Source: Pseudomonas fulva 12-X
GTDB lineage: Bacteria; Pseudomonadota; Gammaproteobacteria; Pseudomonadales; Pseudomonadaceae
Assembly (NCBI RefSeq): GCF_000213805.1
Contig: NC_015556.1
Span: 1,860,001 to 1,924,000 of the forward strand
Length of the DNA stretch: 64,000 bases
Direction: 5' to 3'
The notes below the pieces were generated by a model. It worked only from the letters and a program-made list of their open reading frames with translations, did not search any database and was not told the origin of the DNA. The translations under genes and the position numbers were made by a program. Positions within the stretch are counted from its first letter, which is position 1; each line of letters opens with the position of its first letter. Positions 1 to 64,000 of this stretch are shown piece by piece.

Positions 1-127
1 GCTGCAGGGTCTCGTAGCAGCGCTGCAATTGCTCGACCGCGTGCTGCTGGGCAGCGTCACTGACGAAACCCTGCTGTTCGACGGCCAGGCGGTACGCCTC
101 GAGCGGCGTGCGGATGTGGATGTTCAT
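1..127 (-). CDS. ZapE/AFG1-like ATPase, N-terminal fragment (cut by window edge)
   Basis: Reading from the ATG at 127 on the minus strand gives about 42 residues beginning MNIHIRTPLEAYRLAV and continuing with DAAQQHAVEQLQRCYETLQ. The TPLE-Y start followed by a DAAQ..AV..LQR.Y helix is the typical N-terminus of ZapE/AFG1 AAA+ ATPases, which act at the inner membrane during division. The ATPase core lies outside the window, so the assignment rests on the N-terminus only. The start overlaps the stop of the upstream XRE regulator (TGA at 124-126), so the two are probably co-transcribed. It may be a ZapE paralogue rather than the main copy. Confidence 0.6.
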   Translation of the reverse strand, partial: MNIHIRTPLEAYRLAVEQQGFVSDAAQQHAVEQLQRCYETLQ

Positions 128-321
128 GCGTCGGGCGCCTGAAAGATGGCTTCGATAGGGCGCCCGAACAGCCGGGCGATCTTGAAGGCCAAGGGCAGGC
201 TGGGGTCATAGCGGCCGGTTTCGATGGCGTTCACCGTCTGCCGGGAGACGCCCAGGCGTTCGCCCAGCTCAGCCTGGGACCAGCCCTGGCCATTGCGCAA
301 TTCGCGCACATGGTTGATCAC
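124..321 (-). CDS. Small XRE-family HTH transcriptional regulator
   Basis: This 65-residue protein starts at GTG 321. It is essentially one Cro/CI-type helix-turn-helix: VRELRNGQGWSQAELGERLG, then VSRQTVNAIETGRYDPSLPLA, then KIARLFGRPIEAIF. Such 65-70 residue regulators (YozG/PF01381 type) are commonly translated together with a small membrane protein. That is the case here: its GTG overlaps the TGA of the membrane-protein gene (318-320), and its own stop overlaps the next start. It probably controls its own operon. Its DNA site and ligand are unknown. Confidence 0.85.
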   Translation of the reverse strand: MINHVRELRNGQGWSQAELGERLGVSRQTVNAIETGRYDPSLPLAFKIARLFGRPIEAIFQAPDA

Positions 322-695
322 CGGTAACGCCTCCAGCCCAGCCACGCACCAAAGCCCCACAGAGCGGCGAGCAGCGGCCATACGAAGAACATCGACAGGC
401 GCGGGAAACCGGCGGTTTCCAGAAAGCCGTAGCTGAAGGTGATCAGTGCCGTGCCGACGAACGCCAGCGCCAGCGCCTCCAGGTGAATCGCCCGGGCCAG
501 TTCGTCTAGCTGGCGGATCTGGCGAATCACCGTGATGGCCACCACGATCATCGGAGCGATGGGGAGCAGGGCGCATAGTGTGCGTGCGATACCTTCGGAG
601 AGCATCACCTGGGTCAGGCTGCTCACCGCTACGGCGATGACGTAGGCAGTTATCGCCAGGCTGAAGTGAATGACGAAGCGTTTGGAATCGGTCAT
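318..695 (-). CDS. Small integral membrane protein paired with XRE regulator
   Basis: The protein has about 125 residues with four predicted hydrophobic segments, roughly residues 8-30, 35-55, 75-97 and 103-120. The ATG at 695 (MTDSKRFVIHFSL) is preferred; an in-frame ATG at 710 would add five residues. No clear ribosome site separates the two. The gene overlaps the downstream XRE regulator by four bases, a common membrane-protein plus mini-HTH arrangement. The function is unknown; it may sense membrane state or modulate the regulator. Confidence 0.75.
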   Translation of the reverse strand: MTDSKRFVIHFSLAITAYVIAVAVSSLTQVMLSEGIARTLCALLPIAPMIVVAITVIRQIRQLDELARAIHLEALALAFVGTALITFSYGFLETAGFPRLSMFFVWPLLAALWGFGAWLGWRRYR

Positions 696-721
696 GGCAT
701 CGCACCGCATATGGAAAGTTC

Positions 722-768
722 GCTTTACACTAGCCGTGGTGATATCGGGTAGTCAAGCAAGCTTTACA
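722..768 (-). promoter_or_regulatory. Candidate promoter with TGTAAAGC direct repeats for the XRE operon
   Basis: On the minus strand a -35-like TTGACT (751-756) is followed, after 18 bases, by TAGTGT (727-732). The octamer TGTAAAGC occurs twice in the same orientation, at 761-768 and 722-729, flanking this core. The placement fits autoregulation by the XRE protein, which is inference. Confidence 0.4.
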
Positions 769-847
769 TTCGGTGTGGTCTACGCCGGCATTGCCGAGTC
801 GCCTTGCAGGCAAGTAGGCTGCGGCCCTTTCTTAGCGGAGCCTCATC

Positions 848-1294
848 ATGCCCATTCGCTCACGCCAACCAGCCGATCACGCTGTGTTGCTCGATATCTG
901 GCACCGCGCCGTGCTGGCCACCCACGATTTTCTCAGTGCCGAGGATGTACAAAGCCTCTATCACCAGGTGGACGAGCTGTACCTGCCTGCGGTGACGGTG
1001 CAGGTCTGGACGGATGAGGCAGAGCAGGTGCGCGGCTTTATCGGCCTCAGCGACCGCCATGTGGAGATGCTCTTCGTCGATCCCGACTACCGCGGTCAGG
1101 GCGTGGGCTCGCAGTTGCTGGACGATGCCCGGAGGCGGCTCGGGCCACTGACTGTGGACGTCAACGAGCAGAACCCGGCCGCCCACGGCTTCTATCGCCA
1201 CTACGGTTTTCAGGACACCGGGCGTAGTGAATTGGACGGGGAAGGGCGGCCGTTTCCGCTGATCCATATGGCCTACCGGGGCGCGCCAGACTGA
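848..1294 (+). CDS. yjaB: GNAT-family N-acetyltransferase, YjaB-like
   Basis: The protein has 148 residues and covers one complete GNAT fold. It matches recalled E. coli YjaB at several points: ATHDFLSAED near residue 25, the acetyl-CoA loop DYRGQGVGSQLL near 80-92, and VNEQNPAAHGFYRHYGF near 105-120 with TGRSE.D..G.P.PL at the end. YjaB binds acetyl-CoA, but its physiological acceptor is uncertain. It is a single gene in a 5' context of no obvious partner. Confidence 0.85.
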   Translation: MPIRSRQPADHAVLLDIWHRAVLATHDFLSAEDVQSLYHQVDELYLPAVTVQVWTDEAEQVRGFIGLSDRHVEMLFVDPDYRGQGVGSQLLDDARRRLGPLTVDVNEQNPAAHGFYRHYGFQDTGRSELDGEGRPFPLIHMAYRGAPD

Positions 1295-1427
1295 GCGTCA
1301 CAGAGCCGCCGAAAGCTCAGCCTATATAACTGTTATAAGCAAATTCTTACTCGGTATATGTCCTTTCGCTCCAAGTGGTTATCCTGCGCGCCTGACAAAT
1401 GAGCCGACAACGGCAATTGGGGCAGGT

Positions 1428-2213
1428 ATGGATTTTGGCGGTATGGGCTTCGTCGTGGCGGGGCTGGTGGTCGGCTTCATCGTGGGCATGACCGGCGTGG
1501 GCGGCGGTTCGCTGATGACGCCGATCCTGCTGTGGTTCGGCATCAACCCGGCGGCGGCCGTGGGCACCGATCTGCTGTACGCGGCGATCACCAAGGCGGG
1601 CGGCGTGTTCGTCCACCAGCGCAACCGCAATATCGACTGGAAGGTGACCGGTTGGCTGGCCGCCGGTAGCGTACCTGCGTCGTTGCTTACGCTGCTGGCG
1701 CTGACCCTACTGCCGGGCGATCAGCACGCCACCAACGCCCTGATCAAGAACGCCCTGGGTATCGTGTTGCTGCTGACCGCCACGGCGATTCTGTTCAAGA
1801 AACAGCTGTTTGCCTTCGCCAGCCGCCATGCCGGTGATGGCTTCCACTTCAGCCCGGCCCGCCTCAACGCGCTGACCGTGCTGGTAGGCGCGGTTCTCGG
1901 TTTCATGGTCACCCTGACCTCCATCGGCGCTGGCGCTCTGGGCACCGTGGCGCTGTTCCTGCTCTATCCGCTGATGGCCACGCGCCGCCTGGTCGGCACC
2001 GAAATCGCCCACGCCGTGCCGCTGACCCTGGTGGCGGGCCTTGGCCATGCCGGGCTCGGCAACCTGGACTGGGGCGTGCTGGGCTACCTGCTGCTGGGCT
2101 CGCTGCCCGGCATCTTCTTCGGCAGCCACCTGTCCGGGCGGGTTTCGGACAACGTGCTGCGTCCGTTCCTGGCGATCATGCTGATGGTGATCGGCTACAA
2201 ACTGGCGTTCTGA
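1428..2213 (+). CDS. Sulfite exporter TauE/SafE (TSUP) family permease
   Basis: This 261-residue, highly hydrophobic protein has about eight membrane spans and belongs to the TSUP family (PF01925). The N-terminal repeat has the family signature GMTGVGGGSLMTPILLWFGI followed by PAAAVGTDLLYAAITK. A related motif recurs in the second half (TSIGAGALGTVALFLLYP...LVGTEIAHAVPL), as expected of a tandem-repeat transporter. Family members move sulfite, sulfoacetate or other small sulfur or organic anions; the substrate here cannot be told. It is convergent with the macro-domain gene and the stops are adjacent. Confidence 0.88.
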   Translation: MDFGGMGFVVAGLVVGFIVGMTGVGGGSLMTPILLWFGINPAAAVGTDLLYAAITKAGGVFVHQRNRNIDWKVTGWLAAGSVPASLLTLLALTLLPGDQHATNALIKNALGIVLLLTATAILFKKQLFAFASRHAGDGFHFSPARLNALTVLVGAVLGFMVTLTSIGAGALGTVALFLLYPLMATRRLVGTEIAHAVPLTLVAGLGHAGLGNLDWGVLGYLLLGSLPGIFFGSHLSGRVSDNVLRPFLAIMLMVIGYKLAF

Positions 2214-2732
2214 TCAGCCGGTACGCTCATCCAGTTCACGCTGATAGACCGCCAGGTCACTGGCCGAGAAACAGCAGAACAGCACTTCGTCGATGCCAGG
2301 ACACCGCGCCAGTTCGGCCCGCACCGTGCTCACCGCGGCGCGGGCCGCCTGCTCGATGGGGTATCCGTAGATGCCGGTGCTGATGCTCGGAAAGGCGATG
2401 GAGCGGGCGTCCACTTCGGCCGCCAGGCGCAAGGCGTTGCGGTAGCAGTCGACCAGCAGCGCTTCTTCGCCGTGCTCGCCACCGCGCCATACCGGCCCCA
2501 CGGTGTGCACGATGTAACGCGCTGGCAATCGATAGCCGCCGGTGCGCTTGGCCTCACCGGTCTTGCAGCCGCCGAGCAGGCGGCATTCGTGCAGCAGCTC
2601 GCTGCCGGCGGCACGATGGATGGCGCCATCCACGCCGCCGCCACCGAGTAGCGACGAGTTGGCGGCATTGACGATGACATCAACTGCGAGTGTGGTGATA
2701 TCCGCCTGGATGGCGCCTATTCGTGCGGTCAT
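2214..2732 (-). CDS. Macro-domain ADP-ribose-binding/deacetylase protein (YmdB-like)
   Basis: The protein has 172 residues, starts at ATG 2732 ([15 protein letters not shown]) and is a single macro domain. Visible motifs are [26 protein letters not shown] (residues ~18-43), the ADP-ribose-contacting Asn and Gly-rich loop, and [10 protein letters not shown] near 120. Related proteins bind ADP-ribose and hydrolyse O-acetyl-ADP-ribose or remove mono-ADP-ribose from proteins. It lies 14 bases downstream of the C39-like gene on the same strand, so the two may be co-transcribed. A specific orthologue name is not assigned. Confidence 0.88.
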
Positions 2733-2746
2733 TGGCGTGCCTTTCT

Positions 2747-3172
2747 CTACTTGTCGATAGTGACGGCCATGAACCACTTGGGCTGCACACGCCAGAAGTC
2801 GGTACGCACGTTGTGCTTCAGGGCGCGTTTGGAGTCCAGCACGCGAGCTTGCCCAGCGTCGCGGGCGAACACCACCCAGTGCCAGAACGGCCGACCGTTT
2901 TCCAGGCGCCAGCGGATGGCCAGCAATGCGCGATCCGGCAGGCGCTCCCAGTCGGAAAACGGCGCTGGTGCTCGTGCTTCTAAACCTTGGACGCGCAGCA
3001 GCCGGGTGACGTACTCGGTGTCCGACCACAACGCCTGGTCCTCGGCGTAAATGCCCAGTCCGTTGGCGAGGCGGCGGCTTTCTGCATAGCTGACCCCGGC
3101 CAACGCCGCGCAGGCGGCGATGCCGCAGCCGGAGGGTTGTTCCTGAATGACCGGATCGATGGGGCAGGGCAT
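2747..3172 (-). CDS. C39-like (papain-fold) cysteine peptidase domain protein
   Basis: The protein has 141 residues. An early Gln-Pro-Ser-Gly-Cys-Gly segment ([17 protein letters not shown], residues ~10-26) holds the oxyanion Gln and nucleophile Cys expected of C39-like peptidases. A later [10 protein letters not shown] (near 96-105) supplies the catalytic His, and VLDSKRA supplies a plausible Asp. There is no signal peptide or membrane segment, so it is likely cytosolic and may process or bind a small substrate. The gene precedes the macro-domain gene on the same strand. Peptidase activity is inferred from motifs only. Confidence 0.65.
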
Positions 3173-3264
3173 TGGGCACTCCGTTTGCCGTGGAATCTCA
3201 GGGGGGATTGGCGAATAATGCCGGCACTGGCCTTGCGCCGTCCATGACAGGATCCCGCCCGCCC

Positions 3265-4143
3265 ATGAGCGCTACCACTCCACCTCTGGTGTTATCCATC
3301 CAGTCCCACGTTGCCCTCGGTCATGTCGGCAACGACGCTGCCGTGTTTCCGCTGCAGCGCCTGGGCTTCGAAGTGTTGCCGGTGCACACGGTGCAGTTTT
3401 CCAACCACACCGGCTACGGCCAGTTCCGCGGCCAGGTGTTCGATGCCGAGCACATTCGCGAGGTGCTCGCCGGCCTGCGTGATCGCGGCGCGTTGTCGCG
3501 GGTTTCGGCGGTGCTGTCCGGTTATCTGGGAGATGCGGCCATCGGTGCGGTGATTCTCGAGGCGGTGGACGAGATCCGCCGCGACAATCCCGGCGTGCGC
3601 TACCTCTGCGACCCGGTGATGGGCGATGTCGGGCGTGGGGTGTTCGTCAATGCAGCGATCCCGGATTTCCTGCGTAACCTGGCGATTCCCTGCGCCAACA
3701 TCATCACCCCCAACCAGTTCGAGTTCGAGCTGCTCACCGGCAGCAAGCTGGGCAGCGTCGATGAGGCGGTGCGTGTGGCGCGTCAGTTGCGCGGTCGCGG
3801 GCCGGACGTGGTGGTGATCACCAGCCTGGCCACGCCGGACATTGCGGCCGATCAGCTGTGCACCCTGGCGGTCAACGGCGACGGCGCCTGGCTGGTGAAT
3901 ACGCCGCGCCTGGCGCTGCATCCACTGCCCAACGGCATGGGCGACGTGTTCTCGGCGACCCTGCTGGCGCGTTTGCTGTCCGGCCATGCCTTGCCCCAGG
4001 CCCTGGAGCTGGCCACCGCCACGCTGTATGCCCTGGTCGCGGCCACCGCCGAAGGCTCGCGTGACCTGCCGTTGGTCAGCGCCCAGGAGCAGATCGTCCA
4101 GCCTGCCCAGCGTTATCAGGCCAGTGAAGTGGTGAGCCCATGA
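3265..4143 (+). CDS. pdxY: Pyridoxal kinase PdxY
   Basis: The protein has 292 residues from ATG 3265; an in-frame ATG at 3244 is possible but extends beyond the usual start. PdxY phosphorylates pyridoxal with ATP in the vitamin B6 salvage pathway. The N-terminus [26 protein letters not shown], then [32 protein letters not shown] and [16 protein letters not shown] are ribokinase-superfamily PdxY signatures. The catalytic [16 protein letters not shown] lies near residue 225. The stop overlaps the next start (ATGA), so the following small secreted protein is probably co-translated. Confidence 0.93.
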
Positions 4144-4541
4144 ATACAAAGGCTTGGTGCGCAGCGGCGCTGCTCTCGTTCAGCCTGCAGAGCCTGGCCT
4201 GCGAGGTGGATACCGGCGCGGCGTTTCGCGATGAGGTGCATGGCAATTTCGTGATCCCGGTGCGGGTCAAGCCGGGCGAGCGTTGCGTGGTGCTCGACCA
4301 GCTCGGCGAGCAAGGGCGCAAGACGCGCAACGAGCTGTGGATGCCGGTGGAGAAACTGGGCAACAGCACGCCGAAACTGGGACGCTGGAAACGCGAGTAT
4401 CAGGTCGAGGGCGATGTGGCCAAGGTTGACCGCTACGTGTATATCGCCGGAGAAGAAACCGGAGAGGATTCGGTCAGCTTCTCCTCCTTCCCCGATCAGC
4501 AGGAGCGGCGGGCCGTCGAATACCGCATTCGTATCGAGTGA
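4140..4541 (+). CDS. Secreted protein of unknown function downstream of pdxY
   Basis: The protein has 133 residues with a cleavable signal peptide ([22 protein letters not shown], cleavage near Ala20-Cys21). The mature part has two Cys (21 and near 50) that could form a disulphide and is otherwise polar. I do not recognise a family. It overlaps pdxY by four bases and is likely translated from the same message, with no evident link to B6 metabolism. Confidence 0.7.
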   Translation: MNTKAWCAAALLSFSLQSLACEVDTGAAFRDEVHGNFVIPVRVKPGERCVVLDQLGEQGRKTRNELWMPVEKLGNSTPKLGRWKREYQVEGDVAKVDRYVYIAGEETGEDSVSFSSFPDQQERRAVEYRIRIE

Positions 4542-4554
4542 CCGCCGCCTTGCC

Positions 4555-4809
4555 TCAGCACTTGTAAGGGCTTTCGCTCTTCAGCTCTTCGCCGCTTTTG
4601 GCATCGCGGATGATGACCGTGGCATTCGGGTAAGCCGAGCACAGGGCATTACGCGCCGTGTAGATGCCACTGCCCTCGGCGACCATGCTGACGTTCTGGG
4701 CCAGCGGCTGGCCGTTGGCATCCTGCAGCGAGAGCTGATAGGTGCCGGAGAGGGTCATGCAGCCGCCGAGCAGGGCGCTGGCGCTTAACAGGGCGATCAG
4801 GTTCTTCAT
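4555..4809 (-). CDS. Small lipoprotein
   Basis: The protein has 84 residues with a lipobox signal (MKNLIALLSASALLGGCM, lipidated Cys near 17). The mature domain of about 65 residues contains two further Cys (ALCSAYPNA and the C-terminal YKC) and no recognised family. It is probably anchored in the outer membrane. Another lipoprotein gene lies 54 bases upstream on the same strand, possibly in the same transcript. Confidence 0.75.
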   Translation of the reverse strand: MKNLIALLSASALLGGCMTLSGTYQLSLQDANGQPLAQNVSMVAEGSGIYTARNALCSAYPNATVIIRDAKSGEELKSESPYKC

Positions 4810-4863
4810 GGTGTTCCTCCTTGAGGTGGGCGCTGCCGGACTGGCCGGCGGCGCCCGCTTTAA

Positions 4864-5274
4864 TTACTGACCGACGCGGTGCTCGGTAAAGCGATAGTCG
4901 GCCTGGCAGTCGGCGGTCGGGTCGGCCTTGGTGTTGACGTACTCGACGGTGTCGGCATCGACGAAGCGGTAGTCGTACACCTCGGTGGTTTTCACGCCGT
5001 CGGTGGTCAGGTGGTTCTTGCCGTTGCTGGCTGTCCAGGTGCCGCGCTCGGTCTGGATCAGGCGAGTTCTGTCCTCGTCGGCAAAGAAGCTGATCTCGAA
5101 GCGACCGTCAGGGCGAAAGCTGGAATTCCAGGCGAAGAACTGGCAGGGGCCGTTCTTGTCGCGCATGCCTTGCCATTGCCCGAGTAGGCGTTGGTCCAGC
5201 GCTTGGGGGGATTGGCTGGCGCAGCCAGCGAGCAGAGCGGCGAGGCTCGCGCCCAGGAGGAGGGGTTTGAACAT
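4864..5274 (-). CDS. Lipoprotein of unknown function
   Basis: The protein has 136 residues. It has a lipoprotein signal (MFKPLLLGASLAALLAGCASQ, Cys near 18) and a compact mature domain with LLGQWQG...FRPDGRFEISFF...RGTW, which recalls lipocalin-like or META-type small beta-barrel lipoproteins. That resemblance is only suggestive. It sits upstream of the 84-residue lipoprotein and is divergent from the rbs operon. Confidence 0.72.
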   Translation of the reverse strand: MFKPLLLGASLAALLAGCASQSPQALDQRLLGQWQGMRDKNGPCQFFAWNSSFRPDGRFEISFFADEDRTRLIQTERGTWTASNGKNHLTTDGVKTTEVYDYRFVDADTVEYVNTKADPTADCQADYRFTEHRVGQ

Positions 5275-5451
5275 GGTGACAGTCCTTGGTCGGGTTACAT
5301 CCGGGCACGCGGGGCGCCCATTTTTGCCGCCGCGGCGGCCGCTGTGATTGACGGGTATGAACGGGAAAAGTTCGCGGCTGCGTGCAGATTCCTGACAACG
5401 CTCACGATTTTTCGGAGCAGCCTATTTAGCCCTGCGGATTGTTCGGAGAAT

Positions 5452-5502
5452 TTGACAATTGCCCGTACGTTAAATAATTTTGTCTATGCGCAAACGTTTG
5501 CG
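5452..5502 (+). promoter_or_regulatory. rbs operon promoter and RbsR-type operator
   Basis: A consensus -35 TTGACA (5452-5457) is followed, after exactly 17 bases, by a weaker -10 TAATTT (5475-5480). Immediately downstream lies a perfect 14-base palindrome CGCAAACGTTTGCG (5489-5502), typical of LacI-family operators. Binding there would block transcription initiation. The LacI-type regulator encoded four genes downstream is the obvious ligand-responsive repressor. Confidence 0.8.
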
Positions 5503-5537
5503 TGCCCGTAAAAACGACAATAACCACGGAGTTCGCC

Positions 5538-6494
5538 ATGTCCGGTTTTCGTCCTGCCCGTCTCTGCGTCGCCATTGCCCTTGGGGCCGCTGCCCTCGTC
5601 AGTTTTTCCAGTGCCCATGCCGCCGAAGGCGAGCCGCCACGCGTCGCACTGGTGATGAAATCCCTGGCCAACGAGTTCTTCCGCACCATGGAAGACGGCG
5701 CCAAGGCCTACCAGAAAGAACATCCTGACCAGTTCGAACTGGTCGCTAACGGCATCAAGGATGAAACCGATACCTCCGCGCAGATCCGCATCGTCGAGCA
5801 GATGATCGTTTCCAAGGTCGATGCCCTGGTGATCGCGCCCGCCGATTCCAAGGCGCTGGTGCCGGTGATCAAGAAGGCCACCGATGCCGGTATCAAGGTG
5901 GTCAACATCGACAACCGCCTCGACCCGGAAGTGGTCAAGAGCAAGGGCCTGGACGTGCCGTTCGTAGGCCCGGACAACCGCAAGGGCGCACGCCTGGTCG
6001 GTGAATACCTGGCCAAGGAAAAGCTCAAGGCCGGTGACGAAGTCGGCATCATCGAAGGCGTGTCCACCACCACCAACGCCCAGCAGCGCACCGCAGGCTT
6101 CAAGGACGCCATGGAGGCGGCCGGCATGAAGATCGTCGGCGTGCAGTCCGGTAACTGGGAGATCGACCGCGGCAACGCCGTGGCCTCGGCCATGCTCAAC
6201 GAGTACCCGAACCTCAAGGCGCTGCTGGCCGGTAACGACAGCATGGCTCTGGGCGCCGTCTCGGCCGTACGCGCCGCTGGCAAGAAGGACCAGGTGCAGG
6301 TGGTCGGTTACGACAACATCAACGCCATCAAGCCGATGCTCAAGGACGGTCGCGTACTCGCCACCGCCGACCAGTTCGCGGCTCGCCAGGCGGTGTTCGG
6401 TATCGAAGCGGCGCTCAAGCTGGTCAAGGGCGAGTCTACTGGTGCCAAAGACGGCGTGATCGAAACCCCAGTCGAACTCGTGACCAAACCGTGA
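5538..6494 (+). CDS. rbsB: Ribose ABC transporter periplasmic binding protein
   Basis: The protein has 318 residues from ATG 5538 with a Sec signal peptide ending near AHA|AEG (residue ~28). The mature protein is a periplasmic-binding type 1 sugar-binding fold: PRVALVMKSLANEFFRTMEDGA, DALVIAPADSKALVPVIKKA, VVNIDNRLD, GVSTTTNAQQRTAGF and VVGYDNINAIKPML. It delivers sugar to the RbsAC importer. It is the first gene of rbsBACRKD and its TGA overlaps the GTG start of rbsA. The ribose assignment comes from the adjacent rbsK and rbsD. Confidence 0.92.
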   Translation: MSGFRPARLCVAIALGAAALVSFSSAHAAEGEPPRVALVMKSLANEFFRTMEDGAKAYQKEHPDQFELVANGIKDETDTSAQIRIVEQMIVSKVDALVIAPADSKALVPVIKKATDAGIKVVNIDNRLDPEVVKSKGLDVPFVGPDNRKGARLVGEYLAKEKLKAGDEVGIIEGVSTTTNAQQRTAGFKDAMEAAGMKIVGVQSGNWEIDRGNAVASAMLNEYPNLKALLAGNDSMALGAVSAVRAAGKKDQVQVVGYDNINAIKPMLKDGRVLATADQFAARQAVFGIEAALKLVKGESTGAKDGVIETPVELVTKP

Positions 6495-8059
6495 TCCATG
6501 CGGTAACCGGCGGCGAGACCGTTCTCGCCGCTCGCGATATCGGCAAGACCTACGTCCAGCCTGTGCTAGGCGGGGTCGAGCTGGAGCTGCGCGCCGGTGA
6601 AGTGCTGGCGCTGACCGGCGAGAACGGCGCCGGCAAAAGTACCCTTTCGAAGATTTTCTGCGGGCTGGAACAACCGACCACGGGCTCCCTGAGCTTTCTC
6701 GGCCAGCCCTATGCACCGGCCAGCCGCCGCGAGGCCGAGCGCCTCGGTGTGCGCATGGTGTTGCAGGAACTCAACCTGCTGCCGACGCTGACCGTGGCCG
6801 AGAACCTGTTTCTCGACAACCTGCCCAGCCGCGCTGGCTGGATTTCCCGTGGTCGTTTGCGCGAGATGGCCCGCGAAGCCATGGCGCGGGTCGGCCTGGA
6901 GGCCATCGACCCGGATACGCCGGTGGCGGCGCTGGGCGTCGGCCACCAGCAGATGGTCGAGATCGCCCGCAACCTGATCGGCGAGTGCCGCGTGCTGGTA
7001 CTCGATGAGCCGACCGCCATGCTGACCGCCCGCGAGGTCGATCTGCTGTTCGAGCAGATCCAGCGCCTGCGCGACGCCGGTGTGGCCATCGTCTATATCT
7101 CCCATCGCCTCGAAGAGCTGGCCAAGGTGGCTCAGCGCGTTGCCGTGCTGCGCGACGGCCAGCTGGTGGCGGTGGAACCTATCGACCGTTACTCAAGCGA
7201 CGAGCTGGTCACCCTGATGGTCGGCCGCGAGGTCGGTGAAGCCATCGACCTGGGGGAGCGGCAGATCGGTGCGCCGCTGCTGCAGGTCAAGAATCTGAGC
7301 CGCCGCGGCAAGGTCGACGACGTATCGTTCAGCGTGCGGGCAGGGGAGATCTACGGCATTTCCGGGCTGATCGGCGCTGGCCGTACCGAGCTGCTGCGCC
7401 TGATCTACGGCGCCGACCGCGCCGACAGCGGCGAGGTGGCCATCGGCAATCCGCCGGTGCCGGTGCAGGTGCGTTCGCCCGCCGAAGCGGTGCGCAACGG
7501 TATCGCTCTGATCACCGAAGACCGCAAGGGCGAAGGCCTGCTGCTCGGCCAGCCGATTGCCGCCAACCTGGCGCTGGGCAATATGCCGGCAGTGTCCAAA
7601 CACGGCGTGATGCGCCCGGCGGCCGAACAGGCCCTGGCGCAGCGGCAGATCGACGCCATGCGCATTCGCTGCAACGGCGCCCACCAGGCGGTGGTCGAGC
7701 TGTCCGGCGGCAACCAGCAGAAAGTGGTGATCGGCCGCTGGCTGGAGCGTGACTGTCAGGTGCTGCTGTTCGATGAGCCGACCCGCGGCATCGACGTGGG
7801 CGCCAAGTTCGAAATCTACGGCCTGCTCGGTGAGCTGGCGCGCCAGGGCAAGGCCCTGGTGGTGGTATCCAGCGACCTGCGCGAACTGATGCTGATCTGC
7901 GACCGCATCGGCGTGCTGTCCGCTGGCCGCCTGATCGAAACCTTCGACCGCGATGACTGGACCCAGGACCGCCTGCTGGCCGCCGCTTTCGCCGGCTACC
8001 GCAGCCGCGAGGCCCTGCTCGGCGACGTTGCCCCCCCGTTACAGGAGCTTTCCCAATGA
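6491..8059 (+). CDS. rbsA: Ribose ABC transporter ATP-binding protein
   Basis: The protein has 522 residues starting at GTG 6491, coupled to rbsB by a GTGA overlap. It is a tandem ABC ATPase of the carbohydrate uptake 2 class. The first half has Walker A GENGAGKST (43-51), an LGVGHQQMVEIARNL signature segment and Walker B VLVLDEPTA. The second half has a degenerate Walker A (SGLIGAGRTELLR) but a good signature SGGNQQKVVIGRWL and LLFDEPTRGIDVGAK. The asymmetry is normal for RbsA. It powers uptake through RbsC. Confidence 0.93.
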   Translation: MIHAVTGGETVLAARDIGKTYVQPVLGGVELELRAGEVLALTGENGAGKSTLSKIFCGLEQPTTGSLSFLGQPYAPASRREAERLGVRMVLQELNLLPTLTVAENLFLDNLPSRAGWISRGRLREMAREAMARVGLEAIDPDTPVAALGVGHQQMVEIARNLIGECRVLVLDEPTAMLTAREVDLLFEQIQRLRDAGVAIVYISHRLEELAKVAQRVAVLRDGQLVAVEPIDRYSSDELVTLMVGREVGEAIDLGERQIGAPLLQVKNLSRRGKVDDVSFSVRAGEIYGISGLIGAGRTELLRLIYGADRADSGEVAIGNPPVPVQVRSPAEAVRNGIALITEDRKGEGLLLGQPIAANLALGNMPAVSKHGVMRPAAEQALAQRQIDAMRIRCNGAHQAVVELSGGNQQKVVIGRWLERDCQVLLFDEPTRGIDVGAKFEIYGLLGELARQGKALVVVSSDLRELMLICDRIGVLSAGRLIETFDRDDWTQDRLLAAAFAGYRSREALLGDVAPPLQELSQ

Positions 8060-9036
8060 CCACTCCATCCGCCACGCCGGCCAAGCGCAGCGGCACCCAT
8101 CAGGGCCTGGGCACCTATCTGGGCCTGGCCGGCGCGCTGCTGGCGATGATCGTGCTGTTCTCCACCCTGAGCAGCCACTTCCTGTCCTACGCGACCTTCA
8201 CCACCCTGGCCAACCAGATCCCCGATCTGATGGTGCTGGCGGTGGGCATGACGCTGATCCTGATCATCGGCGGCATCGACCTGTCGGTGGGCTCGGTGCT
8301 GGCCCTGGCCGCCGCGGTGGTCAGCGTCGCCACCCTTGGCTTCGGCTGGGACGTGGTGCCGGCCGCATTGCTGGGCATGGCCTGCGCGGCACTGGCCGGC
8401 AGCGTCACCGGGATCATCACCGTGGCCTGGGGCATTCCGTCGTTCATCGTCTCCCTTGGCGTGCTGGAGATGGCCCGCGGCATGGCCTACCAGCTCACCG
8501 ATTCGCGCACCGCGTACATCGGCGACGCCTATGCCTGGCTGTCGACGCCGTTCGCCGCCGGCATTTCGCCGTCGTTCGTGATCGCCCTGCTGGTGATCCT
8601 CGCCGCCCACCTGCTGCTGACCCGTACCGTGTTCGGCCGTTACCTGGTGGCAATCGGCACCAACGAGGAGGCGGTACGCCTGGCCGGTATCAACCCCAAG
8701 CCGTACAAGATCTCGGTGTTCGCCCTGATGGGCCTGCTTGCCGGCCTGGCGGCGCTGTTCCAGATTTCCCGCCTGGAAGCCGCTGACCCGAACGCCGGGT
8801 CCGGCCTGGAGCTGCAGGTGATCGCCGCGGTGGTGATCGGCGGCACCAGCCTGATGGGCGGGCGCGGCTCGGTGATCAGTACCTTCTTCGGCGTGCTGAT
8901 CATCTCCGTGCTGGCCGCAGGCCTGGCGCAGATCGGCGCCAGCGAGCCGACCAAACGCATCATCACCGGTGCGGTGATTGTCATCGCGGTGATTCTCGAC
9001 ACCTACCGCAGCTACCGCGCCAAGCGCCGGGGCTGA
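8056..9036 (+). CDS. rbsC: Ribose ABC transporter permease
   Basis: The protein has 326 residues with about eight to ten membrane spans, in the BPD_transp_2 family (PF02653). Characteristic segments include GMTLILIIGGIDLSVGSVLALAA, LARTVFGRYLVAIGTNEEAVRLAGI-like coupling region (here LTRTVFGRYLVAIG) and GGTSLMGGRGSVISTFFGVLI. The start ATG overlaps the rbsA stop. It forms the inner-membrane channel with RbsA. Confidence 0.93.
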   Translation: MTTPSATPAKRSGTHQGLGTYLGLAGALLAMIVLFSTLSSHFLSYATFTTLANQIPDLMVLAVGMTLILIIGGIDLSVGSVLALAAAVVSVATLGFGWDVVPAALLGMACAALAGSVTGIITVAWGIPSFIVSLGVLEMARGMAYQLTDSRTAYIGDAYAWLSTPFAAGISPSFVIALLVILAAHLLLTRTVFGRYLVAIGTNEEAVRLAGINPKPYKISVFALMGLLAGLAALFQISRLEAADPNAGSGLELQVIAAVVIGGTSLMGGRGSVISTFFGVLIISVLAAGLAQIGASEPTKRIITGAVIVIAVILDTYRSYRAKRRG

Positions 9037-9042
9037 TCGTCC

Positions 9043-10041
9043 GTGGCTACGATCAAGGACGTCGCCGCCCGCGCGGGCATTTCCTACACCACGGTGTCCC
9101 ACGTGGTGAATGGAACCCGCCCGGTCAGCGATCAGGTGCGCAGCAAGGTGGAAGCAGCCATCGCCGAGCTGGGTTACGTGCCCAGCGGCGTGGCCCGTTC
9201 ACTGCGGGTACGCGCCACCGGCACCCTCGGGCTGCTGCTGCCCAACGCCAGCAACCCGTACTTCGCTGAGTTGGCTCGCGGCATCGAGGATCACGCCGAG
9301 CGCAACGGCTACAGCGTGATCCTGTGCAATTCCGACGATGACATCGACAAGCAGCTGCGCTACCTGCGCGTGTTGCTGGAGCGGCGCATCGACGGCCTGA
9401 TCGTCGCCACCGTGGCCAGCGACGCCGCCTTCGCCCAGGCCCTGGCGGCCCTGCGGGTGCCGCTGGTGCTGGTCGACCGCTCCCTGGAAGGCGTCAGCGC
9501 CGACCAGCTGCGCGTCGATCACGAGCAGGGCGCTTATCTCGCCACCCGTCACTTGCTGGAGCTGGGTCACCGGCGAATCGTCTGCATTGGCGGGCCGGCT
9601 AGCACCCAGGTGGTTCAGCTGCGCGCCGGCGGTTATCGCCGCGCCCTGGACGAGGCGGGCATCGAAGCCCAGGCAGTGGTGGACTGCGCGTTCACCAGCC
9701 CGGCTGGTCACGCCGCCGCCCAGGTGCTGCTGGCAGGCGAGCAGCGGCCCACGGCGATCTTCGCCGGTAACGACATGATCGCCCTGGGCGTGCTGCGCGC
9801 TGCTGCCGAACGCGGCCTGCAGGTGCCCCAGCAATTGTCGGTGGTGGGCTTCGACGACATCGAAGTGAGCCGCTACCTGCATCCAGCGCTGACCACCGTA
9901 GGCCAGCGCATCGGCCAGCTTGGCGAGCAGGCGGCCGAGCGGCTGCTGGCGCGCATCCGCAAACCTGGCCTTGTGGCCGAACAACGGTTGATCGAGCCGA
10001 CCCTGATGCTGCGTGAATCCACCGCGGCCATTGGCGGCTGA
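9043..10041 (+). CDS. rbsR: LacI-family ribose operon regulator
   Basis: The protein has 332 residues and starts at GTG 9043, six bases after rbsC. The N-terminal LacI helix-turn-helix ATIKDVAARAGISYTTVSHVVNGTRPVSDQVR (residues 2-33) and hinge helix precede a periplasmic-binding-like sensor domain (GTLGLLLPNASNPYFAELARGIE, VVGFDDIEVSRYLHPALTTV). It probably represses the operon at the CGCAAACGTTTGCG palindrome upstream of rbsB and is relieved by ribose or a phosphorylated derivative. Encoding it inside the operon predicts autoregulation. Confidence 0.92.
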   Translation: MATIKDVAARAGISYTTVSHVVNGTRPVSDQVRSKVEAAIAELGYVPSGVARSLRVRATGTLGLLLPNASNPYFAELARGIEDHAERNGYSVILCNSDDDIDKQLRYLRVLLERRIDGLIVATVASDAAFAQALAALRVPLVLVDRSLEGVSADQLRVDHEQGAYLATRHLLELGHRRIVCIGGPASTQVVQLRAGGYRRALDEAGIEAQAVVDCAFTSPAGHAAAQVLLAGEQRPTAIFAGNDMIALGVLRAAAERGLQVPQQLSVVGFDDIEVSRYLHPALTTVGQRIGQLGEQAAERLLARIRKPGLVAEQRLIEPTLMLRESTAAIGG

Positions 10042-10085
10042 ATATTTTCCAGCTGGGCGCAGGCGCCCGAGAGGAGCAGGTACAG

Positions 10086-10994
10086 ATGCAAGGCAAAGTG
10101 GTGGTGGTCGGCAGTTTGAACATGGACCTGATCGTGCGTGCGCCACGCCTGCCGCGCGGAGGTGAAACCCTCACCGGGCATGATTTCTCCACCGCCGCCG
10201 GCGGCAAGGGCGCCAACCAGGCGGTGGCCGCGGCGCGCCTCGGCGCCCAGGTGGCGATGATCGGCTGCGTGGGCGCCGACGCCTATGGCGCACGGCTGCG
10301 CACCGGGCTGATCACCGAAGGCATCGACTGCTCGGCGGTCAGCGAAATCGACGGCGTGCCCACCGGCATCGCTTCGATTCTGGTGGACGACGCCGGCCAG
10401 AACGCCATCGTTATCGTCGCCGGCGGCAACGGTGCGCTGACCCCACAGCACCTGAGCGCGCAAGCGCAGCTGCTGGCCGATGCCCAGGTGCTGATCGTGC
10501 AGCTGGAAGTGCCGGACGCCACCGTCGAGGCCGCCATGATGCTGGGCCGCGAGGCCGGCTGCACGGTGATCCTCAACCCGGCGCCCGTGGCCGGGCCGCT
10601 GTCGGCCCACTGGTATGGAATGGCCGATTACCTGATTCCCAACGAGAGCGAGGCCGCTGCGCTGACCGGCTTGCCGGTGGGCTCGCCCCAGTCGGCGCTG
10701 CCGGCAGCGCGCAGCCTGCTGCAGGCCGGCGCTCGCCGCGTACTGATCACCCTCGGCGCCCAGGGCGTGCTGTACGCCGACGCCGAGCGCCATGCCCATT
10801 TCGCCGTGGCGCCGGTAGCCGCCGTGGACACCACCGCGGCCGGCGACACCTTCGTCGGTGGCTTCGCCGCGGCCCTGGCCGCCGGCCAGCCGCTGGAAGC
10901 CGCCATCGCCCTGGGTCAGCAGGCCGCCGCCCTGGCGGTTACCCGGCCGGGTGCACAACCTTCGATCCCTTATCGTCACGAGTTGCCCGCATGA
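10086..10994 (+). CDS. rbsK: Ribokinase
   Basis: The protein has 302 residues of the PfkB carbohydrate kinase family; it makes D-ribose 5-phosphate from ribose and ATP. Motifs: VVVVGSLNMDLIVRAPRLPRGGETL at the N-terminus, AAGGKGANQAVAAARLGA (PfkB signature 1, residues ~37-54), and DTTAAGDTFVGGFAAALA (signature 2 with the catalytic Asp near residue 249). The stop overlaps the start of rbsD (ATGA), indicating translational coupling. Confidence 0.93.
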   Translation: MQGKVVVVGSLNMDLIVRAPRLPRGGETLTGHDFSTAAGGKGANQAVAAARLGAQVAMIGCVGADAYGARLRTGLITEGIDCSAVSEIDGVPTGIASILVDDAGQNAIVIVAGGNGALTPQHLSAQAQLLADAQVLIVQLEVPDATVEAAMMLGREAGCTVILNPAPVAGPLSAHWYGMADYLIPNESEAAALTGLPVGSPQSALPAARSLLQAGARRVLITLGAQGVLYADAERHAHFAVAPVAAVDTTAAGDTFVGGFAAALAAGQPLEAAIALGQQAAALAVTRPGAQPSIPYRHELPA

Positions 10995-11395
10995 AAAAGA
11001 CTCCGCTGCTCAACGCCGAACTCTCCGCCGCCATCGCCCGGCTCGGCCACGGCGATGTGATCGTCATCGGCGACGCTGGCATGCCGATCCCACCCGGCAC
11101 CCCGTGCATCGACCTGGCCCTGACCGCCGGTGTGCCGGACTTCGTCACCACCCTGAAGGTGGTGCTCAGCGAGATGCAGGTGCAGGGCCATCTGCTGGCC
11201 CGGGAAACTCTGGAAGTTGCGCCGGTCGGCTTGGAGGCCATCGAATCGCTGACCGCAGCCGGGGAGTTGGGCGAACGCCAGCTGGTCAGCCACGACGAAC
11301 TCAAGGCCGCGTGCCGCAACGCGAGGGTGCAGATCCGCACGGGCGAGTGCCGGCCTTACAGCAATATTGCGTTGATTGCAGGTGTGACCTTCTAG
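10991..11395 (+). CDS. rbsD: D-ribose pyranase
   Basis: The protein has 134 residues of the RbsD/FucU mutarotase family, converting ribose pyranose to forms usable by RbsK. It begins MKKTPLLNAELSAAIARLGHGDVIVIGDAGMPIP, where the LGHGD His (residue ~20) is the conserved catalytic His. The C-terminal TGECRPYSNIALIAGVTF is typical. It is the last gene of the ribose operon, after which the gene content changes to a foreign-looking island. Confidence 0.93.
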   Translation: MKKTPLLNAELSAAIARLGHGDVIVIGDAGMPIPPGTPCIDLALTAGVPDFVTTLKVVLSEMQVQGHLLARETLEVAPVGLEAIESLTAAGELGERQLVSHDELKAACRNARVQIRTGECRPYSNIALIAGVTF

Positions 11396-11459
11396 GAGAC
11401 TGTTCAGGATCTTCTTGAACGCTTCACTGGGCCGCTTCAAGGAATGCAGCCGCTGACAC

Positions 11460-11485
11460 GGGCAGCAATCGGCCAGGAGCTGCCC
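11460..11485. repeat. Short palindrome with GGCC core
   Basis: The arms GGGCAGC (11460-11466) and GCTGCCC (11479-11485) enclose a TCGGCCA core. It resembles the palindromes at 11888-11907 and 14517-14542, and lies between rbsD and the island genes. Confidence 0.5.
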
Positions 11486-11573
11486 TTCATGGGCGATTTA
11501 TCTGTGAGCGCTTGTGGATGAAAAAGAATGACAGAGCCACTACTCTCAGACGTACCTCGCCTCAGGTCATGCC

Positions 11574-11843
11574 ATGAACCTTAACCCGATTGAGTCCTGC
11601 CCACGCTGTGGCTCCTTCCAGCATGTCAGATCAAAAAGAATTCTGATTGGAGCAGCAAGCCCGAAGAAACGTTTCGATGGGGAAGAAAAAGTAGGCTACC
11701 AACGCTTGGATCAGCTAGCGGTTGATGAATGCAAGCCCGCCCTCCTGAATGCGACACCGCTCGAGCAGCTAGTAGATGGTTTTTACTGCGATCATTGCGG
11801 GGTGGGGTTTGTAACAAGCGAACTTTTACGAGGTTTAGAATGA
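11574..11843 (+). CDS. Zinc-ribbon-like small protein of unknown function
   Basis: The protein has 89 residues. Two CxxC pairs are visible, ESCPRCGSFQHV at residues ~8-18 and FYCDHCGVGFV near 70-80, enough for one four-Cys zinc ribbon separated by a charged linker. No known family is recognised. Base composition is lower in GC than the ribose operon, and the gene stands alone just upstream of the GHKL-nuclease gene, which faces it convergently. Confidence 0.6.
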   Translation: MNLNPIESCPRCGSFQHVRSKRILIGAASPKKRFDGEEKVGYQRLDQLAVDECKPALLNATPLEQLVDGFYCDHCGVGFVTSELLRGLE

Positions 11844-11887
11844 TCTTGAGCGACCGCATTTGGCCGATTGCAGCTAGTAACCACGGG

Positions 11888-11907
11888 CCGCTATCGGCCA
11901 AAAGCGG
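11888..11907. repeat. Short palindrome with GGCC core
   Basis: CCGCT (11888-11892) and AGCGG (11903-11907) flank a TCGGCCA core. The same core and similar arms occur at 14517-14542 on the other side of the island. Confidence 0.45.
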
Positions 11908-12059
11908 ACAGTCTTAAGTGCCGGTTCAGGTGTTGAATAACGTCTGTATTGGTCACAAGGAAGGGGTGATGGCATGCGTGTGCTCTCAGCGTTGAGAGGA
12001 TGCATCAAAAGCTCCTCTCGCCGTCACCTGAATACACTATGAACTTCCACATGTTCAGT

Positions 12060-14009
12060 TTAGGCGTTTACCGCCTCGCCTAGATCGAGATCTCCCTGCT
12101 CCTGCACTGACAGCACCTTAGCGAGAAGCGCGTCGGTTTGGAGGTTGTCGTAGCGATTCTCCAAAGTCTTACGCAATCGCATCAGTCTGAGATTGGCGGT
12201 GCTTACCAAAGCTCCGTATGTTGTAGCTCTGACTTGGCCATAACGGCGATTCTCGTCGCCGACTGTTTTGTCCGTCCCCACACCAGGCGCAATGGATTGA
12301 CCCACTACCCAAGCGGTCACATACGGCGCGCCGTGGACAAAGCCTGAGTTCGCAATGTCTTGAACGTATTCGTCAGCCTGATTCACCTCCTTACGATTGA
12401 TTTTGAAACCGCCCTTTTTGAGCTCAATCAGCAATATATTTTGCATCTGAGCGACAGTTGGATCTTGAGTTTGAAACCCCTCAATGCCGACCAGTTGGAC
12501 GGTGCTTTGATCTGGAAGAACAACGACATCAGGCCGCTTCTTCTCATTGATAAATGAAGCGCCTGTGTTACCCCAAAGTTGCTTAGCTACGCTCCGTAGA
12601 GTCATGTTCGAGCAGTATTCCATCGACTCGAATTCTGGGCCGAAGAGCCATCGAGATCTCAGGATCAACGGATGAAGGGTATGGAGCTCATCGGTATTGG
12701 GGTCATCAGCGAGCCTTGCAATGACCTCAATGACGCTGAGCCTGTCATCAATTTCGTCCAGGACACGCAGAGCGTCTTTGACCGACCAATCGGCCAGCAG
12801 GGAATCAAGTCCCTCCACGTCTGTTGCTGATAACTTGGCAAGTTTTTGAAGGAGCGACACACCGCTTTTGGATTTCTCCAGATTGATCACGGCTTTGACC
12901 GCCGTCGCCAGGAAATCAGGGGAGATCAAGGGGTGGGCTTGAGCAACCGCCTTCGTGAATTCGGTCACCTCAAGTTGCGCACCTTGCCCAAGGGTTTTAA
13001 GTTCAGAGCGATTCTGAACAAGAGCGTCTTCCGATGTTGCTTCAACCACCTCTGCGGCGAGCTCATCGGCGACCTGAGTGATGTGTAGTGAGGCGGCCTT
13101 GAAAAGCTCTTCCACCGCTGGCGTCGCCTTAAACCCTGTCCAATCCGCATGGACATGGTCATCAAAGCCATGGGTGTCTACGATAACTTTGTACCGCTTA
13201 GCAAATCGAGTGCGACCATCGAAGTTCGCTACTTGGCCAATCGCCCAAGATGGATTTCCTACAAGGCGGTGGTCTACCCAAAATGCTACACCTTGATGGA
13301 TAGAAGAGTGGTTCTGCTGTGTTGAGTCAATGACAATCACCCGCGCAGATCGACCCTCACTCAAAGAAATGGTCTGTTCCTTCGCGTATTTTTCAAGCTT
13401 GGCAAGCGTCAGCGGGGTGCCGTTTACGCGAATCTGGAAGCTGGGGTCATGGATAAAGCGTGCCGCTAGGACAGTCGAGATTTCCGCTGCATCAGGAAGC
13501 TTGCGAACAACTGTCACGCGGAGCCTGGTACCAGAGCCCTCCTGCTTACCGAACTCCTCTGATCGAACGACAAACGGGCTTGGGCCAGATTCAGTGCCTA
13601 CAACGAATTTGCTTAGTGTTCCGTCGCGCCAGGTTTCGACAAGATACTCATCACCGAAGCAAAGAAGACCATGGCGCCCTACACCATTGCGGCCATAGGC
13701 TTTCCGAAGCTTTGCACTCCTGCCTTTTGGGAATTCTACTTTCCAGCTTTGATGCTTCAGCCTGTTGTATCGGAGCATCATCCAGCGATTGCTGAACTGC
13801 TCCGGGGTCATGCCATGGCCGTCGTCAAGAATAGTGAGCGTTCCGCCGAGCTCGGAGGGGAGGAATAGCTCGACCTTGCTCGCCCCCGCGTCCCAAGCAT
13901 TTGCGACCAATTCGGTAAGAGCGACTTGAGGTACATGAGCAACCGGCCCAAGTTCCCGTAAGAGGTAGTCCTCCTCGAACAGCGATAGATGACGCGTTTG
14001 TTCGGGCAT
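12060..14009 (-). CDS. GHKL (HSP90-like) ATPase with C-terminal PD-(D/E)XK-like nuclease region; candidate defence protein
   Basis: The protein has 649 residues; the ATG at 14009 is preceded by a strong AAGGAGG ribosome site. The N-terminal GHKL ATPase is complete: N-box E33-x3-N37-x2-D40, DDGHGM (62-67) and the glycine-rich lid GRNGVGRHG (106-114). The middle contains an S5-like segment and a helical region. The C-terminal 160 residues show RPDVVVLP (Asp494), LLIELKKGG (Glu529, Lys531) and Q544-x3-Y548, the D...ExK...Q...Y pattern of PD-(D/E)XK nucleases such as Shedu-type DUF4263. Established work links prokaryotic MORC/MutL-like GHKL proteins with restriction-type nucleases. An anti-phage role here is inference. 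GC content is lower than in its neighbours. Confidence 0.7.
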   Translation of the reverse strand: MPEQTRHLSLFEEDYLLRELGPVAHVPQVALTELVANAWDAGASKVELFLPSELGGTLTILDDGHGMTPEQFSNRWMMLRYNRLKHQSWKVEFPKGRSAKLRKAYGRNGVGRHGLLCFGDEYLVETWRDGTLSKFVVGTESGPSPFVVRSEEFGKQEGSGTRLRVTVVRKLPDAAEISTVLAARFIHDPSFQIRVNGTPLTLAKLEKYAKEQTISLSEGRSARVIVIDSTQQNHSSIHQGVAFWVDHRLVGNPSWAIGQVANFDGRTRFAKRYKVIVDTHGFDDHVHADWTGFKATPAVEELFKAASLHITQVADELAAEVVEATSEDALVQNRSELKTLGQGAQLEVTEFTKAVAQAHPLISPDFLATAVKAVINLEKSKSGVSLLQKLAKLSATDVEGLDSLLADWSVKDALRVLDEIDDRLSVIEVIARLADDPNTDELHTLHPLILRSRWLFGPEFESMEYCSNMTLRSVAKQLWGNTGASFINEKKRPDVVVLPDQSTVQLVGIEGFQTQDPTVAQMQNILLIELKKGGFKINRKEVNQADEYVQDIANSGFVHGAPYVTAWVVGQSIAPGVGTDKTVGDENRRYGQVRATTYGALVSTANLRLMRLRKTLENRYDNLQTDALLAKVLSVQEQGDLDLGEAVNA

Positions 14010-14184
14010 GGTTCCCTCCTTGGGATGGTGCTTATCGTTGAGCGTTTGCGAGTGCTTGCGGACAATCCTACATCAGTGAATATCAATGCCGTCGTTTGAT
14101 CTCACCGATTAAGCTACGCGAGACGCTTCAGCAGCTGAGCTAGGGTTTCGGGGTGTCTGATTCTCCAACTGACAACGCTTGGCG

Positions 14185-14511
14185 ATGCACCAATTGCGCA
14201 AAGACAACCACTACGTTCCCAAGCTGTACCTGAAGCAGTGGTCGCATGAAGCACTGATTCCTACCTACCGCCTGTTGGTTCCAAGTGAGAAAGCCCCCCT
14301 GTGGAAGAGGCAATCCTTGAAGGGAACCGCTTACCACCAGCACCTCTATACCTACCTTGTTGGGCAAGAGGAGACAGATGAGTTTGAGCGCTGGCTCGGC
14401 AGTGAGTTTGAGAGCCCTGCGGAAGAGACGATCCGGCGAGTTGTTCGCGAGGAGCGATTGGAACCAGAGCATTGGAGGAGGTTGGTGCGTTTCGCAGGAG
14501 CTAAGTCCTGA
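14185..14511 (+). pseudogene. DUF4238 family protein, C-terminally truncated
   Basis: The 108-residue reading frame from ATG 14185 starts MHQLRKDNHYVPKLYLKQW, the characteristic HYVP...L..W N-terminus of DUF4238 proteins, which are usually around 300 residues. Homology-like sequence runs to WRRLVRFAGA, then meets a stop within a few codons and directly a palindrome (14517-14542). This suggests that the 3' two thirds were lost by deletion or insertion. It is divergent from the GHKL-nuclease gene. DUF4238 has no established biochemical function. It could still be translated as a short protein. Confidence 0.6.
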
Positions 14512-14516
14512 GCGAT

Positions 14517-14542
14517 CGTCCGCTTCTGGCCGAAAGCGGACG
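14517..14542. repeat. Short palindrome at the truncated end of the DUF4238 gene
   Basis: The arms CGTCCGCTT (14517-14525) and AAAGCGGACG (14533-14542) surround a CTGGCCG core. It begins six bases after the premature stop of the DUF4238 fragment and resembles the palindromes at 11460 and 11888. Confidence 0.5.
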
Positions 14543-14687
14543 GACGGTGAACGGAGTATTTATGGGAAAGGCCGGGAGGCGATCCGCAGTCTCGATTTTT
14601 TGCCAGGCTAGGCGTAAGAGCCCGGGCTTAAAGCCCCTCCCACGATCATGAACGGTGCTACCGCCATTGCTGTTATCGACCTCTGCC

Positions 14688-15341
14688 TCAACTCCAGCTC
14701 AGGATCGGCCAGCCCTCACGCTCGGCATGCTCGCGCAGAACCGGGTCGGGGTTTACTGCGTGGGGTTTGTCGACGCGCTGCAGCAGCGGCAGGTCGTTGC
14801 GTGAGTCGGAGTAGAAATAGGCGCCGTCCAGCGTTTCGCCGTGTTCTTCCAGCCAGGCGTGCAGGCGGGTGACCTTGCCTTCACGGTAAGTGAGCACGCC
14901 TCTGGTCTTGCCGCTGTAATGGCCGTGTTCCTGGTGCAGGTCGATGGCCAGCACTTCGTCGACCTTGAGGCGTTCGGCGATGGCGCTGACCAGGAAGTGC
15001 GCCGAGGCGGAGATGATCAGGATGCGGTCGCCGGCCTCGCGGTGGGTGGCCAGGCAGCGGGTGGCGTCGCTGAAGAAGATTGGCTCGATCACGTCCTCCA
15101 CGAACGGCTCGACCACGAAGGCGACTTCTTCCGGCGTGCGGCCTACCAGCGGCGACAGGCTGAAGCTCATGTAGTCTTCCATGGCCAGCTTGCCTTCGGC
15201 ATACAGCGCCATCAGTTGGTGATCCTTGGCGATGAAGCTCTCGCCGTCGACCCAGCCCAGCGTGGCCATGTGCTCGCTCCATAGGCTGGCGCAGTCGCCG
15301 TTGATCAGGGTTTCGTCGAGATCGAAAATTGCCAAAGCCAT
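14688..15341 (-). CDS. HAD-superfamily IB phosphatase
   Basis: The protein has 217 residues from ATG 15341, overlapping the stop of the ABC ATPase gene; an in-frame TTG at 15344 is less likely. HAD motif I is IFDLDETLINGDCASLW (catalytic Asp pair near 7-9), motif II ILIISASAHFLV, and motif IV YSDSRNDLPLLQRV with the metal-binding Asp residues. The subclass resembles phosphoserine-phosphatase-like HAD-IB enzymes. As the last gene of an importer operon with a second phosphohydrolase, it probably dephosphorylates the imported compound or its product. The substrate is unknown. Confidence 0.85.
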   Translation of the reverse strand: MALAIFDLDETLINGDCASLWSEHMATLGWVDGESFIAKDHQLMALYAEGKLAMEDYMSFSLSPLVGRTPEEVAFVVEPFVEDVIEPIFFSDATRCLATHREAGDRILIISASAHFLVSAIAERLKVDEVLAIDLHQEHGHYSGKTRGVLTYREGKVTRLHAWLEEHGETLDGAYFYSDSRNDLPLLQRVDKPHAVNPDPVLREHAEREGWPILSWS

Positions 15342-16327
15342 CAAGCTACCTCTTTTACGGCATGCGCCGCGATATCCAGTGAGATGGGGTGGCCATTGGC
15401 GTGCAGGTCGTCGGCGCTGCGGTTGAGCACGTCGACCAGCAGTTCCACGCCGCCGGCGTCCACCCGGTAGCGGATGATATTACCGAGCAGGGCGTGGCTG
15501 CGAATGGTGGCGCTGATCGGGCCCTGGCCGAGCACGATGGCTTCCGGGCGAATCGCCACCTGGCCGCTCACCGGGCGGCCAAGCAGGCGGCTGGCGGTGG
15601 GCGCGTCGAGCAGGTTGTAGTTGCCGATGAAACCCGCGGCGAAGGCGTCGGCCGGCGCGGTGTAAAGGGTTTCCGCGTCGCCGCTCTGGACGATGCGCCC
15701 GGCGTTCATCAGGAAGATGCGGTCGCTCATCACCAGCGCCTCTTCCTGATCGTGGGTGACGAAAATCGTGGTCAGGCCAAGCTCCTGCTGGATGCTGCGG
15801 ATCTGCTCGCGCAGGTGCTTGCGAATGCGCGCATCGAGGGCCGACAGCGGCTCGTCGAGCAGCAGCAGGCGTGGGCGGGTGACCAGCGAGCGGGCCAGGG
15901 CTACGCGCTGGCACTGGCCGCCGGACAGCTGATGCGGGTAGCGGCCGGCGAAGTCGCCGAGTTCGACCATCGCCAGGGCTTCCTGGACGCGGGCGGCGGA
16001 CTCTTCCTTGCCGACCTTCTGCATGCGCAGGCCGAAGGCGACGTTCTGCGCGGCGGTCATGTTGGGGAACAGCGCGTAGCTCTGGAATACCATGCCGATG
16101 CCGCGCTTTTGCGGCGACAGCGGCACCAGGTCTTCGCCGCCGAGCAGGATCTTGCCGCCGTTGACCTCGGTGAGGCCGGCGATGCAGCGCAGCAGGGTGG
16201 ATTTGCCGCAGCCCGAAGGGCCGAGCAGGGTGACGAATTCGCCTTGCTCGATCTCGGCGTTGATGTCGCTGAAAATCGCGGTGCCGCCGTAGCTCTTGTG
16301 CAGGTTCTGAATGCTCAGGAAGCTCAT
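15341..16327 (-). CDS. ABC importer ATP-binding protein (PotA/PhnT-like)
   Basis: The protein has 328 residues from ATG 16327. Walker A LLGPSGCGKST lies near residue 36, the Q-loop in MVFQSYALFPNMTAAQNVAFGL, the signature LSGGQCQRVALARSL near 135, Walker B LLLLDEPLSALD, and the H-loop FVTHDQEEAL. A C-terminal TOBE-like region (VAIRPEAIVLGQGPISATIRSHALLGNIIRYRV) follows. This is the spermidine/iron/phosphonate importer class. It is coupled by four-base overlaps to the permease before it and the HAD phosphatase after it. Confidence 0.9.
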   Translation of the reverse strand: MSFLSIQNLHKSYGGTAIFSDINAEIEQGEFVTLLGPSGCGKSTLLRCIAGLTEVNGGKILLGGEDLVPLSPQKRGIGMVFQSYALFPNMTAAQNVAFGLRMQKVGKEESAARVQEALAMVELGDFAGRYPHQLSGGQCQRVALARSLVTRPRLLLLDEPLSALDARIRKHLREQIRSIQQELGLTTIFVTHDQEEALVMSDRIFLMNAGRIVQSGDAETLYTAPADAFAAGFIGNYNLLDAPTASRLLGRPVSGQVAIRPEAIVLGQGPISATIRSHALLGNIIRYRVDAGGVELLVDVLNRSADDLHANGHPISLDIAAHAVKEVA

Positions 16328-17121
16328 GCCTTGTCCCTGTTCAGTCGATTGGCCGCCCAGGTGAACACCAGGACGAAAAAGAAGTAGGAGATCACCAGGG
16401 CGCTGTTGAAGTGGCCGCTGCTGTTCTTCATGTTGTTGAGGTACACCTGCAGCGTCTCGTAGCGCGTGCCGACCAAGAGGTTGGCGAACACGAACTCGCC
16501 GAACAGAAAGCTGAACGACAGGAACAGCGACACCATCAGGCCCTTGCGCAGGTTGGGCAGCACCACCAGAAAGGCGGCTTTCCAAGTGCTGGCGCCGAGC
16601 AGGTGGGCGGCGTCCATCAGGTCGCGCAGGTTGATCGCCTGCAGGTTGTTGGTGATGGCCCGGTACATGAACGGCAGGGCGATGGTGAAGTAGCAACCGA
16701 TCAGGATCCACGGCGTGCCGACCATGGCCAGTGGCCCGGAGCCGTAGAGCTGCAGCAGGCCCACGGCGGACACCACCGGCGGCACGGCGAACGGCAAGAG
16801 GATCAGCACGTTCATCACCGCGTCTAGTTTCGGGAAGTGGTAATGCACCACGAACAGCAACGGCAAGATCAGCACCACCGACAACGCCAGGGCGCCGAAG
16901 CAGACCAGCAGCGACTGGCCGAAGGCCTTGAGAAAGCGCGGCTCGCCCCACAGCTCCAGATACCACTTGAAGGTCAGGCCATCCGGCAGAATGGTCGCCG
17001 ACCAGCTGGTGGCCAGGGAGTAGAGCAGGGTGCCGGCCAGCGGCAGTAGCAGGATCAGGAACAGCAGCCAGACCACCACGCGGTGGTAGAGACTTGCGGC
17101 GGGAACGTCAGCGCGGGACAT
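16324..17121 (-). CDS. ABC importer permease 2
   Basis: The protein has 265 residues with about six membrane spans. The binding-protein-dependent transport loop is visible as DLMDAAHLLGASTWKAAFLVVLPNLRKGLM (residues ~165-195), the EAA motif that contacts the ATPase. It overlaps the first permease gene by 14 bases and the ATPase gene by four. With its partner it would form a heterodimeric inner-membrane channel of the PhnUV/PotBC type. Confidence 0.88.
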   Translation of the reverse strand: MSRADVPAASLYHRVVVWLLFLILLLPLAGTLLYSLATSWSATILPDGLTFKWYLELWGEPRFLKAFGQSLLVCFGALALSVVLILPLLFVVHYHFPKLDAVMNVLILLPFAVPPVVSAVGLLQLYGSGPLAMVGTPWILIGCYFTIALPFMYRAITNNLQAINLRDLMDAAHLLGASTWKAAFLVVLPNLRKGLMVSLFLSFSFLFGEFVFANLLVGTRYETLQVYLNNMKNSSGHFNSALVISYFFFVLVFTWAANRLNRDKA

Positions 17122-17956
17122 GGTAGCTCCTTCGCAGCAGCAACTGATGGACGAGGGTGATCGCCGCCATCAGGCCGACCAGGATCATCGCCAGGGCGCT
17201 GGCCATGTTCGGGTCGAGGGAAATGTCCCCGGAAATCATCGCGGCGATGCGGATCGGCAGCACGTTGAAATTGCCGGTGGTCAGGTAATACACCGTGGCG
17301 TAGGCGCCCAGGGCATTGGCCAGCAGAATCACGAAGGTGCCGAGCAGCGCCGGGGTCAGCACCGGCAGGCCAATGTGCCGCCAGAAGGCCCAGGTGCCGG
17401 CGCCGAGCAGCGCGGCGGACTCGCGCCAGTCCTGGCGCAGGGCGTCGAAGGCGGGGTAGAGCAGCAACACACCGAGGGGAATCTGGAAGTAGGTGTAAAG
17501 CACGATCAGGCCGTTCTTGGAGTACAGGTTGAAGCTGTCGATCAGCCCGGCCTGGATCAGCAGCAGGGTCAGCGCGCCGTTGAAACCGAGCAGGATGATG
17601 AACGCGAAGGCCAGGGGCACGCCGGCGAAGTTGCTGGTCATGTTGGAAAAGGCGATCACGAAATCGCGCAGCTTCGAGTCCACCTGGCGCAACGAGTAGC
17701 TGCCGATGATGGCGATCAGCATGCCGAACACGCTCGACCAGAAGGCGATCTGCAGGCTGAACTTGACCGCCTGCATGTAGAACTTGGAGGCGAAGGCCTT
17801 CTCGAAATTGCCCAGGCCCCAGCCATCCGGGGTGTTGAGGCTGTTGAGCGCCACCCAGATCAGCGGCGCGACCTGAAAGGCGAAGAAGAACAGCGCGAAC
17901 GGCAGCAGGCATAGCGCTGCCAGCCATTTGCCCCGGGGTTTGTGGATGGCGCTCAT
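17108..17956 (-). CDS. ABC importer permease 1
   Basis: The protein has 282 residues from ATG 17956 (MSAIHKPRGKW), a start that overlaps the upstream phosphatase stop. It has about six membrane segments and an EAA-type loop ALRQDWRESAALLGAGTWAFWRHIGLPVLTPALLG. It pairs with the downstream permease. An in-frame ATG at 17974 would extend into the upstream gene and is less likely. Confidence 0.88.
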   Translation of the reverse strand: MSAIHKPRGKWLAALCLLPFALFFFAFQVAPLIWVALNSLNTPDGWGLGNFEKAFASKFYMQAVKFSLQIAFWSSVFGMLIAIIGSYSLRQVDSKLRDFVIAFSNMTSNFAGVPLAFAFIILLGFNGALTLLLIQAGLIDSFNLYSKNGLIVLYTYFQIPLGVLLLYPAFDALRQDWRESAALLGAGTWAFWRHIGLPVLTPALLGTFVILLANALGAYATVYYLTTGNFNVLPIRIAAMISGDISLDPNMASALAMILVGLMAAITLVHQLLLRRSYHVPR

Positions 17957-18759
17957 CGCAGCAGCTCCCGGCACGAGGGTTTGTCATGGGCCACGCCGAG
18001 CAGCTCGCAGATCGTGCCGCACAGCTCGAGTTGCTTCGGCGCGGCGGCCTCGCTGAGGCTGAAGGCATCACCGAGTACGAACAGCGGCACTTCGCGCTCT
18101 TCGGGCAGCAGGCCATTGTGGGAGCGGTCGTCGTTCATGCCGTGGTCGGCCGTCACCAGCACCTGGTAACCGGCGTCCAGCCAGCCTTGCAGGTAGTTGG
18201 CCAGCTGAATGTCGGCGACGCGCGCGGCATTGCGGTACTGGCTGCTGCCCAGGCCATGCTTGTGGCCGGCGTCGTCGATGTTCATCGGGTGCACCAGCAG
18301 AAAATCGGGCGCGTGATTGAGGCGCAGGCTTTCGGCGTCGTCGAACAAATGCGAGTCGGGGTAGTGATCGACGTAATAGAAGTGCCCGTGCTGGATCGGC
18401 AGCTCGGCATCACTGGTATGCCGGTCGCGGGCGGCCACGAAGGGCGCGCGGTTGTACAGCTCGCTGACCCAATGGTAAGCGGCAGCCGCGGTGCTCAGTC
18501 CGGCGGCGCGGGCGTAGTGGAACACGCTGCGCTCGCTGCTCAGGCGCACCACGTTGTTGTGCACCACGCCGCTGTCGATGGGCGCGACGCCAGTAAGAAT
18601 GCACTCGTAGAGCGGCCTGGACAGTGACGGCAATTCGCACTCGAGCTTGTACAGCGCGGCACGGCCTGCGGCGCGATAGGCCTGCAGGTGGCCAAGGGCA
18701 TGCCGGGCGACCTCGTAATTGAGGCCGTCGAGCAGGACGAGGATGACCTTGGACGGCAT
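17953..18759 (-). CDS. Alkaline phosphatase superfamily (NPP/PhnA-like) phosphohydrolase
   Basis: The protein has 268 residues from ATG 18759. Metal and nucleophile positions of the alkaline phosphatase/nucleotide pyrophosphatase fold are visible: KVILVLLDGLN (first Asp), LPSLSRPLYECILTG (Ser nucleophile region near 44-58), VHPMNIDDAGHKHG (Asp and His) and VLVTADHGMNDD (Asp-His). No signal peptide is seen, so it acts in the cytosol on imported material. Relatives hydrolyse phosphodiesters or phosphonoacetate. Being inside the ABC operon, it points to an organophosphorus substrate. Confidence 0.82.
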   Translation of the reverse strand: MPSKVILVLLDGLNYEVARHALGHLQAYRAAGRAALYKLECELPSLSRPLYECILTGVAPIDSGVVHNNVVRLSSERSVFHYARAAGLSTAAAAYHWVSELYNRAPFVAARDRHTSDAELPIQHGHFYYVDHYPDSHLFDDAESLRLNHAPDFLLVHPMNIDDAGHKHGLGSSQYRNAARVADIQLANYLQGWLDAGYQVLVTADHGMNDDRSHNGLLPEEREVPLFVLGDAFSLSEAAAPKQLELCGTICELLGVAHDKPSCRELLR

Positions 18760-18787
18760 GGGTGATCCTGGGTTGAGAGGATATGGG

Positions 18788-18897
18788 GTAGGGTGGATGA
18801 CGCTCTTTTCATCCACCACTGCGATCTTGCGACGGAGGACGGGGCTGGCCGCGTAGGCGACGCGTCGGCTACGCGCCCCGATCCACCCTACGGCGGC
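18788..18897. repeat. Dispersed GTAGGGTGGAT-type repeat
   Basis: A 30-base segment at 18788-18817, containing GTAGGGTGGATGACGC and ending in CATCCACC, is identical to 47516-47545. A reverse-oriented partner GATCCACCCTAC lies near 18881-18892. It occupies the gap between the binding-protein and phosphatase genes. It resembles small dispersed intergenic repeats of Pseudomonas. Confidence 0.55.
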
Positions 18898-18901
18898 AGC
18901 C

Positions 18902-19960
18902 TTACTCCATGTTGATGATCACGTTTTCCTGCCACTGCTGCGGCAGGGCCTTGGAGGTCGCTTCCCAGGCGGCGGCATCCTTGATCGGCTTGACCTTGGC
19001 GTACTGCTCGTTGGGCAGCAGCTTGGCCTGGACCTCGGCCGGCAGGGTCAGGTGCTCGGCGCGAATAGGCCGGGCGTTGCCCTTGGCCAGGTTGATCTGC
19101 CCGGCATCGCTGAAGATGTACTCGCGGGCCAGCTTGGCGGCGTTGGGGTTCTTGGCGTACTTGTTGATGATGGTGGTATAGCCGGAGATCACCGAGCCAT
19201 CGGAAGGGATCAGCACCTCGAAGCGGTTCGGGTCGATCTGGTCGCGGTAGGAGAGGCCGTTGAAGTCCCAGACGATACCGACTTCCACTTCACCTTTCTC
19301 GAGGGTCTGGATGGTCGGGTTGGCCAGCGACAGGCGACCCTGCTCGGCGATCTCGGCGAAGAAGTCCAGGCCCGGCTGGATGTTCTTCTCGTCGCCGCCA
19401 TTGGCGATGGCCGCGGCCAGCACGCCGTTGACCGCCTGAGCGGCAGCGCTGACGTCGCCGATGGCGACGCGGTACTTGCCGGTCTTCAGGTCGGCCCAGC
19501 TTTTCGGCACGTCCTTGACCAGCTGCTTGTTGACGATGAAAGCGATCGAGCCGGTGTAGGCGAGCGCCCAGTGGCCGTCCTTGTCCTTGGCCCACTCGGG
19601 TACCTGATCCCAGGTACTCGGCTTGTAGGGCTGGGTCACGCCCTGCTGCACGGCGATGGGGCCGAAGGCGGCGCCCACGTCACCGATGTCGGCGGTGGCG
19701 TTGTCCTTCTCGGCCGCGAACTTGGCGATTTCCTGGGCCGAGCTCATGTCGGTGTCCATGTGCTTGAGGCCGTACTTGTCGGCCAGGTCCTGCCAGGTGT
19801 CCTTCCAGTTGGCCCAACTGTCCGGCATGCCGACGCTGTTCACGGCGCCTTCTTTGCGTGCGGCCTGTTCCAGTGCAGTCAAATCCGTCTCGGCGGCCAT
19901 GGCGTGGGAGGCCAGAGCGATGGCGCTGCCCATCAGCGATGCCAGTAGCAGTTGTTTCAT
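18902..19960 (-). CDS. ABC importer periplasmic binding protein
   Basis: The protein has 352 residues with a signal peptide (MKQLLLASLMGSAIALASHAMAAE, cleavage near AMA|AE). It is a class of binding proteins related to iron, spermidine and 2-aminoethylphosphonate carriers: ALEQAARKEGAVNSVGMPDSWANW, ADIGDVGAAFGPIAVQQG and YTGSIAFIVNKQL. It is the first gene of the importer operon. Upstream, a TGGTCTAGATCA site (19986-19997) is a candidate operator for the UTRA regulator encoded divergently. Confidence 0.88.
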   Translation of the reverse strand: MKQLLLASLMGSAIALASHAMAAETDLTALEQAARKEGAVNSVGMPDSWANWKDTWQDLADKYGLKHMDTDMSSAQEIAKFAAEKDNATADIGDVGAAFGPIAVQQGVTQPYKPSTWDQVPEWAKDKDGHWALAYTGSIAFIVNKQLVKDVPKSWADLKTGKYRVAIGDVSAAAQAVNGVLAAAIANGGDEKNIQPGLDFFAEIAEQGRLSLANPTIQTLEKGEVEVGIVWDFNGLSYRDQIDPNRFEVLIPSDGSVISGYTTIINKYAKNPNAAKLAREYIFSDAGQINLAKGNARPIRAEHLTLPAEVQAKLLPNEQYAKVKPIKDAAAWEATSKALPQQWQENVIINME

Positions 19961-19985
19961 TGGAAACTCCTTTGCGTTTGCGAGG

Positions 19986-19997
19986 TTGGTCTAGATC
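19986..19997. promoter_or_regulatory. UTRA/HutC-type operator upstream of importer operon
   Basis: TGGTCTAGATCA differs at one position from the symmetrical TGGTCTAGACCA recognised by several HutC-subfamily regulators (for example the DasR site). It lies 26 bases before the binding-protein start. Confidence 0.6.
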
Positions 19998-20081
19998 AGC
20001 AAGAGCCAAGCCAATGTAGGCGTTGCCAATGACAGTTTTGTGTCGGCAGGGCCGCCAGCCACTCATCGGCGTTGCGCTTAG

Positions 20082-20220
20082 CAGGTCATTGAAAAACGTA
20101 GGCGAGGCAGCCAGTGCAAGGCAAAAACAGCCGAAAAGCGCAATTTACGTGTTGTAAATGAGCATTTTGAGGCTGTTTTTAACGCAGCAATGGCAACGTA
20201 GGTAGTTTTTCAAGAGCCTG
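20082..20220. repeat. 139-bp structured repeat element, copy 1
   Basis: Outer arms CAGGTCATTGAAAAAC (20082-20097) and GTTTTTCAAGAGCCTG (20205-20220) pair imperfectly; inner arms AAAAACAGCC and GGCTGTTTTT pair perfectly. The centre contains TTTACGTGTTGTAAA. A second copy lies at 38917-39056 with different but still paired arms. No protein is encoded. Confidence 0.7.
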
Positions 20221-20371
20221 GTTAGAGAGCGTAGACCAGCCCAAGGCACTGAATTGCCTGGCATGAGCCATGCTTGCAGCCTGGCTGTCATCTGCCGGTA
20301 ATGGTGTTTGCCTAGCCTTGCCGGCGAGAGATGCGGCGCAGACAGCGCCGCCGCGTGCCCCGCGATGGGGC

Positions 20372-20383
20372 TGGTCTAGTCCA
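20372..20383. promoter_or_regulatory. UTRA/HutC-type operator upstream of regulator gene
   Basis: TGGTCTAGTCCA is close to TGGTCTAGACCA and lies 15 bases before the GntR/UTRA start codon, consistent with autorepression. Confidence 0.6.
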
Positions 20384-20398
20384 AAAGGAACCAGGTTG

Positions 20399-21115
20399 AT
20401 GCGCGACGACACGCCGCGGGCCGTTACCACCATCTGCCGCGCGTTGCAGGAACAGATCGAACACGGCCTGCTGCCCGCCAGCGGCAAGCTGCCGGCCGAG
20501 CGCCGCCTGAGCGAGTTGTTCGACACCACGCGTATCACCCTGCGTGAGGCGCTGGGGCAGCTGGAAGCCCAGGGGCTGGTGTACCGCGAGGAGCGCCGCG
20601 GCTGGTTCGTGTCGCCGGCGCGGGTGGCTTACAACCCATCGGTGCGCACCCACTTCCATGCCATGGTCGCCGAGCAGGGACGGGTGCCGGCCACCGAGGT
20701 GCTGAGCGCCCGGCTGATGCCGGCCAATGCGCAGATCTGCCAGGTGCTGGGCCTGTCGGGGCTGTCGAGCGTCTACCAGATCCGCCGTGCGCGGCGCATC
20801 GACGGGCGCCTGGTGCTGTACGTCGAGCATTACCTGAACCCCGAGTACTTTCCCGGCATTCTCGACTTCGACCTGACTCGCTCGCTGACCGAGCTGTACG
20901 CCAGCGAATACGACATACGCTACGGCCGCGTGCGCTTCGACATGGTGCCCACCGCCTTGCACGCCGACGCCGCCGCCGCGCTCAAGGTCGCCACCGGCAG
21001 CCCGGCACTGCGCATCACCCGGGTCAACCGCGACCAGCATGGCCGGCTGATCGACTGCGACCTGGAGTACTGGCGCCATGATGCGATCCATATCAGTGTG
21101 GAAGTGCCGGAGTAG
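20399..21115 (+). CDS. GntR-family regulator with UTRA domain (PhnF/PhnR-like)
   Basis: The protein has 238 residues from ATG 20399. An N-terminal GntR winged helix (LQEQIEHGLLPASGKLPAERRLSELFDTTRITLREALGQLEAQGLVYREERRGWFVS, residues ~12-68) is followed by a UTRA ligand domain (VYQIRRARRIDGRLVLYVEHYLNPEYFPGI and ITRVNRDQHGRLIDCDLEYWRHDAI). HutC-subfamily members respond to small organic acids, amino sugars or phosphonates. It is divergent from the importer operon and both promoters carry TGGTCTAG sites, making it the likely regulator. Confidence 0.88.
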   Translation: MRDDTPRAVTTICRALQEQIEHGLLPASGKLPAERRLSELFDTTRITLREALGQLEAQGLVYREERRGWFVSPARVAYNPSVRTHFHAMVAEQGRVPATEVLSARLMPANAQICQVLGLSGLSSVYQIRRARRIDGRLVLYVEHYLNPEYFPGILDFDLTRSLTELYASEYDIRYGRVRFDMVPTALHADAAAALKVATGSPALRITRVNRDQHGRLIDCDLEYWRHDAIHISVEVPE

Positions 21116-21569
21116 GTGCGGTAAGTGACGGAGCAGAGACCGGCACAGTATCTGTGGGAGCGGGCCATGCCCGCGATTTTTCGCGCGCATGGCGCGCTCC
21201 CACGGTGGATCGGTGGATGTCCGCTTCTGCCTTGAACCTGCCTCTCCCCGTATTCGTAAACGACAGTCGATGATCGCTCCGAAGACCGGCCGTCGCCCAT
21301 CCAAATAACGCTTTCCCGAGCATATTGTTCAGCCGCCAGGCCGTGCGTAGAATCGCCGCCGCAGGCCATCCCATACCTATAATTTTCCGCTCTCCGCATC
21401 GTCACTCCCAGCGTTCATCGCCATGGGAGCGCGAGCTGCCGTGTGCGTGTTCGTCAGGTATGGGTTTTAAATTTTTTTCCCGTTCGCTTCCTACCGCGCT
21501 CGTTGCCATCCGGCTTCGGGCGATTGGCCGTTGTAGTCAAGGCGTTCCCCAAGGGCAGATACAAGCCGT
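21116..21569. other. Intergenic region upstream of sotB
   Basis: The 454 bases contain a REP pair at 21154-21203 and a weak promoter-like pair TTGTTC (21325-21330) and TAGAAT (21348-21353) with a 17-base spacer, 217 bases before sotB. An AT-rich stretch lies near 21463-21480. No coding sequence is supported. Confidence 0.5.
21154..21203. repeat. REP pair (GTGGGAGCGGGCC family)
   Basis: GTGGGAGCGGGCCATGCCCGCGA is followed, after a short AT spacer, by an inverted relative ending GGCGCGCTCCCAC. It is the same family as 42758-42779, 53811-53860 and 60743-60855. Confidence 0.75.
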
Positions 21570-22760
21570 ATGAACACACCCGAGCAGACGCACAGCGGTA
21601 GCTGGCTGAGCGTGATCGCCTTGGCGCTGGGCGCCTTCATCTTCAATACCACCGAGTTCGTGCCGGTCGGCTTGCTGAGCCAGATCGGCCACAGCTTCGA
21701 GATGACCACCGCCAGCGTCGGCCTGATGCTGACCATCTATGCCTGGGTAGTGGCGTTGGCCTCTTTGCCGCTGATGCTGCTGACCCGCAATATCGAGCGG
21801 CGCAAGCTGTTGGCCTTCGTGTTCATGCTGTTCATCGCCAGCCATGTGCTGTCCGGCATCGCCTGGAACTTCACCGTGCTGGTGATCAGCCGCATCGGCA
21901 TCGCCCTGGCCCACGCGCTGTTCTGGGCGATCACCGCGTCCCTGGCGGTGCGGGTGGCGCCGCCAGGCAAGCAGGCCCAGGCTCTCGGCTTGCTGGCGAC
22001 CGGCAGTGCGCTGGCCATGGTGCTGGGCATTCCCCTGGGCCGGGTGATCGGCGAAGTGCTGGGCTGGCGCACGACGTTCACTACCATCGCCGTGGTGGCC
22101 GGTGTGGTGGTGTTGTGCCTGATCAAGAGCCTGCCGCTGCTGCCGAGCCAGAACTCCGGTTCGTTGCGCAGCCTGCCGGTGCTGTTCAAGCGCCCGGCGC
22201 TGGTCACCGTGTATGTACTCACCGCCCTGGTGATCACCGCCCATTTCACCGCGTACACCTATATCGAGCCGTTCGCGCTGGAAGTCGCCGGTATCGCGGC
22301 GGATATGGTCACCGTGCTGCTGTTGCTGTTCGGCTGTGCGGGGATCATCGGTTCGATCCTGTTCAGCCGCTACAGCACGCGCTATCCGCGCGGCTTCGTG
22401 ATCGCGGCTATCGGCACCCTGAGCCTGTGCATGCTGCTCCTGCTGCCGGTTGCCCGCGAGCACGCTTTGCTGGCCACCCTGAGCGTGATCTGGGGTGTTG
22501 CCATGATGTGCTTCGGCCTGGCACTGCAGGCCAAAGTGCTGAACCTGGCATCGGACGCCACCGACGTGGCCATGGCGCTGTTCTCCGGCATCTTCAACGT
22601 CGGTATCGGCGGCGGCGCCTTGCTCGGCAGCCTGGTGAGCAGCCAGCTGGGCGTGGCCAATGTCGGTATCGTCGGTGGCCTGCTGGGCGTCGCCGGTCTG
22701 TTGCTGTGCGGCGTGACCACCTACCGCTTTTCCCGGCCGCTCAAACCGCAGCCATTGTGA
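21570..22760 (+). CDS. sotB: MFS sugar efflux transporter SotB
   Basis: The protein has 396 residues with twelve membrane spans, strongly resembling E. coli SotB/YdeA. Diagnostic segments are [89 protein letters not shown], and the late [30 protein letters not shown] stretch (here [14 protein letters not shown]). SotB exports arabinose, IPTG and related sugars by proton antiport. It is a single gene. Confidence 0.9.
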
Positions 22761-22777
22761 TGCCGCACCGGCAGATT

Positions 22778-23383
22778 TCAGGTCTGCCGGTTTAGCCATT
22801 CTTCGCGGCTGAGCGCCCAGGTCTGGGAAGGCAGCCGGCCGCACACGTAATCGCTCTCGCCGGTTGCCACCAGGCGCATGCCTTCACGCGCGGACAGCCG
22901 CTGCGAGGCGACGTTAGCCAGCGCCTTGGGCACCTCCATCAGCGGGCGCTGCAGCACCTCGAACCAGTAGCGGTTGACCGCCACGCAGGCCTCGCTCATC
23001 AGGCCCTGGCGTTGCCAGGCTGGGGCGATCCAGAAACCGCGGTTGTTGCCCGGCGTATCCATCAGGCTGATCACGCCGATCACCCGCTCGGGCTCGGCGA
23101 TGGGCCGTAGCGTCCAGTGCCATTCCTGGCCGGCAGCCATGGCGGGCAGGGCGACATCACGCAGGTAGCCCAGCGCGCCATCGGCCGGGTAGGGCCAGGG
23201 CACCTGGGCATTGAGGTAGCGCACCACCTCCCATTGGCCGAACAGCGGCTGGATCTGCTCGGCGTCGGCCAGTTGTAGGGGCTGCAACAGCAGGCGAGGG
23301 GTATGGAGGCTGGGGAGGGTCACGGGGGCAGTCCATGGCAGAGTGGAGCGACCGATAGTGCCGGCCGCCGCCCCGTTTGTCAT
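22778..23383 (-). CDS. GNAT acetyltransferase, RimJ/RimL type
   Basis: The protein has up to 201 residues. The conserved part starts at TLPSLHTPRLLLQPLQLADAEQIQPLF and continues with GVISLMDTPGNNRGFWIAPAWQRQGLMSEA (acetyl-CoA loop Q-R-Q-G-L/M near 135-140) and VPKALANVASQRLSAREGMRLVA. This is the RimJ/RimL class, which acetylates protein N-termini or small amines. The N-terminal 20 residues are less certain and the true start may be internal. It is convergent with sotB and followed upstream by mdaB. Confidence 0.8.
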   Translation of the reverse strand: MTNGAAAGTIGRSTLPWTAPVTLPSLHTPRLLLQPLQLADAEQIQPLFGQWEVVRYLNAQVPWPYPADGALGYLRDVALPAMAAGQEWHWTLRPIAEPERVIGVISLMDTPGNNRGFWIAPAWQRQGLMSEACVAVNRYWFEVLQRPLMEVPKALANVASQRLSAREGMRLVATGESDYVCGRLPSQTWALSREEWLNRQT

Positions 23384-23389
23384 GCCGCC

Positions 23390-23977
23390 TCAGGCGTTCT
23401 GCAGCACGCCGACCAGGTGTTCGCGGTAGCGCTGCACGTCACGCTCGACATCCGGGCGCTTCATCACGTCCACACACAGGAAGGTCGGCAGGGCGTTCAT
23501 GCCCAGGAATTGCTGGGACTTGTGGAAGGGGAAGTACACCGCGTCCACGCCCTTGCCCTCGAAGAAATCGCTGGGGTCGTCGAAGGCCTGCTGCGGGGCG
23601 TTCCAGGTCAGCGACAGCATGTACTGCTTGCCGTGGATCAGGCCGCCGCTGCCGTACTTCTGCGATGCGTCGGAGCGGGTACGACCGTCGTTGGCATAGA
23701 GGCTGCCGTGGCCTTCGGTGAACACCTCGTCGATGTACTTCTTGACGATCCACGGCGCACCCATCCACCAGCCGGGCATCTGGTAGATCACCACATCGGC
23801 CCAGAGGATCTTCTGCACTTCCTCGGCGACGTCATAACCGGCGTCGATCTCCGTGGTCTTGAATTCGATCCCGGCCTGGTCGAGAAACGCGGCGGCGGTT
23901 TCGTGCAGCGTGCGGTTGAGGCGACCATCGGAATGGGCGAATTGCTTGCCGCCGTTGAGGAGCAGGATTTTTTTCAT
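23390..23977 (-). CDS. mdaB: NADPH:quinone oxidoreductase MdaB
   Basis: The protein has 195 residues with a flavodoxin-like fold (PF02525). Motifs seen are MKKILLLNGGKQFAHSDGRLNRTL (FAD phosphate loop), WADVVIYQMPGWWMGAPWIVKKYIDEVF, YMLSLTWNAPQQAFDDPSDFFEGKGVD and FPFHKSQQFLGM. MdaB reduces quinones by two electrons using NADPH, protecting against oxidative stress. It is transcribed towards the GNAT gene with a six-base gap. Confidence 0.9.
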   Translation of the reverse strand: MKKILLLNGGKQFAHSDGRLNRTLHETAAAFLDQAGIEFKTTEIDAGYDVAEEVQKILWADVVIYQMPGWWMGAPWIVKKYIDEVFTEGHGSLYANDGRTRSDASQKYGSGGLIHGKQYMLSLTWNAPQQAFDDPSDFFEGKGVDAVYFPFHKSQQFLGMNALPTFLCVDVMKRPDVERDVQRYREHLVGVLQNA

Positions 23978-24130
23978 GGAGCGTCTCCGTAACTGATTGA
24001 ATGAGCTCAGGTTACGTCTTCACGCGCAGGCGAAAAATGCCGGCAAGGGCAAATTACTTTTGACTTGAATGCATGAATGCTCGGCCTTTACCTGCGGTAC
24101 CGTGCAGCAGTATTCAACACGGAGATTCCC

Positions 24131-24436
24131 ATGTACGGCTTCATTCTTCACGCCCATACCCGCCCGGAGCGGGCCAATGACTTCGAGCAGCTGTTTCGTG
24201 CTTACGTCGAGCCCAGCCGCGCCGAGCCTGGCTGCATCGAATACCACATGCTGCGCGATGCCGTGGACCCGACCCTGTTCATCTTCTTCGAGGTCTGGCA
24301 GTCCCGCGAGCACCTGGCGGTGCATACGGCGCTGCCGCACATGCGCAATTTCCACGAGCGGCGCATGGAGTACCTGAGCCGGGATTTCGATATCCGCGAA
24401 ATCGAGATGCTCAGCCTGTCTTCGGCCCGCGCATAA
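24131..24436 (+). CDS. Antibiotic biosynthesis monooxygenase (ABM) domain protein
   Basis: The protein has 101 residues from ATG 24131 and is a single dimeric ferredoxin-like ABM domain (PF03992). It shows MYGFILHAHTRPERANDFEQLFRAYVEPSRAEPGCIEYHMLRDAVDPTLFIFFEVWQSREHLAVHTALPHM, with the E-W/H-x3-P-H pattern of YgiN/LsrG-type proteins. Relatives act on quinones or aldehydes. Its location divergent from mdaB recalls the E. coli mdaB-ygiN pair, suggesting a quinone redox partner, which is inference. Confidence 0.82.
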   Translation: MYGFILHAHTRPERANDFEQLFRAYVEPSRAEPGCIEYHMLRDAVDPTLFIFFEVWQSREHLAVHTALPHMRNFHERRMEYLSRDFDIREIEMLSLSSARA

Positions 24437-24520
24437 GGGCTCGTTTCCACTATCGACAGGACTGGACAAGCACAGCAGCTGGCGCCATGGTCGTCTCTGT
24501 TTTTTCATCGAGAGCAATGC

Positions 24521-25105
24521 ATGTTCAAACGCGTTCTGCTGTATGGGTTGTTGACGGTTTTGCCGGTGCCTGCCGCATTGGCCTGCGCGCCAGGGGAAAC
24601 CCAGGTGTGCCTGGGCGGCTGCATCTGCGTGCCGGATCCCAACGGCGTGCTCGGGCCGATGCAGGAGCGCGCCGGCACCATTACCGCCAACGCCTTGGAG
24701 GGCTGGATTCTGCGTTCGCGCGAGTCGGCCATGCGCCAGGGCACCTTGCCGATACCGCCGCAGATCCGCCAGCAGCTGCTGCCGTTCTACGCCGCCGAAC
24801 TGCTCGATGCGGTGCGTTACAAGGTGGGTGATCTGGACGAGCTGAGCGCCGCCCGCAATGTGATGCAGAACCCGGATATCCGCGCCGTCACCCTGGTCGA
24901 CATCATCGTGTTCCGTAACGCCGAGATGGCCGAGCATGATGCCGCGCTGTGGGCCCATGAACTGCTGCATGTGCAGCAATACCGGGAATGGGGCACGGCG
25001 GGCTTCGCGGCGCGCTACAGCCGCGACTATAACGCCGTCGAAGCGCCGGCCTATCGCCGTCAGGCCGAGATCGCGCGCATTTTGCGCGAACAGGCGGGCC
25101 GTTAA
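24521..25105 (+). CDS. Secreted DUF4157-like protein with HExxH motif
   Basis: The protein has 194 residues with a signal peptide (MFKRVLLYGLLTVLPVPAALA). The mature start is Cys-rich (CAPGETQVCLGGCICVPD), possibly with disulphides. The segment WAHELLHVQQYREWGTAGFAARYSRDY (residues ~144-170) carries the HExxH zinc-peptidase motif in the form seen in DUF4157 proteins, and YNAVEAPAYRRQAE may supply the Glu ligand. It is probably periplasmic. Peptidase activity is unproven. It is convergent with the DoxX-like gene and overlaps it by four bases. Confidence 0.72.
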   Translation: MFKRVLLYGLLTVLPVPAALACAPGETQVCLGGCICVPDPNGVLGPMQERAGTITANALEGWILRSRESAMRQGTLPIPPQIRQQLLPFYAAELLDAVRYKVGDLDELSAARNVMQNPDIRAVTLVDIIVFRNAEMAEHDAALWAHELLHVQQYREWGTAGFAARYSRDYNAVEAPAYRRQAEIARILREQAGR

Positions 25106-25458
25106 CTGCGCGGGCGCTCGCGCAGGGCGATTACGCCGAGCACCAGAGCGGCGAGGTTCAGGCTCAGCGGGTTGAACGCCTGAACCAGCACCGCAGGCGC
25201 GAAAATCACCACATCCATCAGCAGCACTACCAATCCAGCCATCGCCAGGTAGAGCGGCCAGCGCTGCCGCCGCAGCAGTACGATGAGCAGCCCCAGCAGC
25301 ACTTCGCCGACACCCGCCAGTACGAGCAGGCTATGCGGCAGGCCGTGGGCGTCGAGTAGCTGCAGCTCGCTGGCATCGCGAAACAGCAGCTTGGGCACCA
25401 GGCCGTGGTAGATGAAGATTGCACCAAGCGTCAGGCGCGCCAGCAGGGCATCAGTCAT
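25102..25458 (-). CDS. DoxX-like small membrane protein
   Basis: The protein has 118 residues with four hydrophobic helices. The sequence LARLTLGAIFIYHGLVPKLLF followed by LVLAGVGEVLLGLLIVLLRRQRWPLYLAMAGLVVLLMDVVIFAP resembles the DoxX-like families (DUF4345/DoxX_2). It overlaps the upstream DCC-family gene by eight bases, a frequent pairing of a DoxX-like membrane protein with a DCC thiol protein, implying a shared membrane redox task. The function is unproven. Confidence 0.75.
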   Translation of the reverse strand: MTDALLARLTLGAIFIYHGLVPKLLFRDASELQLLDAHGLPHSLLVLAGVGEVLLGLLIVLLRRQRWPLYLAMAGLVVLLMDVVIFAPAVLVQAFNPLSLNLAALVLGVIALRERPRS

Positions 25459-25876
25459 GCAGAAAGCGCTCGCGGTCTTCGGGGCGTGGCACCGGGCAGT
25501 GATCGTGGCGGCCGAACAACCTGTAGCGGTTGCGGGCGATGGGATCGTACAGCCAGTCGCGCAAACGGCGCGGTATCACGCGCGCCAGCGCCGCCCAGCG
25601 CCAAGGCGCCGGCAACTGCCCAAGGATGGCGAGAATGGCGTCGCTGCGCTGCAGGGCCTTGTCGCCTTCGACATAAAGCAGGGTATCGAAATGATCCAGC
25701 GGCATGCCGAACCAAGCCAGAATCGCCTGGCCCTGGGGCGACTGCACACTGCACAGCTTGAGCCGGCGTGCGCGGTCATGGCGAATCAGAAAACGGCTCC
25801 AGCCGTTGCACAGCTTGCACACGCCATCGAACAGGACGACGTGATCACCGGCCTGTAGGTGGGGTGGGTAAGCCAT
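25451..25876 (-). CDS. DCC-family thiol-disulfide oxidoreductase (DUF393)
   Basis: The protein has 141 residues. The defining motif DGVCKLCN (residues ~18-25) gives a CxxC within the DCC signature, followed by the conserved W-FLIRHD helix and LLYVEGDKALQRSDAILAIL. These small thioredoxin-like proteins are thought to reduce disulphides. The gene is coupled to the downstream DoxX-like gene. Confidence 0.85.
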   Translation of the reverse strand: MAYPPHLQAGDHVVLFDGVCKLCNGWSRFLIRHDRARRLKLCSVQSPQGQAILAWFGMPLDHFDTLLYVEGDKALQRSDAILAILGQLPAPWRWAALARVIPRRLRDWLYDPIARNRYRLFGRHDHCPVPRPEDRERFLHD

Positions 25877-25924
25877 GGATGTGCTCCGTGCCGAAGACGG
25901 GCTCAGGGTAACCCAGTTGGCGGA

Positions 25925-26416
25925 TCAGTAATGCAGATCTTCACGGGCGTGGGAGCACTGTTTTACCAGCGCGTAGACCGATACCGCGAGCAGCAGGAGA
26001 ATTGCCGCGATGCAGAACGAGAACACTAGGAAGTTCATGCGGCTTTTTTCGGAGATATCCCGCGGCAGGTAGAAACGCGGCAGCAGCGCAGACTGCACGA
26101 TCTCGATTTTCTGGCCCTCGCGATAGGCCTGGGTCGCAGGCGCCCGGCGCTGTTCGGCTGAGCCGCTGAGAAGGGTGCCGTTTGCAGCCTGGAAACTGTA
26201 CTCGTAAAGCTCGACGCTGCTGTTGCCCTCGATGGCGGTCACGGCGGTGACCACGCCTTCGGCGCTGGTCGACCACAGCTTGATGACCGCGATGCTCGCG
26301 CCGCTTTGCGCCAGAAAGGCGATGAAGGCGAAGGCCGGGATCATCCAGATCGAAAGCGAAGAGAGCGTGAACAGAAAGTCACGCTGTTCTTCCCTGGGGT
26401 AGTACACCATTTTCAT
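25925..26416 (-). CDS. DUF3592-type two-span membrane protein
   Basis: The protein has 163 residues with a membrane helix near 22-45 and a second near 130-152. Between them is a beta-rich extracytoplasmic domain, EGVVTAVTAIEGNSSVELYEYSFQAANGTLLSG...YREGQKIEIVQSALLPRFYLP, which matches the layout of DUF3592 proteins (conversion-type sequence with V.Y...G...G). No function is known. It precedes two lipoprotein genes read in the same direction. Confidence 0.65.
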   Translation of the reverse strand: MKMVYYPREEQRDFLFTLSSLSIWMIPAFAFIAFLAQSGASIAVIKLWSTSAEGVVTAVTAIEGNSSVELYEYSFQAANGTLLSGSAEQRRAPATQAYREGQKIEIVQSALLPRFYLPRDISEKSRMNFLVFSFCIAAILLLLAVSVYALVKQCSHAREDLHY

Positions 26417-26475
26417 TCCCTCGAAAGCATGGTTCGGTCGTCAGTGGGGCGAGCCGTCGCGCGCCCCGCGGGATG

Positions 26476-27054
26476 TCAGATGAGCTTCTGGCGTGCAGCT
26501 TCTTCCAAGGTGCTGCGGGTCAGCTGTACCAGCACGTTATCCGAGGATTCATTGAACGGCACGGCGAAGATCAGCAGCAATTGCATCCAGGTGGTGACGG
26601 TCTCGCTCTTCTCCACCGTTCCCAGCACCTTTCCGTCGGCGTCCTTGAACTGCGCTTGCAGGGTGAACTCGTTCTTGAAGCGGCCGGGGACGATGAAGAA
26701 CGTGAACCCGGTTATGAATGCGCTGGCCGTGCTGCCGCGTTCATGATTGATCACACGCACGTTCACATAGACGTCCGAGCGCTCCTTGGCGGTGGTCACT
26801 GCGCTGAAACGCCCGCTGTCTTTGAACTCCTTCACCAGCAGCTTTTCCAGGTTGTCCTGATTGAAGCCACCAGCCCGGTTCTGGTCGTTGAACAGATAGC
26901 TGCTCTCGACCTTCAACTGCGCGCTGGGCTTGGCTTCGGAGTGGGCTGCCAACGGCCACTGGCCAACCTCCGGCAGGCTGTGATTCGAGTAAGACGCACA
27001 ACCGGTCAGCGTGAGCAGGGCGGTGGCGAGAATGGCGGTAAACAACTTTTTCAT
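26476..27054 (-). CDS. Lipoprotein of unknown function
   Basis: The protein has 192 residues with a lipobox signal (MKKLFTAILATALLTLTGCAS, Cys19). The mature domain ends with YVNVRVINHERGSTASAFITGFTFFIVPGRFKNEFTLQAQFKDADGKVLGTVEKSE, a pattern seen in envelope lipoproteins that combine a DUF-like beta domain with a short hydrophobic stretch. It has the same signal style and orientation as the lipoprotein 14 bases upstream, and the two probably form an operon. They may be distant paralogues. Confidence 0.72.
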   Translation of the reverse strand: MKKLFTAILATALLTLTGCASYSNHSLPEVGQWPLAAHSEAKPSAQLKVESSYLFNDQNRAGGFNQDNLEKLLVKEFKDSGRFSAVTTAKERSDVYVNVRVINHERGSTASAFITGFTFFIVPGRFKNEFTLQAQFKDADGKVLGTVEKSETVTTWMQLLLIFAVPFNESSDNVLVQLTRSTLEEAARQKLI

Positions 27055-27068
27055 GGGCTACGTCCTTG

Positions 27069-27677
27069 TCAGGGTTTGGCGAGTTTGCCGGTGGCGTCCT
27101 GCATCAGCTGCTCGACCAACTGGTTCAACTGATCGGCGCCGAGCGAAGGGTTGAAGTAATCGTTGTCCCACAGGCCGGTGTTCTGGTTGAGCTTGACGGC
27201 CTGCTCACTGCTGCTGAGCAGCTTGCCCTGGGCATCGGTGATCTGAAGGTTGCCGGCCAGGTCGTACTTGTCGACATAGATCGGGCCGTTGACCCAGATC
27301 CATACGGTCAGCGTCAGCAGCGCGCCGGGGAAGTAGGCCGGGTGTGGCGTACGTTTGGCTTTGAGCGAGGTGAAGGTGAACTTGAGGGCGACGTCGTCCT
27401 TGCCGAGGGTGGCGGGGAAACTGATCACTTCCTCGAAGTACTCGCCACGTTCCACACGGCGAGCCAGTTGTGCGGTGAATTGGGCACTGAGCGTCTTGCG
27501 CAGCGCGTCACGCACCTTGGGGTCGGTAATCACCACATCGTCGACCATCGCCGCGCGTGGCTGAGTGGATGTGGCTTTCTGCGCGGGGTCGCCAATTGGG
27601 CCGGACGGCACCATGGAGACGCAGCCGGTGAGTGTCAGCAACAGGGAAAGGATGCCGAAATAAAGCAGCTTTTTCAT
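27069..27677 (-). CDS. Lipoprotein of unknown function
   Basis: The protein has 202 residues from ATG 27677 (MKKLLYFGILSLLLTLTGCVS, lipid Cys near 19). An upstream start at 27740 would place the signal internally and is rejected. The mature part contains DDVVITDPKVRDALRKTLSAQFTAQLARRVERGEYFEEVISFPATLGKDDVALKFTFTSLKAK and a hydrophobic segment TLTVWIWVNGPIYVDKYDLAGNLQITDAQGK. No family is recognised. It lies directly upstream of the related lipoprotein gene. Confidence 0.72.
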   Translation of the reverse strand: MKKLLYFGILSLLLTLTGCVSMVPSGPIGDPAQKATSTQPRAAMVDDVVITDPKVRDALRKTLSAQFTAQLARRVERGEYFEEVISFPATLGKDDVALKFTFTSLKAKRTPHPAYFPGALLTLTVWIWVNGPIYVDKYDLAGNLQITDAQGKLLSSSEQAVKLNQNTGLWDNDYFNPSLGADQLNQLVEQLMQDATGKLAKP

Positions 27678-28038
27678 GCTTCTTCCTTGAAATACAACGA
27701 GTTGAACAACTGAAGGCGACTCGCGTGCGGCTACCTTCATGAGCGGGGCGTCATGTTAGGGGCCGTTGCAAGACAAGGCCAGCCCTGGTTGGGCGCTTTT
27801 GTGAGGCAGCGCCGGTCCCGTCTGCCTTTCGGCCGACTTCGCGGTCATTGACGTGGCCGTTCTTACATTGGGCGCTGCTCTCATGGGCGTTAGCGAAAAT
27901 TTTAAGACCAAATCCCCTGATGGCTGTTTGCCCGCCTTCTATGCTGATCAAAGCCGATCAGCATGCGCTGGATGGTCCTCAATAAATCGGCAGCGCAGCC
28001 GATGGCATGTCAACGTGATTGCTTCCCGGAGAGAGAGC
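27678..28038. other. Intergenic region upstream of the BdlA-like gene
   Basis: The region carries one notable palindrome (27941-27964) and a ribosome-site-like GGAGAGAG just before the start at 28039. No coding sequence is supported. Confidence 0.5.
27941..27964. promoter_or_regulatory. Perfect inverted repeat upstream of the PAS-MCP gene
   Basis: The arms ATGCTGATC (27941-27949) and GATCAGCAT (27956-27964) are perfectly complementary around six bases. It lies 75 bases before the start codon and could be an operator or mRNA hairpin. No T-run follows, so terminator use is less likely. Confidence 0.4.
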
Positions 28039-29352
28039 ATGTTCGGTAACCAGTGGAAAAAAGAATTGCAGGCCAAGGATGCCGAACTGTCGTTGCTCCG
28101 ACAGCTGTATAAAGGCATCGACAACGAGATGATCACGCTGACGGTCGATCCGAATTTCCGGATCATCGACTGCAATGCGAATTTCAGCCGTTTCGTCGGT
28201 TACAGCCGGGAGCACCTGAGCAATCGGCCGCTGATCGAGATCGTGCCGGCCTACGTGAAAAACCTGCCGTGCTTCAAGAATCTGACCGAATCCGCACGAA
28301 GCGGAACGCCGGTGAGTGATCGCTACCGCTTCCTGCGGGCCGACGGTGCGTTGGTGTGGATTCAGGCCTGCTGGACGCCCGTGGTGGATGAGCGCGGTGC
28401 GGTGCAGCGGATCCAGTGCTTCGGCAGCGAAATCACCGCGACCATCGACCGGGCACGGGAAAACGAAGACTTCATCAACGCTCTGCTGCGTTCCACGGCG
28501 GTGATCGAGTTCGATTTGGCCGGCAATGTACTGACCGCCAACGATCAGTTTCTGCACGGCATGGGCTATAGCCTGGATCGCATCAAGGGCAAGCACCACA
28601 GCATGTTCTGCGACTCCCAGGAAACCCATTCGATCGAATACAAGCAGTTCTGGGAGCGCCTGAACCGCGGTGAATTCGTGGCCGGGCGCTTCAAGCGCAT
28701 CGACAGCCACGGCCGCGTGGTATGGCTGGAGGCGACCTACAACCCGGTGCACGACACCCAGGACAAGCTCTACAAGGTGGTGAAGTTCGCCACCGTGATT
28801 ACCGACCAGGTCAGCCGAGAGGAAGAGGTCAACGACGCGGCGGGGATCGCCTACGGCATTTCCCAGCAGACCGACACCACCGCCCAGCGCGGTGCCCAGG
28901 TGGTGACCGACACGGTGCAGACCATGCAGCGCATCTCCGAGCAGATGGGCTCGGCCTCCGAGGGTATCGAGGCGTTGGGCAAGCAGTCGGTGCTGATCAG
29001 CACCATGGTGCAGACCATCGGCAGCATCGCCCAGCAGACCAACCTGCTGGCGCTCAACGCCGCTATCGAGGCAGCGCGGGCTGGCGAGCAGGGGCGAGGT
29101 TTCGCGGTGGTCGCTGATGAAGTACGCCAGCTGGCCAGCCGTACCAGCAAGGCCACCGAGGAGATCGTCGGCGTGGTGCAGGAAAACCAGAAGCTGGTCG
29201 ACGCCGCCGTGCGCGATATGGCCAGCAGCCGCCAGCAGGCCGAAGCGGGGCTGGAGCTGGCCAACCAGGCCGGTGACGTGATCGTCGAAATCCGCCAGGG
29301 CGCCAAGCAGGTGCTCGGTGCGGTGGAGCGCTTTGCCAGCCAGTTGAAGTGA
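28039..29352 (+). CDS. Soluble PAS-PAS methyl-accepting protein (BdlA-like)
   Basis: The protein has 437 residues from ATG 28039. Two PAS domains are present (about 18-125: [24 protein letters not shown]; and about 140-250: [33 protein letters not shown]). They are followed by an MCP signalling hairpin whose tip is [37 protein letters not shown]. There is no membrane segment or HAMP domain, as in P. aeruginosa BdlA (417 residues), which links c-di-GMP or nutrient cues to biofilm dispersal. Aer-2-like soluble receptors are an alternative. The short C-terminus lacks a methyltransferase-docking pentapeptide. Confidence 0.85.
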
Positions 29353-29388
29353 GTCCAGGCACGATGGCGAGTCGTCTCGCCATCGTGA

Positions 29389-29826
29389 TCATTCCATCGG
29401 CGGCAGCCGGCGCTTGACCGTGGTCTTCTTGACGATGGCAGTGTTGGTCAGGGCGTAGACGTTGATGTGGTCAAGGATCTCGTCCAGTTGCTCCATCGAA
29501 CGCACATGCAGGCGGGCGATGAAGCAGTCCTCGCCGGTGACCTTGTCGCATTCGGTGAATTGCGGCGTGGCTTGGATCTGCCGTTCCACTTCATGCAGCT
29601 GGCCTGGTAGCGGGCGAATGCGCACGATGGCTTGCAACTGGTAGCCGAATGCGCGTGGGTCGATGTCCACGCCGTAGCCTTTCAACACCCCTTTATCTTC
29701 GAGCTTGCGCAGGCGCTCTGCCACGCTGGGCGAGGACAGGCCGCTGATCTGCGCTAAGGCCTTGAGGGAACGGCGCGAGTCTTCGGTCAGGGCGACGATC
29801 AATTGCTGGTCAATTTCATCAGTCAT
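29389..29826 (-). CDS. Lrp/AsnC-family transcriptional regulator
   Basis: The protein has 145 residues with an N-terminal winged helix (IDQQLIVALTEDSRRSLKALAQISGLSSPSVAERLRKLEDKGVLKGYGVDIDPRAFGY) and a C-terminal RAM ligand domain (VERQIQATPQFTECDKVTGEDCFIARLHVRSMEQLDEILDHI). Lrp-type proteins bind amino acids. It is divergent from the EamA exporter gene 131 bases away, so regulation of that exporter is likely. Confidence 0.88.
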   Translation of the reverse strand: MTDEIDQQLIVALTEDSRRSLKALAQISGLSSPSVAERLRKLEDKGVLKGYGVDIDPRAFGYQLQAIVRIRPLPGQLHEVERQIQATPQFTECDKVTGEDCFIARLHVRSMEQLDEILDHINVYALTNTAIVKKTTVKRRLPPME

Positions 29827-29957
29827 GTTGGCTCCAAAGGCGTTTTCCGATTTTGGCTTTGATAGTAAAGCCTAGATTGTTTTTTAACCTTTTTTTTGCC
29901 ATGGAGTGCAGTGCTGTCTGCTTGCCATACTGAGCGCCTCACTGAAGGAGCACACCG

Positions 29958-30857
29958 ATGGACAAGCACATACAAAAAGGCACGCTGGAAATGGTCGCCG
30001 CCATGCTGATTTCCGGCACCATCGGCTGGTTCGTACTGCTTTCTGGCCTACCGGTACTGGAGGTGGTGTTCTGGCGCTGCCTGTTCGGTGCGCTGACGCT
30101 TCTGGTGGTCTGCGCCATGCTCGGTTTTCTGCGCCCGGGCCTGCTCAGCCGCTATACGGCGATGCTGGCGGTGGTCAGCGGGGTGGCCATCGTAGGCAAC
30201 TGGCTGCTGCTGTTCGCCTCCTACTCCCGCGCATCGATTGCCATCGGTACCGCGGTCTACAACGTCCAGCCGTTCATGCTGGTGATTCTGGCGGCGCTGT
30301 TTCTCGGCGAGAAACTCACCCTGCAAAAGCTCGCCTGGCTGTCGATCTCGTTTCTCGGCATGCTCGCCATCGTCAGCGCCCACGGCAGCGCCGGGCAGGG
30401 CGGCAGTGACTACCTGACGGGCATCGCCTTCGCCCTGGGCGCGGCCTTTCTGTACGCCGTGGCTGCACTGATCATCAAGAAGCTCAAGGGCATACCACCG
30501 CACCTGATCGCGCTGATCCAGGTGAGCGTTGGTGTGCTGATGCTGGCGCCGCTGGCCGACTTTACCGCGTTGCCCCAGAGCCAGCAGACCTGGTCGATCC
30601 TGCTCACTCTGGGCGTGGTGCATACCGGCGGCATGTACGTGCTGCTCTACGGCGCCATCCAGAAGCTGCCCACGGCCCTGACCGGCGCGCTGTCGTTCAT
30701 CTACCCGATCGCGGCGATTGCCGTGGACTGGATCGCCTTCGATCACCAGCTCAGTGCGTTGCAGTGGCTGGGCGTTGCGGCCATCCTGCTGGCGGCGGCG
30801 GGGATGCAGCAGGGCTGGAGCTTGCGCATTGGAGGGTGGCGAAGCGTCAGCCATTGA
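29958..30857 (+). CDS. EamA/DMT-family transporter
   Basis: The protein has 299 residues with ten membrane helices in two EamA repeats (PF00892). The first repeat shows LEVVFWRCLFGALTLLVVCA and GTAVYNVQPFMLVILAALFLGEKLTLQKLAWLSISFLGMLAIV. The second shows GGMYVLLYGAIQKLPTALTGALSFIYPIAAIAVDWIAFDHQLSALQWLGVAAIL. DMT proteins typically export amino acids or metabolites. Pairing with an Lrp regulator favours amino acid efflux, which is inference. Confidence 0.87.
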   Translation: MDKHIQKGTLEMVAAMLISGTIGWFVLLSGLPVLEVVFWRCLFGALTLLVVCAMLGFLRPGLLSRYTAMLAVVSGVAIVGNWLLLFASYSRASIAIGTAVYNVQPFMLVILAALFLGEKLTLQKLAWLSISFLGMLAIVSAHGSAGQGGSDYLTGIAFALGAAFLYAVAALIIKKLKGIPPHLIALIQVSVGVLMLAPLADFTALPQSQQTWSILLTLGVVHTGGMYVLLYGAIQKLPTALTGALSFIYPIAAIAVDWIAFDHQLSALQWLGVAAILLAAAGMQQGWSLRIGGWRSVSH

Positions 30858-30881
30858 AGGCCGACGCTTGTTTCAGCCGCC

Positions 30882-32885
30882 TCAGTGCGGCGCCTGGCGC
30901 CGCGCCGTTTTCAGCAGGTCTTCCGGGCTGATATGGCCGACCACCTGGGCTGCCGCGCTGCCCGGTTGGGGCAGGTCGAGGATGTGGCCTTTCATCTTGC
31001 CGATCACGTGCATCTCGCACGGCTTGCAATCGAACTTCAGGGTCAGCACTTCATCGCCGTGTACCAGCTGCATCGGCGCGACCTTGGTCTTCACGCCGGT
31101 GACGCCCTTGGCCTGCTTCGGGCACAGGTTGAAGGAGAAGCGCAGGCAGTGCTTGGTGATCATCACCGGCACTTCGCCTTCTTCTTCGTGGGCCTCGTAG
31201 GCGGCGTCGATCAGTTGTACGCCGTGGCGGTGATAGAACTCGCGGGCCTTGTGGTTGTAGACGTTGGCCAGGAACGACAGGTGCGACTCGGGGTACACCG
31301 GCGGCGGGTTGCTCTCGGCCTTGCGGCTGCCGCGCGGGTGGGCGGCGACGCGGGCTGCGGTCAGCGCCTCGATGGCCTCACGGCGCAGGCTTTTCAGCTG
31401 CGAGTTGGGCACGAAGAACGCCTGCTGTGCATCCAGCTGTACGCCCTGGGCGTGATAGATGGTGGTGCCCAGTTGAGTGAGCAGATCGCGCAGGCCGTCG
31501 AGCGCCTGTTCCGGCTTGTTGGCCACGCCAAACGGGCCGGGCAGGGCGACGTCGACGCTGATGCCTTCCTCGCTGGTGGCGGTGAGTTTGAGGGCATCCT
31601 CGCGCAGCTCGGCCTTCCAGCTCACGCCAATACGGCGTTCGGCACTGGTGCGTTGCAGCGCCTGCTGCCAGTTATGGTCGAGGTTGCGCGACAGCGGATG
31701 ATTGGGGCGCAGACGCAGCATCCCTTCGGGCATCTCGTTGGGCTCGACGCGGTAGCGGTAGCGCTTCTCGCCGTCCTCCTCGAACTCACCCTTGAGCTCG
31801 CAGATGTTGGCGCGGAAACCCACCACCTCGCGCTTGACCAGTACGTTGAGACCGTCGCCGTTGGACAGCGGTTCGAAGGTGACGGCGATCAGGTCGCGCT
31901 TGTTCACCTTCTCGACATGGCCGACGGAAAGCCCGGTGAAAGTCGGCGAGTCGAAGGCGCCGATATCCACCTTGCGCTCGGTGACGAAGTAATCGGTGCT
32001 GCCGCGGTGGAAGGTCTTGTCCGGGTCGGGCACGAAGAAGTGTGCGGTGTGGCCGCTGGAAGCGCGGGCCAGGTCCGGGCGGTCTTCGAGAATCGCGTCG
32101 AGCTCGCGGCGGTAGTGGGCGGTGATGTTCTTCACGTAGGCCGCGTCCTTGTAGCGGCCCTCGATCTTGAACGAGCGCACGCCGGCTTCGACCAGGGCGC
32201 GCAGGTTGGCACTCTGATTGTTGTCCTTCATGGACAGCAGGTGTTTCTCGTAGGCGATCACGCCGCCTTTTTCATCCTTGAGGGTGTAGGGCAGGCGGCA
32301 CGCCTGGGAGCAGTCGCCGCGGTTGGCGCTGCGCCCGGTCTGGGCATGGGAGATGTTGCACTGGCCGGAGAACGCCACGCACAGCGCGCCATGAATGAAG
32401 AACTCGATGGCAGCATCGGTTTCATTGGCGATAGCGCGGATTTCCTGCAGGTTCAGCTCACGGGCCAGTACCAGCTGGGAGAAGCCGGCCTGGTCGAGGA
32501 ATTTCGCGCGGCCCAGGGTGCGGATGTCGGTCTGGGTGCTGGCATGCAGCTCGATGGGCGGAATGTCCAGGTCCAGCACGCCGAGGTCCTGCACGATCAG
32601 CGCGTCCACGCCCGCGTCGTAGAGCTGGTGGATCAGCGCGCGCGCCGGCTCCAGCTCGTCGTCATGCAGGATGGTGTTGATGGTGGTGAAGATGCGCGCG
32701 TGATAGCGACGGGCGAACTCCACCAGCCTGGCGATATCGGCCACCTCGTTGCAGGCGTTGTGCCGGGCACCGAAGCTCGGGCCGCCGATATAGACGGCGT
32801 CGGCGCCATGCAGGATGGCCTCGCGGGCGATCTCGACGTCGCGGGCAGGGCTGAGCAGTTCCAGGTGGTTCTTGGGCAAGGACAT
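30882..32885 (-). CDS. rlhA: 23S rRNA C2501 hydroxylation protein RlhA (U32 family)
   Basis: The protein has 667 residues, close to E. coli RlhA/YdcP (653), with long near-identical stretches: LELLSPARD.EIAREAILHGADAVYIGGPSFGARHNA, NTILHDDELEPA, ELHASTQTDIRT, GQCNISHAQTGRSANRGDCSQACRLPYTLKD and SFKIEGRYKD. The four Cys of the U32 iron-sulfur motif are present (C-x6-C...C-x2-C pattern around SGQC...GDCSQAC and CxPC later). RlhA hydroxylates C2501 of 23S rRNA with prephenate-linked chemistry. It is convergent with the EamA gene. Confidence 0.93.
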   Translation of the reverse strand: MSLPKNHLELLSPARDVEIAREAILHGADAVYIGGPSFGARHNACNEVADIARLVEFARRYHARIFTTINTILHDDELEPARALIHQLYDAGVDALIVQDLGVLDLDIPPIELHASTQTDIRTLGRAKFLDQAGFSQLVLARELNLQEIRAIANETDAAIEFFIHGALCVAFSGQCNISHAQTGRSANRGDCSQACRLPYTLKDEKGGVIAYEKHLLSMKDNNQSANLRALVEAGVRSFKIEGRYKDAAYVKNITAHYRRELDAILEDRPDLARASSGHTAHFFVPDPDKTFHRGSTDYFVTERKVDIGAFDSPTFTGLSVGHVEKVNKRDLIAVTFEPLSNGDGLNVLVKREVVGFRANICELKGEFEEDGEKRYRYRVEPNEMPEGMLRLRPNHPLSRNLDHNWQQALQRTSAERRIGVSWKAELREDALKLTATSEEGISVDVALPGPFGVANKPEQALDGLRDLLTQLGTTIYHAQGVQLDAQQAFFVPNSQLKSLRREAIEALTAARVAAHPRGSRKAESNPPPVYPESHLSFLANVYNHKAREFYHRHGVQLIDAAYEAHEEEGEVPVMITKHCLRFSFNLCPKQAKGVTGVKTKVAPMQLVHGDEVLTLKFDCKPCEMHVIGKMKGHILDLPQPGSAAAQVVGHISPEDLLKTARRQAPH

Positions 32886-33069
32886 GGTTTTTCTTTATAG
32901 GCAGCGAGGAACTGCAGGCGCTGCAGCGTTCCTCTGGGGCACGGTTTGGCGCGCATTGTACCGGGCCATCGTCGCGTCGGCATCCGTGATGTGCCGGACG
33001 GCTGGCGAGGCTGTCGGCGGCCGGCCATCTGTGGGAAAGTAGCGGCCTTTTTTTCAGGGGGTGTTTGCG

Positions 33070-33717
33070 ATGGATAACAGAGGGCTCGAAAAGCTCGATC
33101 AGTTGTTGCTCAAGTATGGCAACGACGACTCGATTCTTTCCGCCAGCGAACTGGACGGTTATTTCGCGGCCATCGTGTCCGGGCCTCGGCAGATCGATCC
33201 CGGCATCTGGTATCCGCACATCTGGGCCGAGCAGTTGCCCAAATGGGCCAACGACAAGGAAGGCGAGCGCTTCACCAAGCTGGCTGTCGAGCTGATGAGC
33301 GAAGCCGCCTATATGCTCGGTGAGGAGCCGGACGACTACGAGGCCATCTTCCTGGCCGACGACAATGGCAAGGGCGAGAAACTCATCGTCTCGCAGTGGT
33401 GCGCCGGTTATCTGCGTGGCGCTCAGGTGGCGGGCTGGATCGATGCCGAGCTGCCAGAGAAGCTGGAGGCTGCGCTGGCGAGCATCACGCTGCACGGCAG
33501 CGAAGAGGGTGTGGAAGCGCTCAATGCCATGTCCGATGAGGAGTACGACGCCTCGGTCGCTACGGTCGAGCCGGCCGCTGTGGCGCTCTATCAGTACTGG
33601 CAAGAACATCTGGAGCCTGTGCTGCCGGTTCGCCGCGACGAGGCCAAGGTCGGCCGTAACGACCCCTGCACATGCGGCAGTGGCAAGAAGTACAAGCAGT
33701 GCTGTATGAACAAGTAA
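33070..33717 (+). CDS. UPF0149/YecA family protein with SEC-C zinc motif
   Basis: The protein has 215 residues from ATG 33070. The body is a UPF0149 (YecA/YgfB-like) helical domain ([30 protein letters not shown]...[16 protein letters not shown]), and the end is a perfect SEC-C motif, [20 protein letters not shown], the zinc finger also used by SecA to contact ribosome or SecB. It probably associates with translation or secretion machinery. Confidence 0.87.
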
Positions 33718-33732
33718 GCTGCTGCTGAGTCG

Positions 33733-33762
33733 TAGCCCGGGTTGAGCGCAGCGATACCCGGG
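33733..33762. repeat. Dispersed CCCGGGT-type hairpin
   Basis: CCCGGGT (33736-33742) and ACCCGGG (33756-33762) enclose TGAGCGCAGCGAT. It lies between two convergent genes and may also terminate transcription. It looks like a recurrent Pseudomonas intergenic repeat. Confidence 0.5.
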
Positions 33763-33814
33763 AAGAGAAAGCAGCAAGGCGGGCCGCTCTAGTGCGACCC
33801 GCCGTGGCGTCAGG

Positions 33815-34636
33815 TCAGTTCAGCAGGTCGCCGAAGGCCTTGTCCGCTTCCAGCACGGCGGGCAGTGCCTCGAACAGTTTGTTCAGGTCCACGCCTTCGA
33901 ACAGCGGGCCTTCCAGATCCTGTTTGGCTGCATCGCTCAGGCCATGGGCCTCGAGGCTTTCCTCGGCATGGATGGCTTGCGCCACCAGGCGCGCATACTG
34001 GCCGTCGCCCGGCGCCTGGGTCGGTTTGTTCTGGTAGGCGATGGCGTTCTGGATCAGTGCCGGCAATTGCCAGCGGCGCGCCAGCTCGGCGCCGACTTCC
34101 GGATAGCCGAAGCCCAGTTGCAGGGTTTCCTCGGCGGCCTGGGCCGCAGCTTCACGTTGCGGGTGGCGGTTGAGGCGCCGGGCGAAATCCGGGGCGCCAG
34201 TCTGGATCAGCAACTCACCGATGTTGTGCATCATGCCGCAGGTAAAGGCGGCATCCGCATCGAGCTTCGACTGTTTGGCCAGAGTGCGGGCGATGCTCGC
34301 CACGCGGAAACTGCGCAGCCAGAATTTTTTCAGGTTGAAGCCGGTATCGACCTTGAAGGCGCCGGTCATGGCAGAAGCCAGCACCAGGGTGCGCAGGGTG
34401 TTGAAGCCCAGGCGCATGGCCGCATCTTCTACGCTGCTGGCATCTCGCGAGCCGCGAAAGCGCGCCGAGTTGGCCAGGCGCAGCACCTTGGCCGCGATCA
34501 CCGGGTCACGCTCGATATTGCGCGCCACGCTTTCCAGGCTGGTGGAGGGATTATCGAACTGCTGGATCAGGTCCTGGGCGACCTTGGGGACGGTGGGCAG
34601 GGTGTGCAATTCGGCAAACAGACTGGCTATATCCAT
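33815..34636 (-). CDS. HDOD domain protein
   Basis: The protein has 273 residues of the HDOD family (PF08668). It shows LHTLPTVPKVAQDLIQQFDNPSTSLESVARNIERDPVIAAKVLRLANSA, RLGFNTLRTLVLASAM, and FTCGMMHNIGELLI, where the HD-type metal pair is degenerate as usual for HDOD. Such proteins act as signalling scaffolds in c-di-GMP or stress networks. A GGDEF gene is transcribed from the same strand 130 bases upstream. Confidence 0.88.
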   Translation of the reverse strand: MDIASLFAELHTLPTVPKVAQDLIQQFDNPSTSLESVARNIERDPVIAAKVLRLANSARFRGSRDASSVEDAAMRLGFNTLRTLVLASAMTGAFKVDTGFNLKKFWLRSFRVASIARTLAKQSKLDADAAFTCGMMHNIGELLIQTGAPDFARRLNRHPQREAAAQAAEETLQLGFGYPEVGAELARRWQLPALIQNAIAYQNKPTQAPGDGQYARLVAQAIHAEESLEAHGLSDAAKQDLEGPLFEGVDLNKLFEALPAVLEADKAFGDLLN

Positions 34637-34765
34637 ATGAAGCTCCTGATTGAAATCCGGGGACCCTATGGAGCTTCAGCATAGTCGTGCTGATGGCGCT
34701 TGCCAGGCCTTGCGCAGGTTTTTCAACGGGCCTGACGAGGCCGTGGTCGCGCCGTCCGAGCGCCC

Positions 34766-35800
34766 TCAGGCGGGAACGGATGCCTCGGCGCTGACCACCT
34801 GATTGCGGCCGGCGCGCTTGGCCGCATAAGTGCGTTTGTCGGCAGCGTTCATCAGCTCGTCCAGGCGTTCGCCGTCCTGACCGAAGATGGCAACGCCGGC
34901 GCTGAGGGTCATCTGCAGGGGAGTGCCATCCACCATCATGGGTGTGCTGGCCAGGCGCTCGCGCAACGCTTCGGCAATCGCGGCCGCCTGGGCTGCGCTG
35001 GTGTTGGGCAGCAGGGCGGCGAACTCTTCGCCGCCGAGCCGGCATAGCAGATCGGTGGCGCGCAGGCGCTGCGACAGCACGCTGGCGAAATGGCGCAGGG
35101 CCATGTCACCCGCCTCGTGGCCGAAGCGGTCGTTGATCTGCTTGAAATGGTCGATGTCCAGGTACACCAAAGCCAGGGGCGACTGGTTGCGCTGGGCGTG
35201 GGCACGCTCGCGGCAGAAGATCTCGGTCAGCTTGGAACGGTTCGCAAGGCCCGTGAGGTAGTCGGTGCTGATCAGCTCGATCAGGCGCTTTTCGGTCTGT
35301 GCGCGGGTGTATTCATAGGTGTGCGAGAAGATGGTGATGGCCAGGGTCGCCATGCCGATATCGAGCAGAAAACCGATGCTGTCACTGGGGTTCTTCTCGG
35401 TGTAGTGCTGGGTATACAGGTACAGGCCCAGGCTGACGAAGATCAGCGAGCCGATCAGCCCCAGGCGCAAGCCAAGCAGCAGATAGAGGATGATCGGGAT
35501 GGTCTGGATCCAGGCGAAGATGCCCACCGAGGTGTCCGGGTTGGCCAGGGTGGCCATCATCACGCCCAGAAAAGGGATCAGGTAGATGATGGTCAGGGCC
35601 TTCAGGTGCCGGGTGCGCTCCACGACCACCAGCATGTAGAACGCCAGCGCCGTGTAAACCACCTCGATGCCTACCAGCAGCCATAGACCTCGGGTCGCGT
35701 TGAAGACCGAGAACAGCACACCGAAGCATATGGTGACCCACAGCAGGGTCTTGAACATCCTGCGCCGGGACTGATCGGTGTGATCGACTGGGGCCAGCAT
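34766..35800 (-). CDS. Membrane-bound GGDEF diguanylate cyclase
   Basis: The protein has 344 residues from ATG 35800. About five to six membrane helices (residues ~18-170) precede a GGDEF domain: TDYLTGLANRSKLTE, LALVYLDIDHFKQINDRFGHEAGDMALRHFA, and the active-site RLGGEEFAALLP. The RATD sequence five residues before GGEEF is an intact I-site, so product inhibition by c-di-GMP is expected. An upstream GTG at 35911 is possible but would give a basic N-terminal tail. It is catalytically competent by sequence. Confidence 0.9.
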   Translation of the reverse strand: MLAPVDHTDQSRRRMFKTLLWVTICFGVLFSVFNATRGLWLLVGIEVVYTALAFYMLVVVERTRHLKALTIIYLIPFLGVMMATLANPDTSVGIFAWIQTIPIILYLLLGLRLGLIGSLIFVSLGLYLYTQHYTEKNPSDSIGFLLDIGMATLAITIFSHTYEYTRAQTEKRLIELISTDYLTGLANRSKLTEIFCRERAHAQRNQSPLALVYLDIDHFKQINDRFGHEAGDMALRHFASVLSQRLRATDLLCRLGGEEFAALLPNTSAAQAAAIAEALRERLASTPMMVDGTPLQMTLSAGVAIFGQDGERLDELMNAADKRTYAAKRAGRNQVVSAEASVPA

Positions 35801-36057
35801 CGAAACGTCCTTCGGGCCGCCATGGCACACGCGTATCACCGGCGCGTCCTGGTGATTGCGCCGTCTGGTTGAGAGATGGATTTGCGGGCAATTCTGCCCG
35901 AAGATGGCCACCTGCTACTAGTGATATTTCGTTACAGACGTGCCGTTTCGCTTTAGCGCCAGGATCAATCGCCGGCAGCTTGAGGTTCTGGCTCGAGGAA
36001 AACGGGGCGAGACCATGAGATAGAGCCTTGCGCCTGGCGTTACATCTGCACGGGGCT

Positions 36058-36087
36058 GCCGATCCTGCCTGGCCAGGCAGGATCGGC
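36058..36087. terminator. Perfect 30-bp palindrome after the SMP-30-like gene
   Basis: The 15-base arms (36058-36072 and 36073-36087) are perfectly complementary with no spacer, centred on TGGCCA. It begins six bases after the stop of the SMP-30 gene on the minus strand. No T-run follows, so it may be a transcription barrier or mRNA-stabilising hairpin rather than a classical terminator. Confidence 0.5.
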
Positions 36088-36092
36088 GTTGT

Positions 36093-37181
36093 TCAAACCA
36101 GCGTCGCGCCCCGGGCGTTGACGAAGATCGAATAGATCGCGTGGCTGCTGGCCATGAACAGGCGGTTGCCTTTCTCGCCGCCGAAGCATAGGTTGGCGCA
36201 GCGCTCGGGCAGGGTGATATGGCCGATGGCCTTGCCTTCGGTGTTGAACACCCGCACGCCGTCGAGCTTTTCCGGCTCGCTTTCTGGTGTGCCGTTGCTG
36301 CCCCAGCCGCACCACAGGTTGCCGAACTCATCGCATTTGATGCCGTCCAGCGCGCCGGTGTCGGTGGCTTCGATGTGCTTGCGGCGCTGGCCGAGGGTAC
36401 CGTCGTCGTTCACTGCATAGGCCCAGACCAGGCGGTTGGGTTTGGCGCGCCCTTCGACGATGTACAGCGTCTTCTCGTCCGGTGAGAAGCACAGGCCGTT
36501 GGGGCCGCCCAGGTCGTCGGCCACGCGGGTGACCTGGCCGGTTTCGCCATCGATGCGGTAGACGCCATGGGGCAACTCGGGCTCGATCTTGTAGCCCTCG
36601 TAGAAATTGCCGGTCTGGAAGGGTGGGTCGGTGAACCACACCGAGCCGTCGCGCTTGACCACCACGTCGTTCGGCGAGTTGAAGCGCTTGCCCTCGAATG
36701 TGTCGGCCAGCACGGTGATGCGCCCGTCGTGCTCGGTGCGGGTGATGCGTCGCCCCAGCTCCTGGGTGGTGGAGCCTTCACAGGCGATCAGCCGGCCCTG
36801 GGTGTCGCGCACCAGGCCGTTGGCATAGTTGGAGGGTTGGCGGTAGACGGCGAGCGACTGGCTGATCTCGTCCCAACGCATGATGCGGTTGTTGGGGATA
36901 TCGCTGACCAGCAGGTAGCGGCTATCACCGAACCATACCGGGCCTTCTGCCCAGCGCAGGCCATCAGCGAGTTTTTCCACGCTGGCGTTGAACAGGCGCA
37001 GTTGCAGGAAGCTGTCATCGAGCACCTGCACAGCGCTGTCGGGGTAGCGCAGGCCGAGCGGCTGGGCGGCGCCCGCCAATTGCGGCAGCAGTGAGCCGGC
37101 GCCGGCGGCAGCAGCGGAGCAGATCAGCGAATGCTTGAGGAAGCGGCGGCGCGAGCTGCCAGTTGGCTGGGTGTCGTTCAT
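36093..37181 (-). CDS. SMP-30/gluconolactonase-like secreted protein with Tat signal
   Basis: The protein has 362 residues from ATG 37181. The N-terminus has a twin-arginine signal (SSRRRFLKHSLICSAAAAGAGSLLPQLAGAA). The rest is a six-bladed beta-propeller of the SMP-30/gluconolactonase/LRE family: AEGPVWFGDSRYLLVSDIPNNRIMRWDE, NSPNDVVVKRDGSVWFTDPPFQTG, GPNGLCFSPDEKTLYI and GIKCDEFGNLWCGW, which supply the metal-binding Glu, Asn and Asp. Lactone hydrolysis is likely but the sugar is unknown. It is probably periplasmic. Confidence 0.87.
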   Translation of the reverse strand: MNDTQPTGSSRRRFLKHSLICSAAAAGAGSLLPQLAGAAQPLGLRYPDSAVQVLDDSFLQLRLFNASVEKLADGLRWAEGPVWFGDSRYLLVSDIPNNRIMRWDEISQSLAVYRQPSNYANGLVRDTQGRLIACEGSTTQELGRRITRTEHDGRITVLADTFEGKRFNSPNDVVVKRDGSVWFTDPPFQTGNFYEGYKIEPELPHGVYRIDGETGQVTRVADDLGGPNGLCFSPDEKTLYIVEGRAKPNRLVWAYAVNDDGTLGQRRKHIEATDTGALDGIKCDEFGNLWCGWGSNGTPESEPEKLDGVRVFNTEGKAIGHITLPERCANLCFGGEKGNRLFMASSHAIYSIFVNARGATLV

Positions 37182-37417
37182 GTCATGTCCCTTCTTGTCA
37201 TTGTCGGGCCGAAACGGCCTACACAACCTACAAGATGTACGATGACTGCGAAAGATTTATCGTGCCGGAATAACGGCGCTATCTGGAATGCTTTATATCT
37301 GATTGATATTTAGTTGTTTTATTTGAAGGTGTTTTGCGGTCGCATCGCGGGATCGAGATTGGTCGTCTGATGACGTGATAATCGGCCACCGCGCCAGCGA
37401 TGGCCGATTACTGAAAG

Positions 37418-37765
37418 TCAGGCGAATACGAAATACTTGCGCACCGTCTCGACCACTTCCCAGGTGCCTTTCATGCCCGGCTCGACGACGAAGATGTCGC
37501 CGGCCTTGAGGTGGATCGGCGCCATGCCGTCCGGTGTGATGATGCAGTAGCCTTCCTGGAAGTGGCAGTACTCCCACTTCACGTACTCGACCCGCCATTT
37601 ACCCGGTGTGCAGATCCAGGTGCCCATGATCTTGCTACCGTCATCGCTGGTATAGGCGTTGAGATTGACGGTGTGCGGATCGCCCTCGATGCGCTCCCAT
37701 TTACAGGCATCGACCACGGGCATGGGCTGGGTGTCGCGCAGAACGGTAATCGGTGTGTTGGCCAT
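37418..37765 (-). CDS. Cupin domain protein (DUF861-like)
   Basis: The protein has 115 residues and is a single cupin. TWICTPGKWRVEYVKWEYCHFQEGYCIITPDGMAPIHLKAGDIFVVEPGMKGTWEVVETVRKYFVFA matches cupin_3/DUF861 proteins related to ureidoglycine aminohydrolases. The metal ligands usual in this family (E, H and others) are partly visible (EYCHFQEG). It stands alone and its substrate is unknown. Confidence 0.8.
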   Translation of the reverse strand: MANTPITVLRDTQPMPVVDACKWERIEGDPHTVNLNAYTSDDGSKIMGTWICTPGKWRVEYVKWEYCHFQEGYCIITPDGMAPIHLKAGDIFVVEPGMKGTWEVVETVRKYFVFA

Positions 37766-37859
37766 GAACGGCTCCTGATGTTGGACGAAAGTGGTTCACC
37801 TTAGGGGGCGAGTGGGTGGCCCGGTTGTCTGGGGTCGACATGGGCGTGTGTATTCACGC

Positions 37860-38717
37860 TCAAGCCGGCAGAGCGGGGCGGGCGCGCAGGGTGAAACCGG
37901 CATGCACCATCAGCGTGACGATCACCAGTACGCCGCCGTACAGGGTGGCCTGGGCCGGCACCTCGTTCAGGAAGTACCAGACCCACAGGGTGCCCAGCAC
38001 GCTTTCAAGGAGATAGAAAAGCGCCACCTCGGCGGACGGCAGGTAGCGCGTCGCGCTGTTGATCAGCAGGGTGGCCAGCGGCATCTGCAGCAGGCCCATG
38101 ATGCCCAGCGCCAGATAGCTCGTCTGATCCAGGCCGAAGGGCTGAGCCTTGGGCAAGGCGATCAGCGCGGCGACCAGCCCGCCCAGGGCAATCAGCGGCA
38201 TGCGTGCGAGGCTGGAATGGCGGCGCAGCAGGGTCAGGTTGGCACCCAGGGCGGCTGACGACAGTAATGCATAGCCGTTGCCCAGCAGATCGCTGGCGCT
38301 GAAGGAGCCGGCGAACACCAGCACGATGCCCAGCGTCGCCACGCCGATGGCCAGCCAGGTGCGCACCGCCACGGCTTCCTGAAGGAAAAAGCGCGTGAAC
38401 AGCGCGGCAAACAACGGCGCTGTACTGAGGATGACCACCACGTTCGCCACCGTGGTGTGGATGATCGCCAGCACGAAGAACAGCGAGATCAGCGCCAGCA
38501 GCACCGCCGACACGGCACTGGGCAGCGGCTTGGCCCGCAGGCTCGCGCGGCTGCCGGCGGACAGTGAAAAGGCGCCCAGGGCGATGAACATCAGCAGTCC
38601 GCGCCAAAACACGATGCTCCAGCCATCGGCCTGCACCAGGCGCACCAACAGGCCATCGAAGCTGAGCAGCACGATACCGCTGGTGACCAGCAGCAGGCCG
38701 CGCGCTGAGTCTTTCAT
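37860..38717 (-). CDS. EamA/DMT-family transporter
   Basis: The protein has 285 residues with ten membrane helices and two EamA repeats (FWRGLLMFIALGAFSL, TTVANVVVILSTAPLFAALFTRFFLQEAVAVRTWLAIGVATLGIVLVF; and the second ATLLINSATRYLPSAEVALFYLLESVLGTLWVWYFLNEVPAQATLYGGVLVI). It is a different subtype from the 30-kb EamA protein. The substrate is unknown. Confidence 0.86.
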   Translation of the reverse strand: MKDSARGLLLVTSGIVLLSFDGLLVRLVQADGWSIVFWRGLLMFIALGAFSLSAGSRASLRAKPLPSAVSAVLLALISLFFVLAIIHTTVANVVVILSTAPLFAALFTRFFLQEAVAVRTWLAIGVATLGIVLVFAGSFSASDLLGNGYALLSSAALGANLTLLRRHSSLARMPLIALGGLVAALIALPKAQPFGLDQTSYLALGIMGLLQMPLATLLINSATRYLPSAEVALFYLLESVLGTLWVWYFLNEVPAQATLYGGVLVIVTLMVHAGFTLRARPALPA

Positions 38718-39132
38718 TCCCGGCTTTCCTTGTCGTTATTTAACCGTTGCCTGAATGATCGCCCCACTTTTGGGCGTTGGCCTGCCCAGACGCGCCACCT
38801 GAGAGGGTGTTTACGACCTCGCTACGAGCCGCTCAAGGCACGAAAGAACGGGCGCCACGTTTCTGCGGCCAGCCCGGAACTTGTAATTTTGCGATCCACT
38901 CCAATATTTCGTTTCAAGGCACCTCTAAAAACGTAGGCGAGGCGGTCAGCGCAAGGCGAAAGCAGGCGAAAAAGCGGAGTTTACGAGTTGTAAATGAGCA
39001 TTTTGAGTCTGCTTTCAACGCGGCGATGACAACGCAGGTAGTTTTTAGAGGTGCCTGTCAGCGGCGCGGGGTGCCGCGCGGCACCTTTTGAACAGGGACG
39101 TGCATTTCTCCATGGCTCAAGTGAGGCACTCC
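38718..39132. other. Intergenic region with 140-bp repeat upstream of DUF2076 gene
   Basis: The 415 bases hold repeat copy 2 (38917-39056) just before the DUF2076 gene. No coding sequence is supported. Confidence 0.6.
38917..39056. repeat. 140-bp structured repeat element, copy 2
   Basis: The outer arms AGGCACCTCTAAAAAC (38917-38932) and GTTTTTAGAGGTGCCT (39041-39056) are a perfect 16-base inverted repeat. The inner arms GAAAGCAG and CTGCTTTC also pair, and the centre TTTACGAGTTGTAAATGAGCATTTTGAG is shared with copy 1 at 20082-20220. It is a non-coding, possibly MITE-like or RNA-structured element. Confidence 0.72.
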
Positions 39133-39831
39133 ATGAATTCCGAAGAGCAAACCCTGATCGATGGCCTGTTCACTCGCCTGCAAGAGGCCGAGCACGAGGG
39201 CGGGCTGCGCGATAGCGAAGCCGAAGCGCAGATCAAGAGCCATCTGGCCCGACAGCCTGCCGCGCCGTATTACATGGCTCAGGCGCTGCTGATTCAGGAA
39301 GCGGCCATCAAGCGCTTGGACCAGCGCGTGCGTGAGCTGGAAGCTCAGGCTGCCGACGCCCAGCGCCAGCGTTCCGGCAGTGGTGGTTTCCTTTCCGGCC
39401 TGTTCGGCGGAGGCCAGCCGGCCAGCGCAGCGCAGCAGAGCCAGCGCCCGGCCGGCTGGGGCGAAACGCGCTTTTCCCAGAATGCGCCTGCGGCACCAGC
39501 GGCGTCGGTTGCGCCCGCGGCCACCCTGGGCGCTGCACCAGCCGCCCAGGGTGGTGGCTTTATGCGTGGTGCCCTGCAAACCGCGGCCGGCGTGGCCGGC
39601 GGGGTGATGGTGGCGGACCTGCTCACCAACATGTTCCACCACAATCAGCCCCAGGAAATCGTCGAGGTGATCCGCGAGGACGCGCCCATGCAGGACAGCT
39701 TCGGCAACGGACTGGACGACACGCCCATGCGCGACAACTTCGCCGACACCTCGTATTCCAACAGCAACGACATCGACACCGATGCCTTCGACAGCTCGGA
39801 CTTCTTCGACGACGACAGCATGTTCAGCTGA
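39133..39831 (+). CDS. DUF2076 family protein
   Basis: The protein has 232 residues from ATG 39133 (MNSEEQTLIDGLFTRLQEAE, the conserved DUF2076 start); an ATG at 39112 would add seven residues. The first 80 residues are helical with a heptad-like run (AIKRLDQRVRELEAQ). A Gly/Ala-rich central part (GSGGFLSGLFGGG, GGGFMRGALQTAAGVAGGVMVADLLTNMF) and an acidic tail rich in Asp/Ser follow. The family is a widespread periplasmic ligand-binding sensor of unknown role. Confidence 0.86.
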   Translation: MNSEEQTLIDGLFTRLQEAEHEGGLRDSEAEAQIKSHLARQPAAPYYMAQALLIQEAAIKRLDQRVRELEAQAADAQRQRSGSGGFLSGLFGGGQPASAAQQSQRPAGWGETRFSQNAPAAPAASVAPAATLGAAPAAQGGGFMRGALQTAAGVAGGVMVADLLTNMFHHNQPQEIVEVIREDAPMQDSFGNGLDDTPMRDNFADTSYSNSNDIDTDAFDSSDFFDDDSMFS

Positions 39832-39849
39832 ACCAGGTGCTGACGGCGC

Positions 39850-41022
39850 TCAGCCCGCCAGCGCTTGAGCGCTGGCGGTGCGATCCACCAACCGAATGCT
39901 GTCACGCCCGCCGCGTTTGGATGCGTACAACGCCACGTCACCCTGTTCGATCAGCGCCGCCAGGCTGGCCGGTGGCTGATCGAACAGGCTGGCGCCGACG
40001 CTCAGGGTGACCGCTTCCGGTGTTGCGAAACCCTCGGCGGCAATCACCCGAAAGCGCTCGCGCAGCGTTTCGCCCAGCTCGACGATCTGCGCGGTCGAGG
40101 CGTTCTTGAGCAGAATCACGAACTCGTCACCGCCCAGGCGCGCCGCCAGCGCGCCTTCGGGCAGCGCCACACGAATCATTTCACTCAGCGCCACCAGCAG
40201 ACGGTCGCCGGCCGCGTGGCCGTGCAGGTCATTGACCAGCTTGAAGTTGTCGATATCGATCAGCAGCAGCGCGCCCGGCCGTGCAGGCGTGGCGGCATTG
40301 AGCAGATGCGGCGCCCGTGCCTCCAGGGCGCGGCGGTTGTACATGGCGGTCAGCGGATCGCGGGCGGCCAGGCGTTCGATGCGTTGCTCGCGGCGGATGC
40401 GCACGGTGCCGGTCATCGACAGGGCGATCAGCATCAGCGCCATCACGCCCTCGACCAGAGAAATCTGAATGATCAGGCCGTGGAACGAGGCCAGGTCGAT
40501 CAGCGTGCCGGGCACCAGTACCGGGATGGCCTTGGCGATGTAGAACAGCCCATGGCCCAGCAGCACGAAACGCAGCTGCGCGGCGCCGGCGCCGAACGAC
40601 TTGCCTTCGGGCCGCAGCAGGAAACTGGCTCTGATGGTGATCAGCGCGATCAGCAGCGAATTGACCAGCAGCATGGTCTTCGACCATTGCGGGCCTTCCG
40701 GCAACAGCAGCATCGCCAGCCAGATGGCAACGACCAGCAGCCAGGCACGCGACAGTTTCGTTTCGGTAAAGCGCGCCACCCCGGCGTAGAACAGCCCGTG
40801 CGAGATGATCAGCAGGCCGTTGGCGAACCAGATCCCGATCACCAGCAGACCACTGCTGCGTAGCAGCGCCAGGGTCGAGCCGACGCTGATCAACGCGAAG
40901 CCGGCGCTCCACGACAGCAGCGCCGGCTCACGCACGGTGCGCCACTCCACCGCCAGATACAGCGCTGCCGCCAGCGCCAGAGCAATGGTCATCGTCAACA
41001 GAGTCAGGGGATCGAGCGCCAC
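39850..41022 (-). CDS. Membrane GGDEF diguanylate cyclase without I-site
   Basis: The protein has 390 residues. Six to seven membrane helices (about 1-200) precede a GGDEF domain with DPLTAMYNRRALE, LLLIDIDNFKLVNDLHGHAAGDRLL and RLGGDEFVILL. The five-residue-upstream position reads PEGA instead of RxxD, so the inhibitory c-di-GMP I-site is missing and product inhibition should be weak. The catalytic GGDEF is canonical. It is transcribed towards the DUF2076 gene convergently. Confidence 0.88.
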   Translation of the reverse strand: MALDPLTLLTMTIALALAAALYLAVEWRTVREPALLSWSAGFALISVGSTLALLRSSGLLVIGIWFANGLLIISHGLFYAGVARFTETKLSRAWLLVVAIWLAMLLLPEGPQWSKTMLLVNSLLIALITIRASFLLRPEGKSFGAGAAQLRFVLLGHGLFYIAKAIPVLVPGTLIDLASFHGLIIQISLVEGVMALMLIALSMTGTVRIRREQRIERLAARDPLTAMYNRRALEARAPHLLNAATPARPGALLLIDIDNFKLVNDLHGHAAGDRLLVALSEMIRVALPEGALAARLGGDEFVILLKNASTAQIVELGETLRERFRVIAAEGFATPEAVTLSVGASLFDQPPASLAALIEQGDVALYASKRGGRDSIRLVDRTASAQALAG

Positions 41023-41132
41023 GGGGTATCGGCCTTTCGGTGCAGTGTTGCGTTACGGTCTACCGGTTTATCGGCAGTTAAGAGGCATGGCTTCGAGCAT
41101 AGCCATGCTTTATGAAAATGCCGCTGAACGGG

Positions 41133-41795
41133 TCAGCTGCGTTTCGGCCTGACGGTCAGGCTGATCATCCGCGTGACCACCAGGCCGATGTACATCACGC
41201 CGGCGAACTGTTCGAGCATCACCAGGGCGCGGGCGAAGGGGCGCAGCGGAATGATGTCGCTCAGGCCGACGCCGGACAGGGTGGTGAAGCTCAGGAACAG
41301 CAATTCCACCCAGGTGCGCTGCGCCTCGGGATTGATCGCCGCGCTGAAACTGCCGGGGCTGACCAGCTGACACACCGAAAAAGCATGGGCAAAGGCCCAG
41401 GCCAGCAGGGTGAAGGTGGCGCCGACCGCGAACAGCTCGTCGGTGCTCGCGCGCTCGTCTTCCATCATGTAGGCGATCAGGCCGCCCGCGGCGTAGAAAT
41501 AGAAGCTCGATTCCAGACCCGCCAGCAGGATCGACAGCGCTGTGTTGCTCTCGAACTCCACCGCCACGGTCAGCGCCAGAATGCATGCCGCCTGGGTGAA
41601 GGCGATCCAATGAATGGTCGGGCTACTGCGCACCATGCGCAGCGACATGGCCAGCACCACGATACCGAACGCGCCGACGATGGCCCGCCCCTCGGACAGC
41701 CGCTCCATGAACGGGTAGAGCAGGATGCCCAGCAACTGCACGAACAGCAGGCTGGCGGACGGGTAGCGGAGCAGATAGATGTGGGCCTTGGGCAT
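41133..41795 (-). CDS. Ion-channel-family membrane protein with altered selectivity filter
   Basis: The protein has 220 residues with about five to six membrane helices. The C-terminal pore-like segment LLFLSFTTLSGVGLSDIIPLRPFARALVMLEQFAGVMYIGLVVTRMI aligns in layout with Ion_trans_2 potassium channels (T-T-x-G-Y-G-D). Here the filter reads TTLSGVGLSDI, with Val replacing Tyr and extra residues. It may conduct another ion or be a non-conducting sensor. Confidence 0.72.
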   Translation of the reverse strand: MPKAHIYLLRYPSASLLFVQLLGILLYPFMERLSEGRAIVGAFGIVVLAMSLRMVRSSPTIHWIAFTQAACILALTVAVEFESNTALSILLAGLESSFYFYAAGGLIAYMMEDERASTDELFAVGATFTLLAWAFAHAFSVCQLVSPGSFSAAINPEAQRTWVELLFLSFTTLSGVGLSDIIPLRPFARALVMLEQFAGVMYIGLVVTRMISLTVRPKRS

Positions 41796-41985
41796 CGAAG
41801 TCGACCGGGCGAGGGGAGATGGCGCGGCGCAGTCTACTGGATCATCAGCGCGGCGTAAGCTGCCATTCGCCGCTCATCACTCGGGCTTATGCGCAGCCTG
41901 AGCACACGGCGAATAGTCGCGGCTTCGCGCGGGATTTCCGCTATGATCCGCGCCTTCGCAAACACCCCGTCATGGTCAGGTTCCG

Positions 41986-42729
41986 ATGCCCGCCAACGCC
42001 CTCTACACGGACCTGTCCGATTACTACGACCTGATGTGCGCCGACATCGACTACGCCGCGCAGAGCAGCGCCGTACAACGGCTGCAACAGCTGTTCGGTA
42101 ATGGTGGCACGCGCCACCTGGACCTGGCCTGCGGCACCGGGCCCCACGTGCGGCATTTTCTCGATGCGGGCTTTCAGAGCGGCGGGCTGGACATCAACCA
42201 GCCGATGCTCGACAAGGCCGCCATCCGCTGCCCCGAAGCGCACTTCGCCGTGCAGGACATGTGCACGTTCAGCGTCGCCGAGCCGTTCGACCTGATCACC
42301 TGCTTTCTCTACTCGCTGCATTACAGCGCCACCGTCGCACGGCTCAAAGCCTGCATCGCCAGCGTGCACCGCGCCCTGCAGCCCGGTGGGCTGTTCTGCT
42401 TCAACGCGGTCGACCGCACCCGCATCGACAACCGCCTGTTCGCCTCGCACACCGTGCAGATCGAGGCCGGGCGCTTCACCTTCAGCTCCGGTTGGCACTA
42501 CAGCGGCGCGGGCGAGCGCCAGGCCCTGCGCCTGCACATCGAAAAGACCGCAGGCGACGAAACCCTGACCTGGCATGACGAACACCCCATGGTCGCAGTG
42601 AGCTTCGCCGAGCTTGAGGCGCTTCTCGAACCGCACTTCGAGGTGCATGTGCTGGAACACGACTACCAGCGCATCCTGCCGCTCGGTGATGGAGCGGGGA
42701 ATGCGCTGTTCGTTTGTGTGAAACGCTAG
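41986..42729 (+). CDS. Class I SAM-dependent methyltransferase
   Basis: The protein has 247 residues. SAM-binding motif I is RHLDLACGTGPHVRHFLDAGFQSGGLDIN (residues ~38-65), motif II FAVQDMCTFSVAEPFDLITCFLYSLHY, and the post motif LQPGGLFCFNAVDRT. The N-terminus LYTDLSDYYDLMC is usual for small-molecule methyltransferases. The substrate cannot be predicted. It stands alone after a gap. Confidence 0.86.
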   Translation: MPANALYTDLSDYYDLMCADIDYAAQSSAVQRLQQLFGNGGTRHLDLACGTGPHVRHFLDAGFQSGGLDINQPMLDKAAIRCPEAHFAVQDMCTFSVAEPFDLITCFLYSLHYSATVARLKACIASVHRALQPGGLFCFNAVDRTRIDNRLFASHTVQIEAGRFTFSSGWHYSGAGERQALRLHIEKTAGDETLTWHDEHPMVAVSFAELEALLEPHFEVHVLEHDYQRILPLGDGAGNALFVCVKR

Positions 42730-42757
42730 CGAATAGCGCTGGGGCGCCCACTGATCC

Positions 42758-42779
42758 GTGGGAGCGGCTTCAGCCGCGA
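42758..42779. repeat. Single REP-like hairpin
   Basis: GTGGGAGCGGCTTCAGCCGCGA is a variant of the GTGGGAGCGGGCC family with GCGGCT/AGCCGC arms, located just after the methyltransferase stop. Confidence 0.5.
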
Positions 42780-42857
42780 TCTTTCACCGGCCTCAAACCT
42801 GATCCGCGGCTGAAACGACTGGCGGGATGACTGCCTTGCAACCCGCGCTGCGCAGAT

Positions 42858-43376
42858 CTATCTCGCCAGCGCTGCAGAGCTGTCAGCCGCTACACTTTTC
42901 ACCTTGGCTGCCATCACAGCAGCCTGGATCGCCGCCAGGCTGCGCTTGGCCGCCGGCTTCTCGAACACCGCACTTTCGGCCAGCGTGTAAACGCACTCGC
43001 CGTTGTGCAGGGTGAATTCCACGAAGGCCAGATGCTCGGTCCACGAGCGATAGCGCCGTACCGTGAATAGGCTGTGCTTCGAGGTCACCGCACGCACGCT
43101 GCTCAGCGGTATCTGCCGGTGATTGCTTTCGCTGGCAATGATCAGTTCATCGTTGTGAATAGAGGCCGGCCCGGCCTTGCTCAGCCGGTGCCATTCCAAG
43201 GCGAACCGCCAGCCCATCAGCAACAAACAGCCGCCAACCAGCAGCAGTTCGGGCAGCCGCATGGCCGATGCCTTGAACAGCACCAGGCCACCCATCGCCA
43301 CCAGAATTGCCAGGGTGATCGAGCGATAGAAATACACGCTGTGAAAATCGGGGAAGGTCAGAAAGCGGATGTCCAT
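42858..43376 (-). CDS. Two-span membrane protein with PH-like cytosolic domain, unknown function
   Basis: The protein has 172 residues. Two adjacent membrane helices (FYRSITLAILVAMGGLVLFKA and LPELLLVGGCLLLMGWRFAL) precede a roughly 100-residue domain: NDELIIASESNHRQIPLSSVRAVTSKHSLFTVRRYRSWTEHLAFVEFTLHNGECVYTLA, which looks like a PH/YcxB-style beta barrel. No specific function is known. It is convergent with the methyltransferase gene. Confidence 0.65.
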   Translation of the reverse strand: MDIRFLTFPDFHSVYFYRSITLAILVAMGGLVLFKASAMRLPELLLVGGCLLLMGWRFALEWHRLSKAGPASIHNDELIIASESNHRQIPLSSVRAVTSKHSLFTVRRYRSWTEHLAFVEFTLHNGECVYTLAESAVFEKPAAKRSLAAIQAAVMAAKVKSVAADSSAALAR

Positions 43377-43538
43377 AGCGTCAATCTCGTCCAGAGGTCT
43401 GACTAAAGGCGTTGCTGGAGGCGCATAGTGCTACCTCCATGGCGACCTCCTGCCCGTGAGTGCGCGGCAATCACGGCAGGTTATGGCATCTGCCCGGCAT
43501 GCTGCGTGATCCGTCACGCAAATCGGCAGGGTGCTTGA

Positions 43539-44231
43539 TCAGTGCAGCGTCGGCGTAAGCCGCTCGGCAACCAGTTGGCGAGCCTGGTGGGCCAGTTGGT
43601 CCAGGTGATAGTCGCGCTGTTTCTCGGCCTCGCTCATGGCCTTCTTGCCATGCTGCTTGAGCAGGTAGGCGTGGATCTGCCGCACCTCGGTGGACTGAAA
43701 CACCGGCGCCAGGTCCTGCACGGCCACCAGGCCATCGGAGCGCTGGTCGCGGGTGTTCATCAGCACCTGCGGCCCTTGGGCGGCGAGCACCTGCAGGCCC
43801 ATGGCCTCGAAGGTCGGCACCTTGCCGGCGACGCAAGCCAGCTCCAGATGGGGATGCCGCTCGGTGATGCGCTGCAGCATGGCGCGAGCGATACCGCGAC
43901 GGCGGTGACTGGCGGCCACGGCCATGTAGGCGAGGGTGCAGGCCTCGGCGTCGTCCTGGCTGGGCAGGTACAGGGCGAAACCCAGCACCACGGCAGGGTC
44001 CTGATCGTCCAGGGCCATCAGCAGGTGCGTTGGGCTATCGGCTTCGCCATTCATGGCCTGCAGGTACAGGTGCACCTCAAAGCCGATCACGTACTGGTAC
44101 AGCTGGAACAGCGGGTTGCTGGGCGTCAGCGGCACCGGGCTGATATCGCTGAAGTAGTCCACCACCATCTGCAGCACCTGGGCTTTGAGGGACTCGGGTG
44201 GCGGGGCGTCGAGATGGGTGAGGGTGAACAT
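43539..44231 (-). CDS. GNAT-type acetyltransferase
   Basis: The protein has 230 residues. The acetyl-CoA region is visible as ACTLAYMAVAASHRRRGIARAMLQRITERHPHLELAC (R-R-R-G-I-A near residue 115). The N-terminal PPPESLKAQVLQMVVDYFSDI is extra, and the C-terminal tail is a charged coiled helix (KAMSEAEKQRDYHLDQLAHQARQLVAERL). The acceptor is unknown. Confidence 0.78.
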   Translation of the reverse strand: MFTLTHLDAPPPESLKAQVLQMVVDYFSDISPVPLTPSNPLFQLYQYVIGFEVHLYLQAMNGEADSPTHLLMALDDQDPAVVLGFALYLPSQDDAEACTLAYMAVAASHRRRGIARAMLQRITERHPHLELACVAGKVPTFEAMGLQVLAAQGPQVLMNTRDQRSDGLVAVQDLAPVFQSTEVRQIHAYLLKQHGKKAMSEAEKQRDYHLDQLAHQARQLVAERLTPTLH

Positions 44232-44364
44232 CGGGCGGGCTCTTGATAAAAACGGCGGGCGGTATTGTAACCCGTGGTGCCGACGAGCGTTGGCGCCGAG
44301 GGTCTATGAGGTTGCCGTCTCGGGTAACATGGCGCCGCATCGAGCATTGATCCGGATGGGCCTT

Positions 44365-44700
44365 ATGGCAGCGTCGAAACGAAAGTATGCAGGCATCGAA
44401 CGCGAGCTGATTCGCACCCTGACCGACGCCTGCGAAACGGCAAAGAGCGAAATCGTCGGCTTCCAGTGGCTCACCCATGAGGTGAACTACGAGCGCTTTC
44501 CCGAGAGCCTGCTCGTCACCTGGGTGTTCGACAGCGAAGCCAGCAAGGCGAGGGCGCTGGCCAGCGCGGACCAGGCCAGGATGCTGGCACTGACCCATGC
44601 CGCATTCGAGGCAGTGGGCATCAGCGTGGCCCGTATCAATGAGCACGTGGCGTTTTCGGTCGAGCAGCCGGCAAGGGGCAAACGTGGCCAAGGACATTGA
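44365..44700 (+). CDS. Conserved hypothetical protein
   Basis: The protein has 111 residues from ATG 44365 (MAASKRKYAGIERELIRTLTDACETAKSEIVGFQWLTHEVNYERFP); an ATG nine bases earlier is possible. The rest, LLVTWVFDSEASKARALASADQARMLALTHAAFEAVGI, has no recognised fold. It overlaps the start of a DUF1289 gene by 17 bases, so the two form a translational pair. I cannot assign a function. Confidence 0.7.
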   Translation: MAASKRKYAGIERELIRTLTDACETAKSEIVGFQWLTHEVNYERFPESLLVTWVFDSEASKARALASADQARMLALTHAAFEAVGISVARINEHVAFSVEQPARGKRGQGH

Positions 44701-44884
44701 AAATCCCTGCGTGTCGCTGTGTCAGCTCAACAGCGAAATGTGCGTCAGCTGTGGGCGCACGCGGGAGGAAATCCGCAAATGGCGGGGCATGAAGCGGCCG
44801 GAGAAGATGGCCACGGTGCAAAAGGCCGCGGCGCGGATGAAGGCGATTGCCAAGAAGAAGGGCAAGGGGCAGAAGTCCGATTAG
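44684..44884 (+). CDS. DUF1289 (cysteine-rich) protein
   Basis: The protein has 66 residues from GTG 44684. The domain is PCVSLCQLNSEMCVSCGRTREEIRKWRGM, with four Cys in the C-x3-C...C-x2-C arrangement of DUF1289, probably one zinc site, followed by a Lys-rich tail (KKGKGQK). The family is common in Pseudomonas but without a proven role. Confidence 0.85.
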   Translation: MAKDIENPCVSLCQLNSEMCVSCGRTREEIRKWRGMKRPEKMATVQKAAARMKAIAKKKGKGQKSD

Positions 44885-44935
44885 CCGTATGGGCGTAGTC
44901 ACGTAAGGTGGATCAGGGCACGTAGCCGACGTTGA

Positions 44936-44984
44936 TCGTTCCCACGCTCCGCGTGGGAATGCAGCCTGTGACGCTCCGCGTCAC
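44936..44984. repeat. REP hairpin doublet beside RAYT-1
   Basis: Hairpin 1 has arms TTCCCACGC and GCGTGGGAA (44939-44959); hairpin 2 has arms GTGACGC and GCGTCAC (44968-44984). Both use a TCC loop. The doublet overlaps the stop codon of the RAYT gene. Confidence 0.75.
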
Positions 44985-45517
44985 GAGTACCAGCGATCTA
45001 TCTCGATCAGCCCCGGCAAACCCGCGTAGTTTCTGGCGCTGGAGTAACGCCAATGCTCCGCGTTATCCACGTAGCCACGCTTGATCGGGTTCTGGTGGAT
45101 ATAGTCGAGCTTCTGCCGCATTACTGCTTCGCTATACACCAACTCTGCATGAGTGCCTTCCTGCCAGAGCTGGAATTGGCGATCGGTTTTATGCGCCCGT
45201 TTGCTAAAGCGCAGCCGTTCCAGCAAAAGTTCCGTCCCTCGCGCTTGCAGATGATCGATGATCTTGCGAGCGGTAAATGACTTGAAGCTGCTGAGGCATC
45301 TACCCAGGTCAGGCGCTTGTGCGACGAAGTGCAGATGGTTTTCCAGAATGACGTAACCGTAGAGACGTAACCCCTGATTGGCCTGCTGATAACGCCAGCA
45401 GTCCAGCAGGGTGTCGACCAGGGCAGGTCGAGTGAATAGCGGCAGCCATTCCAGCACTGTGCAAGTAAGGAAGTGTGGCTTGTCGGGTTCGGTAATGACG
45501 TAGCGGCTGCGGCCCAT
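44981..45517 (-). CDS. REP-associated tyrosine transposase (RAYT-1)
   Basis: The protein has 178 residues from ATG 45517. The Y1/HUH domain is complete: GRSRYVITEPDKPHFLTCTVLEWLPLF, the HUH-type metal motif ILENHLHFVAQAP (His-Leu-His near residue 58), and the nucleophile region MRQKLDYIHQNPIKRGYV with Tyr near residue 140. RAYTs move or excise REP sequences by single-strand nicking. REP hairpin doublets flank the gene on both sides, in inverted orientation, forming a REPtron. The gene looks intact. Confidence 0.85.
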   Translation of the reverse strand: MGRSRYVITEPDKPHFLTCTVLEWLPLFTRPALVDTLLDCWRYQQANQGLRLYGYVILENHLHFVAQAPDLGRCLSSFKSFTARKIIDHLQARGTELLLERLRFSKRAHKTDRQFQLWQEGTHAELVYSEAVMRQKLDYIHQNPIKRGYVDNAEHWRYSSARNYAGLPGLIEIDRWYS

Positions 45518-45821
45518 TGGATTCTTCCTTGAATCGACTGGTGGTGGACTGATCGTGTTGTGGGTAAGGAGTGTAGGTGGCCAATAGTTCTGGCTCCAGC
45601 ACACCGGTGGCTCCTGCTCTATGTTGCTCACAGGTTGCGCAACTGTGCAGTTTGCAGATTGGACGCTGGAGCGTCCGGGGCGGCATTCCCACGCGGAGCG
45701 TGGGAACGATCATGAATATGGGCGCCTCTGCTTTGGCTACAACCTGCACGCTAGAGCCATTGCCTTGTTTGCCGTCTACCCGCGCCTTAAGATGGCCGGC
45801 CCTTGCAAGGCAGGAAACATT
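45518..45821. other. Intergenic region between RAYT-1 and TPR gene
   Basis: The 304 bases hold the second REP doublet (45661-45706) and the start region of the TPR gene. No separate coding sequence is supported. Confidence 0.55.
45661..45706. repeat. REP hairpin doublet on far side of RAYT-1
   Basis: GGACGC/GCGTCC (45661-45676) and TTCCCACGC/GCGTGGGAA (45686-45706) form two hairpins with GGA-type loops, inverted relative to the doublet at 44936-44984. Confidence 0.75.
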
Positions 45822-46787
45822 ATGTGGTTCACCAAGAAAAACACGCTCAGTGACGAGCAGGCGACCGCGCTCAACGAGCAAGCATGGACCGCGTTTCGCG
45901 AGCAGAACCTGGATGTCGCGCTGGAGCATTTCCAGACCCTTGCCAAGGCGTGTCCTGCCGACCCGCGCTGGATGAACGGCGTTGGCGCGGTGAGCCTGGC
46001 CCGTGAAGATCGCGCCGGCGCCCGTCGACACTTTCAGATGGCTGCCGAGCACGATTATCCCGGCAGCCACTACAACCTTGGCATCATGGCCTATCAGGAA
46101 GATGACCTGGACGCCGCCCACCGGCACTTCCTGAGGGCTGCCGAGCACGATTATCCGGGCAGCCATTACAACCTTGGCACCATGGCCTTCCAGGAAGGCG
46201 ATCATGATGCTGCCCGCCATTATTTCCAGCAGGCCGCCAAGTACGATTGCCCCCGCAGCCACTTCTACCTTGGCAGCATGGCCTACCAGGACGGCGATCA
46301 CGATGCCGCTGTCGAGCACCTCGACAACGCCGTGCGCCACGATCATGCGGAAGCGTTGAATCTGCTCGGTGATATTCACCTGCACGCCGAGCGTTACTCG
46401 CAGGCCGAGCAGGCCTACCGGCGCGCCACTGAGCTGGGCAATGTCGACGGCTACAACAACCTTGGTCTGTTGTACCTGCAGCTCGAGGATTATCAGCAGG
46501 CCAAGCAGGCGTTGTTGCAGGCCCTGCAATCCGACCACGTCTACGCCCAGCACAATCTGGCGGTGGCCTATCACCGCCTGGGCGAGCTGGAGGCGGCCGA
46601 GCGTTGGTACCTGATTTCCTTCTCGCAGCACGGCAATCTGCAGTCGCTGGAGAACCTTGGGCATGTGTATGGCCACAGTGGGCGGGAAGTCGAGGGCCAG
46701 GCGCTGGTCGCGGCCTCTGACAAGCTCTATGAGGATCAGCCTCTCAATGAGTATGAGCAGGCGTTGATTGATCGTTTGTTGGCCTGA
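45822..46787 (+). CDS. Tetratricopeptide/Sel1-like repeat protein
   Basis: The protein has 321 residues from ATG 45822 (MWFTKKNTLSDEQATALNEQAW). About eight TPR/Sel1 units of 32-34 residues are visible. Three consecutive units starting at DNA positions 46041, 46137 and 46233 are almost identical and exactly 96 bases apart (AAEHDYPGSHYNLGxMAxQExD pattern). The protein probably scaffolds protein contacts. No signal peptide is seen. The high repeat identity suggests recent expansion. Confidence 0.82.
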   Translation: MWFTKKNTLSDEQATALNEQAWTAFREQNLDVALEHFQTLAKACPADPRWMNGVGAVSLAREDRAGARRHFQMAAEHDYPGSHYNLGIMAYQEDDLDAAHRHFLRAAEHDYPGSHYNLGTMAFQEGDHDAARHYFQQAAKYDCPRSHFYLGSMAYQDGDHDAAVEHLDNAVRHDHAEALNLLGDIHLHAERYSQAEQAYRRATELGNVDGYNNLGLLYLQLEDYQQAKQALLQALQSDHVYAQHNLAVAYHRLGELEAAERWYLISFSQHGNLQSLENLGHVYGHSGREVEGQALVAASDKLYEDQPLNEYEQALIDRLLA

Positions 46788-46822
46788 AGCGCAATGCGCT
46801 GATATGGGGTACTTCCTTGATC

Positions 46823-46868
46823 GTTCCCACGCTCTGCGTGGTAACGCCTTTGGGGACGCTCTGCGTCC
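46823..46868. repeat. REP hairpin doublet beside RAYT-2
   Basis: GTTCCCACGC/GCGTGGTAAC (46823-46845, one mismatch) and GGACGC/GCGTCC (46854-46868) with TCT loops. It belongs to the same family as the RAYT-1 doublets. Confidence 0.7.
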
Positions 46869-46920
46869 TGCTTTTGGTCAGAGACAAAGATCAGATGTAG
46901 CGTCGCACCTGGTGGTGATC

Positions 46921-46965
46921 GACGCAGAGCGTCTAAGGCTGCGTTACCACGCGGAGCGTGGGAAC
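46921..46965. repeat. REP hairpin doublet at RAYT-2 stop codon
   Basis: GACGC/GCGTC (46921-46933) and GTTACCACGC/GCGTGGGAAC (46943-46965) form two hairpins immediately before the RAYT-2 terminal codon, in inverted orientation to the 46823 doublet. Confidence 0.7.
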
Positions 46966-46967
46966 GA

Positions 46968-47430
46968 TCAATACGGCCAATCTTCAAGGTGTTCTACATA
47001 ACCGTGTTTCAGTGGGTTGATGTGGATGTAATCGAAGTGGTGCCGGTAATCCCGCTCATTGCGGATCAGATGCTCCCAGTAACGTCGTTGCCATACAGTA
47101 ACGTCGTTGCCATATACCGCGCTCGCCGCGGCGCTGCTGGTTATCTGTGCGTGTCTCGGTGACGGGCAGGCGTTTGGAGAAAGCGAACTTGATGATCTTC
47201 CAGCGCAGGGCAAAGTCGGCATCGCCCGGCGGTAGCGTCCACAGGCAGTGCATGTGGTCGGGCAACACCACCCAGGCATCGATTTGAAAGGGATGACGGG
47301 CCCGCGTAGCTCGTACCGTCTCGCGTAGCAGATCAATCTCGCGGATCAGCAGATCGCTGCGGCGATCACGCAGGTTGACGGTGAAGAAGTAAGTAGCGCC
47401 GGCAATGCGAGCGCGGCGGTAGTTGGGCAT
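46968..47430 (-). pseudogene. RAYT-2, frameshifted by a 19-bp tandem duplication
   Basis: From ATG 47430 the reading frame starts MPNYRRARIAGATYFFTVNLRDRRSDLL and carries the HUH motif VLPDHMHCLW. It should continue GERGIWQRRYWEHLIRNERDYRHHFDYIHINPLKHGYVEHLEDWPY. The second part is intact but in another frame. The cause is a perfect duplication of CAGTAACGTCGTTGCCATA at 47077-47095 and 47096-47114: 19 bases shifts the frame by one. The nucleophile Tyr lies after the break, so transposase activity is lost unless the frame is restored. Confidence 0.82.
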
Positions 47431-47515
47431 GTTGGCTCGTCCTTGAGCTGTGGTGTTGCCTGAACCATGGTGGACAAGCTTCGCGTTGTCCACCCTACGC
47501 GGTGGGTATTGCGGC

Positions 47516-47545
47516 GTAGGGTGGATGACGCTCTTTTCATCCACC
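47516..47545. repeat. Dispersed GTAGGGTGGAT-type repeat, second copy
   Basis: The 30 bases are identical to 18788-18817. A partial inverted companion (CCACCCTACGC) lies at 47490-47500. Confidence 0.55.
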
Positions 47546-47569
47546 GCTTGCAGTTGTCCGGGCTACTCG

Positions 47570-48625
47570 CTATCTCTTTTTACGATCAATTTGTTGTGAA
47601 AAATCAAATCTTGCGATATGGGAGTCCGATATTTTTTCAGAGTCCATAAAAGCTACTTCGCTGAAGATGTCTAGGGCGTGGCTTCTATCTTTTAGGAAGT
47701 CATTCGCATCTAGATGTTTAAGAATAGAGTACTTTTCTATGTATCTCTTCATGCCCGAACCGTTACTTGTAAGGCAGTTCATGGTCAATATTTTTAGTTC
47801 ATCGCCAGTTAGTAAGGCCCTGAACATGCTGCTGTATCGGCGTCTGAAAAAATAAGCTTGTCTTTCTGGTGGGATTTTTGAGTTGGGATCGCTAGTGTGG
47901 TTGTATTCGTCAATGGTTTTTAATATTTGATATATGTTTCTGAAGTAGTGTGATAGTGATTCTGGATATTTTATTTCTAGCGTTGATGTGGCCGCTTTGG
48001 AAAGTTTTTCTATCTCTTTCTGCCTCAGTAGATAGTATTTTTGGCTTTTACTTGTTTTTTGTAGTTCGTCATCAGCTTTGTCTAATGACAAAAGTTCAAA
48101 TCTTATTTGTTCGAGTATCAGCTTTAGTATGTTTTCTCCTGTTCTATCGCTCAGGAATCTATCAATTAATCGGTTGTGGACTTCAAAGAGTCGAAATAAT
48201 GCTGACTCAAAATTTTGCCTTTCAAATATTTCTGTTTGTTTGAATTGGATGGTGTTGGAGAGTTTCGCCTCTTCTCGTGCGTCTTTTAGTTCGTTTCTTT
48301 GTATTTTTATTGTATGTAGTACAGCCATTAGCGCTAGAAAGCTGAGTAAGGGGTTTAGAATTCCTCCAATGTAGTCACCTATCTGTCCCCAGTATTGAAG
48401 TCTATCCTCGTTAGGTATTTTGAATGATACGAATGTGTCTGAGAGATTTAGGTAGAGTAGTGCAGCTACGGCCAGCGACAGTGTTGTGCTTGTTATTGTT
48501 ATAAAACTTCCAAACGTTATTTTTGAGAAGACTTCCTTGGTTATTATGGTCCTATATTTAACGGCTCTTAGTATTTTTTCTTTTAATAGTTTTTTCTTGA
48601 ATTCGTAGGCCAGCCGAATACTCAT
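47570..48625 (-). CDS. Putative phage abortive infection protein (AbiC-like, PF16872-type)
   Basis: The protein has 351 residues from ATG 48625. Two membrane helices near residues ~37-58 and ~85-105 (ITFGSFITITSTTLSLAVAALLYLNL; GGILNPLLSFLALMAVLHTIKI) precede a cytosolic domain: IFERQNFESALFRLFEVHNRLIDRF and later YPESLSHYFRNIYQILKTIDEYN...RRRYSSMFRALLTGDELKILTMNCL. These are the putAbiC-type landmarks. Codon and base use are strikingly AT-rich compared with neighbours, pointing to horizontal transfer. It begins just downstream of the nrdB terminator and ends near the RAYT-2/REP cluster. Phage defence is inference from family resemblance. Confidence 0.68.
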   Translation of the reverse strand: MSIRLAYEFKKKLLKEKILRAVKYRTIITKEVFSKITFGSFITITSTTLSLAVAALLYLNLSDTFVSFKIPNEDRLQYWGQIGDYIGGILNPLLSFLALMAVLHTIKIQRNELKDAREEAKLSNTIQFKQTEIFERQNFESALFRLFEVHNRLIDRFLSDRTGENILKLILEQIRFELLSLDKADDELQKTSKSQKYYLLRQKEIEKLSKAATSTLEIKYPESLSHYFRNIYQILKTIDEYNHTSDPNSKIPPERQAYFFRRRYSSMFRALLTGDELKILTMNCLTSNGSGMKRYIEKYSILKHLDANDFLKDRSHALDIFSEVAFMDSEKISDSHIARFDFSQQIDRKKR

Positions 48626-48652
48626 GGACGCTTCGTGCTCTAATTTATGTGC

Positions 48653-48677
48653 AAAAAAACCCCGCACTAGGCGGGGC
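48653..48677 (-). terminator. Rho-independent terminator of nrdB
   Basis: On the minus strand GCCCCGC-loop-GCGGGG is followed by seven T residues (hairpin 48660-48676). It lies between the nrdB stop and the AbiC-like start, separating the two genes transcriptionally. Confidence 0.85.
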
Positions 48678-48748
48678 TCTTTATCGAAGCTTCAACCCCA
48701 ACATCCATGGCAGGTGTTGGGTGAATCTAGCGTGATTTCAAACTGACA

Positions 48749-50005
48749 TCAATCCCAGCTCAACGCCCCGCCAGTCTGATACTCGATCACGCGGGTCTCG
48801 AAGAAGTTCTTCTCCTTCTTGAGGTCCATGATCTCGCTCATCCACGGGAACGGGTTGGTGGTGCCCGGGTATTCTTCCTTCAGGCCGATTTGGGTCAGGC
48901 GGCGGTTGGCGATGAATTTGAGGTAGTCCTCCATCATCGCGGCGTTCATGCCCAGTACGCCGCGCGGCATGGTGTCGCGTGCGTATTCGATTTCCAGCTG
49001 GGCGCCCTGCAGGATCATCTGGGTCGCTTCGTCCTTCATGGTGGCGTCCCACAGGTGCGGATTTTCGATCTTGATCTGGTTGATCATGTCGATGCCGAAG
49101 TTCAGGTGCATGGACTCGTCACGCAGGATGTACTGGAACTGCTCGGCGGTGCCGGTCATCTTGTTGCGGCGGCCCATGGAGAGGATCTGGGTGAAGCCGC
49201 AGTAGAAGAAGATGCCTTCGAGTACGCAGTAGTAGGCGATCAGGTTCTTGAGGAACTGGCGATCGGTTTCCGGGGTGCCGGTTTCGAACTTGGGGTCGGA
49301 GATCGAGCGGGTGTACTTCAGGCCCCAGGAGGCTTTCTTCGCGACGCTCGGGATCTCGTGGTACATGTTGAAGATTTCGCCTTCATCCATGCCCAGCGAT
49401 TCGATGCAGTACTGGTAGGCGTGGGTGTGGATCGCTTCCTCGAAGGCCTGGCGCAGGATGTACTGGCGGCACTCGGGGTTGGTGATCAGGCGGTACACGG
49501 CCAGTACCAAGTTGTTGGCGACCAGGCTGTCGGCGGTGGAGAAGAAGCCCAGGTTGCGCTTGACGATGCGGCGCTCGTCTTCGGTCAGGCCGTCGGCGGA
49601 CTTCCACAGGGCGATGTCCGCGGTCATGTTCACTTCCTGGGGCATCCAGTGGTTGGCGCAACCATCCAGATACTTCTGCCAGGCCCAGTCGTACTTGAAG
49701 GGTACGAGCTGGTTGAGGTCGGCGCGGGCGTTGATCATCTGCTTGTCGCCGACTTCCACGCGCGCGGAGCTGCCCTCGAGCTCGTCCAGGCCTTCCTGGA
49801 TGTCGAGGTCGTTGAGGGCTTGTTTGGCGCGGGCTACGGCAGCGGAGTCGCTGGCGTCGACGGCGCGGGCTTCGAGGGCGGCATTGCCGCCGACCTGGTT
49901 GAGTTTTTCCAGGCTCATGTCGGCGCCGGCCTGTGCGGCGTTGTTCTTGGCGGGGGAGGCGGCTTCGGCGCCGTCTTCCTTGTCGAATTCATCCCAGCTC
50001 AGCAT
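48749..50005 (-). CDS. nrdB: Ribonucleoside-diphosphate reductase class Ia subunit beta
   Basis: The protein has 418 residues. It holds the diiron-tyrosyl radical ligand set: the first Asp/Glu in [12 protein letters not shown]-x2-H in [13 protein letters not shown], and E-x2-H in [13 protein letters not shown]. The C-terminal tail ([11 protein letters not shown]) docks to NrdA. The Pseudomonas-type N-terminal extension of about 90 residues is present. It transfers the radical to NrdA for deoxyribonucleotide synthesis. It is 173 bases downstream of nrdA on the same strand. Confidence 0.95.
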
Positions 50006-50178
50006 GGTGGGGCTCCTGCTCGAGAGGCCGGCGAATGGCCGGCCTGTGTGGATTGTGGCTAATCGGTCGGTAGCTTGCGGTGCACGCAGAGCGCTACGGC
50101 TGATTATCAGAGGCCGGGGCTGTACCCCGGCTCTTGGGTTATCGGTGCCGGCTGCAGTGGCTGCAGCCGGCTAGGCCA

Positions 50179-53088
<2,910 letters not shown>

Positions 53089-53480
53089 GAAGGTCTCCAT
53101 GATCAATGAAATTTTCGGGTTGTAGCATTCCGTCGCTGATCGACGTGGTACCTGGCTTTCATTCCAATCGACAAAGCCTGCGCCTGCACGAGGCGGGCAG
53201 CAGGGTGTTGCAAAAAGGCGGTGATGGACCGGCTGGCGTGCGGCTCAGCGGCGGTCGGTACTGTTCGATTGCCGGAACGCTTCATCCCTGGCGTTAACTG
53301 GTGCTTCCTGCTGCGCATGGCCACTAGATGTAGTGTGGGCACAGCCTCTGGTGTTGCGTATGGCGCGAACGATTGGCTCATTCGCTGCCGCTGTATCCGG
53401 GTTGCCGCCGCCTTGGCAAAAAGGGGCTTGGGCCATGGACTTCATCGGCACATTTGTGCTTGGGTCCGTTTGGGCCAGAA

Positions 53481-53496
53481 ACCCAACATATAGGGG
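53481..53496. promoter_or_regulatory. NrdR-like box 1
   Basis: ACCCAACATATAGGGG matches 12 of 16 positions of the NrdR consensus ACACWATATATWGTGT. Its start is exactly 31 bases from that of box 2, the spacing typical of NrdR-box pairs. Confidence 0.55.
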
Positions 53497-53511
53497 TCTG
53501 GCGAACTGGGG

Positions 53512-53564
53512 ATACAAGATAGTGCGGTGTGGGCAGCAAGGCAAGCCCTTCGGCTTGTGGATAA
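53512..53564 (-). promoter_or_regulatory. Candidate nrdA promoter with NrdR-like box 2 and DnaA box
   Basis: On the minus strand -35 TTGCCT (53539-53544) is followed, after 17 bases, by -10 TATCTT (53516-53521). NrdR-like box 2 (53512-53527, 11 of 16 matches) overlaps the -10. A perfect DnaA box TTATCCACA (53556-53564) lies just upstream. NrdR would repress and DnaA could couple expression to replication; the latter is inferred from E. coli nrdAB. Confidence 0.5.
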
Positions 53565-53810
53565 ATCTGTGGGTTATGCCGGGGTAAGTGGCGCAAATGC
53601 CCATGGTTGCTGGGGCTCGCGAGAGGCTGGGTAGTTATGTCGCAGGCAGATTTTTTTAGGCCTTTTGCCGGGTGGTTGCGCAAGCGTGCACAAACACAAG
53701 ATATGGGATTATTTACTGAACTTTCTGGTCAATGTGCCATCACGGCTTATGTGCTCTATTTAAGCGCTACGGTGTGACCGTTGGTCGCTCGATGTAAGGC
53801 CATCGCACCT

Positions 53811-53860
53811 GTGGGAACGGGCCATGCCCGTGATCTTTCGCGGGCATGGCCCGCTCCCAC
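53811..53860. repeat. REP pair (GTGGGAGCGGGCC family)
   Basis: GTGGGAACGGGCCATGCCCGTGA and an inverted partner ending GGCCCGCTCCCAC are separated by a short spacer. The pair lies between the RluA-family stop and the nrdA upstream region. Confidence 0.75.
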
Positions 53861-53894
53861 AGTGAATTGAGTCGCCCTGACTAGCAGGTGTTCA

Positions 53895-54530
53895 TCAGAA
53901 TGGCGCCGCGCACTCGAAGCGCAGGCGTTCGCCGCTTTGCGGGTGGGTGAGGGTGAGCATGCTGGCGTGCAGGCACAGGCGCGGGTAGGCGGCCAGGGCC
54001 TGTTCGTGGGCATACAGGCCGTCGCCGAGCAGCGGGTGGCCGATGGACAGCATGTGCACGCGCAACTGATGGGAGCGGCCGGTGATCGGTGTCAGCTCGA
54101 CGCGGGCATGCTCGGCGTGGCGTTCCAGTACGCGCCAGAAGGTCAGGGCGTGTTTGCCGTGTTCGTGGCAGACCACATGGCGCGGCTTGGTCGGCGGGTC
54201 GTAGCGCAGCGGCAGGTCGATGCTGCCGCTGTCGCCTTCCGGTGAGCCCCAGCACAGCGCGGTGTAGGCCTTTTCGGTTTCCCGGTCATGGAACTGGCGC
54301 GACAGCTCGCGGTGGCTGTCGGCATCACGCGCCAGCACGATCAGCCCCGAGGTTTCCCAGTCCAGGCGATGCACGATGCGCGCTTCCGGGTAGCCGTTTT
54401 CCTGCAGGCGGGTGACCAGGCAATCCTTGTTGTCCTCGGCGCGGCCGGGCACCGAGAGCAGCAGGGTGGGCTTGTTGATCACCAGCAGGGCGGCATCCTG
54501 GTGGACGATTTCGATTTGGCTGAGCGGCAT
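53895..54530 (-). CDS. RluA-family pseudouridine synthase
   Basis: The protein has 211 residues from ATG 54530. The catalytic motif is VHRLDWETSGLIVLA, with the active-site Asp in HRLD (near residue 57). PITGRSHQLRVHMLSIGHPLLGDGLYA is the RNA-binding and substrate motif, followed by LCLHASMLTLTHPQSGE. The length is close to E. coli RluA (219), which modifies 23S U746 and tRNA U32. Position next to minCDE is typical in Pseudomonas, but the exact RNA target is not proven. Confidence 0.9.
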   Translation of the reverse strand: MPLSQIEIVHQDAALLVINKPTLLLSVPGRAEDNKDCLVTRLQENGYPEARIVHRLDWETSGLIVLARDADSHRELSRQFHDRETEKAYTALCWGSPEGDSGSIDLPLRYDPPTKPRHVVCHEHGKHALTFWRVLERHAEHARVELTPITGRSHQLRVHMLSIGHPLLGDGLYAHEQALAAYPRLCLHASMLTLTHPQSGERLRFECAAPF

Positions 54531-54713
54531 GGGGCGTTCTTTGGGTTGGGCGATAAAAGCGAATGGCGGCCACCGGGGCCGCCATTCGTGGAGCTGATTG
54601 ACGCAGAGGTCGATGTCGTTTGTGGCATCGCCCGATGGGTTACGCAGCGCTGAGTCTGTTGGTGACCTGATGATCACTACCAGGCGCTACTCACCCATCC
54701 TACGGTATGCGGA

Positions 54714-54968
54714 TCAACGGTCCGGCAGGGTGATGTTCAACTCCAGAATCGAGCAGCTACCCTGGTTTTCCAGGGCGACCTGCACCTGGTCCGAGTCGAT
54801 GGCGACGTACTTGCGGATCACCTCGACCAGCTCCTGCTGCAGGGCAGGCAGGTAGTCGGGCTGGGTGCGCTGGCCACGTTCGTGGGCAACGATGATCTGC
54901 AGGCGCTCTTTGGCGATGGAGGCTGTGGTTTCCTTCTTGCGCGAACGCAAGAAGTCGAAAATATTCAT
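54714..54968 (-). CDS. minE: Cell division topological specificity factor MinE
   Basis: The protein has 84 residues: [79 protein letters not shown]. The N-terminal amphipathic segment and the MinD-binding [12 protein letters not shown] region are canonical. MinE stimulates MinD ATPase to keep the Z-ring at mid-cell. Its start overlaps the minD stop by four bases. Confidence 0.96.
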
Positions 54969-55780
54969 TCGCGACCTCCGAATAGGCGTTGCAGGAAGCC
55001 CTGCTTCTTCACATCAAGGAAACGGTGCGCCACTTCCTTGCCGAGCAGGCGATCCACGGCGTCGCTGTACGCCTGGCCGGCATCGCTCTGGTCATCGAGG
55101 ATCACCGGCACGCCCTGGTTGGAAGCCTTGAGCACCGCCTGGGATTCGGGGATCACGCCGAGCAGGCGGATGGCGAGGATTTCCTCGACGTCTTCCACAC
55201 CGAGCATTTCGCCCTTGGTGACGCGCTCCGGGTTGTAGCGGGTCAGCAGCAGGTGTTCCTTGATCGGCTCGCCACCCTGTTCGGCGCGGCGCGACTTGCT
55301 GGCCAACAGGCCCAGCATGCGGTCCGAGTCACGGACCGAGGAAACTTCCGGGTTGGTGACCACGATGGCTTCGTCGGCGAAGTACATGGCCAGGTGAGCG
55401 CCTTTCTCGATACCGGCCGGCGAGTCGCAGACCACGTATTCGAAGTTCTGCGACAGCTCGGCGATGACCTTCTCGACGCCTTCCTGGGTCAGGGCGTCCT
55501 TGTCACGGGTCTGGCTGGCGGCCAGCACGTAGAGGTTCTCGAGACGCTTGTCCTTGATCAGGGCCTGGGTGAGGGTGGCTTCGCCGTTGACGACGTTGAC
55601 GAAGTCGTACACCACGCGGCGTTCGCAGCCCATGATCAGGTCGAGGTTACGCAGACCGACGTCGAAGTCGACGATGACGGTCTTGTGGCCGCGCAAGGCG
55701 AGACCGGTACCGATGGCAGCGCTGGTGGTGGTTTTACCGACGCCACCTTTGCCGGAAGTGACTACGAGGATCTTGGCCAA
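54965..55780 (-). CDS. minD: Septum site-determining ATPase MinD
   Basis: The protein has 271 residues. The deviant Walker [11 protein letters not shown] (residues 9-18), [13 protein letters not shown], and [11 protein letters not shown] are present, and the C-terminal amphipathic helix ([13 protein letters not shown]) binds the membrane. MinD recruits MinC. It is coupled to minE by overlap and read after minC. Confidence 0.97.
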
Positions 55781-55958
55781 GGTGATTCACCCTAAATATG
55801 AATAAAAGCAGGAACCTGCCGCCAGTGGCGGTCTGTCGAAAGAATCGCTCGGCTGCGGCGCGCGGTGCTCGCCAGGTGTGGCCGATGATTGTTTTGACAG
55901 CCCGCCCGAAGGCGCTCGAAGGCCCTGCGTGACAGTTAAAAGTGCCGGGCAGTATCCG

Positions 55959-56690
55959 TTAAAGACGGGTGATGTTCAACACGTCGCCCACTAGGCTGAC
56001 TTGCACCGCGCGGCCCCAGTTCGGGTCGCGGCGCAGGTCTTCGGCAACCTTGTATTGGCCGGCGATGGAGAGCAGTTCGGCGCCCATCTGCTGGCAGAAA
56101 ATCCGTGCCTGCTGGTTGCCCTTCACACCGGCCAACGCCCGGCCACGCATTGGGGCGTAGACATGGATGTTGCCGTCGGCGAGAAGTTCCGCGCCGGCAC
56201 TCACTGGCGCCAGCACCACCAGGTCGCAGCCCTGGGCGTAGATCTGCTGGCCGCCGCGCACCGGGGTGGTGATTACGCGGGTCGGCTTGACCTCGGGCTC
56301 TACCGGCTTGGGTGGCTCGACCGGTTTTGGCGCCGGCTCGATGACCCGTTCGCGGGCACCGGACGGTGGCAGCACCGGCAGGTCCAGGGCATTGGCGGCG
56401 GCGATGTCCTCCTCGCGGCTGGCACGCACGGCCAGGGTGCGCAGACCGTGCTTGCGGCACAGGGCCATGAGCGCGCCCAGGTCGAGATCACCTTCCTCGC
56501 GCGGCAGTTTGTCCAGGGCCAGAACCAGCGGCGTGTTGCTGAAGAAGGCGGGGGCCTGGGCGACCTTCTCGGCGAGTTGCGAGTCGAGGCGGTCCAGGTC
56601 GTTGTGTGCCAGCTCCATCACTGTGATGGCCAGCATGCTGCCTTTGAGCTGGAACACGGGGTCTTGGTCGAGGAGATCAGCTTGGCTCAT
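55959..56690 (-). CDS. minC: Septum site-determining protein MinC
   Basis: The protein has 243 residues from ATG 56690. The N-terminal FtsZ-inhibiting domain ([35 protein letters not shown]) is followed by a Pro-rich linker ([21 protein letters not shown]) and the C-terminal beta-helix ([46 protein letters not shown]). It blocks Z-rings at the poles with MinD. It is the first gene of minCDE, 178 bases before minD. Confidence 0.96.
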
Positions 56691-56919
56691 GGTCTGCCTG
56701 ATGGGCCTTGGAAAATTAGCGGGACTTATAACGAGAACGGCGGCGGGGCTCAAGGATAAATGTCGCGCCGATTTCAGTCGCCAGGCTTGCAGTGACAAGC
56801 TGGCGGGCCATTGGTGCCCCGGCTGCCTCAACGCGTGGCGCGGTTGTGCGCCGCCAGGCACGCGCGCTATGTTGCGCAGCCGTTCAAGGCAGGCCTTTTT
56901 TGCTGCTTCAGGTTCAGCG

Positions 56920-57432
56920 ATGACGACTCCCCGTGTAGAGATAGCCCGAGCCACCATGGCGGACAGCGACGAAGCGATCCGCTTCGTGATGGCGGCCCGC
57001 GCCGAGATCTTTCCGATGCTAGATAGCAGCGTGCTGCCGGATGACTTGCAGCGTTTCGCCGAGACTTACCTGGGCGAGGCGGGCGCCTTCTGGCTGGCGC
57101 GCTGCTCGGGCGAGATCGTCGCGGCCGTCGGCTACCTGCCGTACGACCACCGCTTCGCCCAGCTCGACTATCGGGGTGTGCGTACCGTGGAGATCGTTCG
57201 GCTGTTCGTGGCGCCGGCTTTCAGACGCTCCGGCCTGGCTGCCCGGCTGTGCAGCGAGTTGCGCGAATATGCCATCGCCCAGGGCGTGGAGGTGCTCTAC
57301 CTGCACACCCATCCGTTTCTCTCGGGCGCCGTGCGCTTCTGGGAACGGCAGGGTTTCACGGTTACCGATGTGGAAAGCGATCCCGTATGGCAGACGACGC
57401 ATATGCAATGCTGGCTGACGGACTTGCGCTAG
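56920..57432 (+). CDS. GNAT-family acetyltransferase
   Basis: The protein has 170 residues from ATG 56920. The GNAT core is [59 protein letters not shown], with the R-R-S-G-L acetyl-CoA loop near residue 95 and the helix-strand F-W-E-R-Q-G-F motif. It is divergent from minC. The acceptor is unknown. Thirty-three bases further on lies the LysR gene, read in the same direction. Confidence 0.83.
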
Positions 57433-57465
57433 AGTCACCGCCAGTCGAGCGCGGAGCATCTTGAG

Positions 57466-58365
57466 ATGGATAAACTGCTGGCCCTGAAGGCCTTTGTGGA
57501 AACCGTGCGCTGCGGTGGCTTTTCCGCGGCAGGGCGGTCTCTTGGCGTGGCAACTTCGTCGGTGACTCGACTGGTCAGCAGCCTGGAGGCCGAGCTGCAG
57601 AGCGTATTGGTCAACCGCAGCCCGCGGCAGGTCAGCGTGACCGAGGCCGGGCAGGCGTACTTCGTCAGGGCGGTGGCGATTCTCGAAGCCCTCGAAGAGG
57701 CCGATGCGGCCATCACCGACCGTGGCAACCAGGCGCGTGGCCGGCTGAATGTCAGCGTGCCGGTGGAGTTCGGGCGGCGCATCATCGCGCCGCGCCTCGG
57801 GCGCTTGCTCGAACGGCATCCACAGCTCGAGCTGAACCTGCGCCTGAATGATGAGGTGGTCGACCTGCTCGGCGAGCGCGTGGATGTGGCGGTGCGCCTG
57901 GGCAGCACGCTGGTCAGCGACGATGTGGTCAGCCTCGGCGTTGGCCAGTTCCAGCGCTGGCTGGTGGCCAGCCCGAAGTATCTGGCGTGCCGTGAGCCGC
58001 TTAGCGCGCCACAGGACCTGATGGCGCACGACTGCCTGCGCTTCGACTACGGCGCTGCCGGCCGGAGCTGGCAGTTCAGCGCCGGCGGGGAGATACAGCA
58101 GGTGGCGGTGCGTGGTCGCCTGCACAGCAACAACGCCGACGTGCTGCGTGAGGCGGCGCTGGCCGGGCAGGGGGTGGCGCTGCTGGCCGACTGGCTGGTT
58201 CGCGAGGATGTTGCCAGTGGCCGGCTGCTGCGCGTGCTGGAGTCCTACGCTGTCAGCCCGGGCTCGGCCAGTGGCGCGATCAGCGTGCTGTATCTGCCCA
58301 ATCAGCGTGGCTCGCGGCGGGTGGCTGCTTTCGTCGAGTTCCTGCGCGAGGTGCTGGCAGGTTGA
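57466..58365 (+). CDS. LysR-family regulator
   Basis: The protein has 299 residues. An N-terminal winged helix (LLALKAFVETVRCGGFSAAGRSLGVATSSVTRLVSSLEAELQSVLVNRSPRQVSVTEAG, residues 3-62) is followed by a LysR substrate-binding domain. It resembles the CrgA/DhcR-like subgroup with short N-termini. The MFS transporter gene starts 188 bases downstream in the same direction and could be its target. Confidence 0.87.
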   Translation: MDKLLALKAFVETVRCGGFSAAGRSLGVATSSVTRLVSSLEAELQSVLVNRSPRQVSVTEAGQAYFVRAVAILEALEEADAAITDRGNQARGRLNVSVPVEFGRRIIAPRLGRLLERHPQLELNLRLNDEVVDLLGERVDVAVRLGSTLVSDDVVSLGVGQFQRWLVASPKYLACREPLSAPQDLMAHDCLRFDYGAAGRSWQFSAGGEIQQVAVRGRLHSNNADVLREAALAGQGVALLADWLVREDVASGRLLRVLESYAVSPGSASGAISVLYLPNQRGSRRVAAFVEFLREVLAG

Positions 58366-58553
58366 GCAGGGGCGGCAGTGTTCGACCTGGCGCAACGCAG
58401 CGTTGCGCCGCTGGTGGATTCTGCCGAGGCGGCAGGCGTCATAACCTTTTATCAATCCTGGGCAATCGCGATGCGCAGCGCCCGGGCTCCACTGATTCTT
58501 CATCTGTTTGAGCGATCCGCGCCCGGTCAGGGCCGTCTCATCGCGAGGTCATC

Positions 58554-59768
58554 ATGAGCACATCATCCTCCAGCCAGCCCCACAGCCTTTCGCCGGCGCT
58601 GGTGCTGCTGTTCGCCTTCTGCTGCGGCGCCATCGTCGCCAACCTCTATTACGCGCAACCGATCATCGAGCTGATCGCGCCTGCGGTCGGCCTGTCGATG
58701 CACCAGGCCAGCCTGATCGTCTCGCTGACCCAGATCGGCTACGCCGTCGGCCTGCTGTTTCTGGTGCCCCTGGCCGACCTGCTGGAAAGCCGCCGACTGA
58801 TGTTGCTGACCACCCTGGCAGCGATGGTCTGCCTGCTGCTGGCGGGCTTTTCGAGCACGCCGGGTGTGTTTCTCGCGCTGTCGTTGCTGATCGGCCTGAG
58901 CTCGGTATCGGTGCAGATGCTGATTCCCCTGGCCGCGCACCTGGCGCCAGAGGCTAGCCGGGGCAGGGTGGTGGGCAACATCATGGCCGGGCTGCTGCTG
59001 GGCATTCTGCTGGCGCGGCCGGTGGCCAGCCTGATCGCCGAGTATTTTGGCTGGCGCGCGGTGTACTTCATGGCGGCGGCGCTGATGCTGGGCATCGTGG
59101 CGGTGATCGCCACGACCATTCCTCGCCATGCACCGGACAACCGCGGTCATTATGGGCACCTGCTGCTGTCGCTGTTCGGCCTTCTGCGCCGCTACGCCAC
59201 GCTGCGTCAGCGGGCGCTGTATCAGGGCCTGATGTTCGCCTCGTTCAGCCTGTTCTGGACCGTGGCGCCGGTGGAGCTGGTGCGCCATTATGGCTTCAGC
59301 CAGACCCACGTGGCGCTGTTCGCCCTGGTCGGCGCCATCGGGGCCATCGCCGCGCCGATTGCCGGGCGCCTGGCCGATGCCGGTCACACCCGCCGTGCCA
59401 CGCTGGTAGCCCTGGTGCTGGCGCCGCTGGCCTTCGGGCTGACGTTGGCTGGCCCGTTGGGCGGGGGGATCGGCCTGGTGCTGTGCGCCGTGCTGCTGGA
59501 TTTTGCCGTGCAGCTGAACATGGTGCTCGGCCAGCGCGAGGTCTATGCCCTGGAGCAGAACAGCCGGGCGCGTCTGAATGCGCTGTACATGACCAGCATC
59601 TTTATTGGCGGCGCCAGCGGCTCGGCCATCGCCAGCCCGATCTACGAGAGCTTCGGCTGGCAGGGTGCGGCACTGGCCGGTGCGGCGTTTCCGGCGTTGG
59701 CGCTGCTGCTCGCCCTGTGGAACGGTCGGCGTGCGGCGAGCGAAAAGCCGCTGAGCGTCGCTCGCTAG
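58554..59768 (+). CDS. MFS transporter
   Basis: The protein has 404 residues with twelve membrane helices. Visible are FCCGAIVANLYYAQPIIELIAPAVGLSMHQASLIVSLTQIGYAVGLLFLVPLADLLESRRLM (the first helices and motif A) and a long C-terminal half. Similar proteins are proton-driven drug or metabolite exporters. The substrate is unknown; the LysR regulator upstream is the likely controller. Confidence 0.85.
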   Translation: MSTSSSSQPHSLSPALVLLFAFCCGAIVANLYYAQPIIELIAPAVGLSMHQASLIVSLTQIGYAVGLLFLVPLADLLESRRLMLLTTLAAMVCLLLAGFSSTPGVFLALSLLIGLSSVSVQMLIPLAAHLAPEASRGRVVGNIMAGLLLGILLARPVASLIAEYFGWRAVYFMAAALMLGIVAVIATTIPRHAPDNRGHYGHLLLSLFGLLRRYATLRQRALYQGLMFASFSLFWTVAPVELVRHYGFSQTHVALFALVGAIGAIAAPIAGRLADAGHTRRATLVALVLAPLAFGLTLAGPLGGGIGLVLCAVLLDFAVQLNMVLGQREVYALEQNSRARLNALYMTSIFIGGASGSAIASPIYESFGWQGAALAGAAFPALALLLALWNGRRAASEKPLSVAR

Positions 59769-59991
59769 GTGAGCAATGGCGGCGTACGGATCACCCGGCC
59801 GTACGCCGCCAATCTGCCGGCCCCTGAGGAACCCGACCGATCTGCTGCGGTCTTTCTGCAGTCGGCCAAACCGGTGGCAGGACATGGCGTTGCGCCACTT
59901 TCGCGCCGTTCGCTCCGGTACAACAATTCGCCTGGCCGGCATTCGCGCGCTGCGTCGCATTGTGTTCCACCGCCGAGTGAAGATGGTTTTT

Positions 59992-60660
59992 ATGTCCCTA
60001 GCCCGCCCTTTTTCTGCATCCTTTTCCCTGCCGACCGTTCGCGCGCTGGGGACCTGCGTTCTATCCGGTCTGCTGCTGATCGCAGCGCCAGCCCATGCCC
60101 AACAGGCCAGCGACAACGTGCGCTGGGTCAGCGACAAATTGAACACCTACGTACGCAGCGGCCCGACCGAGGGCTACCGCATCGTCGGCACCCTGAGCTC
60201 CGGTACCCGCGTGCAGCTGCTGCGCACCCAGGGCGACTTCAGCCAGGTGCGTGGCGAGAACGGCGACGCGGTGTGGATTCCCAATAGCGACCTGCAGGAA
60301 GTGCCCGGCCAGGCCGAGCGACTGCCGGCGCTGGAGCAGAAGGTCACCGAACTGAGCACCGAGCTCAAGAACATCAACGAAACCTGGGAAACCCGCGTGC
60401 AGGGCATGCAGGAGACCCTCGATTCGCGCAAGAAACTGATCGACGAACTGGAAGCCAGCCGCAGCGCCCTGGATATCGAACTCAACCAGGCCCGTTCGGA
60501 GCTGCGCGAAGCCCAGGCCCAGCTGGGCAGCGAGCAAAAGCAGGTGCTGATGCGCTACATGGTCTACGGCGGCAGCATCGCCGGCGCCGGCCTGCTGCTG
60601 GGCCTTATCCTGCCGACCATGCTGCGTGTACGCCGCAAGCGTAACGATCAGTGGATTTGA
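59992..60660 (+). CDS. TIGR04211-type SH3 domain envelope protein
   Basis: The protein has 222 residues from ATG 59992; a GAGTGAAG ribosome site supports this rather than ATG 59983. It has a signal peptide (ending AHA|QQ near residue 35), a bacterial SH3 domain (VRWVSDKLNTYVRSGPTEGYRIVGTLSSGTRVQLLRTQGDFSQVRGENGDAVWIP), a long coiled coil (LEQKVTELSTELKNINETWETRVQGM...) and a C-terminal membrane helix (YMVYGGSIAGAGLLLGLILPTML). The layout resembles E. coli YgiM. Confidence 0.87.
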   Translation: MSLARPFSASFSLPTVRALGTCVLSGLLLIAAPAHAQQASDNVRWVSDKLNTYVRSGPTEGYRIVGTLSSGTRVQLLRTQGDFSQVRGENGDAVWIPNSDLQEVPGQAERLPALEQKVTELSTELKNINETWETRVQGMQETLDSRKKLIDELEASRSALDIELNQARSELREAQAQLGSEQKQVLMRYMVYGGSIAGAGLLLGLILPTMLRVRRKRNDQWI

Positions 60661-60742
60661 GTCGGTAGGCTTTCAGACCTTGCGCCTTGCCCTTGCTTTG
60701 CAGGGTCGAATTGGCAATTGCCATCTCTTTCTGTGGGATTCT

Positions 60743-60855
60743 GTGGGAGCGGGCCATGCCCGCGAAAATTGGTGCTATCGACTGAGCGTTCCTGCTCATG
60801 CCCGAGAATGGGGTCAATTTATAGCTGGGAGTTCGCGCGCATGGCGCGCTCCCAC
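60743..60855. repeat. Interrupted REP pair
   Basis: GTGGGAGCGGGCCATGCCCGCGA (from 60743) and the inverted partner ending GGCGCGCTCCCAC (60855) are separated by about 60 unrelated bases, longer than the usual spacer. Confidence 0.65.
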
Positions 60856-60938
60856 ATTCTTCGCATACTCCACAGTCTCTGCTCTTTCACATCCGGTGGA
60901 CGCTTCACTGACCACTGCAACTGAGCAAATCCCGACCT

Positions 60939-61838
60939 TCAATGCATCTCAGCCGCCACCGCCGCCCTGATCGCTTCGAGCAACATCAGGCAGGCGGGGT
61001 TGTCGTTGTTGCTGCGCCAGGTCAGGTGCAGCTCGCTCTGGATACCTTCGCCCAGATCGATCTCCCGAAATGTCACGTCCTTGAACACCACGTTGGTGGC
61101 GCAGCGCGGCACCAGCGCCAGGCCCATGCCGGCGTTGACCAGCGCCAGGATGGTCAGTGACGACCCTAGCCACTGCACGTATTCCGGGGCCACACCGGCC
61201 GAACGGAACATGCCGGTCAACAGCTCGTTGAACGGCGGGTAGGCGGCGTGGGAGTACATCAGGAAGGGCGCGCCATCCAGATCCCGGACGCTCACCTGGT
61301 CGACCGCGGCCAGCGGGTGCTGGCGTGGGATGGCCAGCACGAAGGGTTCGCGTACCAGGCATTCGTTTTCGTAGCCGGTCTGCAGCAGTGGCTGGCGCAC
61401 GATGCCCAGGTCGATGCGCCGGGTGCGCAGCGCTTCGTGTTGCTGGTGGGTGTTCATCTCGCTCAGGGAAATCTTCACCTGGGGCTGATTGAGGCGCGCC
61501 TCGGCGATCACCCGGGGCAGGAATTCATACACCGCACTGCCTACGAAGCTGATGCTCACCGAGCCGATATCGCCGGCGGCGAAGCGCCGTGCCGAGGCGG
61601 CGGCCTGATGGGCGCGCTCCAGCAGGTTCTGCGCTTCGATGAAGAACGCCCGGCCGGCGGCGGTGAGCGCCACGCTGCGTGTGCTGCGGGTAAACAGCTC
61701 GACGCCCAGGCTGTGTTCGAGCAGCTGGATCTGCCGGCTCAGGGGTGGCTGGGTCATGTTCAGCCGTTCGGCGGCGCGGCGAAAGTTGAGTTCGGTGGCG
61801 ACGGTAGTGAAGCAGCGTAACTGGGCGAGCTCGAACAT
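60939..61838 (-). CDS. LysR-family regulator of the aldarate locus
   Basis: The protein has 299 residues from ATG 61838. The helix-turn-helix FELAQLRCFTTVATELNFRRAAERLNMTQPPLSRQIQLLEHSLGVELFTRSTRSVALTAAG (2-62) is the CatR/BenM-like type, and the ligand domain contains SFVGSAVYEFLPRVI...RRIDLGIVRQPLLQ. It is divergent from the MFS and dehydratase genes; an extended palindrome spans its start. It probably activates these genes in response to an aldarate. Confidence 0.87.
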   Translation of the reverse strand: MFELAQLRCFTTVATELNFRRAAERLNMTQPPLSRQIQLLEHSLGVELFTRSTRSVALTAAGRAFFIEAQNLLERAHQAAASARRFAAGDIGSVSISFVGSAVYEFLPRVIAEARLNQPQVKISLSEMNTHQQHEALRTRRIDLGIVRQPLLQTGYENECLVREPFVLAIPRQHPLAAVDQVSVRDLDGAPFLMYSHAAYPPFNELLTGMFRSAGVAPEYVQWLGSSLTILALVNAGMGLALVPRCATNVVFKDVTFREIDLGEGIQSELHLTWRSNNDNPACLMLLEAIRAAVAAEMH

Positions 61839-61891
61839 TGATCTAATCCGGGTATCAATCGAATGCCAAACTAGATTAGACGGGATCAATG
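61836..61891. promoter_or_regulatory. Palindromic control region between LysR and aldarate genes
   Basis: CATTGATC (61836-61843) pairs with GATCAATG (61884-61891), and TCTAATC (61842-61848) pairs with GATTAGA (61874-61880). The double inverted repeat covers the LysR start region and could be the regulator's binding site. Confidence 0.5.
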
Positions 61892-61945
61892 CCCGCGTAC
61901 ATGATCGGCGCATCCCACAAAAACAATGATCGGGAGTCGCCCCAA

Positions 61946-63301
61946 TTGAATAACGTCCAAGGTTCAGCCGACCCGCAGGTTGTCGCCCGCGCGGTCTCGA
62001 AAGTGAAACGCCACGTCCTGCCGCTGTTCGTGGTCATGTTCATCGTCAACTACATCGACCGGGTGAACATCGGCTTCGTCCGTAGCCACCTGGAAACCGA
62101 CCTGGGTATCGGCGCCGCTGCTTATGGTTTGGGCGCAGGCCTGTTCTTCATCGGCTACGCGCTGTTCGAGGTGCCCTCGAACATGCTGCTTCAGCGCTAC
62201 GGCGCCAAGGTGTGGCTGACCCGCATCATGTTCACCTGGGGCATCGTCGCCACCGCCATGGCCTTTGTGCCCAACGAAACCTGGTTCTACATCCTGCGCT
62301 TCTTGCTCGGCGTCGCCGAGGCCGGGTTCTTCCCGGGCGTGGTGTATTACTTCACCAAGTGGCTGCCGGCTGGCGAGCGCGGCAAGGCCATGGCGATCTT
62401 CCTCAGTGGCTCGGCGATCGCCTCGATCATCTCCGGCCCGCTCTCGGGGGCGTTGCTGCAGATCGATGGCCTGGGGATGAAGGGCTGGCAGTGGATGTTC
62501 TTCATCGAGGGCATGTTCTCGGTGGTGCTGTGCGGCTTCGTGTGGTTCTGGCTGGACTCGCTGCCCAAGGACGCCAAGTGGCTGAGCCGCGAGGAAAGTC
62601 AGGCACTGACCGAGTGCATCGACGAAGAGCAGCGTCAGCGGCAACTGGCGGCGGGGGAGACCGGCGCGGTCAAGCACTCGGCCTTCAAGCTCTTGCGTGA
62701 CCCGCAGATCATGCTGTTCTGCTTCCTGTACTTCTCCATCTCGCTGACCATCTACGGCTGCACCTTCTGGCTGCCGAGCATCATCCGCTCCATGGGCGGG
62801 CTGGGCGATTTCGAGATCGGCCTGTTCAACTCCATTCCCTGGATCATCTCGGTGTTGGCCATGTACGCCTTCGCGGCCCTGGCGGCGCGCTACAAGTGGC
62901 AGCAGGCCTGGGCCTCGGCGGCGTTCATCATTGCCGCGTTCGGGCTGTTCATGTCCACCACCGGCGGGCCGGTGTTCTCCTTTATCGCCATCTGCTTCGC
63001 GGCGATCGGCTTCAAGGCGGCGTCCTCGCTGTTCTGGCCGATTCCCCAGGCCTACCTGGATGCGCGCATCGCCGCGGCGGTGATCGCCCTGATCAACTCG
63101 GTGGGCAGCCTGGGCGGCTTCGTGGCGCCGGCCACCTTCGGCTATCTGGAAGAGCACACCGGCTCCATCGAAGGCGGGCTGATCGGCCTGGCCGTGGTCT
63201 CGCTGGTCGCCGGCATCCTGGTGTTCATGACCAAGACCAGCAAAAGCGCCAAGGGCAGCGGCAACGGGGTGAGCCCCAAGCCGGCCGTATCGCCGGCCTG
63301 A
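61946..63301 (+). CDS. MFS transporter of the aldarate (GudP/GarP-like, ACS) family
   Basis: The protein has 451 residues if it starts at TTG 61946, nine bases after a GGGAG ribosome site (an ATG at 61889 would run through the palindromic region). Twelve membrane helices are present, with the ACS-family N-terminus FVVMFIVNYIDRVNIGFVRSHLETDLGIGAAAYGLGAGLFFIGYALFEVPSNMLLQRYGAKVWLTRIM. Such carriers import glucarate, galactarate or related acids by proton symport. The downstream glucarate-dehydratase-family gene supports this. Confidence 0.83.
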   Translation: MNNVQGSADPQVVARAVSKVKRHVLPLFVVMFIVNYIDRVNIGFVRSHLETDLGIGAAAYGLGAGLFFIGYALFEVPSNMLLQRYGAKVWLTRIMFTWGIVATAMAFVPNETWFYILRFLLGVAEAGFFPGVVYYFTKWLPAGERGKAMAIFLSGSAIASIISGPLSGALLQIDGLGMKGWQWMFFIEGMFSVVLCGFVWFWLDSLPKDAKWLSREESQALTECIDEEQRQRQLAAGETGAVKHSAFKLLRDPQIMLFCFLYFSISLTIYGCTFWLPSIIRSMGGLGDFEIGLFNSIPWIISVLAMYAFAALAARYKWQQAWASAAFIIAAFGLFMSTTGGPVFSFIAICFAAIGFKAASSLFWPIPQAYLDARIAAAVIALINSVGSLGGFVAPATFGYLEEHTGSIEGGLIGLAVVSLVAGILVFMTKTSKSAKGSGNGVSPKPAVSPA

Positions 63302-63355
63302 CATGCATGGGCGCTGGCCGGGCCAGCGCCGTTATTACCAATACAAGGAATTTGA

Positions 63356-64000
63356 ATGATGAGGATCAAACAGGTACGCGTGACGCCGATTGCGTTCCGT
63401 GATGCACCGCTGCTCAACGCCAGCGGCATCCACGAACCCTACGCACTGCGTTCGATCATCGAGGTGGAAAGCGACAACGGTTATATCGGCCTGGGTGAGA
63501 GCTACGGCGATGCGCCGGTGCTCAGCGTGCTGCAGGCCATGCAGGAGTCGCTGGTCGGCCTGGACCCCTTCGACCTGAACGGCTTGCGCGCCCGTGTGGT
63601 GAAGACCGTGGCGGCGCTCAAGCCGGGCACCGCCGGCGCCGAACTGGCGCCGGGCTCGCACCCCAGCAAACAGGTGGCCAATGCCTATTCGGCTTTCGAG
63701 GTGGCCTTTCTCGATCTGCAGGCGCGTTCCCTAGGCATGCCGCTGGTGGATCTGCTCGGTGGTGCGGTGCGCGACCGCGTGCCGTTCAGCGCCTACCTGT
63801 TTCTCAAGTACGCCGAGCACGTGGGCTCGCCCTACAAGCCGGACCGCTGGGGCGAGGGCATCAGCCCCGAGCAGATGGTCGCCCAGGCGCGCACCATGAT
63901 CGAGGAGAACGGTTTCAAGAGCATCAAACTCAAGGCCGGCACCTTGCTTGGCCCTGAGCATGAAGTGGCGTGCATCAAGGCGCTGCGCCAGGCCTTCCCG
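63356..64000 (+). CDS. gudD: Glucarate dehydratase family protein, 3' end cut by window
   Basis: The 215 residues in the window start MMRIKQVRVTPIAFRDAPLLNASGIHEPYALRSIIEVE. They belong to the enolase superfamily, with the N-terminal capping domain (GYIGLGESYGDAPVLSVLQAMQESLVG) followed by the catalytic Lys pair in FKSIKLKAGTLLGPEHEVACIKALRQAFP, which aligns with E. coli GudD. The metal-binding Asp/Glu/Asn and His-Asp dyad lie beyond the window. It dehydrates D-glucarate to 5-keto-4-deoxyglucarate. A galactarate or altronate specificity cannot be excluded. Confidence 0.82.
   Translation, partial: MMRIKQVRVTPIAFRDAPLLNASGIHEPYALRSIIEVESDNGYIGLGESYGDAPVLSVLQAMQESLVGLDPFDLNGLRARVVKTVAALKPGTAGAELAPGSHPSKQVANAYSAFEVAFLDLQARSLGMPLVDLLGGAVRDRVPFSAYLFLKYAEHVGSPYKPDRWGEGISPEQMVAQARTMIEENGFKSIKLKAGTLLGPEHEVACIKALRQAFP

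Follow-up and report, generated by a model that had tools for sequence, protein, structure and literature searches.

A sporadically distributed GHKL ATPase-nuclease gene of Pseudomonas fulva is a candidate stand-alone defense nuclease of the paraMORC3/VcSduA-like kind

The window analyzed here is a 64,000-nucleotide stretch of Pseudomonas fulva 12-X DNA (NC_015556.1, positions 1,860,001 to 1,924,000). It carries a gene for a protein with an N-terminal GHKL ATPase module and a candidate PD-(D/E)XK-like nuclease domain at its C-terminus (Table 1). The gene lies in a variable segment that is absent from the closest relative (G001), in which similarity to the window ends at 11475 and restarts at 14514. 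Between the same conserved flanks, which are the end of a ribose operon (rbsK/rbsD-like by our own reading) and a HAD-type gene, G001 carries other ORFs of 345 and 194 aa. The cargo of the window consists of a zinc-ribbon-like ORF, the nuclease gene, and a truncated DUF4238 gene. A first-pass annotation had described the nuclease gene as low in GC and adjacent to a truncated DUF4238 gene, and both points held: the gene has 53.0% GC versus 62.6% for the window, and the DUF4238 product is 110 aa long and covers profile positions 2-100 of 281. It had also placed the gene in an island. The segment is strain-variable and low in GC, but the genes adjoining the window copy are metabolic-looking, and no recognizable defense island is present there.

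Table 1. Features of the variable segment and of the nuclease gene (window coordinates; counts are out of 70 aligned proteins)
Feature	Position	Strand	Remarks
Variable segment, absent from closest relative G001	11476..14513		G001 has other cargo between same conserved flanks
Zinc-ribbon-like ORF, 89 aa	11574-11843	+	Convergent with nuclease gene; weak YgiT-type finger match, 18.3 bits versus cut-off 20.2
GHKL-ATPase/PD-(D/E)XK-like nuclease gene	12060..14009	-	649 aa, stop included in coordinates, ATG start
GHKL ATP-binding domain, residues 1-201	13407..14009	-	
S5-like transducer domain, residues 202-296	13122..13406	-	Boundary approximate
Helical middle region, residues 297-434	12708..13121	-	Model secondary structure: long helix 297-332 and further helices
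Shedu-like PD-(D/E)XK nuclease domain (candidate), residues 435-620	12150..12707	-	Conserved residues, helix/strand order, profile comparison
ATPase motif I, E33..N37..D40	13890..13913	-	70/70 each
ATPase motif II, DDGHGM, residues 62-67	13809..13826	-	D62, G64, G66 70/70; M67 48/70, otherwise L
ATPase lid motif, GRNGVGRHG, residues 106-114	13668..13694	-	G106, G109, G111, R112 70/70
Putative catalytic D494 (RPD)	12528..12530	-	70/70
Putative catalytic E529-L-K531	12417..12425	-	K 70/70; position 529 E in 67, D in 3
Q544-x3-Y548	12366..12380	-	70/70 each
Shine-Dalgarno-like AAGGAGGG, 5' of ATG	14014..14021	-	Read from sequence
DUF4238 gene, cut to about first third of domain	14179-14511	+	Divergent from nuclease gene

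DNA similarity between the window copy and eight other Pseudomonas loci (L032-L037, L048, L167) stops 11-28 bases upstream of the start codon and 21-36 bases before the gene end. Thus the gene is retained even though its surroundings vary from copy to copy. A GGAGG ahead of the ATG is common to the window copy and eight other Pseudomonas copies, and short words 5' of the start (window 14010-14125) are shared among nine Pseudomonas copies. By BLASTN, leader similarity extends about 90 bases upstream in L035 compared with L034 and L167, versus only the 11-28 bases for the window copy. From these sequences, it seems that part of the leader may move together with the gene. A promoter scan of 11400-14700 found none (1.8 expected), and the four terminator-like sites in the same interval, against 3.0 expected, therefore carry no signal.

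The cargo is also bracketed by an inverted pair of near-identical imperfect palindromes at 11886-11909 (- strand) and 14518-14541 (+ strand). Allowing up to 2 mismatches, a 20-nt form of the palindrome has no other occurrence in the 4.92-Mb genome (a backward control occurs once), and neither does a 22-nt form when up to 3 are tolerated (control none). In G001 (L166), the corresponding site holds a different cargo ORF flanked by degenerate copies of the palindrome, and an inverted pair lies about 2.2 kb apart in G011. Possibly, the palindrome pair marks a cassette-exchange site. Elsewhere in the window, GC drops to 0.50 and 0.43 within 47001-49000, which is perhaps another acquired segment.

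The protein family was examined in a 70-row alignment comprising the window protein, 63 of 90 extracted loci (picked by eye, leaving out broken copies and near-duplicates), one further genome locus, and five plasmid loci. The GHKL motifs that the first-pass annotation had reported as complete in the first 120 residues, and the D494/E529-x-K531/Q544-x3-Y548 pattern near the end, are at the positions claimed. Residues E33, N37, D40, D62, G64, G66, G106, G109, G111, D494, K531, Q544, and Y548 are invariant in all 70 aligned proteins, as is E441, and only position 529 of the C-terminal pattern varies. Because these residues are conserved in every aligned relative, the motif pattern is not a product of chance. 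In Pfam, the window protein matches HATPase_c_3 over residues 28-134 (E 3.7e-16), and it also matches PHROG 6203, a family of unknown function, in two stretches (E 4e-38, best 27-207). These and the NCBIfam and PADLOC matches discussed below are all strongest in the ATPase end. The C-terminus of the window protein has no significant Pfam match; the top-scoring family in that region, HSDR_N_2 (E 0.11), is matched by 2 of 70 relatives at up to E 0.01 (best 0.0027).

An AlphaFold2 model built from the family alignment reached a pLDDT of 82, versus only 35 when folding was performed without an alignment. In this model, and by fold search, residues 1-318 form a GHKL+S5 module resembling MORC, Hsp90, and MutL. 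The protein thus carries the features of the GHKL superfamily: the invariant E, N, and D, the DxGxG motif, the lid glycines, and a GHKL fold followed by an S5 domain. At the C-terminus of the model, the order of helices and strands fits the alpha-beta-beta-beta-alpha-beta core of PD-(D/E)XK enzymes, and the alignment holds the conserved D...(D/E)xK set. The PD-(D/E)XK-like region proposed from the first reading is therefore favored by its catalytic-type residues and element order, but full-model fold searches did not bear on it: the 50 matches listed in each are taken up by the N-terminal GHKL part, and none among them is a Shedu or PD-(D/E)XK chain. The combination of GHKL+S5 with invariant E441, D494, and K531, and with E or D at 529, corresponds to the C-terminal E-D-ExK arrangement of paraMORC3.

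The first-pass annotation had also noted that ExK-Q-Y nucleases occur in Shedu-type defense. Among the 70 members, none matches Pfam SduA_C (PF14082) at E 0.01, and the window protein does not do so even at E 1; PADLOC SduA is matched by 3 of the 70. However, profile-profile comparison, for which the E-values are pairwise and uncalibrated on any database, connects the two through C-termini of five hand-chosen GHKL proteins from other branches (L005, L011, L017, L022, L028). Residues 432-622 of the family matched these intermediates at 98.8% (E 5.6e-17), and the intermediates matched nine SduA_C domains at 96.5% (E 9.4e-10), whereas the direct comparison of the family with SduA_C gave 52.3% (E 1.4e-4). 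L028, the one intermediate that was scanned, scores 28.2 bits against SduA_C (cut-off 27). As controls, two reversed profiles scored 0.8% and 0.2%; in comparisons with SduA_C, five column shuffles stayed at 0.1-0.5%, and the N-terminal and middle parts of the family reached 1.0% and 0.1%. From this chain, together with the failed Pfam score, we conclude that the putative nuclease domain is Shedu-like and probably related to Shedu nucleases, yet falls below Pfam membership. In two relatives, a canonical Shedu gene lies directly downstream of the GHKL-nuclease gene (L034, 12034-13548; plasmid locus L029, 9967-11397).

Among 194 related genomes, 21 have a match at E 0.001, most to the N-terminal part only, and full-length matches occur in four: the genome itself, G049 (83% identity), G164 (47%), and G064 (29%). 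Plasmid records contain 25 matches, 13 of which span 80% or more of the query, at 22-33% identity. Scanning the GTDB species genomes yielded 278 tblastn-confirmed relatives, of which the best 80 (40-84% identity) were kept, and IMG/VR yielded 14 relatives. The 90 loci extracted (80 genome, 10 viral) include seven with a stop inside the matched stretch, which in L039 is only at the very end. In phage records, the single match is a P2-like phage protein annotated ParaMORC3, covering 28% of the query. It aligns strongly with the window protein only over residues 24-203 and weakly over a further stretch, 387-495 (E 0.028), and is therefore taken to represent another branch. Presence of the gene is sporadic within groups. 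In a quick tree of the 70 rows, 16 Bacteroidota rows fall on one side of a branch, as do 5 Bacillota rows, and the 8 phylum label changes compared with a minimum of 6 indicate that the family largely follows phyla; this tree does not demonstrate transfer between phyla. The pN/pS of the window gene against six copies is 0.13-0.16, a rough figure because synonymous sites are saturated. Judging from these ratios, the gene is under purifying selection, and a pseudogene was rejected given the intact ORF, the conserved sites, and the same ratios.

Restriction and defense genes adjoin many relatives. The first-pass statement that the gene lacks an operon partner is accurate for the window copy, which has no co-directional neighbor on either side, but not for the family, in which many members have one. 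Counting loci with a called gene on the side in question, a co-directional gene lies within 100 bp upstream in 36 of 77 relatives and downstream in 22 of 77, although four of the latter are the remainder of a broken copy. We scanned 135 of 154 adjacent genes from 73 of 80 loci, omitting seven loci (near-duplicates and cut contexts) and dropping proteins of more than 1100 aa and pieces of the gene itself. These neighbors match 580 of 5027 PADLOC models at E 1e-8, compared with 64 models for a control set of 135 ORFs (out of 137) drawn from 20 arbitrary segments of same-genus genomes; the figures count models rather than proteins, many of them redundant HsdS models, and compare unlike organisms, since the neighbors come from many phyla and the control from same-genus genomes. 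In both sets, ORFs were called by a simple longest-ORF rule that is error-prone in GC-rich DNA. Each of the 25 Pfam families listed, out of 120 among the 135 neighbors, occurs in at most five, with ResIII, AAA_21, SMC_N, and Methylase_S in five each. Others include helicases, N6_Mtase, MmeI domains, GmrSD_N, dynamin, a phospholipase-D-like domain, Fic, and an OLD-like TOPRIM.

In a sister group, the gene closes type I restriction-modification operons. In six loci (L038, L040, L041, L045, L046, and L047, from Rhodocyclales, Rhodocyclales, Lysobacterales, an unclassified proteobacterium, Zoogloeaceae, and Methylomonas, respectively), the gene lies 3' of hsdS. In five of these, its start lies inside hsdS, with an overlap of 8 nt; in L041, 36 nt separate the two genes. 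All six have hsdM upstream, and five also have hsdR (L046 is truncated at a contig end); a YhcG-type gene lies between in three. Pfam assigned HsdS in three loci and HsdR and HsdM in one, and BLAST against these proteins identified the others. Among the coupled operons, HsdR is 72-89% identical, HsdM 74-87%, and the GHKL protein 66-85% (five loci, leaving out the broken L038), whereas HsdS is only 32-60% identical, a pattern expected of operons that travel as a unit but exchange their specificity subunit. In L043 and L044, a GmrSD-type gene takes the same overlapping place as hsdS. Across 97 loci, however, HsdM-like matches occur in 14, HsdR-like in 8, and HsdS-like in 6, and type I linkage is thus a minority feature.

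Three other explanations for the gene deserve consideration. The coupled operons could mean that the protein serves a type I restriction-modification complex as an accessory subunit, in which case stand-alone copies would be orphans that use another such complex or have lost function. We regard this as unlikely. The stand-alone Pseudomonas copies are conserved, and other relatives adjoin GmrSD, MmeI-type, DUF499, dynamin-like, or other genes instead. The P. fulva genome also has no N6_Mtase family match (a positive control matched in 13 of 14 named genomes), no N6_N4_Mtase family match (control matched in 11 of 14), and no match to one sister-group HsdM in a search that had no positive control. 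The matches to restrict_BbrUII (NCBIfam NF050001; E 8.3e-25 in two stretches, best at residues 31-218) and to PADLOC REase_II (E 3e-10) might instead suggest a conventional HgiDII/BbrUII-type restriction endonuclease that requires a cognate methylase. However, the former scores 87.4 bits against a cut-off of 550, its best stretch is limited to the ATPase end, and no methylase gene is adjacent. We rejected a conventional type II enzyme on this score and the missing neighbor, and consider it quite improbable. The one C5 methylase found in the genome lies at a distance of about 324 kb, close to a recombinase-like gene.

The surroundings of this C5-methylase-like gene (L199, 6063-7853; about 1.546 Mb in the genome) include a large recombinase-like gene and, as read by eye, DHH/HD-type genes, and they look like a mobile element. 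The remaining alternative is that the protein is MutL-like and serves DNA repair or chromosome maintenance rather than defense, an idea that draws on the GHKL+S5 fold common to MutL and MORC. A MutL-type repair protein was rejected on its sporadic presence (full-length relatives in only four of the 194 genomes), variable site and flanks, and the restriction genes that adjoin many relatives, and we give this reading barely a slight chance.

We consider it likely that the window gene encodes a stand-alone, sporadic, and variably located anti-phage (or, more broadly, anti-foreign-DNA) nuclease of the GHKL-Shedu (paraMORC3/VcSduA-like) kind. This reading draws on the ATPase motifs, the modeled GHKL+S5 module, the catalytic-type residues, the profile link to Shedu, purifying selection, variable location, and restriction and defense neighbors. 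By analogy with GHKL biology and VcSduA, the protein would dimerize, and ATP binding would make the GHKL/S5 modules close on DNA, as their counterparts in MORC and MutL do. Closure would then free or position the C-terminal nuclease so that the bound DNA is cut, after which ATP hydrolysis would reset the protein. The cue that tells self from non-self would probably be the state of the DNA (its ends, replication or recombination intermediates, its topology, or its modification) and not a cognate methylase.

If this defense-nuclease reading is right, a broad and poorly annotated branch, with 278 tblastn-confirmed relatives of which the best 80 were examined, would be added to the GHKL-gated immune nucleases, and a MORC/MutL-like ATPase could be studied as a prokaryotic antiviral in one polypeptide. 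The natural contrast between hsdS-coupled and stand-alone forms offers a way to test if the ATPase acts as a sensor or just as a clamp, and to ask why MORC-type ATPases are found within restriction systems as well as on their own. For comparison, a GmrSD-related pair that sits within a type I restriction-modification cluster is a working defense system (PMC11411939). Perhaps this branch of ATP-gated nucleases is a portable second type I effector, which in the sister group would be co-translated with HsdS and brought in by it to act as a back-up cutter (or to guard against anti-restriction proteins), and the Pseudomonas copies would now be free-standing immune nucleases that sense DNA state independently. 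This proposal is speculative, and we hold it to be doubtful.

No paper on the exact window family was found in the open-licence PMC literature, but its kind is already known. GHKL-nuclease fusions were predicted in 2008 as paraMORC3, described as GHKL+S5 with a C-terminal E-D-ExK domain of likely restriction endonuclease fold; a subset, mainly in Proteobacteria and Bacteroidetes, is stand-alone, for which functions independent of restriction-modification were considered possible (Iyer et al. 2008, PMC2292703). Compared by description, the window family shares the GHKL+S5 module, the C-terminal E-D-ExK motif, the sporadic occurrence, the presence in Proteobacteria and Bacteroidetes (where paraMORC3 is prevalent), and the stand-alone subset, but it also occurs in Bacillota, Acidobacteriota, and others, and is hsdS-coupled in one group. 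The available portions of the cited paraMORC3 and Shedu papers do not mention such coupling. VcSduA, a GHKL-DUF4263 protein of Vibrio cholerae, belongs to a type formerly annotated as paraMORC3 and is reported to protect against Drexlerviridae phages, with protection lost in ATPase and nuclease mutants (PMC12137116, 2025). As far as the published description allows, it resembles the window protein in being encoded by a single gene and in having a GHKL ATPase at the N-terminus, a clamp-like middle, and at the C-terminus a PD-(D/E)XK nuclease, for which the window protein has a candidate domain. However, VcSduA has a recognizable DUF4263 (SduA_C) domain, and its spacing from E27 (if this is the motif-I glutamate) to catalytic K557 is 530 residues, versus 498 in the window protein. 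Canonical Shedu (SduA; PDB 8ti8, a relative of locus L030) is likewise a single gene with a nuclease domain linked by the profile chain, but the SduA_C proteins fetched, as read by eye, do not carry a GHKL ATPase, and EcSduA is described as sensing DNA ends (PMC12904381). HgiDII/BbrUII-type enzymes have a related GHKL end, and the window protein differs from them in its low score and unpartnered state. Against these known systems, what is apparently new is the branch itself, which Pfam SduA_C misses, and its hsdS-coupled form.
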